A stretch of 64,000 nt of DNA from NCBI GenBank assembly GCA_031292625.1, contig JARLGU010000056.1:28744-92743 (forward strand). Reading direction: 5' to 3'. Below, one piece after another: positions 1 through 64,000 of the stretch. Below the pieces are notes generated by a model. It saw only the letters and a program-made list of their open reading frames with translations. It did no database searches and was not told where the DNA came from. The position numbers and the translations under genes were made by a program. The DNA is from Capsulimonadaceae bacterium (GTDB lineage: Bacteria; Armatimonadota; Armatimonadia; Armatimonadales; Capsulimonadaceae). Each line of letters begins with the position of its first letter. Position 1 is the first letter of the stretch.

Positions 1-101
1 CCTGTTCGCCGCGCGACATCCTTAAGCAATGCTCCCAAGTTAGCCAGCCGATCCTTTCGCGGTTCGGCAGAATGTTAAAAATATCTGCTGATACATTCTA
101 G

Positions 102-3368
<3,267 letters not shown>

Positions 3369-3374
3369 TGCTTG

Positions 3375-4271
3375 CTACGGCTTCGCGCTCGGGGAGCTAC
3401 TATCAGGCGCTGGCGGCGTTGTTGACGCTGCCGGCGCCTGATTCGTCGGCGTGGACGAAGTTGCTGGCGGCGTCGGTTTCGATATCCCCGGCGCCGGCAT
3501 CTTGTCCGTCTTCGTATAATCGGCCGGCGCCGTGAACACGCTGGCGGCAATCGGATCGGTCGACAGAGACGTGACCTGCGTTACGGCGACCATGTGGTCG
3601 ATGATTCCCTTCATGCTCATGGTCATCGTCATCTTGAGCGGAAGCCCCTTGAACTGATTGGACGTCCCTGACAATCCCGTCGTGCAGCCGGGGCACGCCG
3701 AAGCGGCGGCGATTGAGGGCAGATCCGCAGCAATCCACAGGCGTGCGTTCATTGTCATCTTCATGCTCGGCACGGACATGCTCATCAGGTACAGATGCAC
3801 GGGGTGACCCAAGAGCGTTGTCTTCTCCTTGCCATCGACGTACTTGGATTTCACGTTTTTCATCATCCCCGCGAAGGGCGAGGCAGTAGCGGTGTCTTTC
3901 CCGCCCTTTGTGCCCCCTTCGGACGCCTTCGCTGGCGAGCCTGGCAGCGGGATGACGTAGTACGTTTTCGACGCAGGCAGCAAGATCGTTTCGGTCTTTG
4001 CCTTAGAATCCATAATTATCGACATGATCGGAGTGTCCGTGCGCGTCAGATTGCCCGACGAGTATGTGACTGAATTCGATGCCCCGCCATTCGCGAACGG
4101 ATTGCTTTTGAGCATGGCGCTCATGTCGCCGGTTACGGGTTGCCCCATGAACTTGGCGTGCGACCAATCGATCGTCGTACTCTGCACAACCTTGATGTCA
4201 GCATATGCGTAACTTCCGGTCGACGCCAAGGCGATAGCGAGAAGTGCCGCCAAGTCAATTTGTAGTCGCAT
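3375..4271 (-). CDS. Hypothetical secreted protein (signal peptide, Pro/Ser/Thr-rich C-terminus; possibly DUF4412-like)
   Basis: 298-aa ORF with N-terminal signal sequence; convergent with the upstream gene. Confidence 0.65.
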   Translation of the reverse strand: MRLQIDLAALLAIALASTGSYAYADIKVVQSTTIDWSHAKFMGQPVTGDMSAMLKSNPFANGGASNSVTYSSGNLTRTDTPIMSIIMDSKAKTETILLPASKTYYVIPLPGSPAKASEGGTKGGKDTATASPFAGMMKNVKSKYVDGKEKTTLLGHPVHLYLMSMSVPSMKMTMNARLWIAADLPSIAAASACPGCTTGLSGTSNQFKGLPLKMTMTMSMKGIIDHMVAVTQVTSLSTDPIAASVFTAPADYTKTDKMPAPGISKPTPPATSSTPTNQAPAASTTPPAPDSSSPSAKP

Positions 4272-4360
4272 TTAATGATCCTCTGTAAATCATTCCGAGT
4301 TGAAAACTTGCTAGTGTCTGATATCGTTTCGGGCTTGGAAGAACAGTCGATAAGGTTCGA

Positions 4361-5209
4361 TTATCCGCTAAGCGGCAGGATGAGCTGCGGCGTCTGGATT
4401 TCGTGGTCGGCGCGAGTCGCAATGATTGCGGTGCCGATGGCGAAATACTCAATAATGTGGCTACCCCAGCCATGAGATTTCTCGGTAATCTGCGCACCGA
4501 CGATCCCGTCCGCGTTCATCTGTTCGGCTTCGGACTGCATCCGGGCGAGCGCGTGCTCGCGCGCATCGTAGATTGCCTGCGTGTACGTCGTCATTTCGCA
4601 GTTCTGTCCCACCTGCTTGAACCACTGGCCAAGCCCCTGGTAGCCAACGTGGTACACGCAGTTGCCCATCGTCATTGCAGCCGGGCGATACCCGGAGCGC
4701 AGAAGCGTCCAGAAATCCTGCCCCGAGAGGTCCGATGTGAACGGACGGCCGTTAGGCGCGCGGTAGTGCTCGCCGGCCCGATTCCGTACGGCGGTGCCGA
4801 TAGCGATAAATTCCGCGAGGTTTTCACCCCATTCCTGACGCCCAACATCGAGGCGAACCCCGACAATTCCGTCCGCGCCCAGCATGTCGGCTTCCTCCTC
4901 CATGCGCGTCATCGCCAGTTCGCGCGCGTGGTACATGGCTTGTGTGAGGACGTCGAGTTCCTGGCTCTTGTTGAGCGCAGGCATCTGCCAGCCGATATGG
5001 TAAATCGATGAGCCGACAACTAGGCCCAGCGGGTCGAAGCCGGCTTCGCGAACGAGGAGAAATTCGTTGATGGAGAGATCACTCGTGAACAAGCCTTTCT
5101 GCTTCGCGTCTTGCCGCATAGCCGTGAGACGGTTTCGAGCGTGCAGCGGAAGACCGGCCTGTGATCCTGGGACATACTGATCGGGCATTAGATGGCTCCT
5201 TTCCGACAT
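4361..5209 (-). CDS. Tandem YbjQ/DUF74 (heavy-metal-binding-like) domain protein
   Basis: Two internal repeats FTSDLSxxxFxxxxxxGxxPxxxxxGxxxYHxGxQ ... ADGIVGV ... EFIAIGTA. Confidence 0.8.
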   Translation of the reverse strand: MSERSHLMPDQYVPGSQAGLPLHARNRLTAMRQDAKQKGLFTSDLSINEFLLVREAGFDPLGLVVGSSIYHIGWQMPALNKSQELDVLTQAMYHARELAMTRMEEEADMLGADGIVGVRLDVGRQEWGENLAEFIAIGTAVRNRAGEHYRAPNGRPFTSDLSGQDFWTLLRSGYRPAAMTMGNCVYHVGYQGLGQWFKQVGQNCEMTTYTQAIYDAREHALARMQSEAEQMNADGIVGAQITEKSHGWGSHIIEYFAIGTAIIATRADHEIQTPQLILPLSG

Positions 5210-5212
5210 CGC

Positions 5213-6103
5213 TTATGGATGAAGCGAGACGGCGTAATCGATGATAGGGACGAGGCCATGTTCATAGCGGGCAATTGCTGTCCCAAACGCCTCAAAGTTT
5301 ACGATTAGATCGGTTCTCTTATTGTCGTTAACATCGACTTCCTTCTCGGTGATCTTGGTGCTAACCTGGACGCCGACAACTCCCTCGCCGCCGAAGGTCA
5401 CGCATTCGCCTTCCATCCGGCTCATCGCTTGGCGGCGCGCGTGGTAGACCGCTTTGGTGAAGTCAGGGAGCTCCTGGTTGTAGAAGCTCGTGGAGAAGAT
5501 CCCCATAACCGATGGGGCGAGGGCCGCTTGCGTAGCGTACGTCGAGACCTGATACCAAACGCAGTTTCCGAATACGATACCGGCGGGGCGAAATCCGGCC
5601 TTATGCAGCGACCAGAATTCCTGCCCACTCAGGTCGCTGAGAAACGGCCTCTCCGGTTGCGCTGAGCTTGGCAGCCTGATCGCGGTGCCAAGTACGGCGA
5701 ACTCGATCAAGTCTTTCGCCCAATCGTATGCGTTTCGCATAATCCGGACGCCGATGACGCCATGGGCTCCCAGCATCTTAGCCTCCTTCTGCAGGCGGCT
5801 GAGCGCAAGCAGACGGGCATGCGAGTAGGCTTGCGTAACAACTGACAACTCGCTCGACGCGTAGAGTGGCTTGTACTGCCAACCGACATGATAGATGCTG
5901 CTGCCCATCACTTGGGATACCGGCAAATAGCCGGTGTCGTGAGTCAACATCAACTCGTTGACGGACAGATCGGATGTAAATCGGCGCTTTGGATCCTCGG
6001 TTTCCGCTTTGATGCGCCGCTCGGCAAGAAGCGGCAGACCACCGCGTTCGAGATTTTGCTGGCTCGAAGCCGTATGGGGATCGGAGCGGTTCCAGAATGC
6101 CAT
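5213..6103 (-). CDS. Tandem YbjQ/DUF74 domain protein, paralog of the adjacent gene
   Basis: Same repeated motifs (FTSDLSVNELMLTHDTGYLP..., FLSDLSGQEFWSLHKAGFRP...); 3 nt from its neighbour. Confidence 0.8.
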   Translation of the reverse strand: MAFWNRSDPHTASSQQNLERGGLPLLAERRIKAETEDPKRRFTSDLSVNELMLTHDTGYLPVSQVMGSSIYHVGWQYKPLYASSELSVVTQAYSHARLLALSRLQKEAKMLGAHGVIGVRIMRNAYDWAKDLIEFAVLGTAIRLPSSAQPERPFLSDLSGQEFWSLHKAGFRPAGIVFGNCVWYQVSTYATQAALAPSVMGIFSTSFYNQELPDFTKAVYHARRQAMSRMEGECVTFGGEGVVGVQVSTKITEKEVDVNDNKRTDLIVNFEAFGTAIARYEHGLVPIIDYAVSLHP

Positions 6104-6187
6104 CGATACCTCCGCGAGGCGCTTGTGTTTGGCCCGGCTTTCGGGCCGACAGCATTGATTGCGCCGGATCCGTAAGCTGATAGTGGG

Positions 6188-6601
6188 TTAGAGCGATTTG
6201 ATCTCTAGGAAGTTGCGCAGTGCCGCAAGAGCCTTTTCGCTTTTTTCAGCCCGGTTGTTGATTTCGCCGCCGACTTCGCTGAGCCACTGCTCAACATCGA
6301 TCTCGTCCGTACGCAGGGTGATCCCCTTTACGATCTTGATGCGCCGCGCCTTGAGGGGGCATCTGTCGCCGCCGTCGACGAGTACGTAAACGTTGTCCTC
6401 CAGAGTAACAGTGATGCTGACAATGCGTTTTTTCGACGAGAAGAGGCTCAGTGACTTGCGTTCGACCACCGTGAGATCGGGCATCGCCTCTTCGAGAAGG
6501 AACGTGAGAAGGGGCACGAACTCCTTCTGGTTTTCGGCGTAATTCTTTAGAAGAGCACCGGAGAGCCCGATCGCCTCCCAGTTGTCGGCAGGTTTAGACA
6601 T
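6188..6601 (-). CDS. Hypothetical protein, probably co-transcribed with the YbjQ pair
   Basis: Same strand, short gap; start taken at MSKPADNWEAIGL. Confidence 0.6.
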   Translation of the reverse strand: MSKPADNWEAIGLSGALLKNYAENQKEFVPLLTFLLEEAMPDLTVVERKSLSLFSSKKRIVSITVTLEDNVYVLVDGGDRCPLKARRIKIVKGITLRTDEIDVEQWLSEVGGEINNRAEKSEKALAALRNFLEIKSL

Positions 6602-6855
6602 GGTTGAGGAGCTATTTCGCAATTGAGAGCCGAAATCCTCCGCACATCTTCGCATAATGAGGGCGTCGACGTTTGTCGCAGGGAGGCGTGAAGACTGCCG
6701 TGGAACAGCTCAGACCTGCTCACATTGCGCGTGGTAGTCCAGGCAACGCGCCGTTAGACGAGCCGAGTTGTACGTGATCGGATCCGCTTCGGTGCGTACT
6801 TATCTCCCATACCCGGCTCTTGCTGCGCTGTCCTCAATGACGCTGGTCGGATCCG

Positions 6856-7749
6856 CTACTCCCTCTTAAATACCTTGTCCGGATGCACTCGCGCGCCGTC
6901 CGCCGTTACCGTTGCTAACGCGAGAAGCTCGTCGTCGTCGTCCGTTAGCCGTACGAGCGCGCCAGGGGATGCGCCAGGGCCTGCGGGCAGGTCTTTGCCA
7001 TTGAATAGGTCCGCGATTTCTCGCGTCTCTATGCGGCGCTCAGGCAGGAACGATACCGCGTCCGACGGCCGCACAATATGAGCGGCCGCGCCGTCCTCCT
7101 GCAGCCGCTCAAGCGTGACGCTCGATTCGCTTTCCGTCTCGAACCGCCCGACGCGCGTCCGCCGCAGCGATGCCATGTGCCCGCCGGCGCCCAGCGCCGC
7201 GCCGATGTCCGCGCAAAGCGTGCGGATATAGGCGCCTTTGCCGCATGCCACATCCAGAGTCGCGGCCGCCCGTTCGCCGGGCGTGAAGTCCAATACGGCA
7301 ATCGCATCGAAGCGTACCCGCCGGGCGGCGCGCTCGACGACGATTCCCTTGCGCGCGAGGTCGTACAGCCGCTGCCCCTCGTGGTGGACCGCGGAGACCA
7401 TCGGCGGAATTTGGTCGACCTCGCCGATGAAGCGCTCCGTGACTTCGATAAGGGCGTCGCGGGTGATCGAGGATGCGTCATGCTCTTCGATGATCGTTCC
7501 GGACGCGTCCTCGGTACTGGTTGTCGCCCCAAGGGCGAGGACCGCGCGGTAGCATTTCCCTTGCTCCGCGAGAAGATCGCTGATCCGCGTCGCGTGACCG
7601 AGGCAGACGAGCAGCACTCCGGTTGCATCGGGATCGAGCGTTCCGGCGTGCCCGACCTTCTTCTGTCCCGCGATCCGCCGCACGCGCGCGACAACGTCGT
7701 GCGATGTCATTCCGGCCGGTTTATCTACGTTGATTACGCCACTTAGCAT
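6856..7749 (-). CDS. truB: tRNA pseudouridine(55) synthase
   Basis: [38 protein letters not shown] motifs. Confidence 0.95.
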
Positions 7750-7882
7750 TACGATTGAACTTTTCTTCCTTCTTATTTGTACATTGATAGTATAGTAGAC
7801 TGTCAACCGAAAAGCCTATCAAAATAGGCATAGCGGGATGCGTGCGGAGAGGCTGCTATTCAAATTTGCGGATCGAACGGTT

Positions 7883-8566
7883 ATGAAGCTGCTCGTCAAC
7901 AAACATCCGCTGATTGTGCGGTGGAATCACTGGATCAATTTTCCCGTCCTCGCCGTCATGGTTTGGAGCGGGTTGCTGATCTACTGGGCGAACGACATCT
8001 TCCGGATCGGCATTGGGCGCTTCACGCTGCTCTCAATGAAGCTGCCCGACAGCATCTACGATAAGCTGCATCTCAGCCATGGTCTTGCAACGGGGATGGC
8101 CTGGCATTTCGCGTTCGCGTGGATTTTCGCGGTGAACGGTATTATCTACGTGCTGTATACGATTATCTCCTGGGAGTGGCGTCACCTGTGGCCGGACCGG
8201 CATAGCTTTCGCGATGCAATCGATGTCATCCGCCACGACCTCGGGCTCATCAAAACCGCGCCGCCGCAAGAGAAGTATAACGGCGCGCAGCGGATCGCGT
8301 ACTCGGCTATCGTCGTCATGGGGCTTGGCTCAATATTGACGGGCCTGGCAATCTACAAACCCGTGCAACTCGGCTGGCTTACCGCGCTGTTCTTCGGATA
8401 CGCTGGCGCGCGCTTTCTGCACTTCTGGCTGACTATGGGTTATGTCGCGTTTTTCATTGTCCACATTGCTCAGGTCGCCAGGGCCGGGTGGGGCAATTTC
8501 CGGGGCATGATCACCGGCTACGAGGTCGCCGACCGTCCTGCGGCAACAGATGGCGGAGGGACGTAA
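7883..8566 (+). CDS. Cytochrome b/b6-like membrane subunit (thiosulfate reductase/formate dehydrogenase gamma type)
   Basis: Multi-TM, RWNHWINFPVLAVMVWSG, conserved His residues; overlaps/abuts the molybdopterin gene. Confidence 0.8.
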   Translation: MKLLVNKHPLIVRWNHWINFPVLAVMVWSGLLIYWANDIFRIGIGRFTLLSMKLPDSIYDKLHLSHGLATGMAWHFAFAWIFAVNGIIYVLYTIISWEWRHLWPDRHSFRDAIDVIRHDLGLIKTAPPQEKYNGAQRIAYSAIVVMGLGSILTGLAIYKPVQLGWLTALFFGYAGARFLHFWLTMGYVAFFIVHIAQVARAGWGNFRGMITGYEVADRPAATDGGGT

Positions 8567-8567
8567 A

Positions 8568-9359
8568 ATGGGCGCGAACACGGATAAGGACGATGCGGCG
8601 CAGGTTCCGGTCGACCCCGAGGCGCGCGTGCGGGCGATGTCCCGTCGCGGCTTCGTGATGGCGGGAATTGCCGCCGCCGCGACGCTCGCGGGTTTCGAGG
8701 GGCTCATGCGTGCGCGTGAGGAAGATGGCCTTGCGTGGCCCCTCAGACGAATCTTGCAGGGCAACGAACGCGTGGTGCGGGGAGTCCTTGGCGCGCGGCG
8801 CAGCGCGCCGCTGCTGACCCTGGATCGCGTGACGCTTCCGGCGCGCGTCAACGGCGACCTCGGGCTGGGGGACGACTTCGATTCCGCATCGTGGACGCTG
8901 ACCGTTTCCCCCGCGCTGTCGCCTGACGACGATGCCGACGAATTCACGCTCGACCAGATCATGAGCCTGCCCAAGCATGAGATGATTACCGAACTCCACT
9001 GTATCGAGGGGTGGACCATCGTCCAGCGCTGGGCCGGCGCGCGTTTCTCGGATTTCGTCGCTCGCTATACGCGCTACAAGGACCCGCGCTCTCTCCCGGC
9101 GTATGTGGGCATGTCCACGCCCGACGGCGGTTACTACGTCGGGCTGGATATCGAGGCCGCGATGCATCCGCAGACGCTTCTCTGCTATGAGATGAACGGC
9201 GAGCCGCTCACTCTCGAACACGGCGCGCCGCTTCGCCTCGTGATCCCGGTCAAGTATGGCGTCAAGAACATCAAGCGCATCGGCGAAGTGACGTTCTCGA
9301 ACGCGCGTCCCGACGATTATTGGGCGCAGCAGGGCTACGATTGGTACGCTGGGCTGTAA
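8568..9359 (+). CDS. Molybdopterin-dependent (sulfite oxidase/MsrP-like) oxidoreductase with TAT signal
   Basis: MSRRGFVMAGIAAAATLAG TAT-like signal; ELHCIEGWTIVQRWAGARFSDF typical Cys-containing core. Confidence 0.88.
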   Translation: MGANTDKDDAAQVPVDPEARVRAMSRRGFVMAGIAAAATLAGFEGLMRAREEDGLAWPLRRILQGNERVVRGVLGARRSAPLLTLDRVTLPARVNGDLGLGDDFDSASWTLTVSPALSPDDDADEFTLDQIMSLPKHEMITELHCIEGWTIVQRWAGARFSDFVARYTRYKDPRSLPAYVGMSTPDGGYYVGLDIEAAMHPQTLLCYEMNGEPLTLEHGAPLRLVIPVKYGVKNIKRIGEVTFSNARPDDYWAQQGYDWYAGL

Positions 9360-9383
9360 AGGGTGCGCAATAATCGAGATGCC

Positions 9384-9714
9384 TTGTAAGACGTCTCCCC
9401 GGCCGCCGTGGCCGCTTTTGAACCAGCGTGACGCTGGACCCTTTGTGAGCCGAAGACGGCTCGGTTTACGCTGGGTACATTCCCCGGAGCTTGCTCCGCC
9501 ACCGGCCAGTCCGGAATCTTGATGCCGCGTAGCCTGCTGCGGGAGTAGTTCATTAAGGGCTGGCACGGCGATTTTACTGCTTTACGATGTGCGCTGGGAT
9601 CGGACGCTAACGGCAAAAGGCGGTACGCGTGTTGAGGACTGCTCGTATGCCGCCGTTGTGATTGCGGCGCAGGCAGAGAAGTGCCCAGGCGGCGCGAGCC
9701 GTCCTGAATCTTGT
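9384..9714 (-). repeat. Dispersed TIR repeat, copy A (inverted, with about 125-bp extra internal segment)
   Basis: Right end TTGTAAGACGTCTCCCCGGCCGCCGTGGCC; left end (rc) GATTCAGGACGGCTCGCGCCGCCTGGGC; core GTCCGATCCCAGCGCACATCGTAAAGC on the minus strand. Confidence 0.8.
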
Positions 9715-9759
9715 CCGCGGCATGGCCGTCAATTACACGCACTAAGGACAGTTTTGCCT

Positions 9760-11976
9760 TTACGCCGCATGTTTTTGGGAGTTGCGCGCGGCAACGTGGG
9801 CGTCGTTGAACCGGAACTTGCCGACGATATCCTGCAAGTCGCTCGCTTGCGAGCGCATCGAGTCGCTGGCTTCGGACGCTTCTTCCACGAGGGCGGCGTT
9901 ATGCTGCGTGATCTCTTCCAGTTGGCCAATGGCCTTGTTGACCTGCTCGATGCCGGCCGCCTGCTCCTGTGCAGTCGATGCGATTCGCGATACAATCTGC
10001 GTCACTTGCTCAACGGAGCGGACAATCTCGTTAAGCCGTTCTCCGCTCTTGTGGACAAGTTCGCTTCCGGCGCTGACTTGGTTGACGCTTTCGTTGACCA
10101 GCGTCTTAATCTCCTTGGCTGCCTTAGAACTGCGACTTGCCAGGATGCGCACTTCGGAAGCAACTACCGCAAATCCTTTACCGCGTTCGCCGACGCGCGC
10201 CGCTTCTACGGCTGCGTTGAGTGCAAGCAGGTTGGTTTGGAATGCGATCTCATCGATCACCGTGACAATATCCGCGATGCGACGACTGGAGCCATTGATT
10301 CCATTCATCGATTCTATGGCGCTTGCAACGACTACGCCGCTGCCCACGGCGACACTGCGCGCCTGTTCGGCGAGTTGGTTTGCCTCGACCGCATGTGCCG
10401 CGCTTTGCTTGACTGCGAAGGTCATCTGTTCCATGCTGGCAGCGGTCTTCTCAAGGTTCGACGCCTGTTCGGACGTGCGTCGCGCGAGATCGGCATTGCC
10501 GTCAGCGATCTCGCCAGCGGACGCCGCTATTGTGTTCGACGATCGGCCTGTTAACCCAAGAAGCGTTGCAAAGGCGCTTTGGGCCTTGCCGAACGATTCG
10601 ACCGCGGCGTCGAGGGATGCAAGCATCTGATTGAAGCTTCGCGTGATTTCACCGCACTCGTCGTTTGTAGTAACCAGAATGGGTTGTGCGCTCACCGTGA
10701 GGCGTGACGTTAAATCGCCTTGCTCGAGTTGTCCGATTGCGTGCGTCAGGCTTTTCAACTCGTGGGATTCCAGCGCCCTAAGAGCTTGGGAGACCTGCTT
10801 GAGCGGATTGCTTATCCGGTCCGCAACAACTTGGGCGATCCAGCCGCAGAGCAGCGAAATCAGTGCGCCGGCGATCAAGAGAATCAACATCATCTGCTGC
10901 CTTCCAGACTGCAGATGCGCTTCAAATGCCTGAAACTCTGCTTCGGGCGCGCTCGATACGATAACCCAACTCCATGGCGCGTAGTACGCGATGCGCGCCA
11001 GTTTCATGCTCGGAGAGGCTTCCCCTTCTTCTTGCGAAAGGTATCGCATTGAGGCCAACTCGCCGCTCTTGAGTGAACTTGCCGCCTGAATAATCTTCTG
11101 AATGTATGGCTGGCCCTGAGCGTCCTTGGAATCCCACGCATCTTGACCCTGGCCGAAATGCGAGACGATCCGTCGCCCTTCGTCGTTCTTGAGGCCGCCG
11201 TAAATGGTTAGCCCGCCGGTTTTGCCGATGCGCGTCGCGAGAATTGCGTCGTTAAGCGAAGCAATGCCGTTCTGCGGGACCGCGGCAAAGAGCATGCCGA
11301 TCACGCGCCCGCTTGGATCCTTGATCGGTTCGTAGTTGGAAATGTACCAGGCATTGACGATAAACGCGGGGCCAATGTACGACTTGCCGGATAGGACTGC
11401 GGCAACAACGGGATTGGGAGCGCCGGTTGGGTTCGTGGCTGGGATAAATGTGCCGACAGCTCGCGCTCCGCTTGTTGTAAGGACATTTGTCGCGACCCGC
11501 AGCATGTCGCCTTGTTCGTTCATCCGCTGAAAGATCGTAGCCTTGCATTGCGCGATGCGTTGGACATGATCGACGATCGGCGTTTCGATATTCTTGTCAC
11601 GGTTAACCCCGAGCCACCGGCTGCCAACCAGCATCTGAGGAAGCTGAACGGTTTTGGCAGCCTTTGTAAACTGATTGATTGCTTGCCACTGAACAGCTGC
11701 GTTGCCCGTTCGAGCGCCGCCCGCGGCGTTAAGAAAGTCGTGAGCGAGTCGAAGGTCGTTCTGGACCTCCTGCTGGACGGTTTCTCCCTGCGCGCTGATC
11801 ATGTTGAGAGCGCCAATCGTCGTATGATTAAGATCGTCGTCTACAAGCTTGGCTGCTTCGGCGCTCGACTTCTCGGAAAATAGGACGCTTTGCCATTGTC
11901 CAACTGCAATGAGAATGCCCGATGTTGCGACAATGCCGGCGACGCTCATTAAAAGGATCTTTCGCGAGATCCGCAT
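9760..11976 (-). CDS. Methyl-accepting chemotaxis protein with Cache-type periplasmic domain
   Basis: Signalling hairpin [41 protein letters not shown]; long extracellular region. Confidence 0.93.
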
Positions 11977-12245
11977 GGCTAGTACCTTCTTTCAATAGCG
12001 AACTATAATTGTTGGCAATACGCGAATGAAATTAAGGTTGTTTGCTATTTCTTTGATTTTTTATGTGGATTATACGTGTGATTATTTGAATTTACACGCT
12101 GTTTCTTTGTTTATATTTCTCATGTGTTCGTTGACTCGCAAAATGTGGAGCAGCGGCAAGTCGTCAAACGCAGCCGGCGCGGTCGAACGAGGAGGAATTT
12201 CGGAGGCGATCGAGCAAACATATTCGCAAGGGAGAATGCAGTGCT

Positions 12246-12698
12246 ATGGAGAATATGTCTCGTCGTAAATTTGTCGTTTCGCTGGCTTTATTGGGCGGCG
12301 CCTTAAGCGTGCTACCGGCGGTTGCGGATGCGGACGATTCTGCCGCGCCGTCTGGCGCGGTCTATTGGGCAAAGATCGGTCCGGCAAAGGATTTTCCGGT
12401 GAACGCGTTGACGTTTGGAAGCTATCCTCCGGAGTTTGGCCGGGGCGGCGTGTACGTTAAGCGGGTCGATGATAAGACGGCATCGGCCCTTTCGGCGAAG
12501 TGTGTTCATCGCGGTTGTAGGGTTGCCTTCCAGCCGAGCGAGAACGTCTTCCGGTGCCCGTGCCACCACGCGCAGTATTCGGCTGCTGGCGAGCACCTGA
12601 GCGGGCCGGGACATGGCAACCTTGCGGTCCTATTGGCGAAGATCGAGGGTGGGGACGTTTGGGTGCAGTCGTTGACACCGCCTCGTTCGGCGGGCTAG
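12246..12698 (+). CDS. Rieske [2Fe-2S] protein with TAT-like signal
   Basis: CVHRGC...CPCHHAQY (CxH / CxxH ligands); MSRRKFVVSLALLGGAL signal. Confidence 0.88.
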   Translation: MENMSRRKFVVSLALLGGALSVLPAVADADDSAAPSGAVYWAKIGPAKDFPVNALTFGSYPPEFGRGGVYVKRVDDKTASALSAKCVHRGCRVAFQPSENVFRCPCHHAQYSAAGEHLSGPGHGNLAVLLAKIEGGDVWVQSLTPPRSAG

Positions 12699-12797
12699 GC
12701 GGTGTCGCGCGAATACGACTTGGCGGCGTAATCCAGGCAGGTCAATTAGGACCGGGGAGGTTTAGCCTGCCTCATGGTCATTCTATACCAGTCCTAA

Positions 12798-14591
12798 CTA
12801 GAATTCCTCGAAACTATTGTGCGAGTTTACGACGCGGAGTTTAGGCGTTTTATGCGAAGCGACTTCAACCTCCGTCGCGCTCGAACGCACGGGGGGCGCG
12901 GCCGCCGTCGACATATCGCCGAGATGAACGTTGTCGACCCTGAATCTCTCGACCAGATCCTTAAGCTCACTGGCCTGGTGCGACATCGCCTGGCTGCAGG
13001 CACTCGACTCTTCAACGAGAGCGGCATTTTGCTGGGTTATCTGATCCATCTGGATGACGGCTTTGTTCACCTGGTCAATGCCGGCGGACTGCTCCTGTGC
13101 GGCCGACGAAATGTCGCCCACAATTGTTGCCACGTTACCGACAGCCTCGACGATCCTCTTCAAACGCTCCCCACTCAGATTGACCAGATCCGTCCCCTCC
13201 TGAACCTTCACGACGCTGTCCTGCACCAGGGCTTTGATCTCCTTCGCCGCGCTCGAACTGCGGCTAGCCAGGTTGCGGACTTCAGCGGCGACCACGGCAA
13301 ATCCCTTCCCCTGCTCGCCGACGCGGGCTGCTTCCACCGCCGCATTGAGTGCAAGCAGGTTCGTTTGGAACGCAATTTCATCGATCACGGATACTATATC
13401 CGCGATACGTCGGCTGGACTCATTAATCACGGCCATGGACGTCACCGCATTCGCAACAACCGTCCCGCCATCGGCGGCGACATCGCGCGCATCGATTGCC
13501 AACTCGCTGGCGCGGCGCGCGCTTTGTGCGCTCTGCTTGACGATGCTGGTCATTTCCTCCATGCTGGCGGCGGTCTCTTCCAGGCTGGAGGCCTGCTCCG
13601 ACGTGCGCCCGGACAGATCTTCGTTGCCGGCCGCCAACTCATTCGCGGACCTGGATATCGTCAACGCCGCCGCGGTGGCATTCCCGATCAACTTGGACAA
13701 GGAGGCTTGAGCGTCGCGGAACGAACCAATCGTTGCCTCGGCCTTGTCGATCATCGCGTTCAACGTGACGGCCAGCACTCCGAACTCATCCTTACTGGAA
13801 ACATCGAGTCGCGGAGTTCCTGCTTGCACATGATACGTCAAATCGCCTTGCGCAAGCGCGACAACCCCGTCCTGCAAGTTGGTAAGGCAGATCGTGTCGA
13901 GTGATTGAAGCCGTCCGATTACGGCCGATAGCGACCCGGTGATTGTATTCGTCACGATCGATGCGATCGCGAATCCAAACACGAGCGAGCAGAGCAAAAG
14001 CGCGATGACTGTGAGGCGGCCGGTTCGGAAGATATTTTCGGTGGACGCGTTTAGCCTCGCCCCCGCCGTTTTGTTGGCCTCCGCAGCCTCCTCGATGCGA
14101 TTGCTGATCGCCTTGTATGCGGGAAACGTATCGACCGTAATGACTCGCTCGATCTGAGCCTTCGTCCCTTGCCGTGCGACCGCCTCAATCCTTGGAGTCA
14201 TCCCAACCAAATCGCTCCAGTCCGCGGCGATCTCGTCAGCCGAACGATCGCCCTGCGGACAGGTCGCCCGGTAAGCAGACAAATCTTGATCCGTCTTTGC
14301 CTGGAACTCAGTAAGATTGGACGCCATTACGGCTCTCTGCTGATCGGTCACCGAAAGCGTATAGCGAACCTGATACAGGCGATATTGCTTGTAGTCGCTG
14401 GTAAGCTTAACGAGCGCCGAACTGCCAGAGAGTCCTTGCGCGTAAATCGTCGCGATGGCGACGTGCATCGCCCCCATTCTCTCAACGGCCACGACGCCAG
14501 AAAGCATTGCGAACAAGATGCATGCGCCAAATCCAAGCGAGAGCTTGCGCGAGGCGTTGAGATCCTTAAACCAGTTCATCCATTTCTCCAA
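12798..14591 (-). CDS. Methyl-accepting chemotaxis protein (4HB-like sensor)
   Basis: [43 protein letters not shown]; two TM helices. Confidence 0.93.
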
Positions 14592-14984
14592 TATGCTTAC
14601 ACTTACGCGAACACGAATTGCTCAACGTGCTGCCGGCTGGTCCGGCATAGGTTACTGCCTCAAATATCGGTACGAAATTCAGGCCATTGGAGCGCGTGCA
14701 ATGTTAAGGAGGGCCCCATACTTTTGCGGATGCCTGAAATCACGGATAATTGCCGCAGAGATTCATTTTCACGCAAGCGACCGCACACTCAAATACTCGA
14801 ATGCGGTTCCGTTCAAATTAACTTCCAGCACAAGGCTGATGACGCGCTGTAAATAGCAAAAGATTCCCTGACGACCAGCGCAATGTCCGCGAACGCTTTA
14901 CAAGCCGCTCCGTCTCGCGGGTATAATCCGCCTAGATTTTCCGAGGAACGGCGACGAGTGGTCGACCGGCGAGGAGGGCGTGGA

Positions 14985-16172
14985 GTGCTTCGATTTTTGA
15001 CGGCAGGCGAGTCGCATGGCCCGGGATTGACCGCGATTATCGAAGGGTTCCCGGCAGGCGTGACCGTCGACAACGCGTTCATTAACGACCAACTGCGACG
15101 AAGGCAGGGCGGCTACGGACGCGGAGCTCGCCAGAAAATCGAAACTGACACGGTCGAGTACCTTTCGGGCATCCGCTTCGGCAAGACGATGGGCAATCCG
15201 GTAACGATGTTCGTCCGCAACGCGGACTGGGCGAACTGGACGACAAACATGTCCATCGACCCGCTGCCGGAAGGCGCGCAGCTCACGCGCGAAAGTAAAG
15301 TCCCGCGTCCCGGACACGCTGACTATGCCGGAATGCTCAAGTACGGCCACGATTCGTTGCGCCCCGTCCTCGAACGCGCCTCCGCTCGAAACACGGCGAC
15401 ACTGGTTGCCGCCGGCGCTCTTTGCCGCGTTTTGTTGCGTGAGTTCGGAATCACGATCGCATCCCACGTCGTCAATATTGGCGGCATCGCCATCGACACA
15501 AGCAGGATCGATGTTCGTCGCGTCGCGGAGTTGAGCGAGGCGTCGCCGGTGAGCGTCGTGGACAAAGAGGCTGAAGCGCGGATTATTGCGGCGATCGACG
15601 AAGCAAAGCATAACGGCGACACGCTCGGCGGGGTGTTCGAGGTTGTCGTACTCGGCCTCCCGGTTGGCCTGGGCTCATTTTCGAGCTGGGAGACGCGTCT
15701 CGACGGTCAGATTGCGCAAGCGCTGATGGGCATTCAGGCGATCAAGGGAGTCGAGATCGGGCTCGGCTTCGGATGCGCCGATGTGCCTGGCTCACGGGTT
15801 CACGATCCGTTCTTCTACGACGATGCCGAACAGCGCTTCTGGCGCAGTTCCAACAACGCGGGCGGAGTCGAGGGCGGCATAACCAACGGCGAGCCGCTTA
15901 TCGCGCGCGCGGCCATGAAGCCGATCGCAACTCTCATGAAGCAGTTGCCGTCCGTCAACGTCGAAACAAAAGAGGGCGTGCCCGCGTTCGCGGAGCGCTC
16001 CGATGTCTGCGCGGTCCCGGCCGCCGCGGTTGTCGGCGAGGCAATGGTTGGCATCGTCCTTGCCAAAGCGTTTCTCGATAAATTCGGCGGCGACGGCATC
16101 GAGGAAATCCGCGACAACTACAATGCCTACTCGACGCGGCTTGTGCAGCGCACGGCCGCCCAAAGCGAGTAG
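14985..16172 (+). CDS. aroC: Chorismate synthase (GTG start)
   Basis: LRFLTAGESHGPGLTAIIEGFPAG; RRRQGGYGRGARQKIETD; GTG preceded by GAGGAGGGCG. Confidence 0.95.
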   Translation: MLRFLTAGESHGPGLTAIIEGFPAGVTVDNAFINDQLRRRQGGYGRGARQKIETDTVEYLSGIRFGKTMGNPVTMFVRNADWANWTTNMSIDPLPEGAQLTRESKVPRPGHADYAGMLKYGHDSLRPVLERASARNTATLVAAGALCRVLLREFGITIASHVVNIGGIAIDTSRIDVRRVAELSEASPVSVVDKEAEARIIAAIDEAKHNGDTLGGVFEVVVLGLPVGLGSFSSWETRLDGQIAQALMGIQAIKGVEIGLGFGCADVPGSRVHDPFFYDDAEQRFWRSSNNAGGVEGGITNGEPLIARAAMKPIATLMKQLPSVNVETKEGVPAFAERSDVCAVPAAAVVGEAMVGIVLAKAFLDKFGGDGIEEIRDNYNAYSTRLVQRTAAQSE

Positions 16173-16175
16173 CCT

Positions 16176-16757
16176 GTGTCGAACATCGTCTTGATTGGCC
16201 TAATGGGCGCCGGGAAAACAGCCGTAGGGCGAAGGGTCGCGGAAAGAGCAGGCGCGCGCTTTCTAGACACGGACAAGGAGATCGAACGCGAGCAAAACAT
16301 GGCGATCGCGCAGATCTTCACCGAGCGCGGCGAGGCGGGGTTCCGGGCGATCGAGACGCAGTTGCTTCGAGACCTCATCGTACGGTCCGATGCCGAGCGA
16401 ACGCCAAGGCGCTCGCTGAGCGTCGTCCTGTCCACCGGCGGCGGATTGCCCCTCCGCGAGGAAAACGCGCATCTTTTGAGGCGGATCGGACATATTGTAT
16501 GGCTCCGGGCGCGGCCCGAAACAATCGTTGAGCGCGTCGAACGCAAAGTCGCTCTACGGCCCTTGATCGCCGACTACGCCGACGATCTGCTTGGGCGAAT
16601 TTCGCAGTTGCAACAAGAACGTTATCCGAAGTACGAATTGGTGGCGGATTATATTATCGACACCGATCATTGCGTCAATCCAGACCAGGCCGCGGCGCTC
16701 GTTTTCGACCATTGGAAGCGCCACGTCGCCACACCGAGGCATCATGACCGCAGCTAA
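16176..16757 (+). CDS. aroK: Shikimate kinase (GTG start)
   Basis: IVLIGLMGAGKTAVGRRVAERAGARFLDTDKEIE. Confidence 0.93.
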   Translation: MSNIVLIGLMGAGKTAVGRRVAERAGARFLDTDKEIEREQNMAIAQIFTERGEAGFRAIETQLLRDLIVRSDAERTPRRSLSVVLSTGGGLPLREENAHLLRRIGHIVWLRARPETIVERVERKVALRPLIADYADDLLGRISQLQQERYPKYELVADYIIDTDHCVNPDQAAALVFDHWKRHVATPRHHDRS

Positions 16758-17931
16758 TACAACCGAAACCAATCCATCCGTGGAACTAGCCGGCGCATCG
16801 CTGGACGTGCCCGAGACGTATCCGGAGATAGAAGTGCGCGTCGAGCTCGAAACCCGCTCCTACGACATCATCGTTCGCCGCCACATCATCCGCAATTTGG
16901 GCGCGGAAATTGTCAATAACCTTGGGCTGCCGGACGGCCAGGGACGCACCGCGGCGGTTCTAATAAACCCCAAGGTCGACCACTACTACGGGCAGGACAT
17001 CTACAATAGCCTGAAGGACGCCGGGTTCACCCCGCTTCCCATCGTCCTCGTCGCCGGGGAGTGCTACAAGACTCTGCAAACGGCGCGGCGCATTTACCGG
17101 ACGCTATACGAGAAGAGCGTTGATCGCCGCACGTTGATTATCGCGGTCGGCGGAGGCGTCATCGGCGATGTCGCCGGCTTCGTCGCGGCGACCTATCAGC
17201 GCGGCCTCGACTTCATCCAGGTCCCAACGACGCTCTTGGCGCAAGTCGACAGCAGCGTCGGCGGCAAGGTCGGGGTAAATTTCGAGCATGGAAAGAACCT
17301 CATCGGCGCTTTCTACCAGCCCAAGCTCGTGCTGATTGACCCATCGACACTGAACTCCCTGCCTCACCGCGAACGCCGGTCGGGGCTCGCGGAGATCATC
17401 AAGTACGGCGCGATATACGACGAGGGCTTCTACAAAAACGTGGACAACGATGTGATCGGATTGCTCCGGTTGACTTCCACCTATTTGGAGTCGGCGATTG
17501 CGCGCTCTTGCCAGATCAAGGCCGAGGTAGTTGCCCAGGACGAGCGTGAAAACGGGCTGCGCGCCATTCTCAATTTTGGCCACAGCGTCGGGCATGCTCT
17601 GGAATCGCTCACCGGCTATCATGTCTACCGGCACGGAGAGGCCATCGCCGTCGGCATGGTCTCCGCGGCCCTGATCGGCGAGGAGCTTGGGATCACGCCG
17701 CCGTCGGTCACGAGCACGCTTGTCGACACACTGACCAAGGCGAGGTTCCCCATTGGGCTCGACGAGAGACTGTACATTAACGACATTGTCTCCCTGCTGT
17801 CGCTGGACAAGAAGGCGATCGCCGGGAACGTCCGCTTTGTGCTCCTGAACGCTCTTGGACATGCGACGCCGGGACACGAAGTGCCCGAAGAGATCGTCCG
17901 GGCCGCCCTGCAACGGCAGCGAGGTTTCTAG
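16744..17931 (+). CDS. aroB: 3-dehydroquinate synthase
   Basis: AVGGGVIGDVAGFVAATYQRGLDFIQVPTTLLAQVDSSVGGKVGVN. Confidence 0.95.
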   Translation: MTAANTTETNPSVELAGASLDVPETYPEIEVRVELETRSYDIIVRRHIIRNLGAEIVNNLGLPDGQGRTAAVLINPKVDHYYGQDIYNSLKDAGFTPLPIVLVAGECYKTLQTARRIYRTLYEKSVDRRTLIIAVGGGVIGDVAGFVAATYQRGLDFIQVPTTLLAQVDSSVGGKVGVNFEHGKNLIGAFYQPKLVLIDPSTLNSLPHRERRSGLAEIIKYGAIYDEGFYKNVDNDVIGLLRLTSTYLESAIARSCQIKAEVVAQDERENGLRAILNFGHSVGHALESLTGYHVYRHGEAIAVGMVSAALIGEELGITPPSVTSTLVDTLTKARFPIGLDERLYINDIVSLLSLDKKAIAGNVRFVLLNALGHATPGHEVPEEIVRAALQRQRGF

Positions 17932-17932
17932 C

Positions 17933-18136
17933 GTGACTCGCTTACTCGATGCTTTGCTTACGACCTGGATCCTGTTCGTCGCCGTCGTTTACTACGGAGG
18001 CGCCGTCGACGACAGGATAGGATCTCGCACCTGGCTCCTCGGCATCGTCTACGTCGCCATGCTGATCTTCAGCGCGGTCCATGCGTATGTAAAGTATTCG
18101 CGGCAAGCGAAAGAGACTGCCGGTAGCAAGCGGTAA
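17933..18136 (+). CDS. Small membrane protein (GTG start)
   Basis: Two predicted TM stretches, immediately follows aroB. Confidence 0.6.
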   Translation: MTRLLDALLTTWILFVAVVYYGGAVDDRIGSRTWLLGIVYVAMLIFSAVHAYVKYSRQAKETAGSKR

Positions 18137-18141
18137 ACATT

Positions 18142-20136
18142 ATGGCCAACGTGCTCAACGATAAATACGAACTTATTGAGGTATTGGGCGCTCCCGTTGG
18201 CGACTTTGACGGCGTCGCCATTAAAGCGCGAGAAATTGTGAGCGCTGGCTCGGGACGCGTCGTGCTTTTGCGCCAGATTCCCGCGGACGCCGCCGTTCCC
18301 AGCATTCGCGAAGCCGCCTCGCGCGCGTCGACAATCTCCCGTCACCCCAACATCCTGGAGTTTTACGGCTTAACCAAACTGCCCGGCGCGCCGTCCATTC
18401 CGGCAGGCGCTTACGTGGTGTCAGAATACGTTCGCGGAATTTCGTTGCGGGAACGAATACGCCGGATCGCGCCCTTCAGTCTCGTCGTCGCGATCGATAT
18501 CGCCGTGGCAATCGCACAGGCCGCTCAGTTTGCCGCGGAAAAAGGCGTCGCCCATGGCCATCTCTGCGCCGAGCAGGTGATCCTGACGCCGGAAGGGCAA
18601 ATTCGCGTTGCCGATTTCGCGCTCGCCCAGGCTATCCACGATGCCTCCCACAGCGGCCACGATGTTCCCGGAAGCGACGTCAAAGCTTTGGGTTTACTCC
18701 TATTCGAGATGCTTACCGGCGTAGCGCCCGGCACGACTGCCGATGAGGCGTCGCCTCGCGAGTCGAACTCAAACGTGCCGCCCGCGGTCGATGGCATCGT
18801 GCGAAAGGCCCTGGCGTCGAATCCGCGCACAAAATACCCGTCGATGGCGGCCCTGCTCTCCGACCTGCTCAATGCGCGTGAGGACATAAAAAACGGCAAG
18901 CCGCTCACCTGGACGCCGCAGACAAGCACCCAGCAGCGCCCTGCCTCAGGCCTTCTCTCGCAAGCGGCGGACGAGATCGCCCGCGAAGAAAAGAGCGCTA
19001 ACGTCGCCGAGGTGGTTTACGACGAGTCGCAGCCCGGCGGCACGTGGCTGAGTAAACTCGTCGCGATCCTTTTCGTCGTCGTCGTGCTTGGCATTCTCGC
19101 GGCTGTTTTCTTGGCCGCCCGCATGCTCACCGTGCCGGCGGATACGGTCGTTCCGAACATGGTAGGGAAGTCATATTCGGACGCGCAGCAAATTGCCAAG
19201 TCCAATCACTTCAATCTCGTTGTCGAAAAGCACGACTACAGCGATACATGGCCGACAAACACGGTAATGTCGCAGGATGTCATCGAGGGCCGCCAGATTA
19301 AGTCGGGCAAGGACGTCGGCGTTGAAATAAGCGACGGTCCTCCGCTCTCGACGGTGCCAGATCTTACGCAGGTTACGACCGCACGCGCGAAGCAGATGAT
19401 CCTTGGCGCCGGCCTGCCGGTGGGAACGGTGACGCCGCAATACAACGATGTCGTTCCGGTCGGCATCGTAACCGGTCAAGACCCGCCGCCCAATGCCAAC
19501 GTATCGCATAAAACGCCGGTCAACATCACCGTGAGCAAGGGACCAAGCCCTCCACCCACGCCAACCGGACTATCCGCGAGCGCGACGGTCCAGGGCGAGA
19601 TCGATCTCTCGTGGAACGAAGTGGCGACCGCAAGCTCGTACAATGTCTATCGCGATGGAAAGAAGCTGGTCAGCGGCCTCGCGCAATCAGGCTACTCGGA
19701 TGTTCGCCTCGGGGCGTCGGAGACGCATAACTACTCGGTGACGGCAGTTAACGTGAACGGCGAATCCGCCCAGAGCGAGCAGGTGTCGTCGACGACGCTC
19801 ACAGATACCGGCGTGCCGGTCGATCAGACGGCGCCGCCGCCCGTCTCGGCGGCACCGCCCGCCCCCGCGCCTTCGTCGACATCGGCGACCGGCTCTGCCG
19901 GATCGTCTGCTGCGGGCCCCCGCCAGCGCCAATTCCACATTCACTTCCGCGTTCCTCACGGAGGAACACAGCATAACGTCCAGATCGAGATTCAGGACGC
20001 GACGGGAACGAACGTCGTCTACGATGAGGTGCGAGAACCTGGGCAGGTCATCGACCAAACATTCTCCGCATTCGGAAACAAGGTAATTATCCGGATCTAC
20101 CTGGACGGCAAGCTAGTCAAGCAACAGATTAAGTAG
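18142..20136 (+). CDS. PASTA/FN3 domain membrane protein with catalytically degenerate Ser/Thr kinase-like domain
   Basis: Kinase-like N-lobe/C-lobe with HGHLCAEQV in place of HRDxKxxN and DFA in place of DFG; TM; two PASTA repeats (VVPNMVGKSYSDAQQIAKS..., TVPDLTQVTTARAKQMILGAG...); one FN3 (PTGLSASATVQGEIDLSWNEV). Confidence 0.85.
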   Translation: MANVLNDKYELIEVLGAPVGDFDGVAIKAREIVSAGSGRVVLLRQIPADAAVPSIREAASRASTISRHPNILEFYGLTKLPGAPSIPAGAYVVSEYVRGISLRERIRRIAPFSLVVAIDIAVAIAQAAQFAAEKGVAHGHLCAEQVILTPEGQIRVADFALAQAIHDASHSGHDVPGSDVKALGLLLFEMLTGVAPGTTADEASPRESNSNVPPAVDGIVRKALASNPRTKYPSMAALLSDLLNAREDIKNGKPLTWTPQTSTQQRPASGLLSQAADEIAREEKSANVAEVVYDESQPGGTWLSKLVAILFVVVVLGILAAVFLAARMLTVPADTVVPNMVGKSYSDAQQIAKSNHFNLVVEKHDYSDTWPTNTVMSQDVIEGRQIKSGKDVGVEISDGPPLSTVPDLTQVTTARAKQMILGAGLPVGTVTPQYNDVVPVGIVTGQDPPPNANVSHKTPVNITVSKGPSPPPTPTGLSASATVQGEIDLSWNEVATASSYNVYRDGKKLVSGLAQSGYSDVRLGASETHNYSVTAVNVNGESAQSEQVSSTTLTDTGVPVDQTAPPPVSAAPPAPAPSSTSATGSAGSSAAGPRQRQFHIHFRVPHGGTQHNVQIEIQDATGTNVVYDEVREPGQVIDQTFSAFGNKVIIRIYLDGKLVKQQIK

Positions 20137-20162
20137 ATGTCCAGAGAATCCGCAGGAAAGTT

Positions 20163-20819
20163 ATGATTAAGATAAGCCCATCGATGTTAGCCGCCGATTT
20201 CGGCGCATTTCGCCAATCCGCCGACGCCCTTGTCGCAGGGAAAGCGGACTACCTGCATTTTGACGTGATGGACGGCCGGTATGTCCCGAATATCACGTTC
20301 GGTCCGGAACTGCTGCGCGCCTTGCGTCCGGGTATGGATGCCAAGTTCGACACGCACTTGATGATCCTCGAACCCGACCGCTACATCGCCGATTTCGTGG
20401 CGGCCGGCTCCTACATGATCACCGTACATCCGGAGGTTTGCTACCACATCCACCGGGTCGTCCACCAGATTAAAGAGACCGGGGCGAAAGCCGGCCTCGC
20501 ACTCAATCCAGGCACGCCGATCGAAGCCATTGAGTGCCTGCTTCCCGATATTGATCGCGTGCTCGTGATGACGGTCAACCCCGGCTTCGGAGGCCAGAAG
20601 TTCATCGAATCGACGCTGCCGAAGATCACGGCCCTGCGCGAGCGGGCGAGACGCGATAACCTCTCGTTCGAGATCGCGGTCGACGGCGGGATCAGCGCCG
20701 CCAATGTCGCCCGCGTCGCTCAGGCAGGCGCGGACGTGTTTATCGCGGGTTCATCGGTGTTTGCGCACCCGGACGGACCAGCGGCGGGAATCGCCGCAAT
20801 CCGGGCAGCGGCGGAATAG
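20163..20819 (+). CDS. rpe: Ribulose-phosphate 3-epimerase
   Basis: KISPSMLAADFGAF, HFDVMDGRYVPNITFGP, MTVNPGFGGQKFI, VDGGI. Confidence 0.96.
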   Translation: MIKISPSMLAADFGAFRQSADALVAGKADYLHFDVMDGRYVPNITFGPELLRALRPGMDAKFDTHLMILEPDRYIADFVAAGSYMITVHPEVCYHIHRVVHQIKETGAKAGLALNPGTPIEAIECLLPDIDRVLVMTVNPGFGGQKFIESTLPKITALRERARRDNLSFEIAVDGGISAANVARVAQAGADVFIAGSSVFAHPDGPAAGIAAIRAAAE

Positions 20820-20902
20820 GCGGATGGGACGCGATGAGGGGCATTCCGGCGCACGGAGCCGGCTCGCACGCAATTAAAATGCCGTCACAATAATTGGCAA
20901 CA

Positions 20903-20946
20903 TTTAAAAGCGGTTTAACGGAGGCTTAACATTGGGGGCTTATACT
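20903..20946 (+). promoter_or_regulatory. Pho-box-like direct-repeat array with -10 TATACT
   Basis: TTTAAA (20903), TTTAAC (20914), CTTAAC (20925), exact 11-bp period, then TATACT at 20941, 10 bp after the last repeat. Confidence 0.45.
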
Positions 20947-20952
20947 ATCAGT

Positions 20953-21025
20953 GTGGCAAGGTTTCGTGCCTCCACATTGCTCATCCCTCGTCTTGCCGCC
21001 GCCGAAAGGCCGGCGGCATTTTTTT
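20953..21025 (+). ncRNA. Candidate small RNA (about 73 nt)
   Basis: Stem CAGTGTGG/CCACATTG with inner AGG/CCT downstream of TATACT, ending in a canonical intrinsic terminator; no ORF. Confidence 0.4.
20995..21025 (+). terminator. Rho-independent terminator
   Basis: GCCGCCG-CCGAAAGGC-CGGCGGC followed by ATTTTTTT. Confidence 0.85.
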
Positions 21026-21088
21026 CACTGCGCGAGGACGCTGTGGTATCATAGAATTGCACGAATACCCCACTTTGGATGAACCCGC

Positions 21089-21514
21089 TTGAACCACCTT
21101 TCCGACAGCGCTCAACTCAATATACGCATCATTGTGATTATGGTCTTCTTCCTCGCGCTTGCGCTCGGGGCGAGAAAGAAATGGATCACCGTCAAGGAGC
21201 TCGTCGCGACTGGCGCCGTCCTGACCGTTTCATCCGCGTTCATCATCTACCCTTATTGCGCCAGGTCGATGGTCCAGATCTACGGCTACAGCCAGAAGGC
21301 CCTCATCTGGGCCGCCGTGCCGACCCTCATATTCACGATAGCCCTCGGCGCCGCAATCGCGATCATGGTGCGACGCCTCCGAGACGCTCCCGAGAACGCG
21401 AATCCGTCGCACAAGAAAGCGCGGGGCAAGCCGGCCGCTAAAGCCGCCCCAACCGAACCGGCCGGACCGCCCCCAAAGCCGTTGCGCAAGCGCGGCGGCA
21501 AGCGTCGGTTCTAA
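21089..21514 (+). CDS. Small hypothetical membrane protein (TTG start)
   Basis: Three hydrophobic segments and a basic C-terminal tail (PPPKPLRKRGGKRRF). Confidence 0.6.
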   Translation: MNHLSDSAQLNIRIIVIMVFFLALALGARKKWITVKELVATGAVLTVSSAFIIYPYCARSMVQIYGYSQKALIWAAVPTLIFTIALGAAIAIMVRRLRDAPENANPSHKKARGKPAAKAAPTEPAGPPPKPLRKRGGKRRF

Positions 21515-21572
21515 CGCGGACATCCTGGCGCGTGGACAAGGCATTGCGGTCTTATGGGGATCTGAATGTCGC

Positions 21573-22679
21573 CTACCCAGCCGCAACGGTGGAGCGTTCG
21601 GCGCGGATGCGGTTACGGAAGAGCGCGGGACGGCGGGTTTCCTGGTAGAAGACATCGCGCGCGCGGTCGTCGTCGGATGCAATAAGCTGAGTGCCCCCGC
21701 GAAGCCCGGCGACCAGTTCGCTGAAGACGGTATCGGAGACGTGCGTATCGTAGCCCATCAGATACCCGAAGCGCAAAGTCGAGAGAATGCGCACCCCTTC
21801 CTCAACGGACAACCGCTCGGCATCGCGAAGCTGGTGCTGAGCGTTCTGCACCAGATCTTCCATCTCCGCCGCACGGGTTCGTATAAGAAGTTCGCGCGCG
21901 CCTGCCTCTTCGGCCTCAAGATACGTGGCGACGGCAGTGATCTTGCCAACCGTCTGCGCCTCTGTCCAGCCCATCGAGACGGCGTTGGACACCTGGTAGA
22001 TGTTCCCCGCCATCTCAGTACCCTCGCCGTACAGGCCGCGAACGGCGGCATCCAGGCTGTTGGCGGCTTGCCACGTGGACGGCAGGCGGTGCAACAGCGC
22101 GAGGGCTGGAAGGTGCACCATGATCGACACCCGCAGGCCCATGCCGCAGTTCGCAAGCGATGCCGTCAGATAGCCGAGATGCTTGTCGTACGCAATCGGC
22201 AGTTCCTGCGACAATGCATCGTCGATTGCGTCCGCTTTGCGCCTGGCGGCGTCGGCCTGCATGCCGGGCAGGATGACCTGTATGCGAATGTGGTCCTCTT
22301 CGTTGATCAGGACGCTAACCGACTGGTTGTCGTCGACAAGCGCGAATCGATGTTTGCCGGCGCGGACATGCGCGACGCTGGTGAGATGCGAATCGACCAG
22401 AGCGGCTTTTTCCTGATCGTTGAGGGCCGAAATATCCACCGTGTGCATCGAGCGGAAAGCCTTTTCCTGGACACGGTGTGCGGCGGTAAGGACAATCTTG
22501 GCGACGCGCGCGAGATCGGCATCGGACGCCATGTGCGGAAAGATCGCGCCGGAAACGTTGCGTGCGAGTCTGGCGCGGGTCGAGAGGACGACATCGGACA
22601 GACTCGCCGAGCCACTGATCCAGGACGGCGACTTGCCAGTGCCGGAGCCTGGAATGGCAAGTCGCGCAGGCGCCTTCAT
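21573..22679 (-). CDS. mcsB: Protein arginine kinase (ATP:guanido phosphotransferase)
   Basis: VVLSTRARLARNVSGAIFP; HLGYLTASLANCGMGLRVSIMVHLPAL. Confidence 0.94.
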   Translation of the reverse strand: MKAPARLAIPGSGTGKSPSWISGSASLSDVVLSTRARLARNVSGAIFPHMASDADLARVAKIVLTAAHRVQEKAFRSMHTVDISALNDQEKAALVDSHLTSVAHVRAGKHRFALVDDNQSVSVLINEEDHIRIQVILPGMQADAARRKADAIDDALSQELPIAYDKHLGYLTASLANCGMGLRVSIMVHLPALALLHRLPSTWQAANSLDAAVRGLYGEGTEMAGNIYQVSNAVSMGWTEAQTVGKITAVATYLEAEEAGARELLIRTRAAEMEDLVQNAQHQLRDAERLSVEEGVRILSTLRFGYLMGYDTHVSDTVFSELVAGLRGGTQLIASDDDRARDVFYQETRRPALFRNRIRAERSTVAAG

Positions 22680-22894
22680 AGCGTCTTGCCCGTGTGACGC
22701 GATGTGCCGTGCATGCTGATCAAAGCCTGCTGCACGACATCCGCGAAGACCTCATAGCACGTTTCGCAACCGAGAAACCCATCCGCATAGATGCGATCGA
22801 GCCGGGTATGACACGTCGGACATGCCGGAGACGGCATCAGGTCCTCTCCGTCGCGCCCCTCAAACAACCCGAGCTGATCGTTTTCACCTATCAT
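22676..22894 (-). CDS. mcsA: McsA-like zinc-finger protein, minimal single-finger form
   Basis: CPTCHTRLDRIYADGFLGCETCYEVFADVVQQALISMHGTSRHTGK resembles the C-proximal zinc finger of McsA; 4-nt overlap with mcsB. Confidence 0.75.
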   Translation of the reverse strand: MIGENDQLGLFEGRDGEDLMPSPACPTCHTRLDRIYADGFLGCETCYEVFADVVQQALISMHGTSRHTGKTL

Positions 22895-22913
22895 GAACTT
22901 CGATTACATCGCC

Positions 22914-23792
22914 CTAAAAGGCGACTCCGGTCTCCCGAGTATGCTGCCGGAAAAGACCGATGACACGTCCGGTCACGGGGCCCGGCTTGCCAGTCCCGAT
23001 TGAGCGGCCATCCAGAACAACGGCGGGAATGACTTCCGCCCCCGTCCCGGTCAAGAAACACTCGTCAGCGGTGTAGATGTCGTACGGCGTCAGCAGCGCT
23101 TCATCGACCTGAATGCCAGCGGCTCTGGCAACTTGGATGACGGTGGTACGGGTGATGCCAACCAGTCCGCACGTGCTGGGCGGAGGCGTCCTAATTACGC
23201 CATTCTTGACGATAAAGATGTTGTCGCCCGTGCATTCCATCACATAGCCTTCGAGGTTAAGCATGACGCCTTCGCCGACGCCGGCGCGGTTTGCTTCCAT
23301 CTTGGCCTGTATGTTGTTCGTGTACTTGCCCGTGCACTTGATGCGCGGATCGGACACGAACGTCGGCGGAACGCGGGTTGACACCGTGATCATCGTTAAT
23401 CCGTTGTCATACATCGCCTGCGGGTAAAGCGTAAGCTGCTCGGTGGAGATGTACACGTTCGCCGGACCGTTTGAATGCTTGGGATCTAGCCCCAAGAACG
23501 TCCCGCGCGTGATGGTCAAGCGAATGTAGCCGTTCTGGTGATCGTTGACGCGGCACAATTCGAGAAGCGAGTTGCGCATCACATCCTGCGTGACCGGCAG
23601 ATCGATCGCCAGGGCCTTCGCGGAATAGTACATGCGATCCAAGTGCTCATCGAGCTTGAAAACCTTACCGTTGTAACTGCGAATGCCCTCAAAAGCGCCA
23701 TCGCCGTAGAGCAAACTATGATCGTAAAGGGGGGCGGTCGCCTGCTCATAAGGGACCAGGGTACCGTTAATGTGGACGAACTTCTGACTCAT
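22914..23792 (-). CDS. ilvE: Branched-chain amino acid aminotransferase (class IV)
   Basis: HSLLYGDGAFEGIRSYNGKVFKLDEHLDRM; KYTNNIQAKMEA; TGTGAEVIPAVVLDGR. Confidence 0.93.
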   Translation of the reverse strand: MSQKFVHINGTLVPYEQATAPLYDHSLLYGDGAFEGIRSYNGKVFKLDEHLDRMYYSAKALAIDLPVTQDVMRNSLLELCRVNDHQNGYIRLTITRGTFLGLDPKHSNGPANVYISTEQLTLYPQAMYDNGLTMITVSTRVPPTFVSDPRIKCTGKYTNNIQAKMEANRAGVGEGVMLNLEGYVMECTGDNIFIVKNGVIRTPPPSTCGLVGITRTTVIQVARAAGIQVDEALLTPYDIYTADECFLTGTGAEVIPAVVLDGRSIGTGKPGPVTGRVIGLFRQHTRETGVAF

Positions 23793-23893
23793 CGCGAACC
23801 TCCTCGGCTCCAGGATCAGTATAGCACAGGCGTAAAACCGATTTCAAGCAGGATGAGCATGGGCGCCTAAGCCAATCGCGCTAACGCGGCGCC

Positions 23894-25309
23894 CTATACC
23901 GCGTCTGCGGCAACGGGCGAGGGCGAGGCGACTGCGGGCGAGGATCGGATGCGGCCGATCCAGGGCCAAGCCTGCGTGCGCAGATCCCAGCCGAAGTTTG
24001 CCAGCGCCGCCTGGGCGAGCACAGGCCAATAGATCGCGCGAAACAAGCCGCCGGGAAAGGCGTAGTGCCAGCCGATGAAGCTGATTACCGGAAGATACGA
24101 CCAAAATAGCAGCAGCCACGCCGCTGCTACGGCGTGGCGCTTCCAATTCACGACCACAAGGGCGATCGTCGAAAGCAGCATGACATCGAGCACGACCTTA
24201 TCGCGCTCGATCGAGGTGTCGACCAGTTGCCACAACGCGACGTCCGCCGAACCCGTCGTGATCCAGGCGACCAGCAGCACAAGACCAATCACCGCGGGCG
24301 TCACGAAAAAGATTCGCCCCCAGACGCCCAGATCGATGCGGCGCTGGCGAACATGCCACGCGCCCCACGCGAGACCGACGATTAGCGCGCCGAGCAGCAC
24401 GGGGAAAAAGTTATAGGTAATGACGTCGATCGCAAGGTTGCTGTACATGAACATGGCGGGTTTGTGAAGCAAAACGGCCCGCCGGAAGTGAGGTTCGCGC
24501 GGCTGAGCATACATCAAGCGCCGAATCACCAAAAGTGCAAATACAAAGAGCGCCGTGAGCGCGGAATGGATGAGCGCGGGCTTTCTGCGCGCGCCGCTCC
24601 CGCCCGCCCGGGTGAGCGTCAGGCTTGTCGCGACAAAGGGAAACGCGAAAACATTCTCCTTCGTCAGGCAACCAATGACGAACAGCGCCCACATCGTCCC
24701 CAGCACGCCGCTGCGCCCGGTGGTCAACCAGTAATCGAAAGCGAGGATCGTCCCGAGGAGAAAGACCATCATCAGCAGATCCTGGTGCATCGGATACCAG
24801 GCAAGCCATAGGTCGGGTTGGCAAGCATTGTAGAACTTAACCCCCGCCGCCATAACGACGCCGCCAACCGCAAGCGGGACCGAATCCGTGAACCGGTAAG
24901 CAATCATCCCGCACAACCAGACGCAAACTACGAAAAGAACGTAGCCGAGCCAGGCGTCCCAAATAAACCCCGCGTGCAACCCGACATAGGTTTCCAGCCA
25001 GTACTGAAAGCCGGACACCGGCCGAAGGACATGGATGTCGCTCTGTATCCATGGAGCGTGCCAATAAGCGGTGAGCGCCTGCGCAAGCGCCGGCGAGCGG
25101 TGATATCCCGCCACGATGCTCTGAACATCGTTCATCGCAAATATTTCCGAGAATCGGCAGTGGGAAATGAACTGATGGTTAAAGGCAAAGGAAAGTATGG
25201 CGGAGAGAACGGCGAGCACGCTGCAAAGCGGAAGCGGGACTCCGCAGAAGGTACGGCGGACGGTTGCGTCCGGCGTCCCCAGCGGATCGTCTGTTAAGGT
25301 TGGCGGCAT
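23894..25309 (-). CDS. Polytopic membrane protein, unknown function
   Basis: Many hydrophobic helices over 471 aa. Confidence 0.7.
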   Translation of the reverse strand: MPPTLTDDPLGTPDATVRRTFCGVPLPLCSVLAVLSAILSFAFNHQFISHCRFSEIFAMNDVQSIVAGYHRSPALAQALTAYWHAPWIQSDIHVLRPVSGFQYWLETYVGLHAGFIWDAWLGYVLFVVCVWLCGMIAYRFTDSVPLAVGGVVMAAGVKFYNACQPDLWLAWYPMHQDLLMMVFLLGTILAFDYWLTTGRSGVLGTMWALFVIGCLTKENVFAFPFVATSLTLTRAGGSGARRKPALIHSALTALFVFALLVIRRLMYAQPREPHFRRAVLLHKPAMFMYSNLAIDVITYNFFPVLLGALIVGLAWGAWHVRQRRIDLGVWGRIFFVTPAVIGLVLLVAWITTGSADVALWQLVDTSIERDKVVLDVMLLSTIALVVVNWKRHAVAAAWLLLFWSYLPVISFIGWHYAFPGGLFRAIYWPVLAQAALANFGWDLRTQAWPWIGRIRSSPAVASPSPVAADAV

Positions 25310-25392
25310 GGTCTATTATACGACGGCGCGGCCTTCCTTGCAAGAGAGGCTCCGCCATCCGCGGGACCGCGGCTTCCGTGCGGTAGGGTATC

Positions 25393-26472
25393 ATGGAACC
25401 CTGTATGCAGCCTCGCCGCGTTGACTCCAATAGTTTGCTAGACCGTCCTCCGCATACGCCATCTCGCCTCAGGCCGCTTGCGGCCGGCTGCGCGCTTGGC
25501 GGCCTGCTGGTTGCGATGAGCGTCTGCGCCCTTGGGCTCGGACCGGTTGCCATTGGCCCCGGCGGCGTGGCGGCATCTCTCGCGAATCACATCTTCCATA
25601 CGCACATTGCCGTCGCGGCCGACGCCGACGCGATCGTCTGGTCCCTGCGCATGCCGCGCGTCCTGGTCGAGATCCTGGTCGGCGCATCGCTTGCGACGGC
25701 AGGCGTCGCGTTTCAGGCGCTCTTGCGCAATCCGCTCGCCGAGCCGTACACGATCGGCGTATCCAGCGGCGCGTCGGTCGGGGTCGGCCTCGTGATCGTC
25801 TTGGGGCTATCGGGTGCGCTTGGCGGCTATGCGCCGGCCGCGGCGGCTCTCGCGGGAGCCGTGATTACCTTGCTCGCCGTGTACGCGCTTTCGCGGATTG
25901 GCGGCCGGGTCGACGTGCGTTCCCTGCTGCTCTCAGGCGTCATCGCGGGCGCATTCCTATGGGCCATTCAGATGCTGCTTTTCCGATTGGCGAGCAAGAA
26001 CGACGACGAAATACTGGCGTGGATGATGGGCTCGCTGTCCGGCGTCCGCTGGAGCGATGCAGCGCTGCTAAGCGTGCCGACATTCGCCGGCGTCCTGGCG
26101 CTTGCAATGCACGCGCGGTCGATGAACCTTTACTCGCTCGGCGAAGACCCGGCGCGCCATCTCGGCCTCGAACCTGAACCCTTCAAAGCCGCGATGATCT
26201 TTCTCGGGTCGTTGCTCACGGCCTGCACAGTCGCCGTCGCTGGGATCATCGGCTTCGTCGGTCTGGTTGTCCCGCACCTCTCGCGCAGCCTCGCCGGCAC
26301 CCCCGATCACCGGGTGGTCCTTCCGATTTCGCTGCTCGGCGGCGCGCTGATGGTGGAAATCGCCGATACCACATCCCGCCTCGCGATGGGCGGCGAGATG
26401 CTCCCGGTTGGCGCGGTCACCGCGCTTCTGGGCTGCCCTTTCTTTTTCTACCTCCTCCGGCGCGCCAAGTAA
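25393..26472 (+). CDS. FecCD/BtuC-family ABC transporter permease
   Basis: RMPRVLVEILVGASLATAGVAFQALLRNPLAEPYTIGVSSGA; GFVGLVVPHLSR. Confidence 0.93.
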   Translation: MEPCMQPRRVDSNSLLDRPPHTPSRLRPLAAGCALGGLLVAMSVCALGLGPVAIGPGGVAASLANHIFHTHIAVAADADAIVWSLRMPRVLVEILVGASLATAGVAFQALLRNPLAEPYTIGVSSGASVGVGLVIVLGLSGALGGYAPAAAALAGAVITLLAVYALSRIGGRVDVRSLLLSGVIAGAFLWAIQMLLFRLASKNDDEILAWMMGSLSGVRWSDAALLSVPTFAGVLALAMHARSMNLYSLGEDPARHLGLEPEPFKAAMIFLGSLLTACTVAVAGIIGFVGLVVPHLSRSLAGTPDHRVVLPISLLGGALMVEIADTTSRLAMGGEMLPVGAVTALLGCPFFFYLLRRAK

Positions 26473-26547
26473 AGTTCTAAACACATAGGCATGCAACGCT
26501 CGACGAGCGGTCTTCGATCGGCCAGCTCACTGTCAGCAACCGCGCGC

Positions 26548-27642
26548 CTAGGCCGCGACGCCGCCGGGGTAACGCTTGCGGTATGTCCGGTAAACGAACG
26601 CGAGGACTTCGGCAATCGCCTTGTAGAGGTGGGGCGGAACTTCGCGGCCGATTTCGACTTCCTTGTAGAGCAGGCGGGCGAGGGCGACGTTTTCGACCAT
26701 CGGGACGTCGGCTTCCAGTGCGATTTTCTTGATCTGCTGCGCGATGAAGTCTTGGCCTTTGGCGACCACGATCGGCGCCGTCATCGCACCGGCCTCGTAC
26801 TGCAGGGCGACGGCGAAGTGGGTCGGGTTCGTAATCACCACGGTGGCGCTCGGGACTCGCTGCATCATTCGCTTCTGCGACATCGACTTTTGCGTCTGGC
26901 GGATTCGCTGCTTGATGAGCGGATCGCCTTCCGATTGCTTGAGCTCCTGCTTCATTTCCGTATGCGTCATCTTCAGGTTCTTCTCGAACTCGAACCTCTG
27001 ATAGGCATAGTCGGCGATCGCAAGGACAATCAGAAACGATGTGGCGCGCAGGGCGATTGCCCAAAGAAGGTTGCCGATCGCGCTCAGGAACGAGACGAGG
27101 TCCTGCTGAGCCGCCGAGATCAAGAGCGGGAAACGATCCATCACAAGACTGTACGACATCCAGCCGATGATCGCAATCTTCGCTGTTCCCTTGAACGATT
27201 CCACGGCGCCGTGCCGGGAGAGCATCCGCTTCATGCCCGTTAGCGGATTTACCTTGTCGAACTTGGGGGCGAGCGCCTCCCAACTAAAGCTAAATCCAAC
27301 CTGAAAGACGTTCACCAGGAAACCGATCGCCATTGCAATCAGCATCCCGGGAAGCATCAGGCGCAGGCTCCAGATCGTGGCTTCCCGCAAAATGTCGGTC
27401 GTGGATCGGATTGTCAGCGCATCCGGATGGGGGTTAAATCGAAACGCCGTCTGGAATGCTCCGAAAAGGTCGTTGACGCCTTGTCCGGTTGTCAGCGAGA
27501 AGCGCAGCCACGCGATGAGCGTCAGCATGACGAATGCGGCGCTCAGTTCCATCGATCGCGCAACCTGCCCTTTCTTGCGGGCCTCCTTGCGCTTGCGGTC
27601 GGTGGCCGGGAATACTTTTTCGCCGCTTGAATCCTCGCTCAT
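26548..27642 (-). CDS. flhB: Flagellar export protein FlhB
   Basis: NPTH autocleavage motif (VVITNPTHFAVAL); RKEARKKGQVARSMELSAA. Confidence 0.93.
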   Translation of the reverse strand: MSEDSSGEKVFPATDRKRKEARKKGQVARSMELSAAFVMLTLIAWLRFSLTTGQGVNDLFGAFQTAFRFNPHPDALTIRSTTDILREATIWSLRLMLPGMLIAMAIGFLVNVFQVGFSFSWEALAPKFDKVNPLTGMKRMLSRHGAVESFKGTAKIAIIGWMSYSLVMDRFPLLISAAQQDLVSFLSAIGNLLWAIALRATSFLIVLAIADYAYQRFEFEKNLKMTHTEMKQELKQSEGDPLIKQRIRQTQKSMSQKRMMQRVPSATVVITNPTHFAVALQYEAGAMTAPIVVAKGQDFIAQQIKKIALEADVPMVENVALARLLYKEVEIGREVPPHLYKAIAEVLAFVYRTYRKRYPGGVAA

Positions 27643-28433
27643 GGCGTGTGCATTCCTTGCATCGTCCGCGAAAGATCGAAGGGCAATCCGGAGACCATCT
27701 GACCGACCATGGCCGCCAGAAGCGGCAGGACGACGACGATCAGCATGAGGCCGATCAGAGCCTTAAGCGGCATGCCGACAAAGAAGACGTTCATTTGCGG
27801 AACCGCGCGCGCGAGCATCGCAAACGAAAAATCGACCACCAGCAGAATGGCCCCCGGCGGCGCCGCGATCTTCAGTCCATTTACGAGCGTGTTGAACGTA
27901 ATGTCGGAAACGAAATTAAGGTACGAAGCGTGATTCAGATCGACGGCAAGCGCGGGCAGGTTAATAAACGATCGGGCTAGCGCAACAATCAAAATATAAT
28001 GGCCGTGCGCCAAGAGAAAAAGCAGCAGCGCATACATCGATTGAAACTGCGTAAAGGGGCCTGCAAGTTCGCTGATCGCCGGATTGAACATCTGGGCCAT
28101 GCTAAAACCGACCTGCGTATCGATGAGTGCGCCCGCCATCTCCACCGCCATGATGATGAGCGAAACGACAAAGCCGAGCAGCAAACCGATCACAATATGC
28201 GCGACGAGGGGGCTCGCGATCCCATAAAGACTGTCTGGCACACCCGCCGCCCGCAATGAGGGACTTGCAATGGGCGCCAGAACGAACGAGAGGATCACGG
28301 CCAGGCCGACTTTCACCGGCGCTGGCACCTCGCGAGCGCCAAACACGGGTGCGATCGCGATGAGGGCGGACACTCTGGCGAGCACCTGCAGATAAACCCA
28401 GACATCGAGAGTTCCAATTGTCGGAAAAGACAC
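27639..28433 (-). CDS. fliR: Flagellar export protein FliR
   Basis: Position overlapping flhB; REVPAPVKVGLAVILSF, polytopic. Confidence 0.9.
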   Translation of the reverse strand: MSFPTIGTLDVWVYLQVLARVSALIAIAPVFGAREVPAPVKVGLAVILSFVLAPIASPSLRAAGVPDSLYGIASPLVAHIVIGLLLGFVVSLIIMAVEMAGALIDTQVGFSMAQMFNPAISELAGPFTQFQSMYALLLFLLAHGHYILIVALARSFINLPALAVDLNHASYLNFVSDITFNTLVNGLKIAAPPGAILLVVDFSFAMLARAVPQMNVFFVGMPLKALIGLMLIVVVLPLLAAMVGQMVSGLPFDLSRTMQGMHTP

Positions 28434-28485
28434 TTCGCCTCAATCCTTGAACGCGACCGCCGCACAATGCGACACTCGGGCGGCG

Positions 28486-28755
28486 CTACCGGATCATTAC
28501 CGGCACGTTGTTAAAAAGCGAGGAGGTAAAGTGAACGATCACCGAAAGCATCCAGGGTCCCATCACGGCAAACGCGATAACCATGGCGACAATTTTGGGA
28601 ACAAACGTTAGCGTGGTTTCCTGTATCTGCGTCGCCGCCTGAAAAATACTGATCAACACGCCGACCACGAGCGTGACAACCAATATGGGCATTGCGAGCT
28701 CAATTGTAACAAGCATGCCGCGACGCGCCAATTCGATCAATGAACTCTCGGTCAT
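28486..28755 (-). CDS. fliQ: Flagellar export protein FliQ
   Basis: MPILVVTLVVGVLISIFQAATQIQETTLTFVPKIVA. Confidence 0.92.
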   Translation of the reverse strand: MTESSLIELARRGMLVTIELAMPILVVTLVVGVLISIFQAATQIQETTLTFVPKIVAMVIAFAVMGPWMLSVIVHFTSSLFNNVPVMIR

Positions 28756-28885
28756 ACGGATCCAATCGCCGGTAGCCCGGCAGCCACTTTCTCCTCCGCC
28801 GGATCGCGGCGGCCATCCCGGTACTTTTACCATATACGACCGGGATAGTTCGATAAAAGCTCATACTTGCACGATCAGCAAACAT

Positions 28886-28915
28886 TTGACACCTAATACA
28901 CAGAATCGCTATAAT
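28886..28915 (+). promoter_or_regulatory. Sigma-70-type promoter TTGACA-18-TATAAT
   Basis: TTGACA 28886-28891, TATAAT 28910-28915, about 208 bp upstream of the epimerase gene. Confidence 0.65.
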
Positions 28916-29123
28916 CACGATTGAGCGACAACAACCCGCGGCGATAAGCGGAAAAGATCGCTAAGCGTAAGCGGCGCCTGACACGACAAAGCGGATTCGA
29001 TAGTTCGTCGTCACCTTACACCAGGGCCAGCGAACATAACTGCCAAAGATCAATCACACATTTGCTAAGACGCGGCATCGGTTAATTAGATGCGCCGTCT
29101 CGGTTAGCTGGAAAGAACTATAG

Positions 29124-30074
29124 ATGACATCTAAACATGCAGTCGTAGCTGGTGGAGCTGGCTTCCTTGGGTCACACCTTGTCGACAGGCTATTAGCGGA
29201 AGGCTATCGAGTGACCGCGGTCGACAACTTGATCACGGGAAGCATCGCAAACATTGCTCACCTCGAAACCGACAAGAACTTCCAATTCGTTAAGCGCGAC
29301 GTCATCGAGCCGTTCGATATCGCGGGCGACGTCGGCATCGTCTTTAACCTGGCCTCCCCCGCCAGCCCCATCGACTATCTACAGCTTCCGATTGAAACGT
29401 TGATGGTGGGATCGGCGGGAACGCAGAACTGTCTTGAGCTAGCACGCCGCAAAAAGGCCCGCTTTTTCATGGCATCGACGTCCGAGGTCTACGGGGATCC
29501 CCTCGTCCATCCGCAAGTCGAAGAATATTGGGGCAACGTCAACCCAAACGGCACGCGCTCTTGCTACGATGAGGCCAAACGCTATGCCGAGGCGATTACG
29601 TTCGCCTATCACCGCAAATACGGCGTGGATATCAAGGTTATCCGAATTTTCAACACCTACGGTCCTCGGATGCGCGTTGACGACGGCAGAGTCGTGCCGA
29701 CCTTCCTCAAGCAAGCATTGCTTGGCGAACCGGTCACGATCTACGGAACAGGCAAACAGACGCGCGCCTTTTGTTATGTCTCCGACCTCGTGGACGGCAT
29801 CTTCCGGCTGGCTGAATCGTCAGAGCACGGACCGATCAATGTCGGCAACCCGGTCGAAATGACCATGTTGGAGTTCGCCGAAAAGATCATCGCGACGACA
29901 AACAGCAAGAGCCCGATCGTATACGTGCCATTGCCGACGGCCGATGATCCGATGCAGCGCTGCCCTAACAACACGAAGGCGCGCGAGCGGCTCGGCTGGC
30001 AACCCAAAGTGGCTCTGGAGGAAGGAATCGCGAAGACGATCCCGTATTTTCGCGAAAAGCTTGCACTGGCCTAA
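29124..30074 (+). CDS. NAD-dependent epimerase/UDP-glucuronate decarboxylase-like
   Basis: [42 protein letters not shown]. Confidence 0.9.
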
Positions 30075-30242
30075 TTCTCCACACTACGCTAGAAGAGTGA
30101 GACAGCCGATAATCCGGGTGTCCCGCGCCCTATCTTGTAGAGACTGCAAGGCCATGAGATCGAAATCGGCTGCGGGCGGACGCACGGACCAAGCGGAGCC
30201 TATTAAGGATCAACATCCAGGCTGTCGAGGAGTCGGGGCAGC

Positions 30243-31838
30243 ATGCTCGTTTCGCAAGATCAATCGCAGAATGTAACGCAAACGCAGAAGATCGCCCCTC
30301 ACCTGATCCAGGCGAGCGAGGTTCTGCAGTATTCTGCCATCGAACTGACGCAAGCGGTCGAGCGCGAATTGCTTGAAAATCCTGCGCTCGATTGCGTCGA
30401 AACAAGCCAAGAGCTTTGTCCGGGCTGTCCGTCCCTACACGCCGGGTGCGAACGCTGCCCGTTCACTGCGGCCACGACCGCGGATCGAATCGTCGAAGGC
30501 GCAACATTCAGCGAAATGGTCACCGGCGAGACGGAAGCTTCGCAGGCCTCCGACTCCGCGGAACCCGAAAGGGAGAAGGCGGACGACTCTGACGTCCAGG
30601 ATCCGTGGAGCCTCGACCTGACCACGTTCTACGAGGACGGTCAGGAGCAAGCGCTCCCCAGCGACGAACCCTATGATCCCCTTGCGACGGCAACCGCGAC
30701 GGCAACGCTGCGCGACCACCTGATGTCGAGCATCCTGAGCATGTCGGATGGCGCGGCCGACGAGCGCCTCGCGGAGTATCTGGTCAGTTCCCTCGACGCC
30801 CGAGGCTGGTTGAAGATCGATGATTATGAAGCGATTGAGCAACTCGGTCTGACCGTCGAACAGCTCCAAGAGGGCATCCGCAGTCTCCAGGCCTGCGATC
30901 CGGCGGGCATCGGAGCACGCGACCTGAGGGATTGCGTCCTGCTGCAGTTGCGCAACCTGCAGGAAGAAGGCAGAGGACATCCGCTCCTAATGACGCTGGT
31001 CGAACGATACTGGGACGATATCGTTCAGCGGAAATATCAGTACCTCGCCCGCCGGACACATTCGACCACGGAAGATATCGAAGCGGCGATGCGCTATTTG
31101 CGGACGGAAATCACGCCCAACCCAGCCAGCCAATTTCGTCAGCCGTGGGAGTACAAACCCGATAGCAAGAGTGAGGCCGTGCGGCCGGACGTCGTCATCC
31201 GCCGGACCCCAACGGGGTTCGACATAGAGGTGCTCGGCCTTGAAATCCCCCTCATGCACGTCAACGCTCGCTATCGCGCGCTCTATGAGCTTCTCCGCTG
31301 CCCTCCCGACGCGACTCTTTCGCAGGAGCGCCAGGCGGAAAGGGCCTCGGTGCTTGCGCGCCTATCGCCGCAGGAACGCGACCATATCATCCAGCATGTC
31401 GAGCGAGCGCGCTTGTTCATCAAGAATATCCAGCAGCGGCGCCGCACGATCGAGCGGATTACGCGTTGCCTGATCGAGGCGCAGCAGGGCTTTATCGAAA
31501 CGGGATCGTTCGCCTTCCTGCAGCCCATGACGCGAACGGAACTAGCGCTTCACGCACAGGTCCACGAGTCCACGGTCAGCCGCGCCCTTCTGCGCAAGTA
31601 TGTCCAGCTCCCCAATCAGGATGTCCTCTCGTTCGAGGAGTTCTTCACGTCCGCCGGCTCGCTGAAGGATACGATCCACCAGCTGATCGCCGCCGAAGAT
31701 CCCGCCAACCCATACAGCGACGAGAAAATCCGCAAGATCCTGGTCGATGCCGGTCATAAGATAGCCCGGCGCACGGTCGTCAAATACCGGGAATCGATGC
31801 GCATTCCGGCATCTTACCTGCGGCGAAAACCTGTGTAA
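30243..31838 (+). CDS. rpoN: RNA polymerase sigma-54 factor
   Basis: N-terminal Q-rich region I; C-terminal RpoN box ARRTVVKYRESMRIPASYLRRK. Confidence 0.95.
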   Translation: MLVSQDQSQNVTQTQKIAPHLIQASEVLQYSAIELTQAVERELLENPALDCVETSQELCPGCPSLHAGCERCPFTAATTADRIVEGATFSEMVTGETEASQASDSAEPEREKADDSDVQDPWSLDLTTFYEDGQEQALPSDEPYDPLATATATATLRDHLMSSILSMSDGAADERLAEYLVSSLDARGWLKIDDYEAIEQLGLTVEQLQEGIRSLQACDPAGIGARDLRDCVLLQLRNLQEEGRGHPLLMTLVERYWDDIVQRKYQYLARRTHSTTEDIEAAMRYLRTEITPNPASQFRQPWEYKPDSKSEAVRPDVVIRRTPTGFDIEVLGLEIPLMHVNARYRALYELLRCPPDATLSQERQAERASVLARLSPQERDHIIQHVERARLFIKNIQQRRRTIERITRCLIEAQQGFIETGSFAFLQPMTRTELALHAQVHESTVSRALLRKYVQLPNQDVLSFEEFFTSAGSLKDTIHQLIAAEDPANPYSDEKIRKILVDAGHKIARRTVVKYRESMRIPASYLRRKPV

Positions 31839-31854
31839 GCAGCGAGAGCGCCAA

Positions 31855-34797
31855 TCATTTCCGCAGCAGAACAGTCCCGAACCGCGCAGGGTCCTTGCCT
31901 GATGCGATGCCATCGAAGAGCCCAAGGGCCGTCGGATCGGCTTGATCGGCGGTGTAGATCTTGTTGATCGCCGCCGCCGCCGCAATAGTCGCGCCGGCCG
32001 GCGGAGCGGTCGCCCTCCCCAGCGTTTTCCACGGAATCGCGGCTTCGTAGACGATCTTCCCAGGCTGCGGCGCAATCGCCAGTTTCAGGTCGTCCGGGTT
32101 GACGATGCCGGTGGGAAGTTTGGCGGGATCGAAGGTAACGGAGCGCACGCACTGGGGGCCGTCGCTCGTCAAGGCGAACGTCATTTCCGTGTACGGCATC
32201 GAGCCAAGATCGGCAGCCATATTCCCGGTGCCCGTCCCCAGCATTTCAGGCGCAAGGTTGAAGGCGAGTTGGATGCAGTCGCCCTTCCAGATCAGATCGT
32301 CGTGGTACGGCTGCAGATGCGTGGACGTCGCAACCTCGCAGGCGAAATAGAGCGCCGACTCATCCCATGCGTAGCGAATGGCGGCTGCCAGGTCTCCCGT
32401 GTAATAGCCAGGCGACCGCACGATATTTTCGCGCCCGGCAAGGTTTACCGGCGGAACATCCCCCCACTCGGATAGAGCGCCGTCGATCTTTGGCGGCGCG
32501 CTGAAATGCGGCGCAGTGAGAAAATCCAAGCCCGCCGATTGAGTCGAGCTAGAGCCTTCCTGCACGGCCGTCGTCACGAGCACGTGGTAACGCTGTGCAG
32601 GGTTCGGATGCAACTGCGCGCATTCGATCGTCAGTTCCGATTGCGAGCGCGCTTGGAGGACGATCGACTTCTCGACGGAAAAGGCCGGAGCTTCCTTGAC
32701 TTTGATGTCCACGGACACGGTTTCCGCGCGAGAGCTGTTGGACGTAAGAGTCATGGCAATCGAAGGTTGGCCGTCTGAGAACGCCTCCTCGATATTCGCC
32801 GCCGCAACGAGGGGCTTGACGTCTATAACCGCTCCGGCAACGCCTGTTACGCGCCCATCGCGAAGCAGCGAAAGGTTAACGGGATACGCCCCAGGCGCGG
32901 CATCGTTGGGAATTGCGACCGGCACGCGGAACGAACCGTCGCGCCCGCCCGGCGTGCCCGGCGTGCCCGCGCGAAGACCAGTGGCGTCAACGTTAATCCG
33001 ATCGTTCGATTTCGGCGCGCCGCCGTCCCGGCGAACCTGGGCCGCGACGACCACCGTCTCTCCCGGCAACGCTTCGTATCGGCCGGACACCATCGCGAGG
33101 CGTCTCTCGCCGGACGTGCCGTAGAGGTTCGGCGAAAGTCCGCGCACGTAGACGGGCTCCGGACCAAGCGAGATGGCGACTTCGCCATTATCGGAAGCAA
33201 TGTCATGCTCGCGCCCCATCCAATCGTAGACCTGAACTCGACTGACTCCTACCGGCAGGAAAACCTCATGGGGCATCTTCCCATAATCCCATAGCGCGGC
33301 GATGACGTCCTTGTCCCGCTGAAAGACATATCCGAGCGACGTCCCGCCCAACTGCTCGATGGGGCCGTTGGAGTGGTGGCCTTCCAGCAACAGCGTCATC
33401 GCCGCATAGGCTGGCGCAATCGGCTTTGGGGAGACAAGGTCGCTGCTCCAGTTCTTTTTGGGATCGAGATTGTAGTACATTCCGTATCCCTTTTCCCGCC
33501 CCATGTGATAGTCGGAAAAGTAAAACGCGAAATTGCACTTAAATCCTTCGCCCAAGGTAATGATGTTCTGGCGAATAAGCCCCTCAGCTTGAGCGAGTTC
33601 CTGGTTCGTGTCCTCGTTCGTCGACATCCCTTGCTCCGTTCCCAGGATCGCCAGATCGCGCCCGGTCGCACGCCGCGTCATGGCTTTGAACGCCCTCAGG
33701 TTTTCGATATATCCGTGTGTTTCGCACGGATGGGTCACATACGGATGTATTGAGATCGCATCCACCACGGGCGCAATCCCCGCTCGCAACAGGCGCTCAT
33801 TCCATTGGATCTGGGCGAAGTCCATCGAACTCCCGCATGGACCGGCGACGACCGCCTTTGGATCGACTGCGCGGATGGCTTCGTACGCGATCTTTGAAAT
33901 GCGGACAAGCCCTGCGTCGGTCCCCTTGTATCCCCACGGCGTAACCGGCTCCCACAAGGGTTGATAGTAGTGGCGTGGTTCGTCCGAATGGAGACGGACG
34001 ACGTTTTTGGCGACTTCCGTGCAGTACGATCTGTAGGCTTTCTCTCCCTCCGCGGTCAGCTCGGCATTGGGCGATCCCCCGTTGCGCGTCTCCGGTTTGC
34101 CTGCCCAGTCAGGCACGCCGTTGACGCAGTACAACCTGTATGTATTCCAAGACGTCCCCGCGGCCGACTTTGGGCCAAGTTCGCTTGAGACGACATCGTT
34201 ATCGTTCGCCGGGTCTTGGTCGTGAAATTCGCCGGCATGGCTACGCTCGCGCCATTGCCATGGGTACCCGGCAAGGACCCATCTGGCGCCGAGATAGGGT
34301 AGCGCATGAACGCTCTTCGGTCCGAACGAGCCTTGCATACCGAACAGAGTTTCCGCCTGCCCGTAGTCCTTGCGTGACGACGGCGGCGGCACGATCGCGT
34401 ACGTCAGGAACCCGGCAGGACGCGTGAACTGGGCGGGAAGCGTCGCGCCGCCAATCGACGCGAATACGCGGTAGAAGCCGAGCGCTTGATGCGGCGCGTC
34501 AACATCCCCCGTCCATTTACCGGACGAATCGGCTTGAATATCGACGGTACGTTGCTCTACAACCGTGTCGTGCTCATCTTTGGTCGTTAATAACAGCCCC
34601 GCTCTCGCACCCGGCGCTAGTCCCGAGGCGGCGAACGTTAGCTTCACCGGTTCGCCGAGTCCAAATGTGCTGTAGATTGGACAAGACGTGGTCCCCGAAA
34701 GGGTGATGTCGGCGAGAGCGACCTGATGCAGCGGGGCTCCGAGAACGATCGCAAACGAAACAAGGCGCGTAATTGCTCTGATGAATAGCATGTTCAT
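31855..34797 (-). CDS. Large secreted protein: TIM-barrel GH-like domain plus C-terminal CBM9-like domain
   Basis: ILGTEQGMS (possible nucleophile), CBM9-like APPKIDGALSEWGDVPP...DESALYFACEV. Confidence 0.75.
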   Translation of the reverse strand: MNMLFIRAITRLVSFAIVLGAPLHQVALADITLSGTTSCPIYSTFGLGEPVKLTFAASGLAPGARAGLLLTTKDEHDTVVEQRTVDIQADSSGKWTGDVDAPHQALGFYRVFASIGGATLPAQFTRPAGFLTYAIVPPPSSRKDYGQAETLFGMQGSFGPKSVHALPYLGARWVLAGYPWQWRERSHAGEFHDQDPANDNDVVSSELGPKSAAGTSWNTYRLYCVNGVPDWAGKPETRNGGSPNAELTAEGEKAYRSYCTEVAKNVVRLHSDEPRHYYQPLWEPVTPWGYKGTDAGLVRISKIAYEAIRAVDPKAVVAGPCGSSMDFAQIQWNERLLRAGIAPVVDAISIHPYVTHPCETHGYIENLRAFKAMTRRATGRDLAILGTEQGMSTNEDTNQELAQAEGLIRQNIITLGEGFKCNFAFYFSDYHMGREKGYGMYYNLDPKKNWSSDLVSPKPIAPAYAAMTLLLEGHHSNGPIEQLGGTSLGYVFQRDKDVIAALWDYGKMPHEVFLPVGVSRVQVYDWMGREHDIASDNGEVAISLGPEPVYVRGLSPNLYGTSGERRLAMVSGRYEALPGETVVVAAQVRRDGGAPKSNDRINVDATGLRAGTPGTPGGRDGSFRVPVAIPNDAAPGAYPVNLSLLRDGRVTGVAGAVIDVKPLVAAANIEEAFSDGQPSIAMTLTSNSSRAETVSVDIKVKEAPAFSVEKSIVLQARSQSELTIECAQLHPNPAQRYHVLVTTAVQEGSSSTQSAGLDFLTAPHFSAPPKIDGALSEWGDVPPVNLAGRENIVRSPGYYTGDLAAAIRYAWDESALYFACEVATSTHLQPYHDDLIWKGDCIQLAFNLAPEMLGTGTGNMAADLGSMPYTEMTFALTSDGPQCVRSVTFDPAKLPTGIVNPDDLKLAIAPQPGKIVYEAAIPWKTLGRATAPPAGATIAAAAAINKIYTADQADPTALGLFDGIASGKDPARFGTVLLRK

Positions 34798-34807
34798 GTT
34801 GTGATTT

Positions 34808-35695
34808 CTAATACGGGCTGAACGTCGCTGCGGGAGTGAGCGTGCCGCCGGAATTGAACGCTCCCTCCGTGCCGGCCGGTGTTCCCGCGCCCCAAATATT
34901 GGGCGGGTTCTGATCCTGGTAATTACTCGCGGCAACGATCCATTCGCCTGTATAGAAAGCAATTCCGGTCGAAACCTGCGTTCCCAGCAGCCACTTGACG
35001 TGACCGTCCGCCATCAGAAAGTTGGAGCCTTGCGAATGTCTGGCGCTGGGATCGTAACAGGAGTTAGTGACCTGTGACCTGTGATAAAACGGGCCTGTCG
35101 CATAGCGTAGAACCGTCGTCGTCAAAGACGTGCAGATACCGGTACCGGTGGCGCCCCGGCCGGATGGGTCATAGTTCATCGCCGAGAAGCCATAGCCGGT
35201 TGGCGCGCACGAACTCACAACAGACGGATCGCAGCCCTGACTTCCGGCGTTTCCGGCGACTTCGAACTCGAGCACCGTCTTCGCCGTCGCACCGAACTGC
35301 GAAAGCGAACGAGCTGCCAGGTTCGCATTGAAGCCGTATGAAATGAAGAGCGGCGTGTTGGGGGGGGCGGCAGAGGGAGTCTGATCGTCCGGGCACTGGT
35401 ACACATTTTGGCTCTTGACGTAGGGATAGACCAAGCCCGCCCAGCCTGCGCCCGGCATATAGCCTGGAAGCGTGCAAGTCATCGTTTCATCGTAATCCTG
35501 CTCGTACTGGATGAACGCGATTCCCATCTGTTTGAGATTCGACGCGCACGACGCTTGCCGCGCCTTCTCGCGCGCCGTCGCAAATACGGGAAATAAAATG
35601 GCCGCTAATATCGCAATAATTGCGATGACAACGAGGAGCTCAATTAAAGTGAACGCTGCCGATTGGTTTCCTCGCGATTGAATAGATCTTGTCAT
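34808..35695 (-). CDS. Prepilin-type N-methylation/DUF1559 (H-X9-DG) protein
   Basis: [51 protein letters not shown]. Confidence 0.92.
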
Positions 35696-35718
35696 ATCCT
35701 TCTCCTCCTGTCGTAACC

Positions 35719-36894
35719 CTAGACCTTTGCTGTCGCTTCGCCGTGCAATGCCCCGAAAAGCGTCGATTGGCGAACGATGAGATGCGATTGCATTTGCACA
35801 TCCTGCCGCGCCGCAGGATCATCCCGCATCCGCTGCAAGAGCTGGATCGCTTCCTGGCCCATCTGTTGCCACGGCGGCTGCATGGAGCTCAGTCCTGCGT
35901 CTCGCGATTCATGATCGTTGTCGAATCCGACCAGCGCGTAGTCGCTCCCAACGCGCAGACCTCTCTCCCTCGCAACGTCAACGAACTGTACTGCTATCCG
36001 GTCGTTTGCGGCGAGGACGCCATCAAACTCCACGCCTTCATCAAAAACGCGCTCTGCAAATTCACGGGCTTCGCCTTCGTAGTCGACGTCAATCAGCGCG
36101 TTCGGGATATCGCGGGACGCTCGTACGCGAACATCGAGACTATAGTCCGGTCCCGCCGCCTCAATAACCTCTCGCGCGCCCAGGATGCGGCGCTCGGACC
36201 AGGTTGCGACGACCGAGGAAAAGAACACGATCCGGCGACACCCGCAGTCCACAAGGTGCGAGGCCGCGCCGCGACCGGCGTTGACGCTATCGTAGTACAC
36301 CGTCGGAACCGGCAACGGAGCTTCGTCCCAGAGGATCGCCGCCATCGGAACCGGTTTTCGAGAAGCCTGCGCGATGTACTGGAATTCCAGCGGATCCTGT
36401 TCCAGCACGAAGACAATGCTCTCAGCGCCTTGCATCCGAACTTCGTCGACGGCCACGCGCAGGGGAACGTGAGCGCCATCCTGCCGGTACCGGTTGAAAA
36501 ATACCGAGTTCCCGCCCGCAAGCGTCAGCGCCCGCTCCAACGAGTGCATGATGGTCGTTGCTCTCTCGACGCGAACGCCCTCGCCTTTCCAGCTCGGGTA
36601 CACGTACGTGATGATGCCGACCGTGCCGAGCCTGGTCTGGGGAAGCGCGTCAGCTCGTGCAACAAACGTGCCGCGGCCATTTTCTGCTCGCACGAGGCCG
36701 CTCGCCACGAGACCATTCACGGCCTTTTGGATGATAATTGGAGCGACCTTATACTTTGACGCCAGGTCACGCCGGCCCGGCAAGCGCGATCCCACGGGAT
36801 AGGCGCCGTTTTCGATCTTTTGGCGTAAATCCTGGGCGATGTTGTCCGAGATCGACCGCTTCGTACGTATGAGTTCGGCAATCTGAGCTGGCAA
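35719..36894 (-). CDS. GntR-type wHTH plus LacI-type sensor transcriptional regulator
   Basis: [34 protein letters not shown]-terminal periplasmic-binding-like domain [17 protein letters not shown]. Confidence 0.9.
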
Positions 36895-37010
36895 TGGTTT
36901 ACCCGTATCACAAAAGTATTACGGTTCACATTGTATCACGACGTCACAACCGTGTCAAGTATGTGTTACGATTCTTGTCATTGAGTTGTTTGCGAAGCAA
37001 TAAGCGGATG

Positions 37011-37862
37011 CTAAGGTCTCGCGCGCGGCTCGCCTGACGCCTCCCGATATTTGCTCGGCGTCATACCCGTTTCCCGTTTAAACGCACGCGAAAAATAGGA
37101 AACTTCGCCGAATTTCAATCGATCCGCGATCTCACTGACCGAGACGTCTGAGTACGTTAGCAACTCCTTTGCCCGGCGGATGACGCCATTTACGATGAAC
37201 TGCTTGAGAGTTATGCCGGTCGCGCGCCGAAATGCCTTCGATGCCGCCGAAGCCGACATGCCAACTAGCCGAGCAACGGTATCGATGGAGAGTTCCATGG
37301 AGGGACGTTGCTCGACTTCGGTGATTATGGCGCGAAACCGCTCAGTTCGCGCGTACCGGAGGGCCAGCACATCCAGCTCTGCCGGGAGCAGCTTCTGAAT
37401 CGCCACGAAGGCCAGCGCCTCGGCCGCGGCGGACTCGCCGGCTGCCAGCGCATTCAGGATAAGCCCCCGCAACGCGTCATCACGCAGCTGTAAGACGCCT
37501 CCACGCGGATCGAAAAGATCACCGCCCGTTTCATCGTACACGTGGATATGGAACGCGTGCATTTGGCATTCGTAGCGCGTTTCGAATGGCATCCTGGCTG
37601 GCAAGAGGTAGATGGCGGCCGGAGTAAGTGTGTACTTGCGTTCCGTTGCCAAAATACAAGCGTGCCCGCTGAGGGGAAGAAACAAACGGGTCACGACGGG
37701 GGCAGGATGAACATACGACGCGGGAGTCGCGAATGTCGAGCAATGCGTGTCAAGGAAGCGGCACGTCACGACAACGGGCGTGTCGTGATGGCGGAACGCG
37801 TGCCGCATTTCGCTGCTTGGCCCATCGAGCCACTGCCTGCTTTCGTTGACCGTGGTGCGCAT
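37011..37862 (-). CDS. AraC-family transcriptional regulator
   Basis: SASAASKAFRRATGITLKQFIVNGVIRRAKELL...EVSYFSRAFKRETGMTPSKYRE. Confidence 0.93.
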   Translation of the reverse strand: MRTTVNESRQWLDGPSSEMRHAFRHHDTPVVVTCRFLDTHCSTFATPASYVHPAPVVTRLFLPLSGHACILATERKYTLTPAAIYLLPARMPFETRYECQMHAFHIHVYDETGGDLFDPRGGVLQLRDDALRGLILNALAAGESAAAEALAFVAIQKLLPAELDVLALRYARTERFRAIITEVEQRPSMELSIDTVARLVGMSASAASKAFRRATGITLKQFIVNGVIRRAKELLTYSDVSVSEIADRLKFGEVSYFSRAFKRETGMTPSKYREASGEPRARP

Positions 37863-38031
37863 GCATGATATGGCTCGCCGCGGTATTTCTGTCCTAAAAT
37901 GCCAAACAAATGGCCGGCGAGTGCCTTGGCGGAGATCGTCCTGTCGTTTATTATTATAGTGTGGTTATCGGAAATAGATGTTATTTTGTGCGCGAGAGCG
38001 CACATCCAGAAATTCGAATGGAGACGGCGCC

Positions 38032-39438
38032 ATGCAATATTCACGGCCAGGCGGCAATTTCTTCGTGGGCGACTGCATGCCATTTGCTCACGATGGAGTC
38101 TTCCACCTTTACTATTTGCTCGACGAGGCTCATCATGCGCTCAGAGGCGGTCTTGGCGGTCACCAGTGGGCGCATTTATCCACAACCGACCTTGTGTGCT
38201 GGACGCAACATCCGTTGGCGCTGGCGCTTGGTCAGGACTGGGAAGCATCACTCTGCACTGGCTCCATTTTGCATTATCGCGAAAAGTATCATGCGTTCTA
38301 TCCAACCCGGACGTGGCAAAAAACCGAGTGCCTCAGCCATGCGTCCGGACCCGACGGCATAAGCTTCGCCAAGACCCTGCCGAATCCGTTTCTCTCGGCG
38401 CCGGCCGGTTACGCTCCCGCCGACTTTCGCGACCCATTCGCCTATATCGGAGACGACGGTCGCGTCAATCTGCTGGTTACGGCGCGCTTGGAGGCGCCGT
38501 CGCTGGCCGGGCTCGGTGGTTGCATCGTTCGCTTCACCTCGCAAGACCTGGCCCATTGGGATTTTCAGGGGCCGATCCTTTTCCCAGGCTCTAGAAAGGG
38601 CCATTTGTCGGTTCCGGAGTGCCCCGATTACTTTGCCTTCAACGGCCGCCAGTATCTTACGTTCGGCCAGGGGCTTCGCACCTACTACAGAATATCGAGT
38701 GACGGCGGCGCCAGCTGGTCCCGCCCGCTTATCGACACGCTGGGCAACAATATGCTTGCAGTTATGAAGACAGCGTCTTTCGGCGATGGCCGCAGGATCG
38801 GCGTTGCATGGATCGGCTCGCGCGATGGCGGACGCGACGACGGCAATCGGCTCTGGGGAGGGCATCTTGTCTTCCGCGAAATTGTGCCTCTTCGCGATGG
38901 ATCGCTTGGCACGAAGTTTCCGGCAGAGATGGTCCCCGACACCGGACGGCAGGTCGGAGCGCACTTAGCCAGTCTAACGCCAGGCGCTGTTATTGATGCC
39001 GGCAACGTCACTTTTAGAGCGCCAGCCACAATTGAAGCGGCGTCGCTTGCAGAGTTGCCTCGTGATTACAGGCTGCGGTGCACGTTTACGCCCCAGCGCG
39101 GGGCTTACCGATTCGGTCTTGGCCTGCGTGGCGAAGGTGCGTTCGATACGATGTATCTGCTGTCCGTGAGCGGAACGACGGGGAATGTTCGTCTTGGCGA
39201 TGAGGAGATCGAAGGGGTCTATGAAGACGGCCAGCCTATCGAATTTGACATTGTTCTTCACGATGACATCATCGACGTCTGTATTAACGAGAGCCATTGC
39301 CTGATAAACCGCCTCGGCAACCTTCAAGGCGGCTCTGCTTTTCTTTTCTGCGAAGGGGGCTGCGCGACCGTTTCCGGAATTGCCAGCACCTATGTGAAGC
39401 GAAACGAAGAATTTGGGTTGCCCGTGGGAATGAGCTAA
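38032..39438 (+). CDS. GH32 family hydrolase (levanase/fructosidase-like)
   Basis: FFVGDCMPFAHDGVFHLYYLLDEAHH; FRDPFAYIGDDG; VPECPDYF. Confidence 0.88.
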   Translation: MQYSRPGGNFFVGDCMPFAHDGVFHLYYLLDEAHHALRGGLGGHQWAHLSTTDLVCWTQHPLALALGQDWEASLCTGSILHYREKYHAFYPTRTWQKTECLSHASGPDGISFAKTLPNPFLSAPAGYAPADFRDPFAYIGDDGRVNLLVTARLEAPSLAGLGGCIVRFTSQDLAHWDFQGPILFPGSRKGHLSVPECPDYFAFNGRQYLTFGQGLRTYYRISSDGGASWSRPLIDTLGNNMLAVMKTASFGDGRRIGVAWIGSRDGGRDDGNRLWGGHLVFREIVPLRDGSLGTKFPAEMVPDTGRQVGAHLASLTPGAVIDAGNVTFRAPATIEAASLAELPRDYRLRCTFTPQRGAYRFGLGLRGEGAFDTMYLLSVSGTTGNVRLGDEEIEGVYEDGQPIEFDIVLHDDIIDVCINESHCLINRLGNLQGGSAFLFCEGGCATVSGIASTYVKRNEEFGLPVGMS

Positions 39439-39504
39439 ATCTATAGTATCTTTCGCTTTGTAAGGAAAGATGAGGATTAAGATGCGCTACGTGGCCATAT
39501 TTCT

Positions 39505-39702
39505 TTAGCCGCTTAACACGCGGCCGGTTGGCAAGCCGCACGCGAAGCGCTTGGAAAATGGCCAGCGGCCGCCGGCCTCAATTGTGCGAGGAGAGTGCCG
39601 GTTGATGTCACCCACAAGTAACCAGGAGTCGCGATAACGAGGGATGTCGGCAGGCGGAATAGCGCTGACCGATTTCGCGGAAGGAGGTGCTGTTTTTTTC
39701 AT
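39505..39702 (-). CDS. Possible small protein (65 aa)
   Basis: ATG with GAGGA about 6 nt upstream (minus strand); no recognised domain. Confidence 0.3.
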   Translation of the reverse strand: MKKTAPPSAKSVSAIPPADIPRYRDSWLLVGDINRHSPRTIEAGGRWPFSKRFACGLPTGRVLSG

Positions 39703-39778
39703 TTTGTCCTCAGTTTAATGAAGAGAGGACAAACCAACACGCGTTTTTACGCCCGATTTCGGCAAAAATCGGGCAAAA

Positions 39779-39853
<75 letters not shown>

Positions 39854-39866
39854 GCGAACGAGAGAG

Positions 39867-39896
39867 AATATACCCCACGCCGATTCGCGTTGTCAA
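39867..39896 (-). promoter_or_regulatory. tRNA-Gly promoter TTGACA-18-TATATT
   Basis: Minus strand TTGACAACGCGAATCGGCGTGGGGTATATT just upstream of the tRNA. Confidence 0.7.
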
Positions 39897-40066
39897 CAAA
39901 TTCGACGCCTTGTTTGCGGATTTTCCGGAACCTTAATACCCGGCGGCTTGAAGAATGCGCTGGTCCGCCAACTTTGTGCGGAGTAATCTTCTCAATTGGG
40001 CAGGAGATTGCAAGGAGGTCTCGAACTGTACGTTACCCACGAAATACTCGTTGAGAGGTAACCTAC

Positions 40067-40828
40067 GTGATCCCGATTTCAATTCAACTTTACACACTCC
40101 GCGAACAAAACGCGGTCGATTTCCCCGGCGTTCTTCGCATGCTTGCCGAGACCGGCTACAAGGGCGTCGAGTTCGCCGGGCTCTACGACTACAAGGCGTC
40201 CGAGATCGCCGCGATAATCGAAGACCTGGGACTGATAACCAGTTCCGCGCATACCGCCCTGCCAACCAGAGAGAATATCGCCGAGCTTGCCGACACTTAC
40301 AAGACTCTTGGCACCACTAAGCTTATCTCCGGCTTCGGTCCGAAGGAATTTGAAACGGTGGACGCGCTCAACCGGTCAATCGATCGATTCCAGGAGGCGG
40401 TTGAAGTGGCTTCCGCCAACGGATTCGAGTTTGGCATGCACAACCATAACTGGGAGTTTACGCCGTATGCCGACGGATCCCTGCCATACGATCGCATCTT
40501 GGCAGCCATTCCTAAACTCTACAGCGAACTCGATGTCTTCTGGGCAGCCTTCGCCGGTTCCGACCCCGCCGCCTTCGTCAAGAAGTATAAGTCTCGTATG
40601 CCAGTGATCCACCTCAAAGACGGCCCGCTTGGTCCTGAGAAGATCATGAGCGCGGTCGGCTCCGGAGAGGTCGATATACAGGCGGTCGTAAAAGCTGCCG
40701 ACCCCAATATAACGAAGTGGCTGATCGTGGAAATCGATCGTTGCGCCACCGACATGGTTCAGGCCGTTAAGGACAGCTACGCCTATCTCGTCCGCACCGG
40801 ACTCGGCGCAGGCAACAAGGCCGTCTAG
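40067..40828 (+). CDS. Sugar phosphate isomerase/epimerase (xylose isomerase-like TIM barrel)
   Basis: ISIQLYTLREQNAVDFPGVLRMLAETGYKGVEFAG; MHNHNWEF; HLKDG. Confidence 0.9.
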   Translation: MIPISIQLYTLREQNAVDFPGVLRMLAETGYKGVEFAGLYDYKASEIAAIIEDLGLITSSAHTALPTRENIAELADTYKTLGTTKLISGFGPKEFETVDALNRSIDRFQEAVEVASANGFEFGMHNHNWEFTPYADGSLPYDRILAAIPKLYSELDVFWAAFAGSDPAAFVKKYKSRMPVIHLKDGPLGPEKIMSAVGSGEVDIQAVVKAADPNITKWLIVEIDRCATDMVQAVKDSYAYLVRTGLGAGNKAV

Positions 40829-40975
40829 CCTGACGGCGTTCTGCCTTGCGGCCCTTCGTCAGCCCGCTGGAATTCCTCCCGTTTCGGGACGGGGCGCCCA
40901 GCGGGCTGCGGCCCGCGGAGGCGGCTGCGAGGCCTTCGGGAGGAAGACGGGGCTCTGCGTTCTCTCTTGCGCTTC

Positions 40976-42973
40976 CTAGTCCTCGTTCGGAGGCAAGCCG
41001 CGATTTAGTCGTGATAGCGCCTTTTGCACGCTCGCGAGCGTGCGCCGTACACCGGCATCGCCGGGGTTGAGGCGCTGCGCCTTGCTCAGATGGGTGTTTG
41101 CGTCGCCGAGCCGGCCGGCGAGCGACTCCGCTTTGCCCAGGTCGGCGTACCACGATGCATCGTCATCTTCCATCGCCTTCCCCTTGTCGAGCATCTTCTG
41201 AGCTGCTTTCCGTTGCCCCATCTCGCGCAGGACGACGCCCTTACAGATATACGCTGACGCAAGCGAGTCGTCGACCTTGATCTGTTTATTAAACTCGGAC
41301 AGCGCTTTGCGATATTCCTTCATCGCCAGATAGGCGCGGCCACGCCCGTAATGCAATTCGGCGACATTCTTGTCGATTTGGGCGGACTTGTCGAACTCCG
41401 GGAGCGCCGCGCTTGGACGCCCCTCCTCAATGAGCGCGTTCGCAAGTCCCATATGTGCATCGATGAAATCGCTGTTGTATTGGAACGTCTCCAGATACAT
41501 TTCGGCCGCTTCGTGGACCCGTCCGAGCGCCATCAATGACACGGCCGCGTTGTAATAGCCGCGCCAGAGATCCGGGCGCTGCTCTCTTGTCGTGCGATAG
41601 GCGCGCAAGGCAACCGCATGCAGTCCTTCATCCTGATAGTAGTTCCCGACATCCACAAGCGCGATAGCGCTGTACGGATTTACGGCAAGCTCCTGCTTCA
41701 TGATCGTGATCGTGTTTTTCCAGTCGGCGCACCGGGCCGAAGAAAGGCCGCTCCAGGCAGCCAGTACGACCACCGGGACGATGTACAACCACGGCGTGCG
41801 CAGTCGCGTGACCAGCTTGGCAACGAGCAGAGCCGGTCCGATCATCGCCAGGTATGCATACCGGTCGGTTACGGTCGAGTAGTATTGGAACGCGAACGGG
41901 ACGAGTCCGAGGTTTGGCGCGAGGCATACCAGGCTAATCAGCGACGCCGTCAGAATCCAGGGACGTTTTCGCGACAAATAGAACGCGAGACCGATCAGAG
42001 CCGCCGGGATAATCCAGAGCTCGAAGCTGCGCAAGTCCGAGAGAACCACGCGTGGCGTCCGTCCGTAGTCGATCGCAAGGTTGATCGGCGCAAAAAACTT
42101 TTCGAGATAGAACGTTAGCGCGTCTCCCGCGATGAATGGCCGAAGGTACGGAGCAGTGAGCGCCGAGTGCATTATGTATTGGTCATTGCGCGCGACGTAG
42201 ATGAAAAGCAGGCTGACGAGCGCCCACGGTGCAAACTCCTGTACATATTGGCGCAGCGATCGCCGGTGGATCAAACTGTCAATTAGCGGGATCAAGACCG
42301 GATATACGACCGCTGTCGGCTTTGTAAGCAGCGCGAGCACGAAGCAAAGAAACGAGCCTGCAAATACGCCCAACGCCGACCATTGTGCGCGGCGGTCCAG
42401 CGGTTCTCCGGCTTCCTCCACGATGTCCCACGCCTTGACGTAGCTTGCGAGGCTGATAAAGCCAAGCATCGCCGAGAGCTGTCCGCGAAGTTCGGATACC
42501 CATGCGACGGACTCGACCTGCAGCGGGTGAAGGGCGAACAGCAGGCAACCTACCAGGGCTGGGACATCCTTCTTGACGATACGGCGCAGCAGAAAGAACA
42601 AGAAAAGCGCGTTGCCAGTGTGGAGCACAATGTTCGCGATGTGGAAGACGTGCGGGTTAAAGGGCGCGCCCGTTTGCGTGAACCGCTCGGCGTGCGGCGT
42701 TTTCGAGATGAGGCAAAGCAGAGCGAAGCCCGTATAAGCGAACGGCACGTAGAGCTGCTCGTATGGATGGCGCCAAAGATAGACCAGCCCTTGCCAGGTT
42801 GTAGGATTCAGATGCGGGTTCGCGAATGTATGCACCTGGTCGTCGTACTGGATGAAGTCGCAGCTCGCGAGGGGCGCGAATGTCGACGCGCACGCGACGA
42901 TGACCACGGCGGCGCAGACAATTAGCCGTGTTGTGACAGGCGATATTGATCGCATTCGAGCGAGGAATGACAT
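40976..42973 (-). CDS. Polytopic TPR protein, TMTC/GT-C O-mannosyltransferase-like
   Basis: FIQYDDQVHTFANPHL; LHPLQVESVAWVSELRGQLSAMLGF; C-terminal TPR repeats. Confidence 0.8.
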   Translation of the reverse strand: MSFLARMRSISPVTTRLIVCAAVVIVACASTFAPLASCDFIQYDDQVHTFANPHLNPTTWQGLVYLWRHPYEQLYVPFAYTGFALLCLISKTPHAERFTQTGAPFNPHVFHIANIVLHTGNALFLFFLLRRIVKKDVPALVGCLLFALHPLQVESVAWVSELRGQLSAMLGFISLASYVKAWDIVEEAGEPLDRRAQWSALGVFAGSFLCFVLALLTKPTAVVYPVLIPLIDSLIHRRSLRQYVQEFAPWALVSLLFIYVARNDQYIMHSALTAPYLRPFIAGDALTFYLEKFFAPINLAIDYGRTPRVVLSDLRSFELWIIPAALIGLAFYLSRKRPWILTASLISLVCLAPNLGLVPFAFQYYSTVTDRYAYLAMIGPALLVAKLVTRLRTPWLYIVPVVVLAAWSGLSSARCADWKNTITIMKQELAVNPYSAIALVDVGNYYQDEGLHAVALRAYRTTREQRPDLWRGYYNAAVSLMALGRVHEAAEMYLETFQYNSDFIDAHMGLANALIEEGRPSAALPEFDKSAQIDKNVAELHYGRGRAYLAMKEYRKALSEFNKQIKVDDSLASAYICKGVVLREMGQRKAAQKMLDKGKAMEDDDASWYADLGKAESLAGRLGDANTHLSKAQRLNPGDAGVRRTLASVQKALSRLNRGLPPNED

Positions 42974-43022
42974 CTACTACCCTCTTGGGCCGGGGGACCC
43001 TGTTTGCCTGCCGCTTCGCGTT

Positions 43023-44834
43023 TTACTTTCGCTGTTCGCGCGCCAGCGCTTGGCGTATGCTCAGCGCGGTCCGGTCGGCGGGGTCGATTGCGAGGGCCTT
43101 GGCGATACTTGCGCTGGCGTCGTCCACGTGTCCGGTCATGGCCTGTGCGAGCGCGAGATTAGTGTACCACGAGGTTGTAGGCCTGCCGCTCGCAATGGCC
43201 TGCTGCAATACCGGGATCGCTTCGGCGGGGCGGCGAAGCTCGATTAGCACGATGCCTTTGTTGACGCGCGCAGGCGGATATCCGGTAAGCGCGATCTCGT
43301 TGTCGAACTCCGCAATTGCATCGGTCAGGTCGCCTATGTTCATCAGGCCGATCCCCCGGTCGTAGTGCGCCTTGCGCAACGTGGGTTCGATCGCGATTGC
43401 ATCGTCATATTCGGTCAGAGCCTCAGCGGTCCGTCCTTCGTCGACCAGAGCATTGCCGAGGTCCAGGTGGGCGAGGCTGCTTCGCGGATCCAACTGAATT
43501 TCCCGTCGAAGATAGGCTTCGGCCTTGCGCGGCTCGCCATTCTTAACGTACGCATTCCCAATGTTGACGAGACCGATCGAGCTGTTCGGGTTAACGCCGA
43601 GCTCCGCGCGCATGATCGAGATCGTGCTCTTCCACGCGCCGCAACGACCGTGGGCGAGCGCGCCCAGCATGACGAGAGCGATTCCGGCAACCGCAAACGG
43701 CCATCGCACGCGGGTTTTTGCGAGGGCAACGGCGAGTGCCAGCGCAGGACCGAACAGGGAGAGATATGCGTACCGGTCGGCAACAACGGAGTGGCTCTCG
43801 AAAGCGAACGGCGCAAGGCCCAGCACGGGCAGCAGCCCGGCTGCCCAGACGATCGCCGCGGCGGCAGCCCACGGCCAGCGCTTACGCGCGAACCATGCGC
43901 AGACGACGGCCGCTATCACTCCGAGCGCCTCGGCCCAGATCCGCGGCCGCGAGAGGATGACGGACGGTGTTCGCCCATAATCGACCGCGAGGCCGAGCGG
44001 CGCAATCGTCTTGCCCGCGTAGAACGCCAGCGCACCGGCGGCGACCAGCGGACGGCGCGCGATCGGAGCCAGCGCTGCGGGCGGGATCGTCTGTACTCCG
44101 CGCGTCAGCAGCAGGAAAACGGCTGCGATCGCGAGCCACGGACCTATCTCGATGACGTATTGCTTCCATGATCGCCGGTTGATCAGCGCGTCGACCGGTA
44201 CGGCAATCAGCGGCAGCGCGACCGCGGATGGCTTGGCGAGCAGAGCCAGCACGAAGAGAAAGGTCGCCAGCGCGTAACGGGGCCATCCTTGTTTCGTGTA
44301 AGCCGTCAGGCTCGCAAGACAGAGGAGCGCCGCGAGTAGCCCGCGAAGCTCCGAGATCCAAGCGACGGATTCCACCTGAAGCGGATGCAGGGCGAACAGC
44401 AGGGCTCCCGTAAGCGCTGGCAAATCCTTCGTGACGATGCGGCGCAGGAGAAAGAAGACGAGCAGCGCGCTGCACGCGTGTAGCGTAATGTTGGTCACGT
44501 GAAATACGTGAGGGTTGAATGGGGCGCCTGTCTGCGTGAAACGCTCGGGGTGGGGCGCTTGGGCGAGTACGGCCAGCAGGGCGAAAAGCGTATAGGCGAG
44601 CGGGACATAGAGCTGCTCGTATGGGTGCTGCCAGAGGTGGGCCAGCCCCGCCCATGACGGCGGGTTCAGAAAAGGGTTCTCGAATGTGTGAAGCTGATCG
44701 TCAAATAGGATGAAATCGAATCCCGCTGACTGTCCGAATACGAGCGCACAGGCGACGACAATCATCGCGCAGCACACGGCAACGCGTTGCGTGTGGGGCT
44801 GTAGTTTCCTCGATGTAAGCGCGGAAGCTTTCAT
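43023..44834 (-). CDS. Polytopic TPR protein, TMTC/GT-C-like; tandem paralog
   Basis: FILFDDQLHTFENPFL; LHPLQVESVAWISELRGLLAALLCL; TPR repeats. Confidence 0.8.
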   Translation of the reverse strand: MKASALTSRKLQPHTQRVAVCCAMIVVACALVFGQSAGFDFILFDDQLHTFENPFLNPPSWAGLAHLWQHPYEQLYVPLAYTLFALLAVLAQAPHPERFTQTGAPFNPHVFHVTNITLHACSALLVFFLLRRIVTKDLPALTGALLFALHPLQVESVAWISELRGLLAALLCLASLTAYTKQGWPRYALATFLFVLALLAKPSAVALPLIAVPVDALINRRSWKQYVIEIGPWLAIAAVFLLLTRGVQTIPPAALAPIARRPLVAAGALAFYAGKTIAPLGLAVDYGRTPSVILSRPRIWAEALGVIAAVVCAWFARKRWPWAAAAAIVWAAGLLPVLGLAPFAFESHSVVADRYAYLSLFGPALALAVALAKTRVRWPFAVAGIALVMLGALAHGRCGAWKSTISIMRAELGVNPNSSIGLVNIGNAYVKNGEPRKAEAYLRREIQLDPRSSLAHLDLGNALVDEGRTAEALTEYDDAIAIEPTLRKAHYDRGIGLMNIGDLTDAIAEFDNEIALTGYPPARVNKGIVLIELRRPAEAIPVLQQAIASGRPTTSWYTNLALAQAMTGHVDDASASIAKALAIDPADRTALSIRQALAREQRK

Positions 44835-44892
44835 TATTTGTAGGTCTTTCGCTCAGAATGTGCGTAATCTATCGGCGTTGCGAGAAAGATTC

Positions 44893-45076
44893 AGGACGGC
44901 TCGTGCCGCCGGGGCATTTTTTTTACGCGCCTCGTTCACGGCGTAGATCGACAAGGCCGCGTCAACACGCGTACGGCTTTTTGCCGCCAGCGTCCGATCC
45001 AAGCGCACATCGTTGAGCGGCGAAAGCGCTGTGACGACCCTTTGCGAAAAAAGGCCCCGGCGGCCTGAGCCGTCCT
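44893..45076 (+). repeat. Dispersed TIR repeat, copy B (cleanest inverted termini)
   Basis: Left AGGACGGCTC-gt-GCCGCCGGGGC, right GCCCCGGCGGC-ct-GAGCCGTCCT: 21/23 complementary. Confidence 0.85.
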
Positions 45077-45288
45077 AACTCTTTACCGCGCGCATCTAAA
45101 GCGAAAGTCCCATTTAGATAACTTTTGAACGGTGGTATAAAAGCCGCTTGCCGAGCAGAGGTCGCCTGCGCCGCTGACGGCAACGTACGCGCCGCGCCCG
45201 CAGTCCATTGTCCCCAAACGCGAGTTTTCACTCCTTCCCGCCCTATTCAGGCAGGCGTTCGCCGCTGGGGTATACTAGACGCTAAATT

Positions 45289-45966
45289 ATGGCATCCATT
45301 TTAGGTTCGTTTACAACAGGCCAGCGACGGCAGTTGGTCGACGAGGTTATCCAGCGCCTCCGCGAGCGGATTGCGTCGGGCGGATTTCCCGTCGGCGCTA
45401 AACTTCCGTCGGAACCGCTCCTTATGGAGCAATTTGGCGTCGGCCGCTCGACCATTCGCGAGGCTGTCCGTGTGCTTGCGCATGCCGGGTTGCTCGATGT
45501 CCGCCAGGGCGATGGCACGTATGTCCGAGCCGCGCGCGGCGAGGCCAGTCTTTCGCACCGGCTTCGCGAGGCGATCACCGACGAGGTTCGCGAGGTGCGG
45601 CGCGCACTGGAACTCGAAAACGGCCGTCTTGCCGCGATCCGGCGCGACGACGACGATCTGGCGCTTATGGCGACTCTGCTTGCCAAGCGCGAAGAGGCGC
45701 GTACCCGCCGGGACTCCGGTGCGCTCGTCGAGGCCGATGTCGCCTTCCATGTGGCGATTGCGACCGCAACGAAGAATACCCTGCTTGCCGACATCTATAC
45801 GGACTTCGCCGATGTTCTGCAGACATCGCTTTCCGACTACGCCACATTTTCGGACACGCAAGCGGCGTTGCATCGACACCTGCTCGATGCCATCGTCCGC
45901 CGCGATCCGGACGCCGCCGCAAGCGCCACCGATCAGCTCCTCGAACGGGCGGGAAGCGCGGGATAA
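45289..45966 (+). CDS. FadR/FCD-type GntR transcriptional regulator
   Basis: LPSEPLLMEQFGVGRSTIREAVRVLAHAGLLDVRQGDGTYV plus FCD-like C-terminus. Confidence 0.92.
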   Translation: MASILGSFTTGQRRQLVDEVIQRLRERIASGGFPVGAKLPSEPLLMEQFGVGRSTIREAVRVLAHAGLLDVRQGDGTYVRAARGEASLSHRLREAITDEVREVRRALELENGRLAAIRRDDDDLALMATLLAKREEARTRRDSGALVEADVAFHVAIATATKNTLLADIYTDFADVLQTSLSDYATFSDTQAALHRHLLDAIVRRDPDAAASATDQLLERAGSAG

Positions 45967-45985
45967 CCGCGGACCAGGCGGATTG

Positions 45986-47158
45986 TTATGGCTTGAGGAA
46001 CCCGGTTAAGAGCTGCGCGACTTCTTCAGGCTGCTCCTGCTGCACCCAATGTCCCGCGCCAGCGATCAAATGGACGCCCCGCAGTCTGGAACACGCCGTT
46101 TTTTGCATGCTCTCGAACGCGCCGGGAGCCTGGTAGACGCCCCAATCACATTCTCCCGCGATAAACATCGACGGCACATCGATCGTTCGCCCGGAGAACA
46201 ACCGGAGTTCGACTGCGTTTTTCGGATCCATCCAGACCCGGTATCCCTGGAGGCCGCCCTGGAACCCGGTTCTCCCATACTCGGCGCTATAGACGGCCAG
46301 TTCTTCTTCGGTCAGCCACTTGCAAGCGGCAACGTCAACGGGGGATGGCATTTCGGGCGCGACGGTTTCCGCCATGCCCTTGCCAAAATCCATGACGTAG
46401 TAGCGGGGCAGCTTGGCAAGTTCGGCAGCGGTCCATGAGTTGAGCGCGTAAGGCTTGTTCTCGGGCCAGTCAGCGCTTTTCACATGGTAGTAGGCGCGCA
46501 AAAAGGCGTGAACTCCCTGCGGAGCGCTCCACAGGTCGTCGTTGGCTTCGCGTGTCGCGTAATAGCGCTGATAGTGTTTTCGCGGTAGGTTCAACGCCGC
46601 CAGATCGTCATGGATGCGGTCGCTTGCCGCCGTCGCCATTTTGCGCGAGGGCGGTTCGTTCTTCGTATCGAACGGCAGGGCGGGAGCGCCTGCAAACGGG
46701 GCGCTCATTAGCACGACGGAGCGAAAGACATCCGGTCGAACGAGAGAGCACCACGCGGCGAGAGGCGAACCGTAGTCGTGCCCGACGACAGCGGCCACCG
46801 AGCGGTAGCCGAAGGCCGAAACGAGTCCGAGGATATCCGTGACCTCGTTCAGTGTCCGGAACTCACTGATGCCGTCGTCATATTTGACATCCCATCCGTC
46901 CGTTCGACCGTAGCCTCTCAGGTCGGGAGCGATCACATGGTAGCCTGCGGCGGCAAGGGGCAGCATGACCTTTCGCCAGCTGTATGCCAGTTCTGGGAAG
47001 CCGTGCAGTAACACGACGGCTGGACGATTATCGCTCTCGAAGCCGGCTTCGAGAACATGCATCGTCAGCCCGTTGCCATTGTTGACGAAGCGGGAGCGGA
47101 TCGTCGGAGAAAGGTGCGCCAGGCTATTGAACCCGGCAAGAGGGTTATCCGGCTGCAT
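45986..47158 (-). CDS. Alpha/beta hydrolase (epoxide hydrolase-like)
   Basis: VVLLHGFPELAYSWRKVMLPLAAAGYHVIAPDLRGYGRTDG; VVGHDYGSPLAAW; AGAGHWVQQEQPEEV. Confidence 0.93.
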   Translation of the reverse strand: MQPDNPLAGFNSLAHLSPTIRSRFVNNGNGLTMHVLEAGFESDNRPAVVLLHGFPELAYSWRKVMLPLAAAGYHVIAPDLRGYGRTDGWDVKYDDGISEFRTLNEVTDILGLVSAFGYRSVAAVVGHDYGSPLAAWCSLVRPDVFRSVVLMSAPFAGAPALPFDTKNEPPSRKMATAASDRIHDDLAALNLPRKHYQRYYATREANDDLWSAPQGVHAFLRAYYHVKSADWPENKPYALNSWTAAELAKLPRYYVMDFGKGMAETVAPEMPSPVDVAACKWLTEEELAVYSAEYGRTGFQGGLQGYRVWMDPKNAVELRLFSGRTIDVPSMFIAGECDWGVYQAPGAFESMQKTACSRLRGVHLIAGAGHWVQQEQPEEVAQLLTGFLKP

Positions 47159-47386
47159 TGACTAGGCCCCTCCGTCAGAAGCGTCTGTCAAACCGGCAAA
47201 CGCCGCGAATTCACGTGTCTGCGTGCGATCTAGCATCTGGCCTGCGCGACCGGCCCCAGAGTTCTGCAATCTAAGTCTTGACAATTGTTTCTCCTCGGCC
47301 TTTCGCCCTGCCTCTCGTTTGCTCAAAGCGGCCCAGGAATGGGCGAACGAGCTTTCGCTCACTCGCCCATCTCTTGCAAAACCATG

Positions 47387-49963
47387 CTAGAAGCTCGTCA
47401 CGAGCAGTCTCGCACGAACTTCTTCGACCGTTTCCAATCCTTCGCGCGCGGCGATCCTCACGAGACGCGTTGAGCCCGCGCGAAGATGGAAGAAGTTGTC
47501 GCCGTCGTCGACGCCGTTCTCGAAGAGCGGTTCGTCGTCGCTAAGCCGTAGCCAGACGTATGGCGTGAACTTGGTCGCGGTGATCGCGACCTCGAATTCG
47601 TCGCCGTCAAGCGTGATCTCGACGCTCAGTCCCGCCCGCGACAAGCGCCACTCCTTGGGCTCGGCGAAGAACAGGAAGTTGTCCGCGTCCGGGGCTTCGA
47701 TGCCCTCGAAGTGGGCGTAGACCAGTGCGTCGCGCTCATGTCCCGCGATTGCGGCAAGATCGAACTCGGCGACCTTTGCGGCGCTGTTTGCGGCGGCCTC
47801 GACATCGTAGGCAGCTTTCGCGAGAACCTGTCCGTCGAACGTTTCGGCGACGACATGGATCGTGCCTTTGACCGGTTCGAGGAGGTCGCTAACGAGATGG
47901 ACCGCTGCCTTCCCGCCATCGGTGACGAGCGAGAGGAGCAGTGGAGCGTAGAACGACTTGGCGGCGAAATAGGATGCCTTCGGCTCCGGGGTGGAGTCGA
48001 TCATCGCCCAGCTTTGTACCGGCCAGCAATCGTTGATCTGCCAGACGATCGTTCCCCAGCATCGTCCCTTGCTGCGGCGGTAGTGCTCGATTCCGAACTT
48101 GAGCGCCTCGGCCTGGTTGATCTGCGTGAAATAGACAAGCTCTTCGAGTGACTGCGGATCGGGATAGTGCAGCTTGACCATGCCAAGATATACGTCGTAC
48201 CCCTTGCGCGTTTTATCGTGCCAGCGGACCGCGGCTCCGTAAGGCGTCCGGTCCTCCGGCGCGAGCACGTCGTCCCAAGCGGCAAGCCCGCAGGAGGACG
48301 CGAAGCCAAATTCGGAGCAGAAGCGAGAATTGTCTTCCGCATAGAACTTCCAATCCCCGCGTCCGTGCCACACGTCCCAGTTGTGGCGGTCGCCGAAGTC
48401 GGCGGACCCGGGGTTTGCGCCGCCGTAAGGGGATCCGGGCCAGTAGGCGCGGCCTGGATCTTCGTCCGCTACGGCTTTCGGATAGATCTCTTCGTACAGG
48501 TGCTCGCCGAGAAAACGCGACATCGGGGGCTTGACCCACTTGTCGAAGTGCAGTTGTTGATTCTCGTTGTTGCCGCACCAGAGCACAAGCGCTGGATGGA
48601 CGCGCAGGCGGCGGATTGCGTGGCTTGCCTCGATGCGAGCCGCATCCGCATAGCGGTCTATGTCGGGGTAGTAGGAGCAGGCATGCGGGAAGTCCTGCCA
48701 GACAAGCAGACCTTGCTCATCGCATAATTCGTAAAAGTGATCGGACTCGTAAAGCCCGCCGCCCCATATCCGGAGCAGGTTCATGCCGGCGTCGCGCGCC
48801 ATGCAGATTTGCTCGATTACCCGGTCGTCCTCGATCCCGGTATCCGTCGCGGCAGTCTCGCTCTCGTTCTGCAGGCGGCTTGGGAATGAGTCGGCCGGAA
48901 TCCAGTTTGCGCCCTTGACGAAGATGTCCGCACCGTTGATGCGGAACTTGAATCCCTCGCCGTTACCGTCGGCATCCGGTTCATGGAGCAGTTCCGCGGT
49001 GCGCAGGCCTATGCGCGTAGAGCGGCTGTCGATCTCATCGCTTCCAACGCGCAGGAGCATTTCGAGGCCGTACAGATGCGGAGCCCGGTCGGTTGCATTC
49101 TCGGTTCCGTTCGGCCACCATCTCCGGGGCTCAGGGACCGTAAGGGAAACCTTCGCCGACGTTTGGCCAGCGGGCAACGTCACGGTGACCGGGTCCGGCA
49201 GCGGAGTCTCCAGCGGCTCGCCCCACGCGGTAACGTCGAACAGATCCACGGTTAGCTTGATCGGCTTGTCGCTTGCGCGCTCGACGGCGATGTCGAAGGA
49301 GACCGTCGCCTCGTCGTCGCCTGCCGCGAACGCCACATCGTAGCGCCAATCGGTAATGCGGGCGACCGGGATGTTGACGAGTCTGACGCCCCGCCACAGA
49401 CCTGCGGATCGCAGGACGGGACCCCAGTCCCAACCATACATGTATTGAGCTTTGCGCACGAATGCGCGTGGTCCCCAGCCGTCGGATCCGTGGGTTGTCG
49501 TCGGGTGTCCGGCAGCTTCCCACTCCGCCATTCGTTTGCGGCCAATCGCCGCCGCGGAGTAGATCGTGACGCGGAGCTTGTTGTCGCCAACCGTGAGCGC
49601 CGATGTGACATCGATCTCATGGGCATGGTACATGTTGTCGACGCACGCGATTACCTTGTCGTTAAGAGCGATATCGGCGACGGTATCGATGCCGTCGAAG
49701 ACCAGGTAGGTCTTTCCGCTAAGCGGGACCTCGACATGGAACGTCGTCTCGTAAACCCAGTCCGTCTCATCGATCCACTCGACGCCGCGCTCGTTCATTC
49801 GCTCAAACGGGTCGCCGATAACGCCTGCTCTCAACAGGTCAAGGTGGACATGACCAGGCACTGTGGCGGGAATAGTTGGCAGGATACTGTAGACAGGCCG
49901 GCCCTCCGAAGGCAGTTCGCGTACGGTCCAGCCGGTGAGAATAGGAAGTGAAACGGTATGCAC
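47387..49963 (-). CDS. Beta-mannosidase, GH2 family
   Basis: IWGGGLYESDHFYELCDEQGLLVWQDFPHACSYYP; LWCGNNENQ; CSEFGFAS. Confidence 0.93.
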   Translation of the reverse strand: MHTVSLPILTGWTVRELPSEGRPVYSILPTIPATVPGHVHLDLLRAGVIGDPFERMNERGVEWIDETDWVYETTFHVEVPLSGKTYLVFDGIDTVADIALNDKVIACVDNMYHAHEIDVTSALTVGDNKLRVTIYSAAAIGRKRMAEWEAAGHPTTTHGSDGWGPRAFVRKAQYMYGWDWGPVLRSAGLWRGVRLVNIPVARITDWRYDVAFAAGDDEATVSFDIAVERASDKPIKLTVDLFDVTAWGEPLETPLPDPVTVTLPAGQTSAKVSLTVPEPRRWWPNGTENATDRAPHLYGLEMLLRVGSDEIDSRSTRIGLRTAELLHEPDADGNGEGFKFRINGADIFVKGANWIPADSFPSRLQNESETAATDTGIEDDRVIEQICMARDAGMNLLRIWGGGLYESDHFYELCDEQGLLVWQDFPHACSYYPDIDRYADAARIEASHAIRRLRVHPALVLWCGNNENQQLHFDKWVKPPMSRFLGEHLYEEIYPKAVADEDPGRAYWPGSPYGGANPGSADFGDRHNWDVWHGRGDWKFYAEDNSRFCSEFGFASSCGLAAWDDVLAPEDRTPYGAAVRWHDKTRKGYDVYLGMVKLHYPDPQSLEELVYFTQINQAEALKFGIEHYRRSKGRCWGTIVWQINDCWPVQSWAMIDSTPEPKASYFAAKSFYAPLLLSLVTDGGKAAVHLVSDLLEPVKGTIHVVAETFDGQVLAKAAYDVEAAANSAAKVAEFDLAAIAGHERDALVYAHFEGIEAPDADNFLFFAEPKEWRLSRAGLSVEITLDGDEFEVAITATKFTPYVWLRLSDDEPLFENGVDDGDNFFHLRAGSTRLVRIAAREGLETVEEVRARLLVTSF

Positions 49964-50203
49964 AATGGTCTCTTTCTAATGGAAAATCAGATTGTCAGAA
50001 AGGTAGTTCGACGCGGGGTGTCCGGATCACTGCCTGAATTTGAGATCGGATCGAGATATTGACGCAATGAACGCATATTTGACCCAAACAGGATAATTGC
50101 GTCCAATGTTATTCAGGCGCAAATGCGGCTACTCGGGGTAAACTCGCATTGTCCGCACCACCGAACTCAATCCTATCGGATTGCCATCAGGAGCTCCAAT
50201 CTC

Positions 50204-52696
50204 ATGACCAATCGAATCAGCCGCCGTCAGGTTCTGGCGGCGGGTATTGGCGCGGCTGCCAGCGTCGCACTGCCGAACCGGCTTTTCGCCGAACCCGCCA
50301 TTGAGCCAAAAGCGTCCCAGCCTGCCGCGGGGCCATTGACCCTCGCGCCCGTGACGTCCAGCGAGATCCATCCCGTCGTCCGTATCCCGATGGGCGCTTC
50401 GCACGATCCGGCGGGACACGAGATCGCCGTCGATAGCGTCAGCTTGCTTCGTGACGGCGTGCGCTGGCTGCCGACTTCGGGCGAATGCCACTTTTCGCGG
50501 CTGTCGGCCAACGATTGGCGAACCGAGTTGCTCAAGATGAAGGCGGGCGGCCTTGAGATCGTAGCGACTTACATCTTTTGGATCCATCATGAAGAGATCG
50601 AGGGCGCGTGGCGTTGGGAAGGGGACCGCGATCTCCGGCACTTTTTGCAAACGGCGGCAGAGGTAGGTCTGCACGCGATCGTTCGGATTGGTCCTTGGGC
50701 GCACGGCGAATGCCGCAACGGCGGCTTCCCGGACTGGCTCGTGAAGTCCGGCTGCAAGCTGCGAACAACGGACGACGCATTTCTGTCCAAAGTGAACGTC
50801 CTTTATCAACAGGTCGGAGAGCAATGCCGCGGACTTCTCTTCAAGGACGGCGGACCGATCATCGGAATTCAGGTCGATAACGAATACAGCGGGCCGCCCG
50901 AATACATGATGACGCTCAAGAAGATGGCGATCGACGCCGGGTTTGATGTGCCGCTCTACACGCGGACGGGCTGGACGCATACGAAGCCTGACTTGCCGTT
51001 TGGCGCTCTGGTTCCGCTGTCAGGCAACTATCCCGACGGCTTTTGGGATCGCACGACCCAGAGAACCACTGGCTACCGGAATGCCTATCTTTTCAGCCAC
51101 CACCGCGCGGAAACCGGGTTGGGCGCGGAGGTTTTCGGGGCGGCGACGAATACGCAGGCCGAGGCCGTGTACCCATTTCTTTGCTGCGAACTTGGCGGCG
51201 GGATGACGCCGGGCTATCATCGAAGGATCCTCGTTGAGCCGATGGACGTTGCTGCGATTGTTTTGGTGATGCTGGGCAACGGCAACAACCTCCAGGGCTT
51301 TTATATGTACCACGGCGGCGCCAACCCGGACGGCCAGCTTTCGACGCTCAACGAATCTCAGGCGTCCGGCTATCCGAACGAGTTGCCAGTCAAGTCGTAT
51401 GAGTTTCAATCGCCGCTCGGCGAGTTCGGCCAGATCCGTGGCCACTATCATTTTATCAGGCGCTTGTCGTTGCTCCAACAGCATTTTGGCGAGCAATTAG
51501 CGTCGATGACGACATCGTTGCCGGAAAAGCGGGCACATGGCATCACCGACCTGACGACCCTTCGATGGGCGCTTCGATCGAAAGGCGGTTGCGGCTTCCT
51601 GTTTGTCAATAATTATCAACGTTTCGACACACTAAGCGCTAAGCAGGATGTGCAGTTCGCGCTAGCGCTCGGAGGCGCGACGCTGACGATTCCCTCTAGC
51701 CCGGTGACGATCCCTTCGGGGACGGCGTTCGTCTGGCCCTGCAACATGGAGTTCGACGACGTCCATCTCTCGTACGCGACGGCTCAGCCGATCGCTCAGA
51801 TAACAACCGGCGATGCGCGATACGTCTTCTTCGCGCAGGTTGGGGGAATTCCGGCGGAGTTTGCGTTCCCCGGCGAGCACACGACTGTGCGTGCGACTGG
51901 GGCGCAGACGGTGCGTTCGGGCGATACATTGATCGTGCGGGGTCTCAAACCCGGTCGGGACGTGGCGATCGAAGCGAAGGGGCAATCGGGACGAACCGTG
52001 CGCTTCGTGCTGCTTTCGGACGACGACTCCCTACAGCTTTGGGAAGGCAAGATCGGCGGCCAAGACCGGATCGTCCTTGCCTCCGGCGGCATAGTTTTCG
52101 ATGGCAAGACCCTCCGGCATTCCGGGGCGCCGCGTCTCGAACACCGGGTTTCGGTATTCCCGTCCTTACCTGCCGTGCAGGTGAATGGCAAGCGCGTGAA
52201 GACGAAGCGCGACGGCGTGTTCGCGCAATTCGTCGTGAAGGACGCTGCTCCTTCTGACGCAAAGGTGGTTAGCGCCGTGGTTCACGCCGCCGGGCCCGCG
52301 CGCGTCGTGCCGATTGGCCCCGCACACGTGGCTCAGCAGCCCAGCGACGCCGATTTTGAAGCCGGCGCCGTCTGGAAACTGGCCGTCACGCTTGGGGATT
52401 CGTCGAGGAGCCATTTGCTGCGGATTCGCTATACGGGCGATGCGGCGCGGCTTTATAGCGGCGACTATCTGATCGATGACAACTTCTACAACGGTGCCGC
52501 ATTCGAGATAGGGCTCGACCGGTACGCGTCGCTTGTCGCCAAGGGCGGCTTGACGCTCAAGATCCTCCCTCTGCGCAAAGACGCCCCGATCTATCTTGAA
52601 GGCATGGAGAAAATCGACTTTGGTCCGGACGGCAGCATCGTCCGTCTCGAAGGCGTCGAGATCGCCGAAGAGGGCCATCACGCTATCGAACTCTGA
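50204..52696 (+). CDS. Beta-galactosidase, GH35 family, TAT signal
   Basis: SRRQVLAAGIGAAASVALP; IVATYIFWIHHE; RIGPWAHGECRNGGFPDWL; GIQVDNEYSG. Confidence 0.92.
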   Translation: MTNRISRRQVLAAGIGAAASVALPNRLFAEPAIEPKASQPAAGPLTLAPVTSSEIHPVVRIPMGASHDPAGHEIAVDSVSLLRDGVRWLPTSGECHFSRLSANDWRTELLKMKAGGLEIVATYIFWIHHEEIEGAWRWEGDRDLRHFLQTAAEVGLHAIVRIGPWAHGECRNGGFPDWLVKSGCKLRTTDDAFLSKVNVLYQQVGEQCRGLLFKDGGPIIGIQVDNEYSGPPEYMMTLKKMAIDAGFDVPLYTRTGWTHTKPDLPFGALVPLSGNYPDGFWDRTTQRTTGYRNAYLFSHHRAETGLGAEVFGAATNTQAEAVYPFLCCELGGGMTPGYHRRILVEPMDVAAIVLVMLGNGNNLQGFYMYHGGANPDGQLSTLNESQASGYPNELPVKSYEFQSPLGEFGQIRGHYHFIRRLSLLQQHFGEQLASMTTSLPEKRAHGITDLTTLRWALRSKGGCGFLFVNNYQRFDTLSAKQDVQFALALGGATLTIPSSPVTIPSGTAFVWPCNMEFDDVHLSYATAQPIAQITTGDARYVFFAQVGGIPAEFAFPGEHTTVRATGAQTVRSGDTLIVRGLKPGRDVAIEAKGQSGRTVRFVLLSDDDSLQLWEGKIGGQDRIVLASGGIVFDGKTLRHSGAPRLEHRVSVFPSLPAVQVNGKRVKTKRDGVFAQFVVKDAAPSDAKVVSAVVHAAGPARVVPIGPAHVAQQPSDADFEAGAVWKLAVTLGDSSRSHLLRIRYTGDAARLYSGDYLIDDNFYNGAAFEIGLDRYASLVAKGGLTLKILPLRKDAPIYLEGMEKIDFGPDGSIVRLEGVEIAEEGHHAIEL

Positions 52697-52752
52697 ACCC
52701 TGTTGGGAGCGTCGCGACGTGGGGAGTCGCCAGAGTGTGACATAATGATTCC

Positions 52753-54210
52753 ATGAGCATTTCGCATCTTGAGCCGATTCCGGTTTGGCGGCACTTTGAG
52801 GCGCTGGCGGCCTGTCCGCGTCTTTCAGGTCACGAAGGGCGGGCTCGGCAGTACGTGATGGATCAGGCGAGGACACACGGCGCGACATCGGCGGTCGACG
52901 GCTACGGGAATGTTGTCGTCACGATCCCGGGCTCTCTTGATGCGCCTGGCGTGGCAATCCAGTCCCATCTAGATATGGTGCGGGCGGCTCGTGAAGGCGT
53001 CCAACATAATTGGGCCTCGGATTCGATCAAGCCGCGCATCGACGGAAGCGTCGTGCGCGCGACTGGGACCAGCCTCGGGGCGGACAATGGAATTGGCGTC
53101 GCGATGGGGCTGGCTCTTGTGACCGCCGGCGCAAAGCGCACTTTGCCGATCGAGCTCATTTTTACGGTGGAAGAGGAAATCGGCCTGCGCGGCGCGAGCC
53201 ATCTCGATCCCTCGCTCATTCATTCAAAATACCTGATCAACCTCGACAGCGAAGAGGTCGAAAAGCTGACGATCGGATGCACGGGCGGCGCGACTCTTCG
53301 ACTGACGCTGCCGCTGACCGTAGCAGGCGTGGATGCAGGTTTCGCCGGTCTTCTGCTGGAAGCTAAAGGCGGCTTGGGCGGGCACAGCGGATTGGAAATT
53401 CACAAGCCGCGCGTCAATGCTCTCAAGGAGATTGCCGCGGCAATCGAACTTGTTCGCGCAAGCGATGTTCCGGCGCGCATCGTCTCATTCGCGGGAGGAA
53501 CGGCAGCGAACTCGATACCGGGAAGCGCGGACGCCACGGTCGTGGTTCCGATCGGCGACGTGGACAGAGCAAACCGCATCCTATCGGAGACCGGGCTGCG
53601 ATCCATCGTGCACTGGAGCGCCGACGATCCCGACTTCGAATTACTGGCATCAAGCATGCCCGTACAGGCGCGGGCGTTCGACGAAGAATCCACGGTTCGC
53701 TTGCTGTCGGTCATTTCCGGCTTGCCGCACGGCGTTCAACGGATGAGCGATGTCCACGCCGGCAAGCCCGAAACTTCGGTGAATCTCGCGATGATTGGGC
53801 CGGACAGCAAGGGAGTGTATTTCACGACGAGCGTTCGCTCATTCACTCCGGAAGGCTTGGACACGGCTCAGGCGGCGATCCGGGCGATTGCCGCGAACCA
53901 CGGCGGGGCGGCCGACCTGATCTCGACCTATCCCGGATGGCCCCCGCGTGACGACTCGCCGCTCATTCGTCATGCCGCTGAGGCCTTTCGGCAGGTCTAT
54001 GGCGTCGAGCCGGAGATTGAAGTCGTACACGCGGGGTTGGAATGCGGCGCTATCGTCGATCGGCTTCCAAATCTGGACGCAATATCGTTCGGTCCCGAAA
54101 TACGCGGCGCGCATACGCCAGACGAATCCGTGACGATCGCGAGTGTCCGCACGACCTGGCGGCTGCTGACCACGCTGCTCGATCGCCTGGATGCAGAGGC
54201 GGCGGGCTAA
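52753..54210 (+). CDS. pepD: M20 aminoacyl-histidine dipeptidase
   Basis: VAIQSHLDMVRA; GADNGIGVAMGLAL; TVEEEIGLRGASHLD. Confidence 0.92.
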   Translation: MSISHLEPIPVWRHFEALAACPRLSGHEGRARQYVMDQARTHGATSAVDGYGNVVVTIPGSLDAPGVAIQSHLDMVRAAREGVQHNWASDSIKPRIDGSVVRATGTSLGADNGIGVAMGLALVTAGAKRTLPIELIFTVEEEIGLRGASHLDPSLIHSKYLINLDSEEVEKLTIGCTGGATLRLTLPLTVAGVDAGFAGLLLEAKGGLGGHSGLEIHKPRVNALKEIAAAIELVRASDVPARIVSFAGGTAANSIPGSADATVVVPIGDVDRANRILSETGLRSIVHWSADDPDFELLASSMPVQARAFDEESTVRLLSVISGLPHGVQRMSDVHAGKPETSVNLAMIGPDSKGVYFTTSVRSFTPEGLDTAQAAIRAIAANHGGAADLISTYPGWPPRDDSPLIRHAAEAFRQVYGVEPEIEVVHAGLECGAIVDRLPNLDAISFGPEIRGAHTPDESVTIASVRTTWRLLTTLLDRLDAEAAG

Positions 54211-54279
54211 GGACAATCGCCGCTCTCGCGCTTCAAGGGCCGAAGCTCGTTGCGTCTCAGCCCTCCCGCAACTCCCCGC

Positions 54280-55362
54280 TCAATATCGACCGTAGCGCTT
54301 CACCAACTCCATCACCTTCTGGTACGTCGCCCAGCTTACCATCGGCGGGACCGAGTGATCGGAATGATAGATATATCCCTTTGTCGCCATGCCCGCCGCG
54401 AATTTCGTCCGGATCTCTTCCTCTATTTTGTCGATATCATTGGTCCCCATGACCATCACGTTGATATTGCCGAAGAGCGAGATCTTATCGCCGTGCGTCG
54501 GGCCGATCTTGCGGATGTCCATGTTCGCCTTGGCTTCCAACGGTTGGATGGCGTCGAAGCCGGCCTCGATGTAGAGGTCGAGCACGCCGTTAATATCGCC
54601 GTCCGTATGGTAAATAAACTTCATGCCGTGGGCGTGCGTCCAGTCCACGAGCCGTTTGTGATCGGGCCAGATCAGCTCTCTATACATCTTGGGCGAGCAC
54701 ATCGTCGCGTGATTGTACGCCATGTCGCCGTAGATCCAAACGCCGTCAGGTTTGATCCCGGTCGCCATGATCGCCTCAAAATCGCGGATAACAAGATCCG
54801 TGTGGGTGCGTGAGATGTCCATAATCCACTCGGGCTCCGATGCCATCGCGATCAGCGATACCTCATCGCCAAGCAGCTTGCGGGTGAGTTCGAACGATTC
54901 GACGCCCACCAGGCACGTCCAGCGCCCCTGTTCGCGCCCCGCATTATACGCCTGCACCGCGCCGTGGACGTCCACCTGGATTTTGGTCGAAAGCGCGGCG
55001 GGCTTGAACGTCTTTTCCCACGCCTCAACCGAGTCGCATTCGAACCCGACGTGTTCAGGCGTGCCCGACCGGCCTTTCCAGAAGCGCGCCGTTGCCCCGA
55101 ATGCGTCGCGAACGATCTGCGTTTCGTCATCCTCGCTGACTACGCGGCTTGTGCCTGGAAACGGCGCGGGCCAGCTCCAGCAGAGACCGCTAATGTCGCC
55201 TTCCAGCAAATCAAGCACGGCATCCGCGCCGCCCACAAGGCCTTCGCCCTGCCAGCGCGTAATAGTCTCGCCCCAGAACGATTCGTGCCGCGGCGTCCGG
55301 TCGTGATCTTTGTGCTCCATTGCGCGATTGACCCGCTCGCGTCCGGTTAGGCATGTCGACAT
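54280..55362 (-). CDS. Uroporphyrinogen decarboxylase (URO-D)-like family protein
   Basis: HGMKFIYHTDGDINGVLDLYIEAGFDAIQPLEAKANMDI; start at MSTCLTGRERV. Confidence 0.82.
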   Translation of the reverse strand: MSTCLTGRERVNRAMEHKDHDRTPRHESFWGETITRWQGEGLVGGADAVLDLLEGDISGLCWSWPAPFPGTSRVVSEDDETQIVRDAFGATARFWKGRSGTPEHVGFECDSVEAWEKTFKPAALSTKIQVDVHGAVQAYNAGREQGRWTCLVGVESFELTRKLLGDEVSLIAMASEPEWIMDISRTHTDLVIRDFEAIMATGIKPDGVWIYGDMAYNHATMCSPKMYRELIWPDHKRLVDWTHAHGMKFIYHTDGDINGVLDLYIEAGFDAIQPLEAKANMDIRKIGPTHGDKISLFGNINVMVMGTNDIDKIEEEIRTKFAAGMATKGYIYHSDHSVPPMVSWATYQKVMELVKRYGRY

Positions 55363-55561
55363 GTGGAAACTCCTCGCGTCTACAACGCTGAAATGAGAAC
55401 TTGGCGCGCCCGATGGCAAGCAGGCACGATTGCATCAATTATAGACCTGGTGCGCACGCGTTGCAATGGCTGAATTTGGCAAGGAGGCGGTGCGATAGAT
55501 CAATTGGAGATATGCATGATGGCAGATCGGCTCGTTCGAGCATTAATGTGTGAACTGATCT

Positions 55562-55594
55562 CTTGCCTGCTAACTTGCAACGGTTGCAGGCAAG
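55562..55594. other. Perfect 9-bp stem hairpin CTTGCCTGC...GCAGGCAAG
   Basis: Read directly; lies immediately left of repeat copy C. Confidence 0.6.
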
Positions 55595-55609
55595 AAGTCA
55601 AGAACTTTC

Positions 55610-55792
55610 TCTCCGTGGCCGCAGGACTATTTTGCCCGCGCCCCGTTCACGGCGTCGATCGGCAAGGCCGCGTCGACACGCATACGGCCTTTTGCCGCCA
55701 GCGTCCGATCCCAGCGCACATCGTAAAGCGGTGAAATCGCTGTGACGGCCCTTTTTCAAAAACGGCCCCGGCGGCCGGGGAGCCGTCCTAAA
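55610..55792 (+). repeat. Dispersed TIR repeat, copy C (left terminus degenerate)
   Basis: Core CGTTCACGGCGTCGATCGGCAAGGCCGCGTCGACACG...right end GGCCCCGGCGGCCGGGGAGCCGTCCTAAA. Confidence 0.8.
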
Positions 55793-55834
55793 GGGCAGGT
55801 GAGAAAGCGAGTCATTAATCGGCGTTGCGAGAAA

Positions 55835-56017
55835 GATTCAGGACGGCTCGTGCCGCCGGGGCATTTTTTTGTACGCGCCTCGTTCACGGCGTCGATCGGC
55901 AAGGCCGCGTCAACCGCGTACGGCGTTTGTAGCTAACTTCCGATAGCAACACGTACCGCGAATTCACGGAAGCGCTGCGCCGAAAGCGGCCACGGCGGCC
56001 GGGAAGCCGTCTTACAA
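55835..56017 (+). repeat. Dispersed TIR repeat, copy D (tandem with C)
   Basis: GATTCAGGACGGCTCGTGCCGCCGGGGCATTTTTTT...GGCCACGGCGGCCGGGAAGCCGTCTTACAA. Confidence 0.82.
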
Positions 56018-56025
56018 GGCCTTTC

Positions 56026-56505
56026 TTAGTCACCCGGTCCATACGTTGCAACACGCTTGCCGGTATCGACATCGGCGGCGGACCATGGTCCCGGCAGCGT
56101 TATGACAATCAGCCCGGCGGTCGGGAGCGCGGAGTCGCTGGGGCCGGCGAGGTCGTCGGCAAGCTCTTCCATGCCGGGGTTGTGGCCGACCATCAGGACG
56201 ACATCGTCGTGCTTGGGAAGCTCGCGGACGATATCGAGCAGGGTTCGCGACGATGCCGCGTAGATTTCCGGGCGAAACGAGATCGTGCTCTTGTAGCCGG
56301 CGGCTTCCGCGACGAGCCGCGCCGTTTGGGAGGCGCGTGCGGCGTCCGACGCGACGATGAGGTCGAGATCGCCGATCTTGTGGGCGATCAGGCGGCCCAT
56401 GTGCCGCGAATCCTTGACGCCGCGATCCGCCAGCGCGCGCGCCCTGTCGGAATCCTCATTGTAGCGCTCGGCCTTGCCATGCCGGAGCAAAAGCAGCGTT
56501 TTCAT
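56026..56505 (-). CDS. sixA: Phosphohistidine phosphatase, SixA-like
   Basis: MKTLLLLRHGKAERYNEDSDRARALADRG; VMLVGHNPGMEELADDL. Confidence 0.92.
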   Translation of the reverse strand: MKTLLLLRHGKAERYNEDSDRARALADRGVKDSRHMGRLIAHKIGDLDLIVASDAARASQTARLVAEAAGYKSTISFRPEIYAASSRTLLDIVRELPKHDDVVLMVGHNPGMEELADDLAGPSDSALPTAGLIVITLPGPWSAADVDTGKRVATYGPGD

Positions 56506-56555
56506 AACCCTTTTATACCCCGATGCTCCAACTGCTCGCACCTGCGGTGTTTGTC

Positions 56556-56663
56556 GTCAAAAGTATACTCTTGTAAAATTTATTTGCGTTTTATTGACAT
56601 ATATCCCTTGACACGTAACGGATTAAGTCTTATACTCTGTCAAGAGTATACTTTTGACAGAGT
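56556..56663 (+). promoter_or_regulatory. Nested operator/promoter region upstream of GntR regulator
   Basis: 18-bp perfect inverted repeats GTCAAAAGTATACTCTTG (56556) and CAAGAGTATACTTTTGAC (56641) flanking TTGACA-17-TATACT (56608/56631); ACTCTGTCAA/TTGACAGAGT around the second site. Confidence 0.8.
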
Positions 56664-56675
56664 GTTAACTCCGAG

Positions 56676-57851
56676 ATGCGCCTCGGAACCCTTATGGATC
56701 TTACTCCTTCGCCGCCGGAACTCACGAATAATGGCCGATCGCTTCGCACGCCAGCCGCCGGCAAGGTTTCCCTTGCTCGCCAGATCGCGCTAGACCTTGC
56801 GCGGCAGATTGAAGACGGCGCCCTTGCGCCAGGGCAAAAGTTGCCGTGGCGCGAGGAGCTTTGCAAGCATTACAACGTCAGCGTCATTACGATTCGCGCC
56901 GCTTTAGCGGATCTCACGTCCAAGGGGCTTATCGAGAGCCGAAAGCGCGGGGGGATTTTCGTCAGCGCCTCCGCTAAGATGTCTCCCGAGTTCGCATCGG
57001 ATACATTTGCGATGGTCGCCAAGTTCGCGAGCAGCAATTTCTGCGCCCACATTCTCGCCGGGGCGACCGCAGCCGCCCATCGTGCGGGCTTTCGGGTCAC
57101 CGTCGCCGCGACTATCGACGATCCCGAACTCGAGGCGAGCTACATCCAGGAGCTTGCGGACCGGGTTGCGGGAGTGCTGGTCGTTCCCGTCAACCATTCG
57201 GAGAGCGATCTGAGCGCGTTCAAGCGGCTTGTCGAGCGTAAGCGAAACCTGGTGTTCGTCGACCATTATGTCGAAGGTGTCGACGCGCCGCGCGTGACGT
57301 CGGACAATATTCGCGGCGGCTATCTGGCGACGTGCGCTCTGCTGGAGACGGGGTGCGGACGCATATATGCGCTTAGCTCCGGCAAGAACACGACGTCGTC
57401 GCGCGAGAGAATGCAGGGTTACAACCAGGCGATGCAGGAGCATGGGCGCCTGTTCGACCCGTCGCTGATCCGGCGTTCGCCACTGGACCCGTTCGAGGCC
57501 GGTCGTCAGATGTGCCGCGAAATCCTCGATCAGCAGCGCGAGCCTGCGCGGTTCGGCATTTTTGCGATCACCGAAGTGATCGCTGCGGGCTGTTATTCGG
57601 CGATCAAGGAGGCCGGTCTGCGGATCCCCGAAGATGTCGCCGTGGCCGGTTACGACGATTTCCACGGCGCTGTCATGGACCCGCCGCTCACAACGGTGCG
57701 TCAGAACCTTTACCGGCTTGGCGAGCTTGGCGTCGAGACGCTGCTCAAAGTTTCACGAGGCGAAACGGCATCGTCTCAACTCGTTCCCGTCGAGCTTGTT
57801 GTCCGCAGGAGCACGTCGGGAGAAGAATCCCTGCATGGCGGCACGGCGTGA
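56676..57851 (+). CDS. GntR-type wHTH plus LacI-type sensor transcriptional regulator
   Basis: IALDLARQIEDGALAPGQKLPWREELCKHYNVSVITIRAALADL; VAVAGYDDFHGAVMDPPLTTVRQ. Confidence 0.9.
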   Translation: MRLGTLMDLTPSPPELTNNGRSLRTPAAGKVSLARQIALDLARQIEDGALAPGQKLPWREELCKHYNVSVITIRAALADLTSKGLIESRKRGGIFVSASAKMSPEFASDTFAMVAKFASSNFCAHILAGATAAAHRAGFRVTVAATIDDPELEASYIQELADRVAGVLVVPVNHSESDLSAFKRLVERKRNLVFVDHYVEGVDAPRVTSDNIRGGYLATCALLETGCGRIYALSSGKNTTSSRERMQGYNQAMQEHGRLFDPSLIRRSPLDPFEAGRQMCREILDQQREPARFGIFAITEVIAAGCYSAIKEAGLRIPEDVAVAGYDDFHGAVMDPPLTTVRQNLYRLGELGVETLLKVSRGETASSQLVPVELVVRRSTSGEESLHGGTA

Positions 57852-57876
57852 CCGGGCCGCCGATCGAAGGAGAACC

Positions 57877-59997
57877 ATGAAAACCATCCATCTAATTTCC
57901 AATGCGCACCTCGATCCTGTCTGGCTCTGGCCCTGGCAGGCCGGCCTCGATGAGGCGCTCGCGACTTGTCGAAGCGCCTGCGACCGTCTCGACAATCACC
58001 CCGATTACAGGTTCACGCGCAATGAGGCGTGGGTCTACGATATGGTCGAGCGCGTCGATCCGGCTCTGTTCGCGCGCATCAGGAAGCATATCGAGTCCGG
58101 CAGATGGGAGATTACCGGCGGCTGGTGGATACAGCCCGACTGCAACGCGCCGTCAGGCTGGGCGTGGGAGCGGCAGATCGAGGTTGGCCAGCGCTACTTC
58201 AAGTCTCGCTTCGGCATCGTGCCCAAGGTCGGATACAACGTCGACTCGTTCGGCCACGCCGCGACTTTGCCCAAGCTGCTGCGTGACCACGGCCAGGAAT
58301 ACTACGTTATGATGCGCCCGCAGGAGAATGAGAAGGCGCTTCCCGCGCGCATCTTCCGGTGGCGCGGTTACGAGGACGGCCCGGAAGTCATCGCCTTCCG
58401 CATCCCGCGCGTCGGCTACTGTTCTCGCGGGCTTAGCGTCGATTATCTCAAGGCCTCACTTGAGTGGCTGCCGGATGGGGTCGAACATTCGATGGCCTTC
58501 ATCGGTCTCGGGGATCATGGAGGCGGCGCGACCGAGGAGCAGATCGCCTTCCTGCGCGAGAACTGGGACGCCGTCCCAGGCGCTCGCCTGGAGTTTTCGT
58601 CGACGCAACGGTTCTTCGATGCGATCGCGGGCGACACCGGCAAATTGCCGCTTGTGGTCGGCGAACTGCAGATGCACGCGGTCGGCTGCTATACGGTGCA
58701 TCGCGGCATCAAGACCCAGCTTCGCCGCGCCGAGCATCTCGTTCATCAAGCCGAGCTCTCCGGCAGCGCGTCGGCCCCGCTTGTCGAGCCGGCGCTGCTC
58801 GAAAAGTCGTGGCGGCATATTGCGTTTGCGCAGTTTCACGATACCCTCGGCGGCACCTGCCTGCCGTCGGCCTACGCCGCCATCTTCGACCAGCTTGGCT
58901 TTGCGCGCAGCGTTGCGGATGAGGCGCTGCAGATCGAATTGCGCCGTCGCATGACGGGCCTTCCGGACAGCAAGCACCAGCGCATCGTCGCCTGGAACGC
59001 GTCCGATAAACCGTACAAGGGTTTCGTTGAGTTCGAGCCGTGGCTCGAATGGGGCGGCGTTGAAAAGCACTGGCGCTTGCTCGATAGCACGGGAAGCGCC
59101 GTGCCATATCAAGAGATGCTTCCCGAAGCTGTCTCGAATGGTCTGCACCGCCTTGTGTTCCAGGCCGATCTCAAGGCGGGGGAGATGAGAGCCTGGGTGC
59201 TCGACCGGACGCCGGATCAGCCCGCCGCGAAACCTGTTGGCTCGGCGGCGGCCGCTGACGGGACCCTTTCCAACGACAGCGGCGTTGCAATCGACTCGAC
59301 GACGCTGCGTTATGGCAGTCTGAAGCTGCCGAAGCCGCGTCTGGATCTGATCGTCGACAAGAGCGATACTTGGTCGCATGGCATCGACCGGTATGCCGAG
59401 GAAAGCGTCGCGGCGGCACAGTGGACCGATGCGAAGGTCGTGGATGCCGGTCCGTTGATGGCGTCGATCGTCCAGGACGGCCGTATCGGCGACAGCCGCC
59501 TACGCGCCGAGTGGCGCGTCTACGCGGGACCCCCCGTCGCGGAGCTTCGTTTGCGCGTGAATTGGGCGGAGACATTCAAGGTTCTCAAGCTCACCCTTCC
59601 TTATCCAAGCGGGGCGGCGCGTGAGGATGGCATCACCGGAGGATCGTTGCGGCGGGAGAACGATGGCAAAGAGGCGCCAGTGCGCGACTGGACGCTCTTC
59701 GGAGAAGGGGATGGCCGCGTAGGCATTGCCCTGCCGGACGTTTTCGCCCTCGATGCAACCGCCGAGCGCGTTCGTCTTACCCTTCTGCGAAGCTCCTTGC
59801 TTGCATGGCACGATCCGCATCCAGGCAACGCCTCGCGCGGCGTCGTCGCGGACCAGGGCGAGCACGAGTTTCGCTTCCGGTTCCTGTTCGGGCCGCTCGC
59901 AAACGCCGTCGAACTCGACAACCAGGCAATCGCCATGCAGCGGCCGCTGCTTTTGGCCGACATCACCAAAGGCATGCCGTCGGGCGTCGCAAAATAG
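57877..59997 (+). CDS. Alpha-mannosidase, GH38 family
   Basis: HLISNAHLDPVWLWPWQAGLDEAL; GYNVDSFGHAATLPKLL; HDTLGGTCLPSAY. Confidence 0.94.
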   Translation: MKTIHLISNAHLDPVWLWPWQAGLDEALATCRSACDRLDNHPDYRFTRNEAWVYDMVERVDPALFARIRKHIESGRWEITGGWWIQPDCNAPSGWAWERQIEVGQRYFKSRFGIVPKVGYNVDSFGHAATLPKLLRDHGQEYYVMMRPQENEKALPARIFRWRGYEDGPEVIAFRIPRVGYCSRGLSVDYLKASLEWLPDGVEHSMAFIGLGDHGGGATEEQIAFLRENWDAVPGARLEFSSTQRFFDAIAGDTGKLPLVVGELQMHAVGCYTVHRGIKTQLRRAEHLVHQAELSGSASAPLVEPALLEKSWRHIAFAQFHDTLGGTCLPSAYAAIFDQLGFARSVADEALQIELRRRMTGLPDSKHQRIVAWNASDKPYKGFVEFEPWLEWGGVEKHWRLLDSTGSAVPYQEMLPEAVSNGLHRLVFQADLKAGEMRAWVLDRTPDQPAAKPVGSAAAADGTLSNDSGVAIDSTTLRYGSLKLPKPRLDLIVDKSDTWSHGIDRYAEESVAAAQWTDAKVVDAGPLMASIVQDGRIGDSRLRAEWRVYAGPPVAELRLRVNWAETFKVLKLTLPYPSGAAREDGITGGSLRRENDGKEAPVRDWTLFGEGDGRVGIALPDVFALDATAERVRLTLLRSSLLAWHDPHPGNASRGVVADQGEHEFRFRFLFGPLANAVELDNQAIAMQRPLLLADITKGMPSGVAK

Positions 59998-60035
59998 CGA
60001 CGGCGCAATCCGAGGCCGCACGATTGGCTCCGAGC

Positions 60036-60860
60036 TCAACCGCTCGCCGCGTCTCGTGCGACCTCTCTTTCGCGGCCATGCGTTCCCCGCCGAATCCCGC
60101 GCGGCGTATCGCCCAGTTCCGCGCGAATCAGGCGGCTGAAATAGCGGGGATCCTCAATGCCGACATTCGCGGCGACCATGTTGATCGGAAGGTCGGTGGT
60201 TACGAGCAACTGCCGCGCGCGCGCAACGCGGCGCGTCCGAATGTAATCGACGACCGTGCCGCCGGTTCCTTCTTTAAACAGGCGCGTCAGGTGGTTGTGC
60301 GAAACACCCAACTCCTCGGCAATCGCGGCGATGCTAATCGGCTCCGTCAAATGGTCTTCAATACGCGTCTTTGCCTTCTGAACAAGGCGCTGCTGATGCG
60401 TCAGGATCGAAGTCTCCTCGTGCCGCGCGGACAATTCCAACAGGATGTTCCACAGGCAGACATCCGCGCCTAGGCGGTCGGTGATCCAGATGTGCATCGC
60501 GCGGGAAAACTCCTGGTAAATGCGCGCAAAGTCGTCACCCAGGCTCTGCATCACGGGGATCGATCGATGCTCGCCCGCGCCGTCCGGGAACACGAAGTGC
60601 GCCACCAAATGCATGCACTGGGTCGGATATGTGAACTGCCACGACGTGTTGGGCGGTATCAAGCTTGCGTGGCCGGGGTGGACGTCAATCCTTGCATTCC
60701 CAACGCGAAATTCCGCGTTGTACGTGTAGAGCTGGAAGCACCATTGCTGGGGCTGGCAATAGGACTGGGAGCGGGCTGGACCGTGAAGCCCGTAGGTAAT
60801 ATGCTCAATGACCGGCCGGGAGCCGAGTGGGACGCTGAAAATTGGGATATTTGTTGGCAT
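60036..60860 (-). CDS. AraC-family transcriptional regulator
   Basis: SIAAIAEELGVSHNHLTRLFKEGTGGTVVDYIRTRRVARARQLL...GIEDPRYFSRLIRAELG. Confidence 0.92.
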   Translation of the reverse strand: MPTNIPIFSVPLGSRPVIEHITYGLHGPARSQSYCQPQQWCFQLYTYNAEFRVGNARIDVHPGHASLIPPNTSWQFTYPTQCMHLVAHFVFPDGAGEHRSIPVMQSLGDDFARIYQEFSRAMHIWITDRLGADVCLWNILLELSARHEETSILTHQQRLVQKAKTRIEDHLTEPISIAAIAEELGVSHNHLTRLFKEGTGGTVVDYIRTRRVARARQLLVTTDLPINMVAANVGIEDPRYFSRLIRAELGDTPRGIRRGTHGREREVARDAASG

Positions 60861-61075
60861 TGTGATTTTGTCCACATAAATGTCGAAACAGACGCGTTGT
60901 AATCTCTCTCTCTGAGTGATATTATGCACTAAATAGGTGCGGCTCCCATGCGGATTGATCTCGTTAGCGCCGGATAGCGGAGACCTCCACATGCATGGGC
61001 GGCAAGAACCAAGTCCTGGCGTCGCTTTTCGTCAGGCGCGGCATCTTGTTTATGGCATTCGGAGAGGGACAAACA

Positions 61076-61969
61076 ATGAAACGGGATGGCTTCACTCTAA
61101 TTGAGTTACTTATAGTTATCGCTATCATCGCAATTCTTGCCGCTATTTTGTTTCCCGTATTTGCGACGGCGCGAGAGAAGGCGCGACAAACTGGTTGTAT
61201 GAACAATATGAAGCAGATCGGGCTCGCATTCGTCCAGTATTGTCAGGATTTCGATGAAAATTATCCGAATGGACGCAACGATGCGGCGTCGCCTTCCATG
61301 GATGGCGAAGGATGGTCAAGCCAGGTCTATCCATACGTTAAGAGTCTCGTATCGTATTCGTGCCCGGACGATCAATTTCAGGCGGGCGTTGCGATTTCGA
61401 ACTTGTCGGCCGGCTGCACGTACGCAAGTCAGTACGGAGCCATATCCTTCGCGTACAACCGGAATATCCCGCTGCCTGCAGGCGCTTCGTGTTCACAAGC
61501 GCATCTTAGCGCCCCCGTCGTCACCGTCCTGATGTGCGAGATAACCGGCGGCGTCGCTGCGCCGTCGGTCGCTGACGATGTTGGAAATTGCGGCGGCGTG
61601 AACAAGTACTCGCCATCTACGGACGGTTTGAACATTTACAACTGCGCAAACGATACCCACACCGGAATGACTCAGTTCGCCACCGGATACCTGGGCGGCC
61701 GGGGCGCTGCCGGAGACGGGATCAGTTGGAACGGCTATTCGGGCTGGGGCGTCAGAACCGCATCCGCGGCGAGACATTCCGGAGGCGCGAACTATATTCT
61801 CGCTGACGGGCACGTGAAGTATGCGATGGGCAACGTCGTATCGAACGGAACGCCTGCCGCAGCGGCATCGTCGCCGCAAGTTGCGGGCGCGACGGGCGCG
61901 GCCTGCGGAACGTTAGGGCTATCGGCTCTTACGGGAGCGAATTTTGCGATGACGTTTAGCCCGTTATAG
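61076..61969 (+). CDS. Prepilin-type N-methylation/DUF1559 (H-X9-DG) protein
   Basis: [51 protein letters not shown]. Confidence 0.92.
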
Positions 61970-62038
61970 GCGCAACGTCAATAGGTGCAAAGTGTGTGCA
62001 CAATGCGACAATCTTGTGTATGATAGGAGCAAGTTAAA

Positions 62039-63496
62039 GTGAAATATTCAGTGGAAATTCCATCGATCGCGGATGCCGATGTCGTCGTGCTGGGCGGCGG
62101 ACCGGCGGGCATCGGCGCGGCGATTGCAGCGGCGCGGAATGGCGCGCGAACGCTGCTTGTCGAACAGAACGGCGCGCTCGGGGGCATGATGACGCTTGGG
62201 CTCGTCATGCCGCTCTGCGGGCAGTCCACGCGGAAAGGCAATTCTCTTGGCGGAATCGTCGGCGAGTTTCTGACCAGCGTCATCGACGAAAGCAAGCGGT
62301 ATTGCGATGCTCAGGGAAAGGATCACTACGTTTTCTCGTCGCCGCACGTCATGAAGCACGTCGCGCTCCGCATGGCGCTCGACGCTGGGGTGGAGATCCT
62401 ATTCCACGCCTCGCTCGTTGACGCGGTTCGCGAAGGCGACCGGATCACTCAGGTGATCGTCAGCACGAAATCCGGGCTCGGGACGATTCGCGGCGGCGTG
62501 TTCATCGACACGACGGGCGATGGCGATCTGATGTACCGGGCCGGAGAACAGTTCGTAAAGGGCAGCGAACCTGGCGTGATGCGTTCGCTGCTTGGAACGG
62601 GACTGGATCAGGTGCACGACGAGGATCCGGCCAAGGCGACCTACGGCGACTACGACCACAGCGGCTTGATGCAGCCGGTGACCATCATGTTCACCATGGG
62701 CGGGGTCGATGTCGAAAGCGCGCAGCCGCTTTGCAATCTCAAAGTCACTTACGCGCAGATCGGCATCACAAAGGCTGAGTTCCTCAAACTGCCTTATGCC
62801 AACACACCCGGTTTCGTGGTGGACGACACGGACGAAGTGCCGTTGCCGCAAGGGCGCGTGCTGTTCTTCCAAACCCTCCGTCCAGGCGAAGTCGTCATCA
62901 ACATGACGCGCGTCATCGGCATCGACGGAAGCGACGCTTGCGACTTGACGCGCGGCGAGATAGTCTGCCAGCAGCAGGTGTTCTACGTCCTGGACTTCTT
63001 GCGGCGGTTTATTCCCGGCTTCGAGAAGTCCTACTTGATCGAAACCGCCGACGTGCTTGGCGTCCGCGAAACGCGCCGCCTGGTCGGTCGCTACGTCCTT
63101 ACCGGCCGCGAGGCCATCGAGTGCCGTCCGCTGCCCGACGTCATTGCGAACGGAACGTACATTATCGACATACACGATCCACAGGGGAGGCGCAAGGCGA
63201 TTGGCGGAACCATCCACCAGGAGTGCTACGACATTCCGTATCGCAGCTTGACGCCCAAGACGGTCGAGAACCTGCTAGTCGCGGGACGCTGCATCTCAAC
63301 CGACCACGTCGCGCATTCGAGCACGCGCGTGCAAGGGACGTGCATGCTGACCGGACAGGCCGCTGGAACCGCCGCTGCAATGGCGGTCGCTCTCGGCGCG
63401 AGCGTCGGCGACATTCCCGTGTCCCAGTTGCAGGATCGTCTACGCGCAGCCGGCGTCGTGTTCCGCAATTCGGCGGAGGTCGCCGATGTCGCGTGA
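62039..63496 (+). CDS. FAD-dependent oxidoreductase
   Basis: DVVVLGGGPAGIGAAIAAARNGARTLLVEQNGALGGMMT; FIDTTGDGDLMYRAGE. Confidence 0.92.
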   Translation: MKYSVEIPSIADADVVVLGGGPAGIGAAIAAARNGARTLLVEQNGALGGMMTLGLVMPLCGQSTRKGNSLGGIVGEFLTSVIDESKRYCDAQGKDHYVFSSPHVMKHVALRMALDAGVEILFHASLVDAVREGDRITQVIVSTKSGLGTIRGGVFIDTTGDGDLMYRAGEQFVKGSEPGVMRSLLGTGLDQVHDEDPAKATYGDYDHSGLMQPVTIMFTMGGVDVESAQPLCNLKVTYAQIGITKAEFLKLPYANTPGFVVDDTDEVPLPQGRVLFFQTLRPGEVVINMTRVIGIDGSDACDLTRGEIVCQQQVFYVLDFLRRFIPGFEKSYLIETADVLGVRETRRLVGRYVLTGREAIECRPLPDVIANGTYIIDIHDPQGRRKAIGGTIHQECYDIPYRSLTPKTVENLLVAGRCISTDHVAHSSTRVQGTCMLTGQAAGTAAAMAVALGASVGDIPVSQLQDRLRAAGVVFRNSAEVADVA

Positions 63497-63561
63497 GTGA
63501 AAGTCGTTCGGAGCCCACGCGGCGAAGAGCGTACGGCCATTAGCCGGCGCTGCGAGTACAA

Positions 63562-63757
63562 GATTCAAGACGGCTCGTGCCGCCGGGGCACTTTTTTGCT
63601 CGCGCCTCGTTCACGGCGGCGATCGGCAGGGCCGCGTCAACACGCGTACGGCGCTTTGCTTGCTACGGCCGATTGCAGCGCACATCGTGAAGCCATGAAA
63701 TCGCTGTGACGGCCCTTTTCCAAAAACGGCCACGGCGGCCGGGGAGCCGTCTTACAA
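63562..63757 (+). repeat. Dispersed TIR repeat, copy E
   Basis: GATTCAAGACGGCTCGTGCCGCCGGGGCACTTTTTT...GGCCACGGCGGCCGGGGAGCCGTCTTACAA. Confidence 0.85.
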
Positions 63758-63804
63758 TGCCTTTCGATTCTAAGGGGGTAGTTTAATCGGCGCTGCGAGT
63801 ACAA

Positions 63805-64000
63805 GATTCAAGACGGCTCGTGCCGCCGGGGCATCTTTTTGTCCGCGCCGCGTTCACGGCGGCGATTTACGATGCTGCGTCAACACGCGTACGGCCTTTT
63901 GCCTGCTACGGCCAATTGCAGCGCGTATCGGGAAGCTGTGAATGCGGTGTGACGGCCCTTTTCCAAAAACGGCCACGGCGGCCGGGGAGCCGTCTTGCAA
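63805..64000 (+). repeat. Dispersed TIR repeat, copy F (tandem with E, reaches the window edge)
   Basis: GATTCAAGACGGCTCGTGCCGCCGGGGCATCTTTTT...GGCCACGGCGGCCGGGGAGCCGTCTTGCAA; start offset 243 bp from E. Confidence 0.85.

Follow-up and report, generated by a model that had tools for sequence, protein, structure and literature searches.

The window, by which is meant the whole 64,000-nucleotide stretch that was analysed (C23:28744-92743), carries six copies of a family of short, gene-less mobile elements which numbers roughly 200-300 in a single genome. The family is real; its kind, the IS5-type MITE, is already known, and both the family and its combination of features appear to be new. It probably represents a new IS5-type MITE family, with BOX-like modules, that acts or has acted as a portable two-way terminator. 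Few MITE families have been characterised outside well-studied genera, and the spread of a terminator by transposition, followed by its retention by the host, can now be tested directly.

The genome that holds the window comprises 5.77 Mb in 65 contigs. The left-arm pattern of the family was matched 178 times genome-wide, against two matches in a reversed control, and a DNA search of the genome returned 240 candidates, 40 of which were scored. Profile searching of 1.848 Mb of the genome, a sample built from separate stretches, gave 183 segments in 124 loci, and the large contigs (1.09 Mb) held 54 loci, approximately 49 per Mb. Extrapolation yields approximately 280 loci, which is an upper guess because some of the sampled contigs were picked for the copies they hold; 178 is the safer count. 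In the window, the left-arm 21-mer with three mismatches allowed was matched six times against 0.01 expected in shuffled sequence, and these copies are not chance occurrences. An earlier model interpretation of the DNA (the sequence-only reading) had described a six-copy family; all six copies are present in the window and all six are intergenic, as it claimed, but they are a small part of the 178 matches.

No copies of the repeat were detected in 60 relatives, among which six share the family and 12 the order of the host but none its genus, or in phage collections, plasmid collections or IMG/VR. The exact 21-mer was absent from 85,488 GTDB species apart from two matches, in a Rhodobacteraceae MAG and in Alloalcanivorax, which were rejected as chance since they lie in coding-like DNA with no T-run or repeat around them. 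The only Rfam match at gathering score in the window was to a tRNA, with none for the repeat family. Contig breaks were observed at or near copies at the window end (64000, equal to C23:92743), at the starts of C20 and C28 and the ends of C21 and C33, and on C14, C32, C48, C53 and C65. Because so many contigs break there, the assembly probably fails at family copies, and module numbers may be collapsed.

When 42 copies were aligned with their flanks, similarity was found to run about 40 bp outward past the 23-bp arms on each side, to an outer inverted repeat at the element ends of the form TNA-GAGYGTGTGTAA...TTACACACGCTC-TNA. The arms, which had been taken for terminal inverted repeats of about 23 bp, are therefore subterminal and lie inside the true ends; their complementarity at 21 of 23 positions in copy B was borne out by direct reading. 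The 5' flank ATCGGCGYTGCGAG reported for copies B, D, E and F is indeed shared, but it belongs to the element, being contained in the spacer between outer end and arm. This corrects an easy reading error: a MITE may have its most conserved inverted repeat inside its actual ends. The 15-mer TTAGAGYGTGTGTAA takes in the target as well; it had 123 matches in the genome against 16 in the control, with no excess in 25 relatives. Including its target duplications, the basic element measures about 262 bp, of which 256 bp lie between them, and the elements are mostly 234-718 bp in length and lack a transposase. The features assigned in the window are listed in Table 1.

Table 1. Coordinates of family copies and their parts in the window.
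Feature	Position	Strand	Basis or remark
Target-site duplication TAA, left of copy A	9357..9359	+	Doubles as the stop codon of the molybdopterin oxidoreductase gene upstream
Copy A, full element, degenerate right end	9360..9742	-	HMM segments 9367-9423 and 9540-9743; ends read directly
Target-site duplication TAA, right of copy A	9743..9745	+	Sequence reading
Copy B	44856..45096	+	Alignment and HMM; right outer end degenerate
Copy B left outer end GAATGTGCGTAA	44856-44867	+	Sequence alignment
Copy B left subterminal arm (left TIR of the sequence-only reading)	44893..44915	+	
Copy B inward terminator-like hairpin GTGCCGCCGGGGCAT, then T-run	44903..44924	+	Terminator scan
Copy B inward terminator-like hairpin AGGCCGCCGGGGCCT, then T-run	45044..45066	-	Terminator scan
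Copy B right subterminal arm (right TIR of the sequence-only reading)	45054..45076	+	
Copy C, degenerate or replaced in its left arm and left end	55621..55792	+	HMM
Copy D, directly after C	55803..56025	+	HMM; right outer end cut short at the next gene's stop codon
Copy E, missing its right outer end where it joins F	63527..63773	+	HMM
Copy E left inward terminator-like hairpin GTGCCGCCGGGGCAC and T6	63577..63598	+	Terminator scan
Copy E right inward terminator-like hairpin CGGCCGCCGTGGCCG and T5	63719..63741	-	Terminator scan
Copy F	63777..64000	+	HMM; stops at contig end (C23:92743)

Copies C and D, and E and F, form adjacent fused pairs. Copy A had been placed at about 9384-9714 in inverted orientation; it is present, but its outer ends extend to 9360-9742 and are flanked by TAA on both sides. 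Its interior contains about 115 bp of foreign sequence (about 9424-9539) made up of several short palindromes (CCAGCGTGACGCTGG, GAGCCGAAGACGGCTC, CGGAGCTTGCTCCG), and the CCAGCGTGACGCTGG-type pattern has 10 matches in 1.85 Mb, both strands counted. On the right side of copy B (window 44892-45110) the usual arm flank is replaced by CTAACTCTTTACYGCGCGCATCYAAAG, which also occurs on the left side of the element at C39:14006-14222 (locus L010) and suggests subfamilies or arm exchange. The insertion sequence at C41:1-1118 (locus L077), which has TAGGACTTTCGCTT/AAGCGAAAGTCCTA as its ends and a 368-residue DDE protein, and 13 matches of AAGCGAAAGTCC in 1.85 Mb, one of them adjoining copy B at window positions 45097-45112, probably represent another small-element family. 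Coding DNA of the window also contains two direct-repeat pairs with units of about 280-300 bp, each pair 73% identical, at 10084-10362 / 13212-13490 and at 42450-42749 / 44308-44607, the latter within or beside a TPR-repeat protein gene.

Target duplications were counted in 72 elements with both outer ends recognisable. Identical 3-mers flank 26 of the 72, and 24 of these 26 are TNA (TTA in nine, TAA in eight, TCA in five and TGA in two); registers shifted by 1-6 bp gave zero to four identical 3-mers. The TAA/TAA of copy A, read by eye, is one more such duplication. That no more than 26 of the 72 keep an identical 3-bp flank counts against the preferred reading. Insertion into a recognisable site is seen at C24:36679-37119, where an element is nested in a copy of a second repeat family: the copies of that family on C19, C20, C33, C38 and C58 are continuous at the insertion site and carry the target once, and the nested insertion has one extra base at its right junction. 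In addition, the paralogous locus C28:8047-8277 (73% identical) lacks the element present at C28:6177-6363. Three-bp TNA duplications and empty sites are the marks of cut-and-paste DDE transposition, and transposition is concluded from the duplications together with the copy nested in a second family that is uninterrupted elsewhere. That the elements are MITEs, i.e. non-autonomous DNA transposons, is strongly indicated. The sequence-only reading had already proposed a MITE without an internal transposase, moved in trans, and the TNA duplications, the empty site and the conserved outer ends uphold this; its other suggestion, amplification by recombination, falls because recombination alone cannot account for the target duplications. 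The second family has similar outer ends and a different interior (TTCTTGGTCGCTKCGCTCCAGG...CTCCGAATTCTTTATTCGTATTGCTCGGCTCTATTGCATGGAGGAGCCG), and is sometimes recombined with the first. Its loci include C33:115287-115536 (L064), C46:66448-66763 (L036), C58:129925-130169 (L128), C38:115005-115289 (L105) and C24 around 36600-37150 (L126).

Directly inside the left end is the hairpin GTGCCGCCGGGGCA-T6, and directly inside the right end, on the other strand, CGGCCGCCGTGGCCG-T5. These short hairpins have a folding energy of about -9 kcal/mol, and the terminator scan of the window detects them. Folds of the longer 42-nt arm segments were not better than those of shuffled sequence. Under a relaxed criterion, inward terminator-like signals are present at 55% of left ends and 80% of right ends, and a G+C-rich hairpin followed by a T-run, as in a Rho-independent terminator, is found at one or both ends of 91% of elements; outward signals occur at 3-6%. 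The relaxed background is 3.6% in gene middles and 8.2% after stop codons without an element; under a strict criterion the genome has no enrichment after stop codons (0.5%, the same as mid-gene). Set against these values, the 91% makes the elements far and away the richest source of terminator-like signals in the genome. Against a terminator role, the stems are short (5 bp), the left stem often needs a G-U pair, and enrichment of such signals after stop codons is itself weak genome-wide (8.2% versus 3.6%). Two pairs of the right stem change together, from C-G/G-C to T-A/T-A, in 12 copies and beyond all shuffles; this covariation was dropped as independent evidence, as one inherited change or left-right conversion could suffice.

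As the hairpin and T-run inside each end read inward, transcription arriving from either side would stop within the element. Nucleotide diversity (pi) is 0.04-0.11 in the left arms and hairpins, against 0.21-0.29 in the module and 0.25-0.39 in the spacer. In 40 copies without a recognisable outer end, pi is 0.12 in the arm and 0.11 in the hairpin versus 0.29 in the module and 0.39 in the spacer, and where the module by itself was used to find copies, 66 of 96 have the arm as the better conserved part. Because the arms stay conserved in copies lacking outer ends, these values suggest that arms and hairpins are retained after insertion, although detection bias or gene conversion could partly explain them. 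With the hairpin arms kept, many copies would then serve neighbouring genes as intrinsic terminators, and a host terminator role is, judging from these sequence features, probable for many copies.

Position relative to genes was determined with a simple codon-usage gene finder, which called 84% of the DNA as coding. Predicted genes take in just 1.1% of the bases of elements. The median distance of elements is 46 bp to gene 3' ends versus 162 bp to 5' ends, and elements occupy 11.9% of convergent, 7.3% of divergent and 4.5% of co-directional gaps. Within co-directional gaps the median element is 40 bp from the upstream stop versus 124 bp from the downstream start (p = 0.002). This enrichment at 3' ends is also expected from purifying selection against insertions in promoters and operons, as has been argued for pneumococcal repeats and IS elements (PMC3049150). 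Ten of 190 element ends coincide exactly with a stop codon whose gene reads into the element, as does copy A, where the molybdopterin oxidoreductase gene ends at 9359. Read on one strand or the other, any TNA is TAA or TGA, and since it is duplicated, insertion at a stop-codon TNA restores the stop. On a rough estimate, the peak of ten ends at offset 0 is largely what TNA targeting alone predicts.

A stronger claim could be made, namely that a genome otherwise poor in intrinsic terminators draws them mainly from this mobile element, with each insertion at a gene end restoring the stop codon by duplicating its TNA target and putting a working inward terminator directly behind it, which selection then keeps; we regard this as tentative and rather doubtful. 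It is quite possible, if short of our preferred reading, that the elements are purely selfish MITEs with no present host role, whose hairpins are leftovers of a parent IS in which they once barred outside transcription from the transposase gene, and whose positions at gene ends are simply tolerated sites. The same bias to convergent gaps is seen in pneumococcal IS elements, RUP and BOX (PMC3049150), and TNA specificity alone would put insertions at stops at roughly the observed frequency given the TNA sites nearby; the conservation of arms and hairpins in copies without a recognisable outer end, which are probably immobile, speaks against it. Selection for transposition would also conserve the subterminal arms if they were transposase binding sites and not terminators, and their inverted, subterminal position and standing as the best conserved part of the element would suit such a function. 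We consider this improbable, as arm conservation persists in copies without outer ends and the T-runs, which binding sites would not need, face inward at both ends.

Between the ends with their terminator-like hairpins, the element has a modular interior. Longer copies (346-718 bp) extend the basic element by between one and five further 93-bp modules, and the palindromic linker that joins them, CCGGTCACGGACCGG, is absent from the short form; lengths of 262, 355, 448, 540 and 718 bp were seen. With only ungapped modules counted, 64 elements in the sample have a single module and 34 have two to five. The interior thus has an A-(B)n-C layout of left part, at least one 93-bp module and right part. 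Modules of one element are barely more alike than modules of different elements (0.88 versus 0.83), and the best match lies in the same element for 12 of 86 modules only; most multi-module forms therefore look inherited or exchanged and not freshly expanded in place. A module equals 31 codons with one frame open in 144 of 150 modules, and an ABC-transporter gene at C41:3233-5669 (locus L138) reads through four modules in frame, its protein having a C-terminal tail of 31-residue repeats (RASFTAVIYDASSTRVRPFAASVRRSRTGLA). That modules are translated, the element carrying or donating a 31-residue peptide repeat, is nevertheless very unlikely: the synonymous excess in the open frame is not significant (reached by 16 of 200 shuffles), differences in the length of the upstream T-run break the frame, and predicted genes leave 99% of element bases uncovered.

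The source of the transposase was sought within the genome. Searches with PF13586 for an IS5-type transposase gave no match, and none of six PF01609 matches is flanked by family ends. A PF13340 (DUF4096) match at C58:136991 was rejected because it lies within a DJ-1/PfpI-like gene and in the wrong frame. No paired outer ends enclosing 0.7-3.5 kb of DNA, as a parent insertion sequence would have, were found. The parent transposon may be extinct, located in an unsampled part of the genome, or of another Pfam family. A TNA target combined with ends starting GAG is what we take to mark the IS427 and IS1031 groups of the IS5 family, TNA being a typical target of these groups (ISfinder), and the family has both. 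We are moderately confident that the transposase was of IS5 type (IS427/IS1031-like or PIF/Harbinger-like), an assignment drawn from the ends and the target duplication; no transposase with these ends was found. Such a DDE transposase, supplied in trans, would cut at the outer ends GAGYGTGTGTAA/TTACACACGCTC, and the element would be pasted into a TNA trinucleotide which is thereby duplicated. The search which the sequence-only reading had called for, for a full-length transposon or REP-associated transposase with the family termini, yielded neither, and its BIME-type alternative, in which REP/BIME palindromes are moved by a RAYT (Y1) transposase, is scarcely credible: the repeats are intergenic, palindromic and partly in fused pairs and the genome has one Y1 gene, but there is no family copy in the 3.3-kb locus of that gene, defined outer inverted ends together with TNA duplications are typical of DDE transposition, and no REP/BIME unit is known to produce such duplications.

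Among known systems, the family resembles the IS427 and IS1031 groups of IS5, and eukaryotic PIF/Harbinger, in its GAG-starting ends and short A/T-rich target duplications; the IS5 members ISPg1 and ISNme1 also have ends starting GAG (PMC4596501). For the IS427 group the published duplications measure 2 or 4 bp (PMC3281130), those of the family 3 bp, and unlike IS5 elements the family has no transposase bearing its ends in the genome searched. The BrickBuilt MITE of Porphyromonas gingivalis (PMC4596501) similarly has IS5-like ends starting GAG, a variable internal tandem array and exclusively intergenic positions, but has 19 copies, 23-nt repeats and duplications of variable length, whereas the family numbers 178 or more copies, is built with 93-bp modules and consistently duplicates a 3-bp TNA. 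SPRITE of Streptococcus pneumoniae is likewise a small dispersed repeat near gene 3' ends that resembles a Rho-independent terminator, and has been proposed as a co-opted terminator (PMC3049150); it consists of one long hairpin, whereas the family pairs two short inward hairpins, one at each end of a larger mobile element. With pneumococcal BOX the family shares a high intergenic copy number, fixed outer parts with variable tandem modules (boxA-boxBn-boxC) and over-representation between convergent genes (PMC3049150), a likeness of layout as described there, with no sequence relation established. The 93-bp module with its palindromic linker, the TNA duplications and the inward terminator-like hairpins at both ends set the family apart from BOX. 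Three features known separately, IS5-like ends, BOX-like modules and SPRITE-like hairpins, are thus joined in one family.
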